33,694 nt of DNA from NCBI GenBank assembly GCA_025924315.1, contig JAICIO010000058.1, positions 1-33,694 of the forward strand. Reading direction: 5' to 3'. A program made the translations under genes and the position numbers. The DNA is from Phycisphaerae bacterium. Its GTDB lineage: Bacteria > Planctomycetota > Phycisphaerae > Tepidisphaerales > Tepidisphaeraceae. Positions within the stretch are counted from its first letter, which is position 1; each line of letters opens with the position of its first letter. The notes beneath the pieces are model-generated. The model was not told the origin of the DNA. It was given only the letters and a program-made list of their open reading frames with translations, and did no database searches. Below are positions 1 through 33,694 of the stretch, piece by piece.

Positions 1-10
1 CGCCGCTTTT

Positions 11-22
11 GCCCCCCCCCCC
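11..22. other. Poly-C tract at left edge
   Basis: A run of eleven C follows a short T run within the first 22 bases, in a C-rich stretch that encodes nothing recognisable. With the transposase next to it, it probably marks the edge of an assembled contig, where homopolymer errors and repeat breaks are common. Confidence 0.5.
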
Positions 23-59
23 AGGCGCCCACCCGGTCCACACCCACCCACGACGAGCA

Positions 60-202
60 GCCCCCGACCGATCGCGCCCCGGCCCACAGCGGCCGCCGCG
101 AAGCGTGGTCCAAGCTGCTCTCGTGTCGCTTCGCCCGAACAGCCGACTGAGCCGTCCCGACTTGTCGGGAAACGCTCGCATTTGCAAGGCAGGGATGCTC
201 GC
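60..202 (+). ncRNA. Candidate IS110 left-end leader / bridge RNA region
   Basis: Non-coding leader in front of the IS110 transposase. It contains a strong hairpin at 155-170 with TCCCGAC and GTCGGGA arms around TT, and further GC-rich self-complementary stretches. IS110-group elements are known to carry a structured bridge RNA in the non-coding left end upstream of the recombinase gene, so position and structure fit. No bridge-RNA loops could be assigned by eye, so this is inference only. Confidence 0.25.
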
Positions 203-1198
203 ATGACGCACGATTCTTCTCAACCCGTTTCTCCTCCGTCCGCCTCTCCGCTGTTCGTCGGTATCGACGTCGCCAAGGAGACGCTGGACCTGGCCCGATC
301 CGATTCCGGCGAGTTGTTTTGTTCCGACAACGACCCGCACGGCATTCGCCGGATCATCGAATCGTTCAAAGCGGTTCGCCCCGCCTGCATCGTCATCGAA
401 TCGACGGGCGGGCTGGAACGCCCGCTCCTCGAGGCGCTGCTCGATGCCGACCTGCCGGTGGCGCTGGTGAACCCAAAACGCGTACGCTATTTTGCCGTCG
501 GCATCGGCATCCTGGCCAAAACTGATCCCATCGACGCACGGGTGCTGATGAAGTTCGCTCAATTGGCCGCGCCGCGTCTGGCACAGAAACGCTCGGCAAA
601 TCAGGCGGAACTGGACGAGCTGATCACCTGCCGGCGCCAGCTCACCGCCGCCCGAACCACGCAGGCCAACTGCCGGCTGGCCACGCGCAGCAAGAGCGCG
701 CTCATGGCCATCGACGTGGTTCTCAAGACCCTCGACAAGCAGATCGATGCGCTCGACCAGAAGATCCGCAAGCTCATCGACTCCGACGATGACTTCAAGC
801 ACCTGGACCGGCTTCTGCGCTCGGTTCCCGGCGTCGGACCGGTGCTTAGCGCCACACGGGTTGCCGAGCTGCGTGAACTGGGCACCACCGATCGGCGACA
901 GATCACCTCTCTGGTAGGCGTCGCGCCGTTCAACTGCGACTCGGGAACCTTCCAAGGCAAACGCTCGATCCGCGGCGGACGCACTCAGGTCCGTTGCGTG
1001 CTCTACATGGCCACCCTCGCCGCCATGCGCTTCAATCCCGTTTTGCGGATCTTCGCCGAGCGGCTGGGCCATGCCGGCAAGAGCGCAAAAGTCGTGATCG
1101 TCGCCTGCATGAGAAAACTGCTGGTCTTGCTCAACGCAATGATCCGCGACGATCTCAGTTGGAACGAACTTCAAGTCGTAAAAGCCCTTGACCTTTAA
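203..1198 (+). CDS. IS110 family transposase (DEDD recombinase)
   Basis: A 331-residue recombinase of the IS110/IS116/IS902 family, a normal full length. The N-terminal RuvC-like DEDD domain shows the first Asp in GIDVAKETLD (about residue 22), the Glu in IESTGGLER, and the Asp pair in AKTDPIDAR. The C-terminal domain has the VPGVGPV helix-hairpin-helix-like motif and LVGVAPFNCDSG. The Ser of DSG matches the position of the catalytic serine described for the family, which moves DNA through a circular intermediate guided by a bridge RNA. The ATG at 203 is preferred over an upstream in-frame TTG at 182, as the domain starts soon after it. The frame is intact, so the element could be active. It lies just upstream of apt in the same orientation. 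Confidence 0.93.
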   Translation: MTHDSSQPVSPPSASPLFVGIDVAKETLDLARSDSGELFCSDNDPHGIRRIIESFKAVRPACIVIESTGGLERPLLEALLDADLPVALVNPKRVRYFAVGIGILAKTDPIDARVLMKFAQLAAPRLAQKRSANQAELDELITCRRQLTAARTTQANCRLATRSKSALMAIDVVLKTLDKQIDALDQKIRKLIDSDDDFKHLDRLLRSVPGVGPVLSATRVAELRELGTTDRRQITSLVGVAPFNCDSGTFQGKRSIRGGRTQVRCVLYMATLAAMRFNPVLRIFAERLGHAGKSAKVVIVACMRKLLVLLNAMIRDDLSWNELQVVKALDL

Positions 1199-1201
1199 CA
1201 C

Positions 1202-1224
1202 AGCCGCTTCGCGGTTGGCTTTTT
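1202..1224 (+). terminator. Weak hairpin plus T-run after transposase
   Basis: A short GC hairpin (CCGC-TTC-GCGG, or a competing AGCCG/TGGCT stem) is followed by five T. It sits a few bases after the transposase stop, so it could end transposase transcription or be part of the element's right end. The stem is short and the call is weak. Confidence 0.35.
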
Positions 1225-1258
1225 GCAGACACGCGCAATCCCGCTTAGACTCCCCCGC

Positions 1259-1789
1259 ATGACCGATGCGCTGAACCGCCTTCGTGCCCTCATCCGTGAC
1301 ATCCCGAACTTCCCGAAGCCCGGCATCCTCTTTCGCGACATTACCCCGCTGCTCGCGGATCCTTCCGGGCTCGCGCTCGCGGTTGAACTGATGGCCAATC
1401 CCTTTCGCGGCAAAAACATTGATCTGGTCGTCGGAGCCGAAAGCCGCGGGTTCATCTTCGGGACCGCCGTGGCATGCTGTCTGAGCGCGGGCTTCGTCGT
1501 CGTCCGAAAGCCCGGCAAGCTCCCACATCAACGCGTGTCGATGAGCTACGACCTCGAATACGGCAAAGACACGCTCGAAATGCATGCCGACGCAATCGTG
1601 AAGGGCCAGCGCGTGGTCGTCGTCGACGACTTGCTTGCCACCGGCGGGACGATGAAGGCCTGCTGCGATCTGGTTCGCACGCTCGGCGGAACACTCGTCG
1701 GCGCGGCCGTGCTCATCGAGCTGAATGGCCTCAAGGGCCGCGATAAACTTCCAGATGTTCCCGTGATTCAATCCGTCATCGAGTATTGA
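1259..1789 (+). CDS. apt: Adenine phosphoribosyltransferase
   Basis: A 176-residue purine-salvage enzyme making AMP and pyrophosphate from adenine and PRPP in the cytoplasm. The sequence opens with the family signature around IPNFPKPGILFRDITPLL, continues with ESRGFIFG, and has the PRPP-binding loop VVVDDLLATGGTM near residues 120-135. Length is typical. The ATG at 1259 is chosen because the family motif begins about ten residues later; an upstream TTG at 1223 would add an unlikely tail overlapping the hairpin region. The stop is followed after three bases by the next gene, suggesting one transcript with the secreted hydrolase and the hemolysin-III protein. Confidence 0.95.
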   Translation: MTDALNRLRALIRDIPNFPKPGILFRDITPLLADPSGLALAVELMANPFRGKNIDLVVGAESRGFIFGTAVACCLSAGFVVVRKPGKLPHQRVSMSYDLEYGKDTLEMHADAIVKGQRVVVVDDLLATGGTMKACCDLVRTLGGTLVGAAVLIELNGLKGRDKLPDVPVIQSVIEY

Positions 1790-1792
1790 TCC

Positions 1793-2659
1793 ATGCTGAC
1801 CCACTTACTGATTGCCGCCTCATCGTTCGTGTTCGTCGTTTCTGCCTTGGCCGCGGGCACGAGCGCGCCGTCGTCGAACGAGCTGCGCGTGATGACCTTC
1901 AACCTGCGCTTTGGCAGTCCGATTGGCGAGCATTCGTGGCTCGAGCGACGCTCGATCACCGCTGCCCTTCTCAAAGACGCCAATCCGGATCTCTTCGGCA
2001 CGCAGGAAGGACTGATCCAGCAGCTCAAAGACATGCAGCACGACCTCGGCGACGATTACGCGTGGATTGGCGTGGCGCGAAATGACGGCAAGGAAGAAGG
2101 CGAGCACTCCGCCATCTTCTATCGCAAGAGCCGGCTCGAAGTGCTCGAGGTTCATAATTTCTGGCTGTCGGACACACCGGAAGTCGTCGGCTCAAAAAGC
2201 TGGGGCAACCATGTCATCCGCATGGCAACGTGGGCGAAGCTCCGCGACAAGAAAACGGGGCAGGAGTTTTACTGCTTCAACACGCACCTCGATCACCAGG
2301 TCGAGCCCGCCCGCCAGAAGGGCGCCGCCCTCATCCGCGATCGCATCGATGCGCTTAAGACCGACCTGCCGGTGATCGTCACAGGCGATTTCAACTGCGG
2401 GGCAACTAGCGTCGCGCACAAAACGTTCATGGATGACGGCTTCAAAGACACGTGGGACACCGCCAGGGAGAACAAAGGCCCCATGATCGGAACCTACCAC
2501 GGTTACAAACCGCCGAAGAAAAACGGCGAGCGCATCGATTGGATTCTCACCAAGGGAAAAGTCGAGTGTGATTCGATCCACATCGACACCTTCGAACAAA
2601 AAGGCGAGCACGCGAGCGATCATTTTCCGGTGATGTGCGAACTTCGCTTTGTGAAATAG
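1793..2659 (+). CDS. Secreted endonuclease/exonuclease/phosphatase family protein
   Basis: A 288-residue protein with an N-terminal signal peptide (hydrophobic stretch to about residue 20, ending in ALAAG) and a full EEP-fold domain. Visible landmarks are MTFNLRFG with the metal-site Asn, the Glu of GTQEGL, CFNTHLDH, TGDFNCG, RIDWIL, and the closing SDHFPVM with its catalytic His. The family (Mg-dependent phosphodiesterases related to DNase I and sphingomyelinase) hydrolyses phosphodiester bonds; the substrate cannot be read from the sequence. Export suggests an extracytoplasmic nucleic acid or lipid head-group substrate. It lies 3 bases after apt and 10 bases before the next gene's ATG. Confidence 0.9.
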   Translation: MLTHLLIAASSFVFVVSALAAGTSAPSSNELRVMTFNLRFGSPIGEHSWLERRSITAALLKDANPDLFGTQEGLIQQLKDMQHDLGDDYAWIGVARNDGKEEGEHSAIFYRKSRLEVLEVHNFWLSDTPEVVGSKSWGNHVIRMATWAKLRDKKTGQEFYCFNTHLDHQVEPARQKGAALIRDRIDALKTDLPVIVTGDFNCGATSVAHKTFMDDGFKDTWDTARENKGPMIGTYHGYKPPKKNGERIDWILTKGKVECDSIHIDTFEQKGEHASDHFPVMCELRFVK

Positions 2660-2669
2660 GTTGGCGCTC

Positions 2670-3446
2670 ATGATGTTTTTGTTCCCAATCGCGAGCGCCG
2701 CCGTGCCGGCGTTGATTCATCTTCCGTGGATCTACGAGCCGTTCAGCGCGCTCAGCCATCTTCTCGGCGCTGTTGTGTTTGCAGTGCTCGGACTGCTGCT
2801 GCTCCGCCGCACGCCGAAGCGGCCATCGAGCCAATTCTTCGTCGCGACATACGTTTTCTCGTGCGTCTTTCTGATGACCGTCAGTGGCCTGTACCATCTC
2901 ACCATAACCGGCGGGCCCTCGAATCGAATTCTCGTTCGCCTCGATCACGACGCGATCTTTCTGTTGATCGCCGGCACGTTCACGCCGGTGCACGGACTCC
3001 TCTTTCGCGGACGGATGCGGTGGATGCCGCTCGCGTTCATCTGGTTCTGCGCGCTCGGCGGGATTGTACTGAAAAGTGTGCTCTTCGATTCCGTCGCGGA
3101 GTGGGTCGGCCTCACGCTCTATCTCGCGATGGGCTGGTTTGGCACCGCCGCGGGAGTCGTGCTGTGGAGACGCCTTGGATTCCGCTTCATCCGTCCGCTT
3201 CTGTTCGGCGGAATTGCGTACTCCGCCGGCGCGATCATGGAATTCTTCCGCTGGCCGATCGTGCTTCGCGGAGTCATCCAGGCGCATGAGGTCTTTCATC
3301 TCGCGGTGCTCGTCGGCGCCGCGTTCCACTTCGCATTCATCTGGCACATCGTGGAGTTGTCGGCAGCGGCACGCGTTTCAACTGGCGAAATCGAGCGCCT
3401 AACAATCGACGACGAGCTTACTTCTTCGCCTTCGGTTTCGGCTTAG
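2670..3446 (+). CDS. Hemolysin III / PAQR-like integral membrane protein
   Basis: A 258-residue inner-membrane protein with about seven hydrophobic segments and the conserved polar residues of the hemolysin III/YqfA family: SALSHLLG early, SGLYHLT, LDHDAIFLLIAGTFTPVH in the middle, and the C-terminal HEVFHLAVLVGAAFHF pair of histidines. In PAQR proteins these form an intramembrane metal site, and several members are hydrolases. The bacterial role is not settled, and the haemolysin name should not be read as toxicity. The first ATG at 2670 is used; a TTG at 2661 is possible. The gene ends inside the 3' end of the convergent toroid/DUF4159-like gene, a 29-base tail-to-tail overlap. Confidence 0.88.
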   Translation: MMFLFPIASAAVPALIHLPWIYEPFSALSHLLGAVVFAVLGLLLLRRTPKRPSSQFFVATYVFSCVFLMTVSGLYHLTITGGPSNRILVRLDHDAIFLLIAGTFTPVHGLLFRGRMRWMPLAFIWFCALGGIVLKSVLFDSVAEWVGLTLYLAMGWFGTAAGVVLWRRLGFRFIRPLLFGGIAYSAGAIMEFFRWPIVLRGVIQAHEVFHLAVLVGAAFHFAFIWHIVELSAAARVSTGEIERLTIDDELTSSPSVSA

Positions 3447-5778
3447 CTTTGGGCTTGGTTGTCGGAATCGACTCGGTGGCTGGTTTGAACACCGGCTTGG
3501 AGGTCGCGGTTACTTTCTGATTCGACACGCCAAGCAGAATCCGCGCCGTCAGGTCCGTCGCGGTTTCCGGGGTGTAGCCGACGATGCCATCAATTGGTTC
3601 GCCAACGAGACCTTCGCTGAGATCTTCGCGGCTGTAGATCACCATCGGCCGCTTGTTCACCTCGATCTCCTGCAGGCGCGCCACATCCTTCAGCGATCCG
3701 AGCACCTTCTGCGCGTACTGCCGATACGTGATCGATAGCGGCTTATTGGTGATCGACGCAAAGATCGGATTGGAAAGCGACATCGGCGAAAGCGGATTCG
3801 CCGGGAACATGGCCGACAATTCCGCTTCCGCGGCGCCCGCGAACTCGCCCGACCCGCCGGCCGAATCGACGAAGAGCGTTCCGCCGTCCTGCATCCAGTT
3901 CCACAGGGCATCGTGCGCCGCCTTATCGAGCTTGAACTTCGTCGTGCCCGTGAGATGCACGATCTTCAAATCCTTCAGATCTTCGGGCGTGGGCTTCACA
4001 ACTTTGGTGGTTAGATCAATTTTGTAGTCATTGTGCATCACGTTCGCGAGACGAACCCATCCGCCGGGCTCAGGGTCCCAATTCCCAGTGTATTGCAATC
4101 GCCCGATCGTCAAATTGCCTGTCGAGGTCACCTTCTCGTCGCGGCTGACAAGATACGTATCACCCTTTCGAATGCTTTTGCGATCATTGCTGTACAGATA
4201 AATATCCGCCATCATCTGCCACAGCTCTTCCTTTCCGCCGACCAGCTGCAGCTGCCACCATTTGGCCGCGTCAGCGAGCGGGATGAGGATCATCATCTCG
4301 CGCACGCCGTTGCTGAGGCTCAGCAGGCTCGGCTTGCTTTTCCACGTTTCGCGCTTGAACGGCTGACCCGTGTAGATCACATGATCGGCCGGCAGCTCGC
4401 GAAACTCGTACATCGGAAACAGCTCGTTCCCCAGCTTGCGAAACGAATCGGCGAATTCGCTCGATTGGCAATCCGCGTTCGCGACGATCATCCCGCCTTC
4501 GGAAATGAACTGCTTCAGCTTCGCCTTCTCCGCCTGGCTCAAATCAAGCGGCAGGTTTCCGCTCATGAACAGAATCGGCGAATCGTGTAGATCGCGCACG
4601 GTCGCGTTGAAGTTCACCACCTGCCAGTTGAGTTCGCGCTCGACGGTCTTTCCGATCCAGCGCACGATATTGGCCGCGTCGCGCGGACGCTGGTTCCAGT
4701 GTGCCGTGTCATTTTTCATCGGCCCGCCATAATCGAGCTTCGAAATCGCCACCGGCGCGCCGCCGCGAGACAGAAACAGAATCGCCATCGAAGTCGAGGC
4801 GACGTTCATGTAGGCGAACTCCGCCGGCCATTCCCCATTCTTCCGCTGGTGCGCCAGAATGAATTCCGCGCCGCGCTCGTACCAATTGATATCGTTGATG
4901 TACTTGTATCCGCTCGCGACACCGATGCGCTCGAGCGCATACCACGTCGAATAAGGAAAATCGCGCGTGTTGATCTGCCCCTCCGCCACGCGCGCGAAGT
5001 TGTCGGTGATCCATTGAAGCCCTTTATCGATCGCCGGATTGGTGATGTTCCCCTTGCAGGACACGCCGTCGTTGGCATGCAAAAAGTCCTGCGTAATGAA
5101 AAGCGTCGCGACGCCGACCGCGGTCATTCCGGGCGTCGTCGGATAATGCTGCTTCCCGTAATCGCCCGGTTTGCTGTAATAGCTCCACCCGCCGCTTGGA
5201 TCCTGATCCGCGATCCACGCGTGCTCGACGTCTTGCCAGTACGTGAGTGGAACTTCGAATCCTGCTTGTGTCGCCGCCCAAAGCCCCATCACCGCATACT
5301 GCGCGCGGCTGTGGCTGTACGAGTTGGAGCCGGTTGTCTTGTCGTTAGGGTTGTAGTCGTAAAAACCTTTGCCCACGCCCTCCTTCTTGATCGAGGTGAG
5401 CAGCAGTTTTGCATCTTTCGCCAGCGCCTCACGAATGTCCGGAGTCTGCGGAAGAATGCTCCAGAGCTGACAGCGCTCGCCCAGCGCATAAACGCCCGTC
5501 GTCGGCGTCTTCTTCAGGTATTCGATCGCCTTCACGATCCGCGGATCCTGGTGGTTTTCGCCATTCACAAGAAGCGCATAGACCGCGAGCGCCGTTTGGC
5601 CGGTGACTTGATCGCCGTGGAACTTGAGCGCGACTTCCCAGTTGTCGCCCTTCTGCGCGTGATACAAATAGGCCTTCCCGCGATCGATGGCTTGCTGAAT
5701 TTCTTCGGTGGTGGCCGCGCGAGCGGCGAGAGAAACCGTAACGACGAGCAGAACACAAATGCAGCAACGTCGGATCAT
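3418..5778 (-). CDS. Secreted toroid plus tandem DUF4159-like protein (copy A)
   Basis: A 786-residue exported protein. A signal peptide (MIRRCCICVLLVVTVSLAARA) is followed by an alpha/alpha-toroid of prenyltransferase/squalene-cyclase repeat type (about 25-340) with repeated GGW-like turns such as QDPSGGWSYY and AIDKGLQW. No DxDD or other cyclase acid motif is visible, so enzymatic cyclisation is unlikely. Two glutamine-amidotransferase-like, DUF4159-type segments follow (about 345-545 and 555-750). Both carry the pattern 'hydrophobic strand, LTG or SGN, helix, GG-hydrophobic-D/N': ILFMSGNL...EGGMIVANAD and IVHLTGTT...DGGTLFVDSAGG. The tail is lysine-rich. Start at 5778 is chosen for the signal peptide; the in-frame ATG at 5820 is an alternative. 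It is a tandem paralogue of the gene at 5899-8166. Function unknown. Confidence 0.85.
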   Translation of the reverse strand: MIRRCCICVLLVVTVSLAARAATTEEIQQAIDRGKAYLYHAQKGDNWEVALKFHGDQVTGQTALAVYALLVNGENHQDPRIVKAIEYLKKTPTTGVYALGERCQLWSILPQTPDIREALAKDAKLLLTSIKKEGVGKGFYDYNPNDKTTGSNSYSHSRAQYAVMGLWAATQAGFEVPLTYWQDVEHAWIADQDPSGGWSYYSKPGDYGKQHYPTTPGMTAVGVATLFITQDFLHANDGVSCKGNITNPAIDKGLQWITDNFARVAEGQINTRDFPYSTWYALERIGVASGYKYINDINWYERGAEFILAHQRKNGEWPAEFAYMNVASTSMAILFLSRGGAPVAISKLDYGGPMKNDTAHWNQRPRDAANIVRWIGKTVERELNWQVVNFNATVRDLHDSPILFMSGNLPLDLSQAEKAKLKQFISEGGMIVANADCQSSEFADSFRKLGNELFPMYEFRELPADHVIYTGQPFKRETWKSKPSLLSLSNGVREMMILIPLADAAKWWQLQLVGGKEELWQMMADIYLYSNDRKSIRKGDTYLVSRDEKVTSTGNLTIGRLQYTGNWDPEPGGWVRLANVMHNDYKIDLTTKVVKPTPEDLKDLKIVHLTGTTKFKLDKAAHDALWNWMQDGGTLFVDSAGGSGEFAGAAEAELSAMFPANPLSPMSLSNPIFASITNKPLSITYRQYAQKVLGSLKDVARLQEIEVNKRPMVIYSREDLSEGLVGEPIDGIVGYTPETATDLTARILLGVSNQKVTATSKPVFKPATESIPTTKPKAKPKPKAKK

Positions 5779-5837
5779 TGCCAGTAGCTTACCATTTCCG
5801 CGGGGAGGTTTGACAGCCATGTGGTCGAGATGTTCTC

Positions 5838-5900
5838 GAACCCGCGGAGCTGCGCTCCGCCGCTAAATAGTTAGGCGGCGGTCCGAAGGACCGCGGGTTC
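5838..5900. repeat. Nested double palindrome (GCGGAGC/GCGGTCC type)
   Basis: Outer arms GAACCCGCGG (5838-5847) and CCGCGGGTTC (5891-5900) enclose two smaller hairpins: GCGGAGC-TGC-GCTCCGC and GCGGTCC-GAA-GGACCGC. The right arm runs into the TGA stop (5899-5901) of the upstream minus-strand gene. A single-hairpin relative of the left half occurs at the right end of the window (33621-33648). Likely a transcript-end structure and a dispersed genomic repeat. Confidence 0.8.
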
Positions 5901-8166
5901 ATTTCGTGGCGTACAGGACAATCCGCGTCATGAGGGCGGTGGCGGTGTCGGGGGTGTAGCCGAGGATGCCATCCATGGTTTCACCGACCATCGCCGCGGT
6001 GAGATCTTCGCGGCTGTAGATCACTGCGAGGCGACCGTTTTGTTCAATGCCTTGAAGACGCGGCGATTTGGTCGTCCCGACCGTGCGCTGGGCGAAGGCG
6101 CGATACGCAATCGTCGGCGATTTCTCTCCGCCGGCGGTGTAGAGCGCATGATCGGGTGCGATCGGCTTGAGTCCGCCGGGATAGAGCTTGTCCAGCTCGG
6201 CTTCGATCGATTTCCCGAATTCGGTCGATCCGCCCGCGGCGTCGATGATGAGTGTTCCGCCGGCCTCAATCCACTTCTTCAGCGCTGCCCGCTGCGCGTC
6301 GGTCAGCGAGATCGCGCTCGCGCCGGTCAGGTGCGCCAGCTTGATCTCTTTCAGGTCTTCGCCAATTTTCACGGGCTCGATCTGCACGTCGATCTTCTTC
6401 TGGTTGTGCAGAATCGCGGACATGCGTCGCCAGGCGCCGGGCTCCGGGTCCCACAAGCCGTCGTAGCTGAGGCGTGCGAGCTTCACGGTTTTATCCGCCT
6501 TGATCTTCGGATCCGGCGTCACGAGATACGTTTCACCCTTGCGACGAAAGCCCTGCTTCTCCGACACATACTGCGTGACATTCGCCATCATCTGCCACGG
6601 CTCTTCCGGCCCCGGCGAATTCTGCTGCCAGGATTTGCCGAAGTCGTTTTGCGAGACGAGCAGCGCCAGCTCGCGCACGCCGTTGGTCATGCCGAGGATC
6701 GGCGGTTTCATTCGCCATTTCGCGCGCGGGAACTGCTGACCGGTGTAAAGAATGTGATCCGTCGGCAGCTCGCGCATCTCATACGGAAACAGGTCGCTCA
6801 TCAGCTTGCGGAACGAGTCGGCGAATTGCTGCGTCGTGCAGTCGGCGTGACCGAAGATGAGCCCGCCCTGCTCGACGAACAATTTCAACTTCGCCTTTTG
6901 CTCCGGCGTGAATTTCAGTTCCTGATTTCCGCTGATGTAGAGGATCGGCGCGTCGTTCAAATCGTTGCCGTTGGTATCGAGATTCGTGATCTGCCAGTTC
7001 AGATCGCGCTCGACCTGCTTGCCGATCCACCGGGTGACGTTGGCAACATCCCGCGGCCGCTGATTCCAATTGCCGGGTTGGCCATCGAGCGTGTATTGCA
7101 ACTTATTAATCACGACCGGTGCGCGTCCACGGGAAAGGAAGAGGATGCCGTTCGACGTGTCGGCCAGAATCGGAATGAAGCCCGAAGCCCCGCCGTTCCA
7201 CGCGCCATCCTTTCGCTGCTCTTTAACGAGATAATCCGCGCCTTTCTGAAACCAATCGATCGTTCCAAAATACTTAAGCCCGCTGGCGACGCCGACGCGC
7301 TCGACGGCATACAGGGTGGAAAACGGATACGCGCGCGGGAACTTCATCCCGCCGGCGACTTTGTCGAAATTCGCAACGAGCCAGCCCATGCCCCTGTCGA
7401 TCGCGGGGTTGGTCGGATTTCCCGTGCACGTCGCGGCGGAATGAAGATAGTCCTGCGTGATGTAGAGCGTCGCGATTCCCGCGGCCGTCATGTGCGGCGT
7501 GACCGGATAGGGGTCGTTGGTACCTGGATATTTGTGCTGGTTGTATTTCCACCCGCCGCTCGGATCCTGCTGCTTGATCCAGGCGTCTTCGACCATCTTC
7601 CAGTATTCGAGCGGCACTTCCACGCCGACCTGCGCCGCGGCCCACGTGCCAAGCACACCGTACTGCGAGCGGCTCATGCTGTACGAGCGATCGGACGTGC
7701 TGTAACCGTACAATCCGCGATCGCGCGGATCCTTTTTCAGGATCTCCATCAGTTTCATGAAGTCGCGCTTGGCGAGGGTTTTTGTCTCGAGTCCGGGCGG
7801 AAGAAACTGCCAGATTTGTGCGCGCATCCCGAGCGCGTAAACGCCGACAATGTCGGCTTTTTTCAGGAAGTCGATCGCGGGTTTCAGCCGCGAATCCTGT
7901 GGGCTTTCGCCCGATGCAAGTAGTGCATAAGTAGCAACCGCAGTCACTCCGCCCCATTGATCGCCGGATATATCGTGCGAGAGATGTTCGCCCGTCGTTT
8001 CGCGCTTCTGCGATTCTTCCCAGTTGCCGTTTTTCTGTTGGCTGTAGAGATAGGCCTTGGCCTTTTCGAGGGCCTGGTCGACTTCCGCGGATGTGGCAGC
8101 GGCAGCTGGAAAAGAAGCGATGAGCAACACGGCGATGAACGTCGGTATGAAGAACGCTTTCGTCAT
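5899..8166 (-). CDS. Secreted toroid plus tandem DUF4159-like protein (copy B)
   Basis: A 755-residue paralogue of the following gene with the same order: signal peptide (MTKAFFIPTFIAVLLIASFPAAAA), alpha/alpha-toroid (about 25-330; WIKQQDPSGGWKYN, MTAAGIATLYITQDYLH), then two amidotransferase-like segments (ILYISGNQ...QGGLIFGHADC; LAHLTGAS...AGGTLIIDAAGG) and the shared ending VIYSREDL...GILGYTPDTAT. It lacks the lysine-rich tail of copy A. The ATG at 8166 is chosen because an open frame further upstream (to 8409) runs through a palindromic repeat and into the S1-protein gene, while 8166 gives a clean signal peptide. The pair probably forms one minus-strand unit, separated by a palindrome that may uncouple expression. 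Function unknown. Confidence 0.87.
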   Translation of the reverse strand: MTKAFFIPTFIAVLLIASFPAAAATSAEVDQALEKAKAYLYSQQKNGNWEESQKRETTGEHLSHDISGDQWGGVTAVATYALLASGESPQDSRLKPAIDFLKKADIVGVYALGMRAQIWQFLPPGLETKTLAKRDFMKLMEILKKDPRDRGLYGYSTSDRSYSMSRSQYGVLGTWAAAQVGVEVPLEYWKMVEDAWIKQQDPSGGWKYNQHKYPGTNDPYPVTPHMTAAGIATLYITQDYLHSAATCTGNPTNPAIDRGMGWLVANFDKVAGGMKFPRAYPFSTLYAVERVGVASGLKYFGTIDWFQKGADYLVKEQRKDGAWNGGASGFIPILADTSNGILFLSRGRAPVVINKLQYTLDGQPGNWNQRPRDVANVTRWIGKQVERDLNWQITNLDTNGNDLNDAPILYISGNQELKFTPEQKAKLKLFVEQGGLIFGHADCTTQQFADSFRKLMSDLFPYEMRELPTDHILYTGQQFPRAKWRMKPPILGMTNGVRELALLVSQNDFGKSWQQNSPGPEEPWQMMANVTQYVSEKQGFRRKGETYLVTPDPKIKADKTVKLARLSYDGLWDPEPGAWRRMSAILHNQKKIDVQIEPVKIGEDLKEIKLAHLTGASAISLTDAQRAALKKWIEAGGTLIIDAAGGSTEFGKSIEAELDKLYPGGLKPIAPDHALYTAGGEKSPTIAYRAFAQRTVGTTKSPRLQGIEQNGRLAVIYSREDLTAAMVGETMDGILGYTPDTATALMTRIVLYATK

Positions 8167-8182
8167 TCCGGAAACCGAGAGT

Positions 8183-8262
8183 CTTGTAGGGTCCGCTTCA
8201 GCGGACCGGTTATTATTCTTTTCGAACGGAAGTAACCGGTCCGCTGAAGCGGACCCTACAAG
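8183..8262. repeat. Perfect 30-bp inverted repeat, each arm itself palindromic
   Basis: Arms 8183-8212 and 8233-8262 are perfect reverse complements over 30 bases around a 20-base loop. Each arm contains the hairpin GGTCCGCTTCAGCGGACC. The same design recurs at 14175-14252 and 17958-18036 with GGTGCGC in place of GGTCCGC, so the stem varies while complementarity is kept. It lies 4 bases after the stop of the S1-domain gene and upstream of toroid/DUF4159-like copy B. Confidence 0.92.
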
Positions 8263-8266
8263 AAAT

Positions 8267-9733
8267 TCAAAATTCGAGACCACCACGCAACTGTGGACGC
8301 TTTTTCTTGGGCTGCGGCGCTGTCGCGGTCGCGGTTGCTGGGGCGGATTCGACTTCGGTCGCGCGTTTGATTGACAGCGAAATCCGCCGGGCGTCCTTGT
8401 CAATCTCAAGCACGCGCACTTTGACCGATTGGCCCGGTTTCACGACGTCGCCCGGCGTTCGCACGCGGTTGTTCGCGAGCTCGCTTACGTGCACGAGGCC
8501 TTCGAGCCCGGGTTCGAGCTCAACGAACGCGCCGAAGTCCGCGATGCGCGTGACCGTGCCGGGGACAACCATGTCGAGCGCATAGCGATCCGTCACATTT
8601 GCCCACGGATCCGGGCCGGCCTGCTTCAGACTGAAGCTCATGCGCTTGGCGGTCGGATCGACGCTCAGCACGACGAGCCGCAGCGTGTCGCCTTCGCGAA
8701 CGACGTCGCTCGGATGCTTAATCCGCTGCCAGCTGATTTCGCTCACGGGGAGCAGACCCTCAAGTCCTTCTTCCACTTCGATGAACGCGCCAAACGATTC
8801 GACCTTCGTCACGCGGCCGGTGACCTGCGTGCCGACCGAATATCGTCCTTCAGCACCGGTCCACGGATCGGCCATCGTCTGCTTCAGGCTCAGGCTCATC
8901 TTGCCGGTTTCTTTGTCGAGCTTGATGATCTTCACATCAACGACGTCGCCGACCTTGAGGAACTCTTCCGGCTTTCGTCCGCGGCGGTGGGTGATTTCGC
9001 TGATGTGGAGAAGGCCGTCCATCCCGCCGAGATCGACGAACGCGCCGTAGTCCATCAGGCTGCGCACCGTTCCGCGACGGATCTGCCCTTCGGCGACTTC
9101 AGTGAGCATCTTCTGCTTCGCTTCTTCTTTTTCGCGCTCCAGCAGATTGCGTCGCGACAGAATGAGATTGCGCGCCTCGCGGCTGAATTGGGTGACCTCC
9201 GCCGTCAGCTTCTGGCCGATGTACGTGGACAGATCGGGTTGAAAATAGAGATCAACCTGCCCCGCGGGCATGAAGCCGCGCATGTTCTTCACCTGCAGCT
9301 CCAGCCCACCTTTGTTCACACCGGTGACGGTGCCTTCGATTACCTGGCCGACTTCGAGATTTTCCCAGCTGACATTCTGCGCGGCCGCGCCCTTCTTCGA
9401 GAGAATGAGCAGCCCTTCGCGCGGGTCGTACTTCTCGACGTTGAATTCCATTTCCGTGCCGACGGTGGGAATCTCATCGAACTGCATGAGCTGCGCAAGG
9501 CCCTGGCTCTTTCCGCCGAAGTCGACGAACACTTCGCCCTTTTTCTCGTCGACGGTCACAATCCGACCCTTGCGAATGCCTTTGAGCTGCTGGTCCGCTG
9601 TCTGCTTTTCCTGGGGCTTGTCGAAGCCGTAGAGCGCGTCCATCGACACGCCCTCAAGAGCGGCGTCGACCTCGGCATCCAGCTTGTCTTCGGGTCGGAA
9701 CTTTTCTTTGTACTCGTCACCACTGCGGGCCAT
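8267..9733 (-). CDS. rpsA: S1 RNA-binding domain protein (ribosomal protein S1-like)
   Basis: A 488-residue cytoplasmic RNA-binding protein with five S1 (OB-fold) repeats at about 54-113, 130-194, 216-284, 302-370 and 388-456. The last three carry full motifs such as YGAFVDLGGMDGLLHISEI, FGAFIEVEEGLEGLLPVSEI and FGAFVELEPGLEGLVHVSEL. Domains 1-2 are more divergent, as in ribosomal S1, where they contact the ribosome. An acidic N-terminus and a Lys/Arg/Pro-rich tail (QPKKKRPQLRGG) flank them. S1 proteins hold mRNA on the 30S subunit for initiation. Five domains rather than the six of E. coli S1 leaves open a paralogue with another RNA role, so the symbol is tentative. A palindromic repeat follows the stop after 4 bases. 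Confidence 0.88.
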   Translation of the reverse strand: MARSGDEYKEKFRPEDKLDAEVDAALEGVSMDALYGFDKPQEKQTADQQLKGIRKGRIVTVDEKKGEVFVDFGGKSQGLAQLMQFDEIPTVGTEMEFNVEKYDPREGLLILSKKGAAAQNVSWENLEVGQVIEGTVTGVNKGGLELQVKNMRGFMPAGQVDLYFQPDLSTYIGQKLTAEVTQFSREARNLILSRRNLLEREKEEAKQKMLTEVAEGQIRRGTVRSLMDYGAFVDLGGMDGLLHISEITHRRGRKPEEFLKVGDVVDVKIIKLDKETGKMSLSLKQTMADPWTGAEGRYSVGTQVTGRVTKVESFGAFIEVEEGLEGLLPVSEISWQRIKHPSDVVREGDTLRLVVLSVDPTAKRMSFSLKQAGPDPWANVTDRYALDMVVPGTVTRIADFGAFVELEPGLEGLVHVSELANNRVRTPGDVVKPGQSVKVRVLEIDKDARRISLSIKRATEVESAPATATATAPQPKKKRPQLRGGLEF

Positions 9734-9819
9734 AGTTTCCTCACGTCACGACTCAGGGATAGCTCGGCAATGGTATCCGGATTGGAAGGATTGGAAAAGC
9801 GAAGCATCGGGTCGAATTC

Positions 9820-9867
9820 GCTTGCGGTTTCGCAAATCAAAGCGTGTTGATCTGCGAAACCGCAAGC
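9820..9867. repeat. 21-bp inverted repeat after htrA-like gene
   Basis: Arms 9820-9840 and 9847-9867 (GCTTGCGGTTTCGC and complement) match at 20 of 21 positions around a 6-base loop. The structure begins 3 bases after the protease stop codon on the minus strand, so it probably folds at the mRNA 3' end. No clear T-run follows. The TAA stop plus the adjoining GCCGCTTGCGG resembles the TAAGCCGCAAGCGGC words at 27184 and 28482. Confidence 0.8.
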
Positions 9868-9870
9868 GGC

Positions 9871-11043
9871 TTACTCACGTTCTTTTGTGAGCTCGATGGA
9901 GACTTCCGCGCGTTGACCATTCCTCAGGATGGTGAGCTTCACCACATCTCCCGCGACGTGGTGTTCGAGGATGCGGTAGATGTCTTCTTCGCTGTGAACC
10001 TGTTGGCCGTCGATCGCCTGGATGATGTCACCGAGGGTGATGCTGCCGTCGCGTTCGCGTGAGCTTCCGCGGAGGCCGGCGCGCTCCGCGGGCGAGTCGG
10101 GCTCGACGTCGATAATCAGCACGCCATCGATGCCGAGCCGGCCGAGAAGGAGATCGCTCACCGGCTGATTGAACTTCACGCTAAGGGACGGACGTTCGAC
10201 GCGGCCGTGCGCGATGATCTGCGGGACGATGCGGTTGATCGTATCAACGGGAATGGCGAAGCCGATTCCGGCATTGGACCCGGACTGGCTATAGATGGCG
10301 GTGTTCATGCCGATGAGCCGGCCGGCACTGTCGAGCAACGGTCCGCCGGAGTTCCCGGGATTGACGGCGGCGTCGGTTTGAATGACCTGCTCGAGCGTTT
10401 TGCCTGGCCCGGTGTCGATCGTTCGACCCAGCGCGGACACGATGCCCGCCGTCAGCGTCTGATCGAGTCCATACGGATCGCCGATCGCGAACGTCTTTTG
10501 TCCGACCTTCAGATCGCGGCTGGTGCCGACCGCGATGGGCACCATTTTACTCGCCGGCGCGTGCACCTGCAGCACCGCGATGTCCTGTGTTTCAGCGGCG
10601 CCGGTCAGCTCGGCGTCGAGAGTTGTGTGGTCTGCGAGCGTGACCTTCGCGGCGTTCGCGCCGCTGAGGACATGGAAATTCGTCACGATGTGACCGGCGG
10701 TGTCCCAGATGAAGCCGGATCCCGTGCCCGACGGCACCTGCACGCGGCGAAGGTTCCGCAGATCGACGCGTTCCTGGAGCGTGGTGATGAACACGACGGA
10801 TGGGCTGGCATTGCGGAAGAGCTGGATGGTCGATTTTTCGTCGGCCGCGAGATCGCCCCGTGGCGCGACGACGCGAGCCGTCGTCGCGGGTGAGCCGCGA
10901 TCGCCCCACGTGCGATAAAACAGCCATCCGAGCAGGAGGCCAAGAATCAAAAAGAGAATCATCCCCCGCCACTGCGTCGGCGGAGTCTGCGGGCGATGGA
11001 TCGCCCGATGCAATTCGTCGTCTTCAAAATAATCGCGCGTCAC
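9871..11043 (-). CDS. HtrA/DegP-type membrane-anchored serine protease
   Basis: A 390-residue trypsin-like (S1C) protease. A short acidic cytoplasmic segment is followed by one membrane anchor (about 28-46, MILFLILGLLLGWLFY), the protease domain and a C-terminal PDZ domain (about 300-385, GVLIIDVEPDSPAERAGLRG). The triad is visible as His124 (TNFHVL), Asp154 (TQDIAVLQV) and Ser232 (NPGNSGGPLL). Such enzymes degrade misfolded envelope proteins, with PDZ-controlled activation. A GTG start at 11043 is chosen because an open frame continuing upstream runs into an intergenic hairpin repeat and is unlikely to be coding. A start at ATG 10962, just before the anchor and behind a G-rich stretch, is also possible. 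Confidence 0.88.
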   Translation of the reverse strand: MTRDYFEDDELHRAIHRPQTPPTQWRGMILFLILGLLLGWLFYRTWGDRGSPATTARVVAPRGDLAADEKSTIQLFRNASPSVVFITTLQERVDLRNLRRVQVPSGTGSGFIWDTAGHIVTNFHVLSGANAAKVTLADHTTLDAELTGAAETQDIAVLQVHAPASKMVPIAVGTSRDLKVGQKTFAIGDPYGLDQTLTAGIVSALGRTIDTGPGKTLEQVIQTDAAVNPGNSGGPLLDSAGRLIGMNTAIYSQSGSNAGIGFAIPVDTINRIVPQIIAHGRVERPSLSVKFNQPVSDLLLGRLGIDGVLIIDVEPDSPAERAGLRGSSRERDGSITLGDIIQAIDGQQVHSEEDIYRILEHHVAGDVVKLTILRNGQRAEVSIELTKERE

Positions 11044-11055
11044 ATCGGAGAGATT

Positions 11056-11225
11056 AACCACAGATGAACGCAGATTCACACAGATCAAGAGAAGAATTTT
11101 CTCTCCACGAATGGACACGAATGAACACGAAGCAAAGAAAAGCACCTGTCATTGCTCCTTCGTGACCCTTTGTGTCCTTCGTGGACGAGCTTCTTATCTG
11201 TGTTCATCCGTGTTCGTCTGTGGTT
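11056..11225. repeat. Long nested hairpin repeat (CAGATGAACGCAGATT / CACGAATGAACACGAA)
   Basis: Two concentric inverted repeats. The outer arms 11056-11085 and 11196-11225 are built of CACAGATGAACGCAGATT-like words; the inner arms 11105-11132 and 11158-11184 of CCACGAATGGACACGAATG-like words. The same words recur at 15329-15398, 19150-19232 and 31331-31664. This copy lies upstream of the htrA-like gene and fills most of the gap to the PEP-CTERM gene. Confidence 0.85.
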
Positions 11226-11242
11226 CCCTTCTTTCAGCGCGC

Positions 11243-11279
11243 AAAAATGAGGCGAGAGTTGAGTGGGTCAACCCTCGCC
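11243..11279 (-). terminator. Rho-independent terminator of PEP-CTERM gene
   Basis: On the minus strand GGCGAGGGTTGA and TCAACTCTCGCC form a 12-bp stem (one G-U pair in RNA) with a CCCAC loop, followed by TCATTTTTGC. It lies about 22 bases after the PEP-CTERM stop and reads in the same direction. Confidence 0.85.
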
Positions 11280-11301
11280 CCGGGGAAGGAGATTGAATCG
11301 T

Positions 11302-12072
11302 TTACGCCATCAGCGTGGCGAGCTGCTTTCGGCTGCGGACCAGCAGCATCCCTCCCAGCGTCGCAAGTCCTGCATAAGCCGCGGGCGGAAGCGGAACCGC
11401 CGCGACGTTGTCGCACTTCGTGATTTGGACGGCCAGGTCGTTGTAGTCCGCCCAGCTGCGCTTGATCGGCAGATTGCTCGTGAGATCCAGATCTTCCCAG
11501 AACATCACCCACATCGGGCTGGTCTGATCTTTCAGTCCTTCAATCTCGAACGTGACCATGTGGTCGCGGCCGTCCGAGTTCATGCTCTTGAGCGACGATT
11601 GAGTTCCACTGTCGCCGGTGCGTGCCCAATCAAAGGTCGCGCCGTTCATGTTGTGCGTGGCCTCGCCCGTCGCGTTGTAGCCGTAACCGGTTACATCCAG
11701 AATCGAGTGATAACCGTGGCTGTCGAAGCAGCCGAGTTCCTGTGTGTTGTAAGAAAACGCCGCCAGCGCTTTCACCTGAAACGACCCGCCGCACCACGAC
11801 TGATCGGTCGCATCGCCGATGTGTCCATCGTTGATCGACATCGGACCGGTGTAGGTCATGTTGTCGTCGACGCGTTTGGCCGTGACGGCGCCCGCGTAGT
11901 AGTCATCGCCGACCTTGTGGAAATTCACGCCGTACGAATGGCTGAGGATGTCCATCTGGCTGGCTTCGTTCGCGGGTGGTGGCTTGAAGGTCGTGAAGTT
12001 CGCCTTCGCGTCCACCGCGCCCAGTCCGACCAGAGCGGCCAGTGCAAGTGATTTGATCCAGCGGTTTCGCAT
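11302..12072 (-). CDS. Secreted PEP-CTERM protein with DUF4114-like region
   Basis: A 256-residue exported protein. A signal peptide covers about residues 1-24 (hydrophobic core SLALAALVGLGAV, ending DAKA). Residues 175-220 resemble DUF4114 with its D-Y-N-D-L signature (SWADYNDLAVQI) after a WVMFWEDLDL strand. The C-terminus is a PEP-CTERM-type sorting signal: VPLPPAAYAGLATLGGMLLV then the basic stop SRKQ. Exosortase recognises such tails and moves the protein to the cell surface or its matrix; no exosortase gene is in the window. The start has a good ribosome-binding site, GAGGAG a few bases before the ATG. A strong terminator follows, so it is probably a single-gene unit. Cysteines at about 93 and 114 may form a disulphide. 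Confidence 0.85.
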   Translation of the reverse strand: MRNRWIKSLALAALVGLGAVDAKANFTTFKPPPANEASQMDILSHSYGVNFHKVGDDYYAGAVTAKRVDDNMTYTGPMSINDGHIGDATDQSWCGGSFQVKALAAFSYNTQELGCFDSHGYHSILDVTGYGYNATGEATHNMNGATFDWARTGDSGTQSSLKSMNSDGRDHMVTFEIEGLKDQTSPMWVMFWEDLDLTSNLPIKRSWADYNDLAVQITKCDNVAAVPLPPAAYAGLATLGGMLLVRSRKQLATLMA

Positions 12073-12314
12073 ATCTCTCTCCTCAATTTCCCCAAGCGCG
12101 ACTGCGTTGAATGAAACCTAGCACGGCTTTATTTCGCGGCAGGAAAAAGCAAGCGAATCCGGCGAGCACCGAGGGGAAAAGAGGTGGGTTTATGCCGTAC
12201 GAAGCGCGCGTGCCGGTACACAAACCGCGCAGGAAGGTTATCAGTCGTTGGGTTTACTATTTTTTCGTTGAAGTGAGTGCCGCGGGGCGTGGGTCAAGGG
12301 CCGGGACGGTGGTC

Positions 12315-12650
12315 CTATTCGAGATCGTCCGGATCGATTTCGTCGATGAGCGAAGGCAGATCCCTCGCGCCGTGAAGAACCCGAAATACCACGGTGTCGT
12401 CGTCGACCGATCGAAAAAAGATCAGATAATTTCGATAAGGCCTCACGGGTGTGACGCGCATTCCGTCGAGACGCGGATCGGGCGAATTCCAGTAATTGCC
12501 GGTCCCGGGCATGTCGAGAAGCGATTTGATGGATTGCTCGATCGCGTCGAGGACTTTATCGGCCGCGCCGGGATTTCGCGCATGGAGGTATCGATAAATC
12601 TCGATGACGTCGTCGGCCACGAGCTTGTGACGACGGATAGCGCGATTCAT
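12315..12650 (-). CDS. RelE/ParE-family toxin
   Basis: A 111-residue protein of the ParE/RelE fold. Hallmarks are the helix DVIEIYRYLHARNPGAADKVLDAIEQSI, LLDMPGTG, GMRVTPVRPYRNYLIFFR and VVFRVLHGARDL. ParE members poison gyrase and RelE members cut mRNA; the sequence favours the ParE/YoeB-like plasmid-stability group but does not decide the target. The ATG at 12650 overlaps the antitoxin's TGA by four bases (ATGA), the usual sign of translational coupling in such pairs. Open sequence upstream of this ATG belongs to the antitoxin gene in another frame. Confidence 0.9.
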   Translation of the reverse strand: MNRAIRRHKLVADDVIEIYRYLHARNPGAADKVLDAIEQSIKSLLDMPGTGNYWNSPDPRLDGMRVTPVRPYRNYLIFFRSVDDDTVVFRVLHGARDLPSLIDEIDPDDLE

Positions 12651-12916
12651 CGCTTGGTTCTGGCTCGAGGGGAGACGGCGGATTTGGCGGCGCGTCGGAT
12701 CGACGCCCAATCCTTGTCATCCATGATCACCGTTGGCCCACTCTCCAAGGCGTCGATCAATTTCTGGTCGATCGCGCGTCGAGCTTCGCGCTCGCGAGCG
12801 CGACGCAACATATCACGCAGGTATTCGCTCGTCGTGCCATATCCCCCTGCCTTGACCTGATCGTCGACCCACTTTTTCAGGTCGTTCGGAAGGGAGACGT
12901 TCATCGTCGTGCGCAT
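12647..12916 (-). CDS. ParD/CopG-like ribbon-helix-helix antitoxin
   Basis: An 89-residue antitoxin upstream of and overlapping the toxin. The N-terminus TTMNVSLPNDLKKWVDDQVKAGGYGTTSEYLRDMLRRARE is a ribbon-helix-helix DNA-binding domain typical of ParD. The C-terminal part (QKLIDALESGP...DWASIRRAAK) is the expected toxin-binding tail. It neutralises the toxin and normally represses the shared promoter. A purine-rich AAAGGA lies about 12 bases before the first ATG, and an internal ATG at codon 5 is a second possible start. The pair lies in the minus strand between the PEP-CTERM gene and hisA, with no neighbour that explains it. Confidence 0.9.
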   Translation of the reverse strand: MRTTMNVSLPNDLKKWVDDQVKAGGYGTTSEYLRDMLRRAREREARRAIDQKLIDALESGPTVIMDDKDWASIRRAAKSAVSPRARTKR

Positions 12917-12972
12917 GAAGGAATTCTATCCTTTGCTTGGCCTTGTTGCAAATTGTGGCACAAAACCAAGCA

Positions 12973-13701
12973 TCACGAGCTGGCGACCTCAATGGCCTGG
13001 GCCAAGTTCACTTTCCCCTCATAAAGGCTCCGGCCAACGATCACACCCCAGACCGAGAGCTGCCTCAGCGCCTTGATGTGCTCGATCGAGCCGACGCCTC
13101 CGCTGGCGATCACCCGCGTGTCGCCGGCTTCTGCGAGCAGCTCCGTGTGATGCAGATTGGGCCCCTGCAGCATGCCATCTTTCGCGACGTCCGTATAGAG
13201 AATCGCGGCGAGGTCCCAGCCGCTGACTTGCTTGGCGACTTCGACCGCGCTGCGCTCGGAGGTTTGCGTCCAGCCGCGCGTCGCGACCATGCCTTCTTTC
13301 GCGTCAAGCGCGAGAATCAGTTGCTTCGCGAGATGATCCTGCTTCGCGAGCGATTCGAACCACGGCCAATCTTCGATCGCTTTCGTTCCCACGACCACGC
13401 GTTTTGCGCCGGCGTTCAGCAATTCGTGAACGTCTTCCGTCGAGCGCACCCCGCCGCCGACTTCGACCTGCAACTTCGTCGACTGGATGATCTTCCCAAT
13501 AAGTTCCGCCTGCATCGGCCGGCCGCTCTTCGCGCCGTCGAGATCGACAATGTGCATCCACTTCGCGCCGGCATCTGCGAACAGCTTCGCGGTCTCAATC
13601 GGGTCGAGGTCGTAGTTCGTCTGCCGACCGTAATCGCCTTGGGCGAGGCGAACGACTTTGCCTTCACGGAGATCAATACTGGGAATAACTTCTAACGCCA
13701 C
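12973..13701 (-). CDS. hisA: Phosphoribosylformimino-AICAR isomerase (HisA)
   Basis: A 242-residue TIM-barrel isomerase of histidine biosynthesis, converting ProFAR to PRFAR. Expected residues are present: the first catalytic Asp in VIPSIDLREGKVVRL (Asp10), the second in LALDAKEG (Asp133), phosphate-binding glycines in VEVGGGVRS and VIASGGVGS, and YTDVAKDGMLQGPN. A GTG start at 13701 gives the usual family length; the frame stays open upstream but runs into a palindromic repeat. No other histidine gene is next to it, so the pathway is scattered in this genome. The upstream neighbour is a cupin gene, separated by the repeat. Confidence 0.94.
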   Translation of the reverse strand: MALEVIPSIDLREGKVVRLAQGDYGRQTNYDLDPIETAKLFADAGAKWMHIVDLDGAKSGRPMQAELIGKIIQSTKLQVEVGGGVRSTEDVHELLNAGAKRVVVGTKAIEDWPWFESLAKQDHLAKQLILALDAKEGMVATRGWTQTSERSAVEVAKQVSGWDLAAILYTDVAKDGMLQGPNLHHTELLAEAGDTRVIASGGVGSIEHIKALRQLSVWGVIVGRSLYEGKVNLAQAIEVASS

Positions 13702-13723
13702 GAGTTGTCTTTCTTCTGTTTCT

Positions 13724-13791
13724 GTAGCACGGGCAACTTGCCCGTGCCTCCGCTCTTCCAAACGAAGGCACGGGCTGGTAGCCCGTGCTAC
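13724..13791. repeat. Paired palindrome (GCACGGGC...GCCCGTGC type)
   Basis: Outer arms 13724-13749 and 13766-13791 share GTAGCACGGGC and its complement. Each arm folds on itself (GCACGGGCAA-C-TTGCCCGTGC; GCACGGGCT-GGT-AGCCCGTGC). It ends 5 bases from the cupin stop codon and precedes hisA. Confidence 0.88.
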
Positions 13792-13796
13792 GAAGA

Positions 13797-14159
13797 TCAC
13801 GAATCGCGATGTACCGTCGTGGGCGAAAATGCAGGCAGACAAATCGCGACGTATTCCGCTCCATCTGCTTCCGGCGACGAATACTGCACCCACTCGCCCG
13901 CGTGCGCGACAATCGCCTGCCCCGCCTTCACATCCATCTGCCCGCCGCCATGCTTCACGCGAAGCATGCCTTTGAGCACAATTGTGAACTCATCAAATTG
14001 CGGCGTCTGGCCGGGCTCGACCCAGCCGCTCGGGCTTTTCATCCGCGCGATCGACAACCGCGACTCGTTGCTGTTCACGCGTCCGATGAATTCTTCGATG
14101 ATCTTCGGCTTGTTCCCCGCCGCCTCGATCCGCGTCGGTTGTGAAATCAATGTCGGCAT
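13797..14159 (-). CDS. Small cupin-domain protein
   Basis: A 120-residue single-domain cupin. Beta-strand motifs are visible in FDEFTIVLKGMLRVKHGGGQMDVKAGQAIVAHAGEWVQYSSPEADGAEYVAICLPAFSP, corresponding to the two cupin motifs (about residues 45-75 and 80-105). Metal-binding histidines are poorly conserved: motif 1 has FDEF rather than HxH. It may therefore bind a small ligand without the classical Fe/Mn site. It lies between hisA and the dihydrouridine synthase gene, with paired palindromes on both sides, so it is probably not tightly co-transcribed. Substrate unknown. Confidence 0.8.
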   Translation of the reverse strand: MPTLISQPTRIEAAGNKPKIIEEFIGRVNSNESRLSIARMKSPSGWVEPGQTPQFDEFTIVLKGMLRVKHGGGQMDVKAGQAIVAHAGEWVQYSSPEADGAEYVAICLPAFSPTTVHRDS

Positions 14160-14174
14160 AATGGTCGGTCTTTC

Positions 14175-14252
14175 TTGTACGGTGCGCTTCAGCGCACCCG
14201 TTATTATTCGCCTCTCGAATGAATAACCGGTGCGCTGAAGCGCACCCTACAA
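14175..14252. repeat. Inverted repeat of the GGTGCGCTTCAGCGCACC family
   Basis: Arms 14175-14205 and 14222-14252 match over 31 bases with two mismatches, around a 16-base loop. Each arm holds GGTGCGCTTCAGCGCACC. Same family as 8183-8262 and 17958-18036. It ends one base from the dihydrouridine synthase stop codon. Confidence 0.9.
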
Positions 14253-14253
14253 T

Positions 14254-15312
14254 TCAATCGCTTCCCGCGTGCACGAGATCTTCCGCCTCTTCGAGCATTC
14301 CCGCGTCGCGCGATGCTCGCCAATCCAGAAACCGCGAAATCACATCCTCAAAATCCTGGGTTGAGTTAATCTCGCGCATGCCGTCTTTGAGCATTCGGCA
14401 CGGGTGCATCGTCTTGGAATACCAGCTCACACGCTTGCGGAATTCCGAAACCGCCGCGTGCTCGTGGCGGAAGCGCAGCATGTTGTGGAAATGATCCCGC
14501 ATCATCTGACATTTCTCCTCGATCGTCGGCGGATCGGGGATGATGCCCGTGGTGAGATAACTCCACGTGTCGCGGAAAATCCACGGCTGCGAGAGCGCCC
14601 CGCGGCCGATCATCACGCCCGCGCATTTCGTGTACTCGATCATTCGCTGCGCATCCTGCGGCGTGCGAATGTCGCCGTTGCCGATCACCGGAATCTTCTT
14701 CACCGCCGCGACGACTTCCGCGATTCCGTCGAGCCGCGCTTCGCCGCTGAAACGCATCTCCGTCGTGCGCCCGTGAATCGTCACCAGGGAGACTCCCGCC
14801 TCTTCCAATCGCGCCGCCATGTATGGCGCGACGATGCACGTGTCGTCCCACCCCAGCCGCAGCTTGCACGTGAGCGGAACATTTCGCAGCGACGCTTTGA
14901 TGCGATCGACCATCCGCAGCGTCCGATCGGGATCGCACAGCAGCTTCGATCCGCCGTCCTTTTTCGTGACCTTATCGACCGGGCAGCCCATGTTGATATC
15001 GACGACGGCCGCCCCACGATCCTCCGCCCACCGCGCCGCCTGACATAGCCGATCGGCGTCGCTGCCATACAGCTGAATGCACAGCGGATTGTCCGCCTCG
15101 CACGTCTGCGCCAGGCTCATCGTGTGCGGCGTCGCGCGAAGGATTCCCTCGGGGCTGAGCAAATCGGTCGAAGCGAGACCAACGGACCCGCATGATCGTG
15201 CGACGAGCCGAAACGAAACGTCGCAATACCCCGCCATCGGCGCAAGCAAGACGTTCGTCGCGAGACGAACGTCGCCAATCATCAGGCCGGGATGTTGCGG
15301 GTTCGGAAACAT
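14254..15312 (-). CDS. dusB: tRNA-dihydrouridine synthase (DusB-like)
   Basis: A 352-residue flavoenzyme reducing uridines to dihydrouridine in tRNA. The FMN TIM barrel is clear: LLAPMAGYCDVSFR at the N-terminus, CIQLYGSDADRL, and DINMGCPVDKVTKKDGGSKLL with the catalytic Cys110. These are followed by LTCKLRLGWDD, VTIHGRTTEMRFSGEA, IPVIGNGDIRTPQDA and GVMIGRGALSQPWIF. The C-terminal helical tRNA-binding region (about 245-340) ends in an acidic tail. The pattern matches the DusB subgroup best, but the target position cannot be fixed by eye. Upstream, a long hairpin repeat separates it from the divergent chromate transporter. Confidence 0.92.
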   Translation of the reverse strand: MFPNPQHPGLMIGDVRLATNVLLAPMAGYCDVSFRLVARSCGSVGLASTDLLSPEGILRATPHTMSLAQTCEADNPLCIQLYGSDADRLCQAARWAEDRGAAVVDINMGCPVDKVTKKDGGSKLLCDPDRTLRMVDRIKASLRNVPLTCKLRLGWDDTCIVAPYMAARLEEAGVSLVTIHGRTTEMRFSGEARLDGIAEVVAAVKKIPVIGNGDIRTPQDAQRMIEYTKCAGVMIGRGALSQPWIFRDTWSYLTTGIIPDPPTIEEKCQMMRDHFHNMLRFRHEHAAVSEFRKRVSWYSKTMHPCRMLKDGMREINSTQDFEDVISRFLDWRASRDAGMLEEAEDLVHAGSD

Positions 15313-15328
15313 GAGCGAGGCATTTTAG

Positions 15329-15398
15329 CCGCAGATGAACGCAGATTCACGCAGATCAGGACGCGATTTGATCTGCGTTCATCTGCGTGCGTCTGCGG
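15329..15398. repeat. Hairpin repeat (CGCAGATGAACGCAGATT type)
   Basis: Arms 15329-15358 and 15369-15398 of CGCAGATGAACGCAGATT-like words face each other around a 10-base loop. The repeat occupies almost the entire gap between the divergent starts of the dihydrouridine synthase (15312) and chromate transporter (15414) genes, so promoters for both must lie in or beside it. Confidence 0.85.
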
Positions 15399-15413
15399 TT
15401 AACCTAATTTCCA

Positions 15414-16550
15414 ATGAAGGATCGCCTGATCGAGCTCGCGAAGCTGTTCACCAAGCTCGGCTTCACCGCGTTTGGTGGGCCCGCGGCGCATATTGCGATG
15501 ATGGAGGATGAAGTCGTCGTGCGGCGGAAGTGGCTCGACCGCACGCATTTCCTGGACATCGTCGCCGCCGTCAATTTCGTGCCCGGGCCGAATTCGACCG
15601 AGCTGGCGATTCATATCGGGCAAATCCGAGCGGGTTTCATCGGGCTACTCACATCCGGCGTCTGCTTCATCACGCCGGCGGTGCTGATCATCTTGGCCAT
15701 CGCCTGGGCGTATGTGCAGTACGGCACGCTGCCGAAAGTTCAAAGCGCAATGCTCGGCATCAGCGCCGCGGTGGTGGCGATCGTCGCCGCGGCGATGATT
15801 CGGTTCGGGCGAACGGCGCTGCGCGGCACGTTCAGCGTGATCGTCGCAATCGCGTCCCTCGCACTGGCGATCGTTCTACGTCGATACTCGAAGTTGCAAC
15901 CGGAGATTGTCGTGCTCGCGCTCGCAGCGCTGGCTGGCGCGATCAAGAACGGCTGGCTGCGCCGAACGCGACTCCCGATGCTCTCGCTGAACCTCGCCGC
16001 CCTTGCCCCGATCGCGTGGTTCTTCTTCAAGATCGGAGGAACGCTCTTCGGCAGCGGATACGTGCTCGTCAGCTACCTGCAAAGCGGCCTCGTCGTGCAG
16101 CGCCATTGGCTGACGAACCAGCAGTTGCTCGACGCGGTCGCGGTCGGACAATTCACCCCCGGCCCGCTCCTCACCACCGCCACGTTCATCGGCTATCTGC
16201 TGGGCAACCAGCATTTCAACGGCGGAGTGACCGGCGGAATCATCGGCGCGGTCACGGCGACCATCGCGATCTTCCTCCCGTCCTTCATCTTCGTCGCGAT
16301 CCTCGGCCCGATGCTCCAGCGCATCCGCCACAATCGCTACGCACGCGGCGCGCTGGACGCGATGAACGCCGCGGTCGTTGCGCTGATCCTCGTGGTGCTC
16401 GTCAATGTTGGAATATCGGCGCTGAAGGATTGGCTGACGATTCTGATCGCGGTCGCGTCGCTCGCGCTGCTCATTTGGCGCAACGTCAATGCGACGTGGA
16501 TCGTCCTCGCGTCGGGCATCATCGGCCTGATCGCGTCGTTGCTGCGCTGA
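15414..16550 (+). CDS. chrA: Chromate-type transporter (ChrA family)
   Basis: A 378-residue inner-membrane transporter made of two homologous CHR domains. The first has the motifs FTKLGFTAFGGPAAH and NFVPGPNSTELAIHIG. The second repeats them as FFKIGGTLFGSGYVLVSYL and VGQFTPGPLLTTATFIGYL. About ten hydrophobic segments are visible. Characterised members export chromate, but many homologues are found in organisms without chromate exposure and the true substrate may be another oxyanion. The ATG at 15414 starts directly at the conserved N-terminus. The gene converges with the GNAT gene, leaving a 23-base gap with no obvious terminator. Confidence 0.92.
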   Translation: MKDRLIELAKLFTKLGFTAFGGPAAHIAMMEDEVVVRRKWLDRTHFLDIVAAVNFVPGPNSTELAIHIGQIRAGFIGLLTSGVCFITPAVLIILAIAWAYVQYGTLPKVQSAMLGISAAVVAIVAAAMIRFGRTALRGTFSVIVAIASLALAIVLRRYSKLQPEIVVLALAALAGAIKNGWLRRTRLPMLSLNLAALAPIAWFFFKIGGTLFGSGYVLVSYLQSGLVVQRHWLTNQQLLDAVAVGQFTPGPLLTTATFIGYLLGNQHFNGGVTGGIIGAVTATIAIFLPSFIFVAILGPMLQRIRHNRYARGALDAMNAAVVALILVVLVNVGISALKDWLTILIAVASLALLIWRNVNATWIVLASGIIGLIASLLR

Positions 16551-16573
16551 GCGCCGCTTTTCCACGAAGCAGT

Positions 16574-17086
16574 TCAGAGTGTTTTTTCGAACAGAGCGGA
16601 ATCGAAACCTGTTTTATCCGAATGCATCTCGCCGCAGTCTCTGAATCCCAGTTGCTTATAGTATGATCGCAATCCAGCATTGGGTGCCATGCAATCAAGT
16701 CGCAGGATGTTTCGACCCTGCACAAGCACCACAATGGTCGCGAAATCAATCAGCTTCTTCCCCATCCCGCGGCCGCTCGCAATCCGCTTCACTGCCAGCC
16801 CGTGCACATAGCCGGCCAGACCGTCCCGTCCGCGCTCGCCCCAGATCTCCGCGTCCTCCCATTGCACTGAGACGGTCGCGACCGCCTCGTCTTCGACAAA
16901 TGCAAGGTAGACTTCCGCCTTTTCAAGCCGCTCGCGCAGATATCGCATGCCAACCGGCTTCTCGACCCAGTTCCATTGATCGATCCCACGTGACAAAAGC
17001 CACCGCGCCGCGTCGAGCATGATCGCGTGAAGCGCGTCAAAGTCCTCAGGCGCGGCACGACGGAAGATGAGCGCCTTCGTTTCCAT
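16574..17086 (-). CDS. GNAT-family N-acetyltransferase
   Basis: A 170-residue acetyl-CoA-dependent acetyltransferase. The acetyl-CoA loop motif is seen in VHGLAVKRIASGRGMGKKLIDFA (about residues 94-116; RGMGKKL is the R/Q-x-x-G-x-G/A loop), with the terminal LRLDCMAPNAGLRSYYKQLGFRDCGE. An unusual RWLLSRGIDQWNWVEKP segment near residue 30 resembles GNATs acting on small molecules; the substrate is not predictable. It is divergent from the NIPSNAP-like gene and convergent with chrA. Confidence 0.9.
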   Translation of the reverse strand: METKALIFRRAAPEDFDALHAIMLDAARWLLSRGIDQWNWVEKPVGMRYLRERLEKAEVYLAFVEDEAVATVSVQWEDAEIWGERGRDGLAGYVHGLAVKRIASGRGMGKKLIDFATIVVLVQGRNILRLDCMAPNAGLRSYYKQLGFRDCGEMHSDKTGFDSALFEKTL

Positions 17087-17140
17087 TTCGGCGCCGGCAT
17101 GGTATCAGGATTCATCATCTCAAATGAGAAGGGAAGCCAC

Positions 17141-17941
17141 ATGGACCGACGAAAGTTCCTGCAGACCAGCGCCGTGACGATCGCAGCTCTCGGCATCGGA
17201 AAATCCTCCCGAGCTGCAGAATCCTCTGCTCGATCGTGGATCGAGGTGCGGAATTATCATTTCACCTCCGCCGAGCAGATGAAGGGATTTGCCGAGCTGA
17301 TGTCCAAGAGCGGAATGGGCGCAATGAACCGCGCGGGGGCGAAGCCGGTGGGACTCTTCCGGCTCGACCCGGCGGACAATCCGAAACTCGAAGATAAGGG
17401 CGATCCGAATGATCTCTGGATGGTGATTCCACATGCGTCGGCCGACGACTTTGCGCATTTTGAGTACAAGCTCGGCGCCGATGAAGCGTATCAGTCGAGC
17501 GCAAAAGAGGTACTCGGTGGCGACAAGGAACACCCGCCGTTCAAGCGTTACGACACGCTGTTGCTGCAGGCGTTCGCGTCTACTCCGACAATCACGCCGC
17601 AGGAATTGAAAGACGATCGCGTGCTCGAGCTGCGAACCTATCAAAGCCGCAACCAGGAACGGGCCGCGAACAAGATCGGGATGTTCGAAGCGGGCGAGAT
17701 TCCGATCTTCACCAAGAGGGGCATGCCCGGCGTGTTCTTCGGCGGCGCGATCGCGGGGTGGGATCTGCCGAATCTCACTTACATGGTCTGGCACGAATCG
17801 CTCGCCAGCGCCAAAGATCACTGGGCGAAGTTTCAGGCGGACGAAGATTGGAAAAAACTCCGCACGCAGCCGCAGTACAAGGACAACGTCTCAAAGATCA
17901 TCGACCGCTTCCTGCGACCGATGGCGGGCTCGCAGATCTGA
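17141..17941 (+). CDS. Tat-exported NIPSNAP-like protein
   Basis: A 266-residue protein with a twin-arginine signal peptide (MDRRKFLQTSAVTIAALGIG, cleavage after RAA) and two ferredoxin-like alpha/beta halves. The second half fits the NIPSNAP family: VLELRTYQSRNQERAANKIGMFEAGEIPIFTKRGM, then LTYMVWHESLASAKDHWAKFQADEDWKKL. The first half (WIEVRNYHFTSAEQMKGFAELM) looks like a diverged copy. NIPSNAP proteins have no agreed enzymatic role; Tat export implies folding before secretion. The ATG at 17141 has AAGGGAAG upstream and gives the exact Tat motif; upstream open sequence is discarded. A palindromic repeat follows 16 bases after the stop. Confidence 0.86.
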   Translation: MDRRKFLQTSAVTIAALGIGKSSRAAESSARSWIEVRNYHFTSAEQMKGFAELMSKSGMGAMNRAGAKPVGLFRLDPADNPKLEDKGDPNDLWMVIPHASADDFAHFEYKLGADEAYQSSAKEVLGGDKEHPPFKRYDTLLLQAFASTPTITPQELKDDRVLELRTYQSRNQERAANKIGMFEAGEIPIFTKRGMPGVFFGGAIAGWDLPNLTYMVWHESLASAKDHWAKFQADEDWKKLRTQPQYKDNVSKIIDRFLRPMAGSQI

Positions 17942-17957
17942 GCAATCATGATTTGAG

Positions 17958-18036
17958 CTTGTAGGGTGCGCTTCAGCGCACCGGTTATTCGCTTTTCGTG
18001 CGGAGAAAACCCGTGCGCTGAAGCGCACCCTACGAG
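17958..18036. repeat. Inverted repeat of the GGTGCGCTTCAGCGCACC family
   Basis: Arms 17958-17986 and 18008-18036 match at 27 of 29 positions and each contains the GTGCGCTTCAGCGCAC hairpin. The right arm contains the TAG stop and the last residues of the YcaQ-like gene, so here the repeat itself ends a reading frame. It lies between two genes that end towards each other. Confidence 0.9.
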
Positions 18037-19130
18037 AGGCCAAGGAAGACGCGAATGCCATCGAGCTCCGATTCGAGTTCGCGCTTGAACGCGCGATCGC
18101 GGGGTGGAGACCCAACGAAGCCAATGTCCGGCATAAGCTCGCCGTCGGACACCGAGAGATTGCCCCAACCGATCACTCGATCTCGCCATAGGAGCGGCAG
18201 CGCGTAATAACCGCGCACGCGCTTCGCCGCAGGCGTGTACGCTTCGAAACGATATTCCCAGCCCCACAGCATCTCGAACCGCCGGCGGTCCCAGACGACC
18301 GGATCGAACGGGGCGAGCAGGCGCACGGAATCGCCAGGATCATCGCCCGGAACTTTCCATTCGCTCGGCCAATACCAGTCGATGCCATTCACGCGCGCCT
18401 GCGAGAGCCGTTCTTTCGCGCGCGATAGCGCCGCCGGAATCTCACGCTCCCATTGCGGCACACCATAGCGCACGCGGCGAACGACGTACGAAAGGCTCAG
18501 CGCCGGCAGCGGCGCGTAGATTCGCACCGCCACATCGACAAGCTGGTCGACGCGCGCCTTTCGCTCCGCCGGATCCATCGGCCCCGCATCGTGCTCGTGC
18601 GCACTATACAACCTGATGCCCGCCTCGCGCCGCACGACGCGCAGCAATCCGCGGTAATGCATCGCGTCGAGGAGCTGCGTCGTCGCATTCGACGATCCGC
18701 CCCAGTAATTCCGCACGCTCCCGTGCGCAAAATGCTGGTCGACCTCCCGCGGATGAACGACACCGCGCTCGCGAACGAACGCGAGCAGGTCGTGCGCCTT
18801 CTTTCGCCGCGCCTTCGGCCAGGTACGCGTGACATCCTCCGCGGGCACACGCGAATTCGATCGCGGATGCATCAGCGCCTGTACCTCGCGCGTCACGAAA
18901 CCGTAGTTGATGAAGAAATCCTCGTGAACGTCCAGCGACGCGTACTTCCGATCGAGGTCCCCCGCGCGATAGTTCTTCACGCGATGGCGGAGGATGAGAT
19001 CCTGCGCCCGCGCCGGCGCGCGAATCGGATCCGCCTGCACGAAGCCGAATCGCTGCAACGCACGCTTGAGCGTCGTCGGCGGAAACAAACTGTTCGCGAC
19101 GGCCATTCGTCGCAGCTCATCCAATCGCAT
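18030..19130 (-). CDS. YcaQ/AlkZ-like DNA glycosylase (HTH_42 family)
   Basis: A 366-residue protein of the winged-helix YcaQ/AlkZ family, which unhooks interstrand cross-links and removes bulky alkylated bases. The family's catalytic motif Q-x-Q/D is present as VQAD (Gln32, Asp34), followed by IRAPARAQDLILRHRV. Typical later segments include FFINYGFVTREVQALMHPR, RLLAPFDPVVWDRRRFEMLWGWEYRFEAYTP and the C-terminal beta-barrel GYYALPLLWRDRVIGWGNLSV. The QxD form matches the YcaQ/AlkX subgroup. The ATG at 19130 is chosen because the frame upstream of it lies in a CACGAATCG repeat. The last residues and stop fall inside a palindromic repeat, so the natural C-terminus may have been trimmed. Confidence 0.87.
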   Translation of the reverse strand: MRLDELRRMAVANSLFPPTTLKRALQRFGFVQADPIRAPARAQDLILRHRVKNYRAGDLDRKYASLDVHEDFFINYGFVTREVQALMHPRSNSRVPAEDVTRTWPKARRKKAHDLLAFVRERGVVHPREVDQHFAHGSVRNYWGGSSNATTQLLDAMHYRGLLRVVRREAGIRLYSAHEHDAGPMDPAERKARVDQLVDVAVRIYAPLPALSLSYVVRRVRYGVPQWEREIPAALSRAKERLSQARVNGIDWYWPSEWKVPGDDPGDSVRLLAPFDPVVWDRRRFEMLWGWEYRFEAYTPAAKRVRGYYALPLLWRDRVIGWGNLSVSDGELMPDIGFVGSPPRDRAFKRELESELDGIRVFLGLS

Positions 19131-19149
19131 TGAAAGCCCAAAGACACGA

Positions 19150-19232
19150 CCCACGAGTCGCACGAATCGCACGAATGCACAAGAATCAGAAGCGCGCCTT
19201 TCCCATTCGTGAAGACTCGTGCGATTCGTGGG
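19150..19232. repeat. Hairpin repeat (CACGAATCGCACGAATG type)
   Basis: Arms 19150-19177 and 19204-19232 are inverted CCACGAGTCGCACGAATCG-like words around a 26-base centre. It is related to the inner part of the repeats at 11056 and 31331. It lies directly upstream of the YcaQ-like start and is read as false coding sequence if that gene is extended. Confidence 0.85.
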
Positions 19233-19256
19233 CAACCACCTCTTCCGGACAACGCG

Positions 19257-19290
19257 AACGGGTCGAGCACCTTGCAGCGCTCGACCCGTT
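19257..19290 (-). terminator. Probable terminator hairpin of ahcY
   Basis: AACGGGTCGAGC and GCTCGACCCGTT form a 12-bp perfect stem with a 10-base loop, starting about 30 bases after the ahcY stop. No T-run follows on the minus strand, so it may act as a 3' stabiliser or a factor-dependent stop. Confidence 0.6.
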
Positions 19291-19320
19291 TCTCCCGCAC
19301 CAACTTTCGTTGAAACAAAA

Positions 19321-20945
<1,625 letters not shown>

Positions 20946-20952
20946 AGATATT

Positions 20953-20972
20953 CCATCCGTTGATCCGGATGG
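20953..20972. promoter_or_regulatory. Inverted-repeat operator upstream of ahcY
   Basis: CCATCCGTTGATCCGGATGG has perfect 7-base arms around a 6-base centre. The 18-base core and the following base are identical to the site over the start of the ArsR-methyltransferase gene (28413-28431). It ends seven bases upstream of the predicted -35 of ahcY, a position suited to repression or activation. Confidence 0.7.
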
Positions 20973-21030
20973 AGGGGTGGAATGGGTATGGCCCTGATTC
21001 GGCGATCCGAGTTTTCGGGAATTGTTAAGG

Positions 21031-21060
21031 CTTATTCTCATAAGTGCTGACGTCGTCAGC
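21031..21060. repeat. Two adjacent short inverted repeats upstream of methyltransferase
   Basis: CTTAT-TCTC-ATAAG (21031-21044) is followed immediately by GCTGACG-T-CGTCAGC (21046-21060). Both are perfect and lie 35-65 bases upstream of the predicted -35 of the methyltransferase gene. They could bind a regulator. They do not resemble the palindrome families elsewhere in the window. Confidence 0.5.
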
Positions 21061-21094
21061 ATTTACACAAGAGCTTATGAGCATGAGGTTTATG

Positions 21095-21123
21095 TTGCCG
21101 ATCACGCGAGATTTGAGTATGAT
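21095..21123 (+). promoter_or_regulatory. Predicted methyltransferase promoter
   Basis: TTGCCG (21095-21100) and TATGAT (21118-21123) are spaced by 17 bases. A transcript starting near 21130 would begin at the AGGAGGT ribosome-binding site (21129-21135), supporting a start at 21139 or 21148 and excluding the TTG at 21022. Confidence 0.6.
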
Positions 21124-21147
21124 ACTGTAGGAGGTGCATTGGGCAAG

Positions 21148-23664
21148 ATGGAGCTATTTGCTTCCGAAGGTGCTTACCAAGATATCTTGGCGGGGTTGCG
21201 AGGCCTCAGCTACCGCGGGTCGTTGATCGAGGAGAACTATCGCTTCACCGACTGGTTTTCTACATCAATCACGCAATGTAAGGCAGCGGCGTTCGCTCAG
21301 ACGCCCGTGTCGTATGAATCCGCGTGCATCGGGGTCGTTCAGTCCAATGGTCTCCAAGGACCAGAGCTCATCAATAAATGCCGGTCACTTGGCGCTCCGG
21401 TCGTCCTTGAGTTAGCAAAGGACGAAGTCCGTGAGTGGCTCGTCTCGCGAGACGCGGGTCGCCATGCGCTAGTGAGCAGACATCCTTTTAGTCAGATCAA
21501 CAAACTATTCGCCACGCGGGCCGTCGACTGGAAACCTGAGTCGCTGCTTCGAGCGAAGAACATTGGATCATTTCGGTGGGCGCCCCAGCTCACCCTATTC
21601 GCAGGTCTATTGCCAGAGCTCGAAGAGCACATCCAAGAGAGTTTAGACCCTCTTTTACGTGATGCACTCTCAGCTACTCGACAAGCCTATCAGGAAAGCA
21701 CGGGCCGGGAGCCTGATCCAAGCCAGATTTTTAGGCTGGTCTTTTGGTTGCTAACCGCGAAGGTTTTTCGCGATCGCCAAGTTGATGGTTTCGTTCGATT
21801 AGGGGAAAAGCCAGATCCGGACGAACTTCTGCAGAAAGTGGCCGATCAGTACCGCGAGCCTGAAACGCCACGCCTGCTCAACCGATTCGCTCGAGAAACG
21901 GCCGTGTCTCGGATTTGGGCAAACCTAGACTTTCGAAATCTATCGGTCGAGATTCTTTCCCAAATTTGGGCGACTACTCTCGTTGACGACGTGACAAAGA
22001 AGCGGTTGGGTATTCATCGCACGCCGCGCACAATCGTTCGCTACATCATTGATCGCATTCCTTTCGAACAATGGGGAGACGATCAGCGCATAATTCTTGA
22101 GCCTTGTTGTGGAAGCGGCGTGTTCTTGATCGGAGCGATGAACAAGCTCCGATATGAACATGCTCTTTTTGGTGCCACTCCCTCAGAACGCCATGCTTAT
22201 TTCGTGAAGCATCTTGCAGGCATTGAGAAGGACCCGTTTGGGGTAGAGATTAGTCGACTAGCATTGACACTTGCGGATTTCCCTAATCCGGGCGGTTGGA
22301 ATATTGCAGCGAAGGACGTTTTTGACGAAGGCGTTCTGGAGGAATTTCTCCCCCGATCTGGCGTCGTGCTGTGCAATCCGCCATTTCGAGATTTCGATCT
22401 ATACGAGCGAGACCGATACCGCTACTCCTCACCTCTGAAGCCCGTCGAACTTCTTAATCGCGTGCTCGACCAACTGCATCCCAGCGGGGTTCTGGGATTT
22501 GTTCTTCCTCGCCAAATAGTGGACGGGAGAGGTTACGCAGGTATCCGACGGCGGCTGACCGAGCGTTTTGCCAACATCGATTTGACTGTTCTTCCAGACC
22601 GGGCATTTGAAGCTGACCCGGAAGTCGCGCTGCTTATCGCGACCGAACCCATCCCCCACAACGTGTCAACGATTTCATTCAAAAAGGTAGATGATGATGT
22701 CCAGGCTTGGCATCGCTTTGAATTAAAGCATGAAGTGACTTTTGATCATGTCGCCGAAGTTGACTCTGAACATGCTGAAGAATCGTTAGGGATCCCCGAA
22801 CTCCCTGAAGTATGGGACTTTCTCATCAATTTCCCAGTGCTGGAAGAAGTTGCCGTCCTTCATCGAGGAATCGAATGGAACAAACCTCTTACTAAAAAGG
22901 GAGGAATCGAGACCGGTAACCGGGAAAAGCTAGTTAGAGACAAACCGGCTAGCAGGTTTTGGCCGGGGGTCCCGCCGCTTGCAAAGTTTAGCGCGTTCGA
23001 AGTACCAAAGATTAGGTACCTGAGTCTTCGAGAAGAAGATGCGAGAGGCTCGTCGTACACACACGCATGGGAAAAGCCCAAAGCTATCGTAAATAAAGCT
23101 GCACGCCGACGTGGCAAGTGGCGAATGGCCGCGTTTCCAGATTCAGAAGGTTTAACCTGCTATCAATCATTCATAGGCGTCTGGCCAAAATCGAGGGCAT
23201 ACGACGAGTGGATTTTGGCAGCGGTCCTAAACTCTCCCGTTGCGAACGCGTTCGTCGCAACTCGCGAGGGGAAAACGGACATTACTCTAGAAACGCTCGC
23301 TCGCGTGCCGATGCCGCACCTTACCGAAGTCGAGGCTACGAGACTGAGGAGCATGGTACGCCGCTACCAAGCTTCGATTTCAGTTGCGCTGCACTCCAAC
23401 AAGGATCGACCGAGCCTTGAGCGAGCATTGATGGAAATTGATGCATTGGTACTTTCGGCGTATCACATGCCGCCGCGCATCGAGCGGGCGCTACTCGACT
23501 TTTTTATGGGAGCCAATCGACCGGTCCCGCACGCCTTCGGCGACTATTACCCGAAAGACTTCGAAGGCTATTTTTCGTTAATGGAATTTCTCTCGCCACA
23601 GTTTGCAGCAACCACCGCGAACGCTTTGCTTAATCGGTTGCATGAGTATCGGGGGGGCGAATAG
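21148..23664 (+). CDS. Large N6-adenine DNA methyltransferase (type IIG-like)
   Basis: An 838-residue SAM-dependent DNA methyltransferase. Motif I is ILEPCCGSGVFLIGA (about 316-330) and motif IV is VVLCNPPF (about 407-413), the NPPF form of N6-adenine enzymes. A helical domain (about 150-300) precedes the catalytic domain. The C-terminal half looks like a target-recognition region (WILAAVLNSPVANAFV...LARVPMPHL), as in Eco57I-type and type I M/S enzymes. No convincing PD-(D/E)xK nuclease was seen in the N-terminal 150 residues. The extreme C-terminus (about 745-838, RPVPHAFGDYYPKDFEGYFSL onward) looks like an added module. Start: ATG 21148; TTG 21139 is closer to the AGGAGGT site. AT-richer than neighbours (28 of 60 bases G+C at 22741-22800, against 39 of 60 at 19021-19080), which suggests acquisition. 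The PIN gene follows in the same frame. Confidence 0.87.
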   Translation: MELFASEGAYQDILAGLRGLSYRGSLIEENYRFTDWFSTSITQCKAAAFAQTPVSYESACIGVVQSNGLQGPELINKCRSLGAPVVLELAKDEVREWLVSRDAGRHALVSRHPFSQINKLFATRAVDWKPESLLRAKNIGSFRWAPQLTLFAGLLPELEEHIQESLDPLLRDALSATRQAYQESTGREPDPSQIFRLVFWLLTAKVFRDRQVDGFVRLGEKPDPDELLQKVADQYREPETPRLLNRFARETAVSRIWANLDFRNLSVEILSQIWATTLVDDVTKKRLGIHRTPRTIVRYIIDRIPFEQWGDDQRIILEPCCGSGVFLIGAMNKLRYEHALFGATPSERHAYFVKHLAGIEKDPFGVEISRLALTLADFPNPGGWNIAAKDVFDEGVLEEFLPRSGVVLCNPPFRDFDLYERDRYRYSSPLKPVELLNRVLDQLHPSGVLGFVLPRQIVDGRGYAGIRRRLTERFANIDLTVLPDRAFEADPEVALLIATEPIPHNVSTISFKKVDDDVQAWHRFELKHEVTFDHVAEVDSEHAEESLGIPELPEVWDFLINFPVLEEVAVLHRGIEWNKPLTKKGGIETGNREKLVRDKPASRFWPGVPPLAKFSAFEVPKIRYLSLREEDARGSSYTHAWEKPKAIVNKAARRRGKWRMAAFPDSEGLTCYQSFIGVWPKSRAYDEWILAAVLNSPVANAFVATREGKTDITLETLARVPMPHLTEVEATRLRSMVRRYQASISVALHSNKDRPSLERALMEIDALVLSAYHMPPRIERALLDFFMGANRPVPHAFGDYYPKDFEGYFSLMEFLSPQFAATTANALLNRLHEYRGGE

Positions 23665-23667
23665 ACG

Positions 23668-24138
23668 GTGCCGGCTTTCTTGTTGGATAACAATCACGTG
23701 TATCCGCTTTACCAGCGGAGAAGCAGCGTTGAGCAAAAGTTGGCGTCGTTCAAGACGGCGCCGCACGTCCGCGTCTGCTCGATCACTCTAGGTGAGATCG
23801 AAGCAGGTCACCGAATGACGGCAACAACGAACCGGCGAGTACGAGACGACTTCGTTACTTGGCTAAATCAGGTGATTGTCCCCAACGCGCTCCCGGTCAG
23901 CGCTACAACACGCATCTATTACGCGGATATCGTTGGCCGAATTTGGAAGAAGCATCCTCCAACCAGCGCAGGCGTCAAAACGGAAGGGCATTTGGTGAGC
24001 CTTGGTGTCGACGTAAATGATGTTTGGACCGCTGCCGTGGCTTTCGAACACGGCATGACTCTTGTCACCCAAGACAGGATGGAATGCATCCGCGAAGTCA
24101 TGCAACCCGCGGAGTTGCAGTTTGACTGCTGGATTTAG
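23668..24138 (+). CDS. PIN-domain nuclease (VapC-like)
   Basis: A 156-residue PIN-fold protein. Acidic metal-site residues are visible at Asp7 (FLLDNN), Glu43 (ITLGEIEAG), Asp118 (DVNDVWTAA) and Asp136 (VTQDRMEC), the usual set for an Mg-dependent RNase of the VapC group. The GTG start is three bases after the methyltransferase TAG and in the same reading frame, so a single transcript and translational coupling are likely. No antitoxin gene precedes it, as would be expected for VapBC; the only partner in the operon is the methyltransferase. It may be an RNase toxin restrained by the methyltransferase, or a nuclease effector of a defence unit. Confidence 0.85.
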   Translation: MPAFLLDNNHVYPLYQRRSSVEQKLASFKTAPHVRVCSITLGEIEAGHRMTATTNRRVRDDFVTWLNQVIVPNALPVSATTRIYYADIVGRIWKKHPPTSAGVKTEGHLVSLGVDVNDVWTAAVAFEHGMTLVTQDRMECIREVMQPAELQFDCWI

Positions 24139-24193
24139 CGCTCGTGCGCTATGAATTGAAAGCTCGGCTCGCCCCGTCGCGCTCCCTTCCTCT

Positions 24194-24330
24194 CACCAGT
24201 ACACCTTTTGTCCCCGCCGCCCGCCGTTCAGCGCCCGCGCGTCGGGAAGTTTCACGCCGGACTTTCTGAGTTGTTGGCGTTGGTTGTAAATCATCGTGAG
24301 GCCGCAGTTGAGGGCGGCGGAAGCGGAAGG
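24194..24330 (-). pseudogene. Remnant of a second copy of the HTH protein 3' end
   Basis: Read on the minus strand, this stretch encodes SAALNCGLTMIYNQRQQLRK then SGVKLPDARALNGG and a TGA at 24194-24196. It aligns with the C-terminal HTH of the neighbouring protein (ADALNIPMHTVYNQRVRLLR, EGAKLTDARERR). No start or upstream domains exist: similarity stops at a GGATGAATTATGAAGGATG repeat near 24326. It is a decayed tail of a paralogue lying directly downstream of the intact gene, either an old tandem duplication or the scar of a replacement. Confidence 0.7.
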
Positions 24331-24389
24331 ATGAAGGATGAATTATGAAGGATGAAGCGGGAGTGATTCAGCATTCATCATTGTGAATT
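24326..24389. repeat. GAAGGATGAATTATGAAGGATGAA repeat at gene 3' end
   Basis: Repeated GGATGAA words are followed by the inverted ATTCATCATT. It abuts the remnant above on one side and supplies the last residues (HNDEC) and stop of the intact HTH gene on the other. A related stretch occurs at 26880-26907. Confidence 0.65.
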
Positions 24390-26113
24390 CTGACTTTCGC
24401 CGTCGTCGTCGTTCGTCGTTCCCGCGCGTCGGTCAGTTTCGCGCCTTCGCGTAAGAGCCGAACGCGTTGGTTGTAGACGGTGTGCATCGGGATGTTCAGC
24501 GCGTCCGCGATGTGGCGAGTCGTTTCGCCGGCGAGGAGTCGGCGGCGGATTTCGGGGGTTTTGGATCCGCGGTGGCCTTCGACAAGCTCAGGGTGGTTGA
24601 GCTTGCGGGCAAGCTCGACCAGCGTGCGGACGTTGTGGTGTTTGTAGACCTGTTGGGCGTGCCATAACACGGTACCCTTCGACAGGCTCAGGGTTTTGGC
24701 AATGTCCTGGAAGGACATTCCTGCCAAAAGCATGCGTTCGATCTGCGGGCGGCGCGCGGACGGGGCGCGCGTGGGCCGCGGGGTGTAGGCGATCTTTCGG
24801 CCCGTGGTGGGATTGGGGAGTAATGTCTCGTCGGGGCCGTCTTCCCATTGGTCATTGGTGCTTGGGCATTGGGATTTCCGCGCGACGGAACGTCGTCGCG
24901 CCTTGGGGAACCAGTCAGGGCGCGTGACCTCCCGTCCGTACAACAACCCCGCGGACAGATAGGTGACGATCTCGTTCCAGGCATTGGGATCGCAGCGGCT
25001 GACGCGGCGGATTTTGTGGCACTTTTCGCAGGCGAAGCTTGTTTCGCGAGTAGCGCCGTCTGGTTCACCACGCTCGACCCTCACCCTAACCCTTCCACCT
25101 CCCATGAGTACATGGGAACCCGCCCCAGGGAGAGGGGATAAGACGCGCGCCAGTTGTCTCAGTCGCTTTCCCAATTTTCCGAGTAGGTGAACGCGCGGCA
25201 ACGGGAGGAAGAGCAGGTTCACCTTTCGGCCGCAGCGTGGGCAGAGCCAGCGGTAGCCGCGGAATTGTTCGGAGCCGGCGGCGCGGCTGCGAGGTGGATG
25301 GTCGCGGCGGTGCTTGCGCTTGGTCTCGCGGATTTGTTCGAGCTCGCGCTGGTGTTTGAAATGGTGGCCGGCGATTTGCGGGTTCTGGGCTCGCCAGTCG
25401 TAGCCGACGTAGTCGTCGCCCTTCCACTTGTACCAGACGTAATCCTTTCGCGGCGGTGGGAGACGCTTGGATTGATAACGGCGCGGCGGAGGATCGACGA
25501 GCGGGTGCTCGGGGTGGAGATCGCGCGTGTCGCGGTCGATCGGCGGCGGCGCGAGGGAATGCATGTGCGGGACGCGCGTGAGGGTGACGCTCAGGCCGCG
25601 TGGAATGCGGCCGAGCGCGTGGGCGGCGGTGTCGGACCAGGCGCGGTCGGCGAGGGCGAACGAGCGGGCGGCGCGGTCGAGGGCGCGATCGGTCGAAAGC
25701 AGCGGCCGCGGTTTCCCGCCCGCGCCGCCGAGCCCGGCGACGTGACGCGTGGCGAAGGTGCCGTTGAGCCGCGCGTCGAGGAGACCTCGCGGGGTGGTGC
25801 CGAGCTTTCGCGCGACCTCGCGAAGTCGTTGGCCGCCCTTGGCGAGATGGACGGGGGCGGCGAGTTTTTCGAGATCACGCGTGGTGAGGTTTAGCGTGTG
25901 CGCGATGGGCGAGGTGGTGCAGTCGATGTCATCGACGAGCGCCGCCAGCCGCGTGTCGGTCGCGCGGATGGCGAGGCACCACGCGCGCGGCGGGCTTTGG
26001 AGTTGTGCGCTTTTTTGCCGCGCGAGGCGCTTCGTGAGTTCGTGTGGGTTGCGACGGAGGAGCGGCGCGATTTGTTTCCACGCGTCGCGAAGGTTGCGCG
26101 TGATGTCGTCCAT
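24368..26113 (-). CDS. Hypothetical double-HTH, zinc-ribbon protein with repeats in its frame
   Basis: A 581-residue protein of unknown function. The N-terminal half is basic and has a helical segment containing GQRLREVARKLGTTPRGLLDARLNG, which looks like a DNA-binding helix pair. Cys pairs CPRCG (about 310) and CEKCH (about 375) probably form one zinc ribbon, with a long loop between them. The C-terminus has two helix-turn-helix units: IERMLLAGMSFQDIAKTL...GTVLWHAQQVYKHH (about 470-505) and IRRRLLAGETTRHIADALNIPMHTVYNQR (about 525-560). Four stretches in the frame match intergenic repeat types (listed separately). The start ATG at 26113 is used; TACAAT eight bases upstream could make the mRNA nearly leaderless. 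Likely a DNA-binding protein; no family assigned. Confidence 0.7.
   Translation of the reverse strand: MDDITRNLRDAWKQIAPLLRRNPHELTKRLARQKSAQLQSPPRAWCLAIRATDTRLAALVDDIDCTTSPIAHTLNLTTRDLEKLAAPVHLAKGGQRLREVARKLGTTPRGLLDARLNGTFATRHVAGLGGAGGKPRPLLSTDRALDRAARSFALADRAWSDTAAHALGRIPRGLSVTLTRVPHMHSLAPPPIDRDTRDLHPEHPLVDPPPRRYQSKRLPPPRKDYVWYKWKGDDYVGYDWRAQNPQIAGHHFKHQRELEQIRETKRKHRRDHPPRSRAAGSEQFRGYRWLCPRCGRKVNLLFLPLPRVHLLGKLGKRLRQLARVLSPLPGAGSHVLMGGGRVRVRVERGEPDGATRETSFACEKCHKIRRVSRCDPNAWNEIVTYLSAGLLYGREVTRPDWFPKARRRSVARKSQCPSTNDQWEDGPDETLLPNPTTGRKIAYTPRPTRAPSARRPQIERMLLAGMSFQDIAKTLSLSKGTVLWHAQQVYKHHNVRTLVELARKLNHPELVEGHRGSKTPEIRRRLLAGETTRHIADALNIPMHTVYNQRVRLLREGAKLTDARERRTTTTAKVRIHNDEC
24576..24592. 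repeat. CCTTCGACAAGCTCAGG palindrome inside coding sequence
   Basis: This quasi-palindrome, a widely dispersed bacterial intergenic word, lies in frame in the HTH gene and is read as PELVEGH between the two HTH units. Its sister copy is exactly 100 bases away and is read in another frame. Confidence 0.75.
24675..24693. repeat. CCCTTCGACAGGCTCAGGG palindrome inside coding sequence
   Basis: Second copy of the same word, read as TLSLSKGT in the turn of the first C-terminal HTH. The encoded residues suit an HTH turn, so the repeat seems to have been accommodated in the fold. Confidence 0.75.
24844..24874. repeat. CATTGGTCATTGG...GGGCATTGGG repeat inside coding sequence
   Basis: A CATTGG-rich repeat of intergenic type in the HTH gene, read as SQCPSTNDQW in a linker before the first C-terminal HTH. 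The frame is preserved. Confidence 0.6.
25077..25140. repeat. CCCTCACCCTAACCC...AGGGAGAGGGG repeat inside coding sequence
   Basis: A CCCTCACCCTAACCC arm and an AGGGAGAGGGG arm surround a CCCATG-AGTA-CATGGG hairpin. In the HTH protein it encodes SPLPGAGSHVLMGGGRVRVR, placed between the two Cys pairs of the zinc ribbon. Confidence 0.65.
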
Positions 26114-26164
26114 GCTGGACAATTGTACGGTTTTTGTTAGGATCAAGACAGAGGGAGTTTTTGG

Positions 26165-26262
26165 GGAGAGGATGGAGGTTGGAGGATAGAGGATGGAGGA
26201 TGGCGAAATGCGGTGACGCGATTGTCTATTCTCGATCCTCTATCTTCTCTTTGCGCGAGCTG
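26165..26262. repeat. GAGGATGGAGGATGG / ATCCTCTATCTTCTC inverted repeat
   Basis: A purine-rich left part (GAGGATGGAGG words) faces TCGATCCTCTATCTTCTC. A second copy is at 26914-26980. It fills most of the gap between the HTH gene and the downstream end of the membrane-protein gene. Confidence 0.65.
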
Positions 26263-26332
26263 CGCGGAATGCCGCCCGGCGCTTCGCTCTGGGACGGCAG
26301 TGAAGGGGGACGAGGGGCTTTTTCTATCACCA

Positions 26333-26869
26333 TCACCGCTTCTTGTTCTCGTCGGGCTTCTGCGTGCTCCGGCGCGTCGTTAGGAACACGACCGCGTCCC
26401 AAGCGTTGTGGATCGCCGTGAGGAGCAGGAGCAGCGAGACGAAGGCGATGAGGAAGGATGCCGCGCGCGGGCGGAAGAGAAGGAGGATGCTGCTGATCAG
26501 GAGCGCGCCGTAGGCGATCGCGGGGAGCCAGAGGTGAGTGAGCCAGTCCTCGAAGACGGGCTTGTAGGTCTTCTGCGCGCGGATCGTGCGGTTGATGCTT
26601 GCCATCAGCGCGAGGCCGACGAGGGCGGCGATGGCGAGGCAGATGGCCGGGCTGATCAGCGTGTTCCAGGGCATGCTGAGGATGGCGGCGATGATGAGGA
26701 CGGCGCAGAAGTGGATGACGGTGGGCGTCCCGAAGGCGGATTGGGCGTCGGGCTTCATGATCTCGCCAGCGCGCTCGGCGCCGACGGTGATCACGACGAA
26801 CTGCAGGCCCGTGAGCGCGGCCGCGGACGAGCCAACGATCACGTAGAAACTTTCCCAGTCGGGGAACAT
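26333..26869 (-). CDS. Hypothetical multi-pass membrane protein
   Basis: A 178-residue protein with about five hydrophobic segments: residues 8-28 (FYVIVGSSAAALTGLQFVVI), 50-65, 72-90, 112-132 and 136-156. A short charged tail follows (RRSTQKPDENKKR). No enzyme motif is visible. The opening phrase WESFYVIVGSSAAALTGLQFVVI is reminiscent of small conserved bacterial membrane proteins without a known role. It is bracketed by two purine-rich repeats and has no clear operon partner. Confidence 0.75.
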   Translation of the reverse strand: MFPDWESFYVIVGSSAAALTGLQFVVITVGAERAGEIMKPDAQSAFGTPTVIHFCAVLIIAAILSMPWNTLISPAICLAIAALVGLALMASINRTIRAQKTYKPVFEDWLTHLWLPAIAYGALLISSILLLFRPRAASFLIAFVSLLLLLTAIHNAWDAVVFLTTRRSTQKPDENKKR

Positions 26870-26879
26870 GGGGGGGAAT

Positions 26880-26980
26880 TATGAAGGATGAAGGGTGAAT
26901 TATGAAGTGAATTCGAGGATGGAAGATGGAGGATGGCGGAGGCCATTCTCTAGTCTCGATCCTCTATTCTCTCTTCACGT
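26880..26980. repeat. Second GGATGAA / GAGGATGGAGG repeat block
   Basis: ATGAAGGATGAAGGGTGAATTATG is followed by GAGGATGGAAGATGG and the inverted TCGATCCTCTATTCTCTC. It combines the types seen at 24326 and 26165, and it overlaps the 3' end of the next gene, supplying the REERIEDRD tail. Confidence 0.6.
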
Positions 26981-27315
26981 GAACCTTGTCTCGCATAATT
27001 CAGCGCGGTCTCCAGCAGAAACGGATGCAGGCCGGATTCTGTGCTCACCGACGCCCAGCCGCACTCGGGGCATTGGTGCGGGGTGACGTGGATGTCGTAG
27101 TTGCATTCGGGGCAATGAAGCGAGTGGAAGCGGCGGTTCCATCTCGCGACGTGGAGGAGGAGGACGAACGCCGCCAGCGTTCCCGCTAAGCCGCAAGCGG
27201 CGAGGAAGATGAGGGGAGCGTAGGCGTTCAGGATGGCATCGTAGAGAAGTCGAGCGAAGTAGGTTGCGAAGAGGAGCAAGCAGACGGCCGCGAGGATGGT
27301 GCGGGCGGATCGCAT
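26950..27315 (-). CDS. Two-helix membrane protein with C-terminal zinc ribbon
   Basis: A 121-residue protein. Two transmembrane helices (about 5-25 and 32-55) are followed by a cytoplasmic zinc ribbon, CPECNYDIHVTPHQCPECGW (about 69-88). The CPxCxYDL/I...CPECG form is very common in planctomycete membrane proteins and is a useful taxonomic hint. Its role is unknown; such ribbons may hold assembly partners at the membrane. Two parts come from repeats: AACGLAGT in helix two is encoded by CGCTAAGCCGCAAGCGGC, identical to an intergenic copy at 28482-28499, and the REERIEDRD tail comes from a GAGGATAGAG repeat. The native C-terminus may therefore be altered. Confidence 0.72.
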   Translation of the reverse strand: MRSARTILAAVCLLLFATYFARLLYDAILNAYAPLIFLAACGLAGTLAAFVLLLHVARWNRRFHSLHCPECNYDIHVTPHQCPECGWASVSTESGLHPFLLETALNYARQGSREERIEDRD

Positions 27316-27455
27316 ATGTCCTCAGGAGTAAGTGTGCGGGGGCGGGGATTTATTCCGACACGGTGATCGGCGCGCGCGTGATTCGCGCAGATCGGCGCGA
27401 GCTTCTTCTCGCACCTCCATCTTCCAATCGGTGCGTATCGGTGCCCCATCGGTGG

Positions 27456-28415
27456 CTAATCTTTCTCAGCGACTGCCAGAAAGATCGCGGGGCCTTTGGC
27501 ATTGGGTTCGGGCGGGAGTGGGGTGATGTGCGGATTCGCCAGCCCCGCCCTGCTCATCATCTGCTGCACGTCTTCAGGAGCAAATCCTAAATGCTGTTGC
27601 CCCGTTTGGCGACGAAATTCTTCGCGATCGTGGGGAAGGAGGTCGACGATGATCGCACGCCCAGCCGGTTTGAGGATGCGCGACATCTCGCGCAGGACCT
27701 GGTCGGGCTCGGCGGCGTAGGTGAGGGCGAGGAGCAGGAGCGCGGCGTCGCAGGCGGCGTCGTCGATGGGGAGCGCTTCGAGATCGCCTTTGCGGAGGTC
27801 GGCGTTTTTGAAATGCGCGAGGCGTTTCTTCGCGGCCTTGAGCATCGCGGCGGAGTTATCGACGGCGATGATCTGGTTTACGTGCGGGGCGAGTTGCGCG
27901 CTCACCGGCCCGGTGCCGCAGCCGAGGTCGGCGATCGTGAGATCGCGCGGGAGAAGCGCAAGTAATGTGTTTGTGGTAAACGCATGGCCGTAGAGCTCGC
28001 CGCGGAGCTTGTCCCATTGGCTTGCGGCGCCGGCGAAGAAGGTTTGGCTGCCCTGCTGGCGGTCGCGCAGGCGCCGCGCGAGGCGCAACTGGTCTTGGTT
28101 GGTCGTCGCCCAGGATTCGGTTTGATCGCGGGCGACAATCCAGAGGCGACGGGCGGCGGGGTCGAGCTCATCGAGCAGTGTGCGATAGAGATGCGTCGTC
28201 CCCTCGCGGCGGTTGCGGACCCACTTCTGGTCGGCGAGGACCTTGAGGTGCCGGCTCACGGTCGATTGCGGAAGCTGCAGGACGTCGCACAGCTCGACGA
28301 CACCGAGCTCGTGACGCTCGAGCAGGCGCAACAAGCGCAGGCGCGTGGGGTCGGCGAGACATTCCATCCAGCCGACGAGGGCGTCGGGTTGTGAATTTGA
28401 TGAGCTGCGATTCAT
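27456..28415 (-). CDS. ArsR-type regulator fused to SAM-methyltransferase domain
   Basis: A 319-residue fusion. The N-terminal winged helix (about 11-85) is ArsR type: LADPTRLRLLRLLERHELGVVELCDVLQLPQSTVSRHLKVLADQKWVRNRREG. The paired metal-binding Cys of ArsR (ELCVCDL) is absent, only one Cys remaining, so metal sensing is unlikely. The C-terminal class I methyltransferase fold (about 130-315) keeps the SAM loop IADLGCGTGPVSAQL (162-176), VDNSAAML and DLLPHDREEFRRQTG. Regulation by SAM or SAH bound to this domain is a natural reading, and an ArsR-family SAH sensor (SahR) controlling ahcY is known in Proteobacteria. The ATG at 28415 lies inside an inverted repeat identical to the one upstream of ahcY. 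No ribosome-binding site is visible, in line with the very short leader. Confidence 0.88.
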   Translation of the reverse strand: MNRSSSNSQPDALVGWMECLADPTRLRLLRLLERHELGVVELCDVLQLPQSTVSRHLKVLADQKWVRNRREGTTHLYRTLLDELDPAARRLWIVARDQTESWATTNQDQLRLARRLRDRQQGSQTFFAGAASQWDKLRGELYGHAFTTNTLLALLPRDLTIADLGCGTGPVSAQLAPHVNQIIAVDNSAAMLKAAKKRLAHFKNADLRKGDLEALPIDDAACDAALLLLALTYAAEPDQVLREMSRILKPAGRAIIVDLLPHDREEFRRQTGQQHLGFAPEDVQQMMSRAGLANPHITPLPPEPNAKGPAIFLAVAEKD

Positions 28416-28430
28416 CCGTTGATCCGGATG
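28413..28430. promoter_or_regulatory. Inverted-repeat operator over ArsR-MTase start
   Basis: CATCCGTTGATCCGGATG, 6-base arms around TTGATC. It begins one base after the predicted -10 and includes the ATG, the classical position for autorepression. The same 18 bases occur at 20954-20971 upstream of ahcY. Confidence 0.72.
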
Positions 28431-28431
28431 G

Positions 28432-28460
28432 ATCGTAAGTATTCGGGGAGTGCTCGACAA
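28432..28460 (-). promoter_or_regulatory. Predicted ArsR-MTase promoter
   Basis: On the minus strand TTGTCG (28455-28460) and TACGAT (28432-28437) are spaced by 17 bases. The transcript would start near 28425, about ten bases before the ATG. Confidence 0.55.
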
Positions 28461-28478
28461 GCTGAAACTGTCTGGTAT

Positions 28479-28500
28479 GGCCGCTAAGCCGCAAGCGGCA
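28479..28500. repeat. GCCGCTAAGCCGCAAGCGGC palindromic word
   Basis: A GCCGC-AA-GCGGC hairpin preceded by GCCGCTAA, four bases after the stop of the small membrane gene. Its 18-base core is also found inside the coding sequence at 27184-27201. Confidence 0.75.
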
Positions 28501-28504
28501 GGCG

Positions 28505-28756
28505 TCAATCGTTCATGTCGCGCGTATCGGCAATGGTCGTGTGGCGCGTGACGACGTAGTCCGCTTCGTCATCGTCGTCGCGCGATCGCTCGAGGAACTC
28601 CACGTACTTGCGTTGCGTTTCTGCGTCCGCGGGGGTTTCGAGGGGTGGATACGGTTTCGGCACCGTCGTGTCGAACTGCATCAGATAGCGATACAGGCCG
28701 ATCGAAAACATCGTAACGGACAACATAAAGAACAACATGGCTAACGACTTGATCAT
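28505..28756 (-). CDS. Small single-pass membrane protein
   Basis: An 83-residue protein with one N-terminal hydrophobic segment (about 4-24, SLAMLFFMLSVTMFSIGLYRY), then a proline-rich stretch (VPKPYPPLETPADAE) and an acidic C-terminus (ERSRDDDDEADYVV). No family recognised. The ATG at 28756 is chosen because the open frame upstream of it lies in the porin terminator region; GGGAG is about ten bases before it. It sits between the porin terminator and the regulator gene, in the same orientation. Confidence 0.6.
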   Translation of the reverse strand: MIKSLAMLFFMLSVTMFSIGLYRYLMQFDTTVPKPYPPLETPADAETQRKYVEFLERSRDDDDEADYVVTRHTTIADTRDMND

Positions 28757-28805
28757 CTCAACAACGCTCCCGGATCTCCAAGGTCCCCGGGAAGACCCAC
28801 GAAAA

Positions 28806-28844
28806 AAGTAAAGAGAAAAGGCGCCGCGACACGCGCGCGGCGCC
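28806..28844 (-). terminator. Rho-independent terminator of porin gene
   Basis: GGCGCCGCG and CGCGGCGCC form a 9-bp perfect stem with a 7-base loop, followed on the minus strand by TTTTCTCTTTACTTTTTT. It lies about 28 bases after the porin stop. A separate perfect palindrome TTGAGGTT-A-AACCTCAA (28851-28867) sits between stop and stem. Confidence 0.93.
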
Positions 28845-28871
28845 TGTCTCTTGAGGTTAAACCTCAAACAC

Positions 28872-30074
28872 CTAGAAAGTCAGGATGACGTCACCGCCGA
28901 CCGTGATCTGGCTGTGATCGCTTCCACCGTCGAAGATGGCGTCGTTCGCGTAGTCGTAGCGAACTTCGGGTCGGAACATTAAGCCTGATACGTACTTTGC
29001 ATTTGGAAATGGTTTGATATTCAAGCCGAGCGTGCCTTCCCACGCGGTTGTGCCGAGGCCGCGGGCGCCGTCGGGATCTTCGAACCATTCGAGCCGCCCC
29101 TGCACCGCGAACATGTCGTTCACCTTGTAGGTCGTGTAGCCCGCGATGCCGTACCACGACGCGTCGCCGCCGTCGGCTGCGGCATCGGATTCGTAGCCGT
29201 AGTCACCGTTCACGGCGAATGAAAGCTTCTCCGTCGCAGCGTAGCTCGCGATCACGTCGAGCACCGATCGATAGTCCGAGTTGTTATCCGTCTGCTCGGG
29301 ACCGCTGACGCCGCTGACGGTCAGCGTGAGCTTGTCATTCATCTTCCAGGCGACCTGCCCCAGAAAGTCGATCATGTCGTTGTCGTCTTTGGTCGATTGC
29401 TCCCACCCGCGCGTCACGCCGCCGGTGACAGTGACGTTGTCGTTGATCTGCCAGATGCCGAGCACGCCGGTGTGCGTGAACGGAATCGCGAAGCCGAAAA
29501 GGTAGCTGTGCGAGTAGAGCGGATCATTGTTCGGATTGATCGTCTCCTCGCCGAGCAGCGTGACGAACTTGCCGGCGCGGACTTTCAGCCCCCCGCCGAT
29601 GCCGATGTCGACATATGCCTGCGTGAGGTCCAGTTGATTCTCGGGGTACTGCTGCGGCGAATCTCCGCCGTAGAAGTCGAGGCCGTTGGCATGCACGAAG
29701 CGCCCATCCGAGCCGTACATCCCTTCGATGCGGAAACCGATATCGAACTTTTTGGCGTCGACGGTCTTTTCAACCCACAGCGCAACCTGATTGAGTGTGG
29801 GGTCCTGTGCTTTGTCATCGAACACCCGACCGGCGAGCGCGCCACCGGCGGCATTGCCGAAATCATAGGTGTAGCTCGCTTCGACCCATCCGCCGGCGTT
29901 GATGCCGGCGTTTTCCATCGGCTTGCCGATCCCGGCCGACTCGAGCCCACTCATCAGAGAAGGCGGAGGTGGAGCGGGCTGAGCGGCATCATCGGCCGCA
30001 TAAATCGGCACCGCCGCCGTTGCCGCCAACAGCGCGCACCCCAAGCCAACCCCAATCCGATTCCGTCGCGACAT
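28872..30074 (-). CDS. Outer-membrane beta-barrel porin (OmpL-like)
   Basis: A 400-residue exported protein with a signal peptide (about 1-26, ending IYAADDA), a short Pro-rich linker, and a series of alternating amphipathic strands ending in VGGDVILTF with the terminal Phe required for barrel insertion. Motifs such as GWVEASYTYDFGN, AYVDIGIGGGLKVRAGKFVTLLGEE, SHSYLFGFAIPFTHTGVLG and FRPEVRYDY fit the putative beta-barrel porin-2 family. Such proteins allow diffusion of small solutes through the outer membrane. A good ribosome-binding site (GGAAGGAG) precedes the ATG and a strong terminator follows, so it is a well-defined single-gene unit. Confidence 0.9.
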   Translation of the reverse strand: MSRRNRIGVGLGCALLAATAAVPIYAADDAAQPAPPPPSLMSGLESAGIGKPMENAGINAGGWVEASYTYDFGNAAGGALAGRVFDDKAQDPTLNQVALWVEKTVDAKKFDIGFRIEGMYGSDGRFVHANGLDFYGGDSPQQYPENQLDLTQAYVDIGIGGGLKVRAGKFVTLLGEETINPNNDPLYSHSYLFGFAIPFTHTGVLGIWQINDNVTVTGGVTRGWEQSTKDDNDMIDFLGQVAWKMNDKLTLTVSGVSGPEQTDNNSDYRSVLDVIASYAATEKLSFAVNGDYGYESDAAADGGDASWYGIAGYTTYKVNDMFAVQGRLEWFEDPDGARGLGTTAWEGTLGLNIKPFPNAKYVSGLMFRPEVRYDYANDAIFDGGSDHSQITVGGDVILTF

Positions 30075-30282
30075 GAACGATCTCCTTCCGCGTGTGAAAA
30101 TGAATCGTCCCCGATGATTGGCGGCTTACACAAACGCGGTGCCAAGACGTGGAAAGGTGCTTAATGAAGTGAAAATGCGGATGAAGGCCGATTCGAGCGA
30201 GGCAGCGCGCCGAGTTACTGTGCAGCGAGTAGACGGTTCGCGCGCCGTTTGCGCGGAATCAGTGCACTGTCGAGAGCCATCC

Positions 30283-30337
30283 GTTTAGCCGCGAGCTTGC
30301 TCGCGGAGGTTCATCGCGAGCAAGCTCGCGCCTAAAC
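30283..30337. repeat. Paired palindrome (CCGCGAGCTTGCTCGCGG type)
   Basis: GTTTAGCCGCGAGCTTGCTC... and its inverted copy ...GAGCAAGCTCGCGCCTAAAC. Each arm is itself a hairpin (CCGCGAGC-TT-GCTCGCGG and GCGAGC-AA-GCTCGC). It ends two bases from the stop codon of the fructosamine-kinase-like gene. The bases between it and the porin start (30075-30282) contain no gene or clear signal that I can see. Confidence 0.85.
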
Positions 30338-30339
30338 AT

Positions 30340-31275
30340 TCAGGCGAAGCTCGCGCACTTATCCACCGCGGCCTGAAGTGGCTTGAGATACTCCTGCCCG
30401 AAAAGCTGCACGTGATTGATCAGCGGATACACCTGATACACGAGCTTGCGGCACTGGTGATATTCGTCCGGAAGCCGGTGCGTCTGCTGATACGCCCGCA
30501 TGAACGCCGGCGTGCTCGTGTGGAACAAATCCATGTACGCGAGCTCCGTCTCCGCGTGGGCGTACTTGCAATTCGGATCGACCAATGCCGTGATCCGCCA
30601 TCGCCCGTGCTCATCCGGCGCCGCCAGGATGTTGGTTGACCAGATATCCCAATGAACCAGCCGCGGAACGTCGCTGTGTCCGATGTACCGATCGAGCTTC
30701 TCGTGCATCCTGCCGATCTGTTTCCGGAGCTTGATCGGCAGCAGCTTTGATTTCTCGCACTCGTGCCAGATCGGGTCATAGATGTGGCGAAAGAACTGCA
30801 CCCAGTTGTCGAACTCGGGTCCGTCACTTTCGCCCGTGACGCGATGATAAGAGTGCCCCACCTTGCCATGCATCTGCAGGACCAGGTCCGCCAGATGCAT
30901 CTGCAATTCCTCGTACTGCTCCAGCGAGCACTGCTTCTTCGCGCTCGCTAAATCCACGCCGGGCATGAATTCCATGAGCAGGTAACTGTGCGGATCATCC
31001 AGCGTGCCGACCTTGCAGACATGCACCTGGGGAACAGGCAAGCCAAGCTCGCGGAGCAGGTTCAGCTGATATGCTTCCTGCTGATACGTGCGGTCGACGC
31101 GGTGCTGGGAGATTTTGAGGACCGCCTGAGAATCGTCCCTGCAGACGAGGTGCAGGGTGGTGTTGATGCATCCGCCGTGAAGCGGTTTCACTTCAGTCAG
31201 CTCCGCCGACGTGCCCGCCCATTCCTGCACGATCCGGCGGAGCACCGGCCACGAGATATCGTCGTTCTGTGGCAT
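30340..31275 (-). CDS. Fructosamine kinase / aminoglycoside phosphotransferase-like kinase
   Basis: A 311-residue small-molecule kinase of the protein-kinase-like fold. A Gly/Asn loop (PLHGGCINTTLHLV) and the ATP lysine in AVLKIS are followed by YLLMEFMPGVDL, the catalytic loop LVHWDIWSTNIL (about residues 206-217, Asp as base) and the metal Asp in ALVDPNCKYAHAETELAYMDLF. The last motif is close to the DPA-x-YGHRE-x-ELAM form of fructosamine kinases, which phosphorylate glycated amines and start their removal. Related aminoglycoside or homoserine kinases remain possible. Upstream are tandem hairpin repeats shared with the divergent CbiX gene; downstream a paired palindrome. Confidence 0.85.
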   Translation of the reverse strand: MPQNDDISWPVLRRIVQEWAGTSAELTEVKPLHGGCINTTLHLVCRDDSQAVLKISQHRVDRTYQQEAYQLNLLRELGLPVPQVHVCKVGTLDDPHSYLLMEFMPGVDLASAKKQCSLEQYEELQMHLADLVLQMHGKVGHSYHRVTGESDGPEFDNWVQFFRHIYDPIWHECEKSKLLPIKLRKQIGRMHEKLDRYIGHSDVPRLVHWDIWSTNILAAPDEHGRWRITALVDPNCKYAHAETELAYMDLFHTSTPAFMRAYQQTHRLPDEYHQCRKLVYQVYPLINHVQLFGQEYLKPLQAAVDKCASFA

Positions 31276-31330
31276 GCTCCGATCAGTGGATCATCGCACG
31301 CAATTCGCGGCGCGACAAGGGAATTTTTCA

Positions 31331-31664
31331 GCCGCAGATACACGCAGATGAACGCAGATAAGCAAAAGATTTCTTTAACCACGAATGAACACGAATCTTC
31401 ACGAATCAATTCTCAATTCTCCATTCATGTCCATTCGTGTTCATTCGTGGTTACTCCTCTTTTTCTGTTTTATCTGCGTGTATCTGCGTTCATCTGCGAT
31501 TTCAGCCGCAAGTACACGCAGAAACGCAGATACGCAAAAGATTTCTTTAACCACGAATGAACACGAATCTTCACGAATCAATTCTCACTTCTTCGTTCGT
31601 GTCCATTCGTGGTTACTCCTCCTTTTTGTTTTATCTGCGTGTATCTGCGTTCATCTGCGGTTTC
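31331..31664. repeat. Tandem pair of long nested hairpin repeats
   Basis: Two near-copies (31331-31500 and 31504-31664) lie in tandem and fill the 421-base gap between divergent genes. Each has outer arms of GCAGATACACGCAGATGAACG-like words and inner arms of CCACGAATGAACACGAATC-like words, with a shared TTTCTTTAACCACGAATG segment. No gene is visible here; promoters for the kinase and CbiX genes must lie at the flanks or inside. Confidence 0.88.
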
Positions 31665-31696
31665 AGTTTCTGTTTTGAAGAGACTAGAATGGAGCT

Positions 31697-32137
31697 ATGC
31701 GTCACGGCATCATCATCGTCGATCACGGTTCGCGGCTGGAGCCGAGCAATCAAATGCTTGAAGAGGTCGCGAAGCTGTTCGCGAAGCGATTCGCGGAGAT
31801 GCACGAGGTCGTCGAGCCGGCGCATATGGAAATCGCCGAGCCGTCGATCGCGACGGCATACGCGAAATGCGCCCAGCGCGGCGCGCAGCGCATCATCGTT
31901 TGCCCATTTTTCCTCGGCCCGGGAAAACATTGGACCGGCGATATCCCGCGACTCACCGCAGAAGCCGCGGCGAAGTTTCCTGAGACGAGTTATCACGTAA
32001 CGATGCCGCTGGGGATTGACGATCTGATCTTGGATCTGCTCAACAAGCGCGCGAACTTCTGCATCGACAAGGATTTCACCTGCGAAAGCTGCCGTGGCAC
32101 GCTGCGCAGTGGTGAAAAGACCGCGGCCCTTTCGTAG
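31697..32137 (+). CDS. cbiX: CbiX-like sirohydrochlorin chelatase
   Basis: A 146-residue single-domain chelatase of the CbiX/SirB class, which inserts Co or Fe into sirohydrochlorin for cobalamin or sirohaem. Visible features: GIIIVDHGSRLEPSNQML with the metal His10, VEPAHMEIAEPSIATA, and RIIVCPFFLGPGKHWTGDIPRL with its His. After the usual domain end (about residue 115) there is an extra tail with CxxC (NFCIDKDFTCESCRGTLRSG) that may bind a metal or Fe-S cluster. GGAG lies just before the ATG. No other tetrapyrrole gene is adjacent. Confidence 0.88.
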   Translation: MRHGIIIVDHGSRLEPSNQMLEEVAKLFAKRFAEMHEVVEPAHMEIAEPSIATAYAKCAQRGAQRIIVCPFFLGPGKHWTGDIPRLTAEAAAKFPETSYHVTMPLGIDDLILDLLNKRANFCIDKDFTCESCRGTLRSGEKTAALS

Positions 32138-32158
32138 CACGGGTTTTCAAACGGTGCG

Positions 32159-32186
32159 TTGTCACTAATTGCACAAGGCGTACATA
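32159..32186 (+). promoter_or_regulatory. Predicted S41 protease promoter
   Basis: TTGTCA (32159-32164) and TACATA (32181-32186), spacing 16. It argues against a start at the TTG at 32159 and supports the ATG at 32216, which has GGAGG at 32207-32211. Confidence 0.5.
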
Positions 32187-32215
32187 TACCTTCAGACCCA
32201 ATTGCTGGAGGCGCG

Positions 32216-33613
32216 ATGCTGCGTGTCTGTCATTCTGAGCGAAGCGAAGAATCTCGATATCCAATACGTGTCTCCATTTGGAGATCCTTCGCTGCGCTCA
32301 GGATGACATTCATCACTCTGGCTTTGGTCACAGCGAATCGCGCCTTCGCCGCCCCACCTCAGGTCGTCATCTCTTCCCCCGACAACGGCGAGATCGACGT
32401 CGCGCCGGACGTGAAGGAAATCAAAATCGAGTTCGATCAGCCAATGAACCCCGGCGGGCGCTCGATCGTTGGCGGCGGGGATTCGTTTCCGAAAATCTCG
32501 GGCGATCCGAAGTGGACGGATGAGAAGACGTTCGTCATTCCGGTAGAGCTTGAACCGAATCACGCGTATCACCTCAGCATCAACAGCGATACGTTCAGAG
32601 GCTTCCAGAACCGCGGCGGAGACTCGGCCGAGTGGTATCCGATCGATTTCAAAACTCGCGCCGAGGGCAGCCAGCCCGCCAAGCCGGATGTGACGCTGGA
32701 GCAGAACAAAGCGGCGCTCAAGGCGCTGACGGATGCGATCGACAACGACTACGCCTATCGCGATCGGAAGAAGATCGATTGGGCGAAGGAGATCGCAAAG
32801 CGCAAGGAGCAGTTCGAGAACGCGAAGAGTGCCAATGAATTCGCGCGGCTCACGGCGCATCTTTTACGATTGGCGGAGGACGCGCACGTCTTCGTCAAGG
32901 CGGGCGACGTGACGATCGGCACGCGGGCGAACTCGTCCTCTCCGAATTTCAACTTCGCGGTGCTGCAGCAGCGCGTGCCGAAATGGACCGAAGGCGCCGG
33001 CGGAATCATTACCGGCAAATTCGAAGACGGCATCGGCTACATCCTTTTCTCCGACTGCAGTCGCGAGCAGGCCGATGCGTTCGACAAGGCGCTGGACGAA
33101 CTGAAAGACACGAAAGCCCTCATCATCGACGCACGCATGAACGGCGGAGGCGATGAAGACGCAGCCCAGCGCGTCGCGGGAAGATTCGTGGAAAAACCAG
33201 CGGTGTATTCGAAGGATCGAATTCGCGAAAATGGCAAATGGACGGCCCCGCTTGATCGCACAGTGGAGGTGCGAAAAGACGCAGGGCGCTATGCGAAGCC
33301 GGTCGCGGTCTTGATCGGCCCAAAGATCGCGAGCAGCGCCGAGTCTTTCGTCGCGATGATGAAGTACGGCGCGAAAGCCAAGCTCATCGGCGAGCCGACG
33401 AAAGGTTCATCCGGCCGGCCGATGCCTCACGATTTAGGGAACGCGGTGACGGTGTACCTGTCGAGTTGGGAAGATCAGCTGCCGGATGGCACACCGATCG
33501 AAGGCCGCGGAATCAAGCCGGATATTCTGATCAAAGTGAAACCGGTTGATCTGCAGCGCCGCGATGCGGTGCTGGAGACGGCTCTGATGTTTCACAGATC
33601 GCAGAGCAAGTGA
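32216..33613 (+). CDS. Secreted S41-family peptidase with Ig-like domain
   Basis: A 465-residue exported protein. A repeat-derived N-terminus (CHSERSEESRYPIRVSIWRS, FAALRMT) precedes a hydrophobic signal segment TFITLALVTANRAFAA. An Ig-like domain follows (about 48-145, PDNGEIDVAPDVKEIKIEFDQPM), then an S41 core: the helical cap (about 160-225), GIGYILFSDCSREQ, ALIIDARMNGGG and the nucleophile region GPKIASSAESFVAMM with GEPTKGSSGRP. S41 enzymes are Ser/Lys proteases of tail-specific or tricorn type. No PDZ domain was seen. ATG 32216 has GGAGG at 32207; an ATG at 32303 inside the repeat is the alternative and would give a tidier signal peptide. Confidence 0.85.
   Translation: MLRVCHSERSEESRYPIRVSIWRSFAALRMTFITLALVTANRAFAAPPQVVISSPDNGEIDVAPDVKEIKIEFDQPMNPGGRSIVGGGDSFPKISGDPKWTDEKTFVIPVELEPNHAYHLSINSDTFRGFQNRGGDSAEWYPIDFKTRAEGSQPAKPDVTLEQNKAALKALTDAIDNDYAYRDRKKIDWAKEIAKRKEQFENAKSANEFARLTAHLLRLAEDAHVFVKAGDVTIGTRANSSSPNFNFAVLQQRVPKWTEGAGGIITGKFEDGIGYILFSDCSREQADAFDKALDELKDTKALIIDARMNGGGDEDAAQRVAGRFVEKPAVYSKDRIRENGKWTAPLDRTVEVRKDAGRYAKPVAVLIGPKIASSAESFVAMMKYGAKAKLIGEPTKGSSGRPMPHDLGNAVTVYLSSWEDQLPDGTPIEGRGIKPDILIKVKPVDLQRRDAVLETALMFHRSQSK
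32228..32308. repeat. TGTCATTCTGAGCGAAG...CTTCGC...CAGGATGACA inverted repeat in coding 5' end
   Basis: Arms 32228-32255 and 32281-32308 form an imperfect inverted repeat of a widely dispersed bacterial intergenic type, translated as the familiar CHSERSEES...FAALRMT string. Here it lies between a good ribosome-binding site with ATG and the signal peptide of the S41 gene, and keeps the frame open. Confidence 0.85.
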
Positions 33614-33620
33614 AGGCATA

Positions 33621-33648
33621 TTTAGCGGCGGAGCGAAGCTCCGCGGGG
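33621..33648. repeat. Single-hairpin copy of the GCGGAGC-GAA-GCTCCGC family
   Basis: TTTAGCGGCGGAGCGAAGCTCCGCGGG matches, with few changes, the reverse complement of the left half of the repeat at 5838-5900. It starts seven bases after the S41 stop codon. The last 40 bases of the window are otherwise featureless apart from C runs. Confidence 0.75.
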
Positions 33649-33694
33649 TACTAGTGGCGCGAAAGAACCCCCGGTGCGTCGCTCCCCCCCGAAC

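Follow-up and report, generated by a model that had tools for sequence, protein, structure and literature searches.

The S41 peptidase gene and the element at its start

The window, that is the whole stretch of 33,694 nucleotides analysed here, is contig C58 of a 6.57-Mb genome of a Phycisphaerae bacterium that is divided into 262 contigs. An S41 peptidase gene lies at its right end and stops at positions 33611-33613. The features of the locus are as follows.

32207-32211, plus strand: Shine-Dalgarno-like GGAGG of the S41 peptidase gene (read from the sequence; GGAGGT precedes the ATG of the closest relative, L010/L079)
32216-33613, plus strand: S41 peptidase gene, 465 codons plus stop; 438 codons without the element
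32216-32218, plus strand: ATG, most probably the native start codon and still in use (same frame as the signal peptide; matching start in relatives)
32216-32227, plus strand: MLRV, remnant of the native n-region (sequence compared with and without the element)
32228-32308, plus strand: palindromic element, 81 nt, 27 codons, CHSERSEESRYPIRVSIWRSFAALRMT (65 arm pairs, match bounds and fold)
32228-32255, plus strand: left arm of the palindrome (fold)
32281-32308, plus strand: right arm of the palindrome (fold)
32303-32305, plus strand: terminal in-frame ATG of the element, the rival start (sequence)
32309-32350, plus strand: hydrophobic core and cleavage region of the signal peptide, FITLALVTANRAFA (sequence and relatives)
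32351-32590, plus strand: Big_5 Ig-like domain (Pfam PF13205, residues 46-125, 6.2e-5, just above the cut-off)
33032-33529, plus strand: Peptidase_S41 domain (Pfam PF03572, residues 273-438, 2.4e-27, 96 bits against a cut-off of 24)

The gene encodes a signal peptide followed by Big_5 and Peptidase_S41. The original prediction had placed an inverted repeat in the N-terminus of an S41 protease; the repeat is present with sharper bounds, 32228-32308, and PF03572 confirms the S41 assignment. The strong GGAGG that it described ahead of the ATG is also found. The signal peptide was said to come only after the repeat, and this agrees with inspection and with the relatives: FITLALVTANRAFA, followed by APP, stands directly after the element and consists of the short hydrophobic core FITLALV and a cleavage-type end, AFA/A (the slash marks the putative cleavage point). 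With the element removed, MLR, VFITLALV and AFA/A make up the basic n-region, the core and the AxA-type site of a Sec signal peptide. The promoter that had been predicted was not recovered: a sigma-70 type promoter and terminator scan of 31650-32500 found neither, and for such an organism the promoter scan says little. Rfam gave only sub-threshold chance matches to miRNAs on 31300-33694 and none on the element.

The element lies after codon 4 of the gene and immediately before the signal-peptide core, with no gap. CHSERSEESRYPIRVSIWRSFAALRMT is the phase-0 reading of a near-perfect palindrome and is continuous with the frame from the ATG at 32216. Folded alone as RNA, the element reaches -41.2 kcal/mol (z -7.1, 200 shuffles), and the hairpin starts 12 nt past the first base of the start codon. 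A hairpin of this strength at this place could mean that the insertion is damage, lowering expression or export in a gene that is being lost. We consider this very improbable, because the 434-codon frame downstream of the element is open and strongly coding by score, and long open frames are also found in the other genes with the same arrangement (5 of the 14 located frames extend past the stretch read). The Shine-Dalgarno sequence was predicted to be paired both with the element present and in the joined empty site, so the RNA accessibility of the native start cannot be used as evidence.

The comparison of the upstream sequence with repeat-free relatives, proposed with the original prediction, was informative. 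The closest relative is G020, a Phycisphaerae MAG that is 67-69% identical. The genomes searched include none of the same genus, so there is no true empty allele among them. Among the S41-related loci in named genomes, 77 were found and the N-termini of 40 were examined. None of the 40 holds the repeat arm, and in 32 an ATG stands at an ordinary signal-peptide distance, 14-36 residues ahead of the second P of PPxVV, which served as a conserved anchor. In the remaining eight, the nearest listed ATG is too close or farther away, or the start is GTG or TTG. The distance from ATG to anchor in the window gene is 47 residues, and 20 with the element removed. The gene of G020 starts with GGAGGT..ATG and MSLRCIALALASLSLAV, compared with MLRV/FITLALV in the window gene, where the slash marks the element; put another way, the relative begins MSLRCIALALA and the window protein without the repeat MLRVFITLALV. 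These data are read most simply if the element went in frame between the native n-region and the core and left the original start in place. The claim that a repeat has rewired a gene start thus appears overstated, since the start codon seems to be preserved.

The element family

A 19-nt arm pattern matched the genome 137 + 140 = 277 times, and the reversed-pattern control gave 0 matches. Elsewhere there were 0-13 matches per genome: 9 of 119 other genomes were positive, with a maximum of 13. The expansion therefore looks particular to the lineage of this Phycisphaerae bacterium. The core span was 63 nt in 55 of 65 arm pairs, giving the 81-nt unit (first 353 kb, a count that includes the biased loci L215-L234). 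Among 79 pairs in a 1.79-Mb sample, 57 had a span of 63, nine of 62, four of 64 and nine other values. The phase-0 frame was free of stops in 132 of 152 element-strands.

Most copies terminate in GTCAT...ATGAC, and the end of the element is GTCATYCTGAGCG. A subset of copies, such as C6:110862, has on one side a longer and different outer end, ..AAAAATCACAGACTCTGAGCG, whose pattern matched the genome 39 times with up to two mismatches. It may mark where a larger parent element terminates.

The family has the features of MITE-like elements: at 81 nt it is short, with 277 matches it has many copies, it has terminal inverted repeats, and it forms a stable hairpin (z -7.1). Target-site duplication showed no convincing excess in 24 tests on 73 copies, with four end positions and lengths of 1-6 nt; the largest excesses were 2 against 0.3 expected and 3 against 1.3 expected. 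For this reason we label the element MITE-like and not MITE. No insertion target motif beyond weak base preferences was found in 122 flanks, no arm occurred in the loci of the 10 genome hits to the Y1_Tnp family, the transposase family searched, and neither a GTAG nor a CGTC tag stands beside the palindrome. The best explanation is that the family is a non-autonomous, MITE-like element that multiplied in this lineage; we regard this, jointly with the account of the insertions given below, as probable.

Recurrence in signal peptides

Recurrence was examined in a sample of 76 arm pairs from loci L156-L214 and contig pieces C27-C64, to which the window belongs. Loci L156-L214 comprise every element among the arm matches listed (C1 to C26), and the 75 pairs outside the window were selected without regard to signal peptides. 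One-arm copies (31 of 110) and pairs with a span outside 55-72 (3 of 79) were dropped before counting. Loci L215-L234 were chosen from protein hits and are biased; they enter the 65-pair count and provide five of the 15 picked fusions described below. Coding calls were made with a simple hexamer model and signal-peptide cores were judged by hydrophobicity, on part of the genome.

A copy passed the fusion test when a start codon stood up to 12 codons upstream in frame, the element was open, a hydrophobic core began 0-3 residues after it, and the sequence was coding on the right side and not on the left. This was the case for 8 of 76 copies, or 7 of 75 without the window, whereas the random-site pass rate of 0.0041 gives 0.31 expected (P 3e-8). 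An ATG-only version was passed by 6 of 75 (P 4e-8), since L213 has just a TTG. In a more cautious control, 2.6% of random sites without an in-frame internal label qualified, so that 1.9 of 74 would be expected, and 7 were observed (P 0.003). Measured against the whole genome, the enrichment is about 23-fold, and against sites outside genes it is only about 3.7-fold, which indicates that much of it is plain tolerance. A hydrophobic core followed in seven of nine in-frame N-terminal insertions other than the window, compared with 9% of random N-terminal sites (P 2e-6).

The 76 copies include eight N-terminal fusions with a hydrophobic core and a single in-frame internal insertion (L201), whereas 53% of random sites lie inside genes; copies that break genes out of frame fall outside this internal count. 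In seven further copies, the coding frame ends within the element, and 60 of the 76 have no in-frame gene on the right side. L201 (C16:1-3200, minus strand) is a 78-nt copy placed within an extended coding frame, and a hydrophobic, helix-like stretch follows it immediately.

We also picked 15 fusions by hand for a hydrophobic core after the element and an open frame through it, leaving out L171, L180 and L187 (other starts or no core), L201 (internal) and L216 (a membrane protein). Of the 15, 12 have an upstream ATG within 12 codons that shares the frame of the core; the other two frames have one in 2 of 15 and 0 of 15 (12/15 against 2/30, P 1e-6). Without the window and the five protein-hit cases, the same test gave 6/9 against 1/18 (P 0.002). 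Two later fusions, C65:25918 and C32:51590 (loci L252 and L351), stand outside the 15-fusion count and bring the genes with an upstream ATG to fourteen.

The original prediction offered two readings, in which the repeat either landed right behind the start codon, to be read as a long n-region, or now supplies the start itself. The relatives and the ATG frames favour the first. The second, in which translation would be initiated from the terminal ATG of the element (32303), the element would be a 5' leader plus start codon and the upstream frame would be incidental, is unlikely for this gene. In most fusions, the hydrophobic core shares the frame of the ATG in AGG-ATG-AC, with which the element ends, and a Shine-Dalgarno sequence is not always required in Planctomycetes. 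On the other hand, the inner ATG lies within the base of the stem, AGG touches it directly, and the resulting MTFITLALV would have no Lys or Arg ahead of the core. The native n-region and GGAGG are preserved in the window gene, and the excess of in-frame upstream ATGs argues in the same direction. The frame of L174 exits the element through ..RFAQDDR and lacks the terminal ATG, so an upstream start is needed. In C61:3101(-), which precedes a DUF1570 protein (gene L308:8657-9787), a stop closes the frame just before the element, and the start must therefore be inside the element, in the first arm or at its end. Together with L213, which has only TTG upstream, this case means that the genome may use both kinds of start. 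The first arm of the C61 copy reads GTCATG, a possible start that would give MLSEAKHL...FAALRMTFLVACLIGG.

We therefore return to the start at 32216. The element would have entered the S41 gene after codon 4, between MLRV and the hydrophobic core. Initiation would stay at the native ATG, and the ribosome would read through the hairpin. The precursor would carry a signal peptide of about 45 residues rather than about 18, in which the Arg of the ..LRMT end of the element adjoins the hydrophobic core. The extra residues would stay in the cytoplasm and depart with the signal peptide, so that signal peptidase would remove the whole extension and leave the mature enzyme unchanged. As the unit is a palindrome of 81 nt with a mostly stop-free phase 0, the protein would gain 27 mostly basic or polar residues and keep its frame. 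The length is a multiple of three and phase 0 is mostly open on both strands, so either orientation would give a similar Arg-rich 27-residue peptide with a FAALRMT-like end. A repeat that is divisible by three, mostly open on both strands, basic, and placed in the part of exported proteins that is cut off could enter a gene without harm, and the start of an exported protein would be one of the few such places in a gene. Insertions likely survive only where they are harmless, and this would be the cause of the recurrence. In-frame insertion, translation from the ATG at 32216, a long signal peptide that is cleaved, and recurrence through tolerance together form the account that we hold to be probable. 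The sequence itself establishes the family, the bounds and in-frame place of the element, the open gene downstream, the relatives that lack it and the recurrence, and from these we infer initiation at 32216, export, cleavage and the cause of the recurrence.

The proteins that carry the element look exported. In a Pfam scan of 14 carriers (12 fusions or near cases, L216 and C61, with the two late fusions outside the scan), seven had matches above the cut-off, one had a match below it only and six had none. The families found were glutaminase A, GH2, GH5 cellulase, DUF2961, sialidase-like, peptidase MA with TPRs, and DUF1570. The arm was found in none of 11 loci of relatives of the glutaminase and DUF2961 carriers. 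A plain signal peptide stands behind the ATG in eight of the 11 (L328, L330-L335 and L338); L329 has no signal peptide at its sole ATG, no ATG was seen in L336, and L339 starts with a different palindrome, described below. The same fusion was also sought in other Planctomycetota with a fusion profile, with up to 17 candidates scored per genome. Weak matches occurred in 10 of 391 genomes, the best at 1.6e-9, and of two such loci inspected (L373 and L389) neither was a signal-peptide fusion. Since the fusions themselves were the source of the profile, its highest-ranking matches are circular and were not counted; 150 of 758 candidates were scored there.

Tolerance accounts for the recurrence better than for the exact position. 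The core starts 0-2 residues after the element, and in 10 of 12 peptides a native Lys or Arg is left upstream. Extending the allowed core distance to six residues added only L182 (at 4) and L187 (with its own later Met). The element thus stands almost exactly where the n-region meets the core, a placing that would not be expected if it were tolerated at any point of the n-region. Selection by itself is enough to explain that fusions recur, but it does not account for this near-constant position. The position would fit a preference of the element itself for the border, e.g. for a target sequence or for exposed single strand near gene starts. However, the 122 flanks gave weak base preferences and no target motif, target-site duplication is not convincing, and 60 of the 76 copies lack an in-frame gene to the right; we find such a preference quite improbable.

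A further idea is that the palindrome is a shared n-region module of the secretome, with the HPERSEGS...FAALRMT prefix and a common hairpin, and that n-regions are a safe harbour for coding palindromes. It is rather improbable, but if true, the shared prefix and the mRNA hairpin after the start codon could tie translation or export of many enzymes together. The protein start at L339 (a DUF2961 relative in G010, another genus) is one case that fits n-regions tolerating coding palindromes. There, an unrelated palindrome of the ATGGAGGATGG type, at about 1386-1500 of the locus, makes the n-region; the protein starts MEDGGWKMAK...SSIFHPPSSFSLSLPFVLF, and the palindrome folds at -51.9 kcal/mol (a value without shuffle control).

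Relation to known elements, and other repeats

Rickettsia palindromic elements (RPEs) are described in PMC2229807 and PMC10969869 as palindromic mobile elements of about 100-150 bp with an open frame, which stand in frame in many unrelated genes of one lineage. The 81-nt element resembles them in its stop-free frame and its in-frame fusions with protein genes. It differs in host and unit length, and whereas RPEs are described in many kinds of genes, its in-frame genic copies in our sample lie almost only in signal-peptide n-regions. The element thus appears to work like an RPE, by analogy, and we do not file it as a member. Table 1 of PMC2229807 enters a question mark for target-site duplication of RPE, CIR and RU-3.

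Yersinia RU-2 / YPAL works in a similar way, and a signal peptide made partly by this repeat was published in 2007 for the gene YPO1552. That case concerns one gene and a repeat with many hydrophobic residues; in the present genome fourteen genes are concerned, and the element gives a basic peptide before the hydrophobic core. REPINs and the GTAG/CGTC REPs with RAYT transposases are, according to PMC3116915 and PMC3733652, many-copy hairpins of inverted pairs that act as mobile DNA. Our family is likewise a many-copy hairpin of inverted pairs, but its ends lack GTAG or CGTC, and the absence of arms from the 10 Y1_Tnp loci gives no sign of a RAYT link.

In the collection of papers searched, the arm strings and peptide motifs tried led to a single publication, which to judge by its title is unrelated, and a search on palindromic elements or MITEs with signal peptides found the 2007 Yersinia precedent. 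Autotransporters have extended signal peptides, in which a long extra N-terminal stretch precedes an otherwise normal Sec signal. These belong to one protein class, whereas the extension here is a mobile repeat. Coding palindromes are already known, and the element is a lineage-specific one that recurs in signal-peptide n-regions. What seems to be new is that many signal peptides of a single genome have received such an element at the same point. If real, the fusions form a natural collection of signal peptides that are longer by 27 nearly identical residues, which would be useful for asking what length and structure of the n-region can be tolerated. Gene callers may place such starts at the upstream ATG or inside the repeat.

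Other repeats were seen beside the 81-nt element. In L182 (C7:32143-36220, minus strand), the 14-nt arms of a second inverted repeat, of the AGCCAGGAGCCAGA type, flank the element on either side, and one of these arms codes for the hydrophobic stretch LLAPGFWLLASF. The window contains GGATGGAGG repeats similar to the L339 palindrome at 26158-26205 and 26861-26938. A GTAG-tagged palindrome, GTAGCACGGGC...GCCCGTGCTAC, lies at 13724-13791; its core matches 33 times in 1.79 Mb, and a half copy stands at 32134-32143, at the end of the CbiX gene. Upstream of the CbiX gene, at 31326-31666, a stretch built of CGCAGATGAACGCAGAT and ACCACGAATGAACACGAAT repeats is directly duplicated with a period of about 172 bp. 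A different hairpin, formed by TTGTAGGGTGCGCTTCAGCGCACCGGTTATT with its complement, occurs three times in the window, at 8182-8263, 14173-14252 and 17958-18037.
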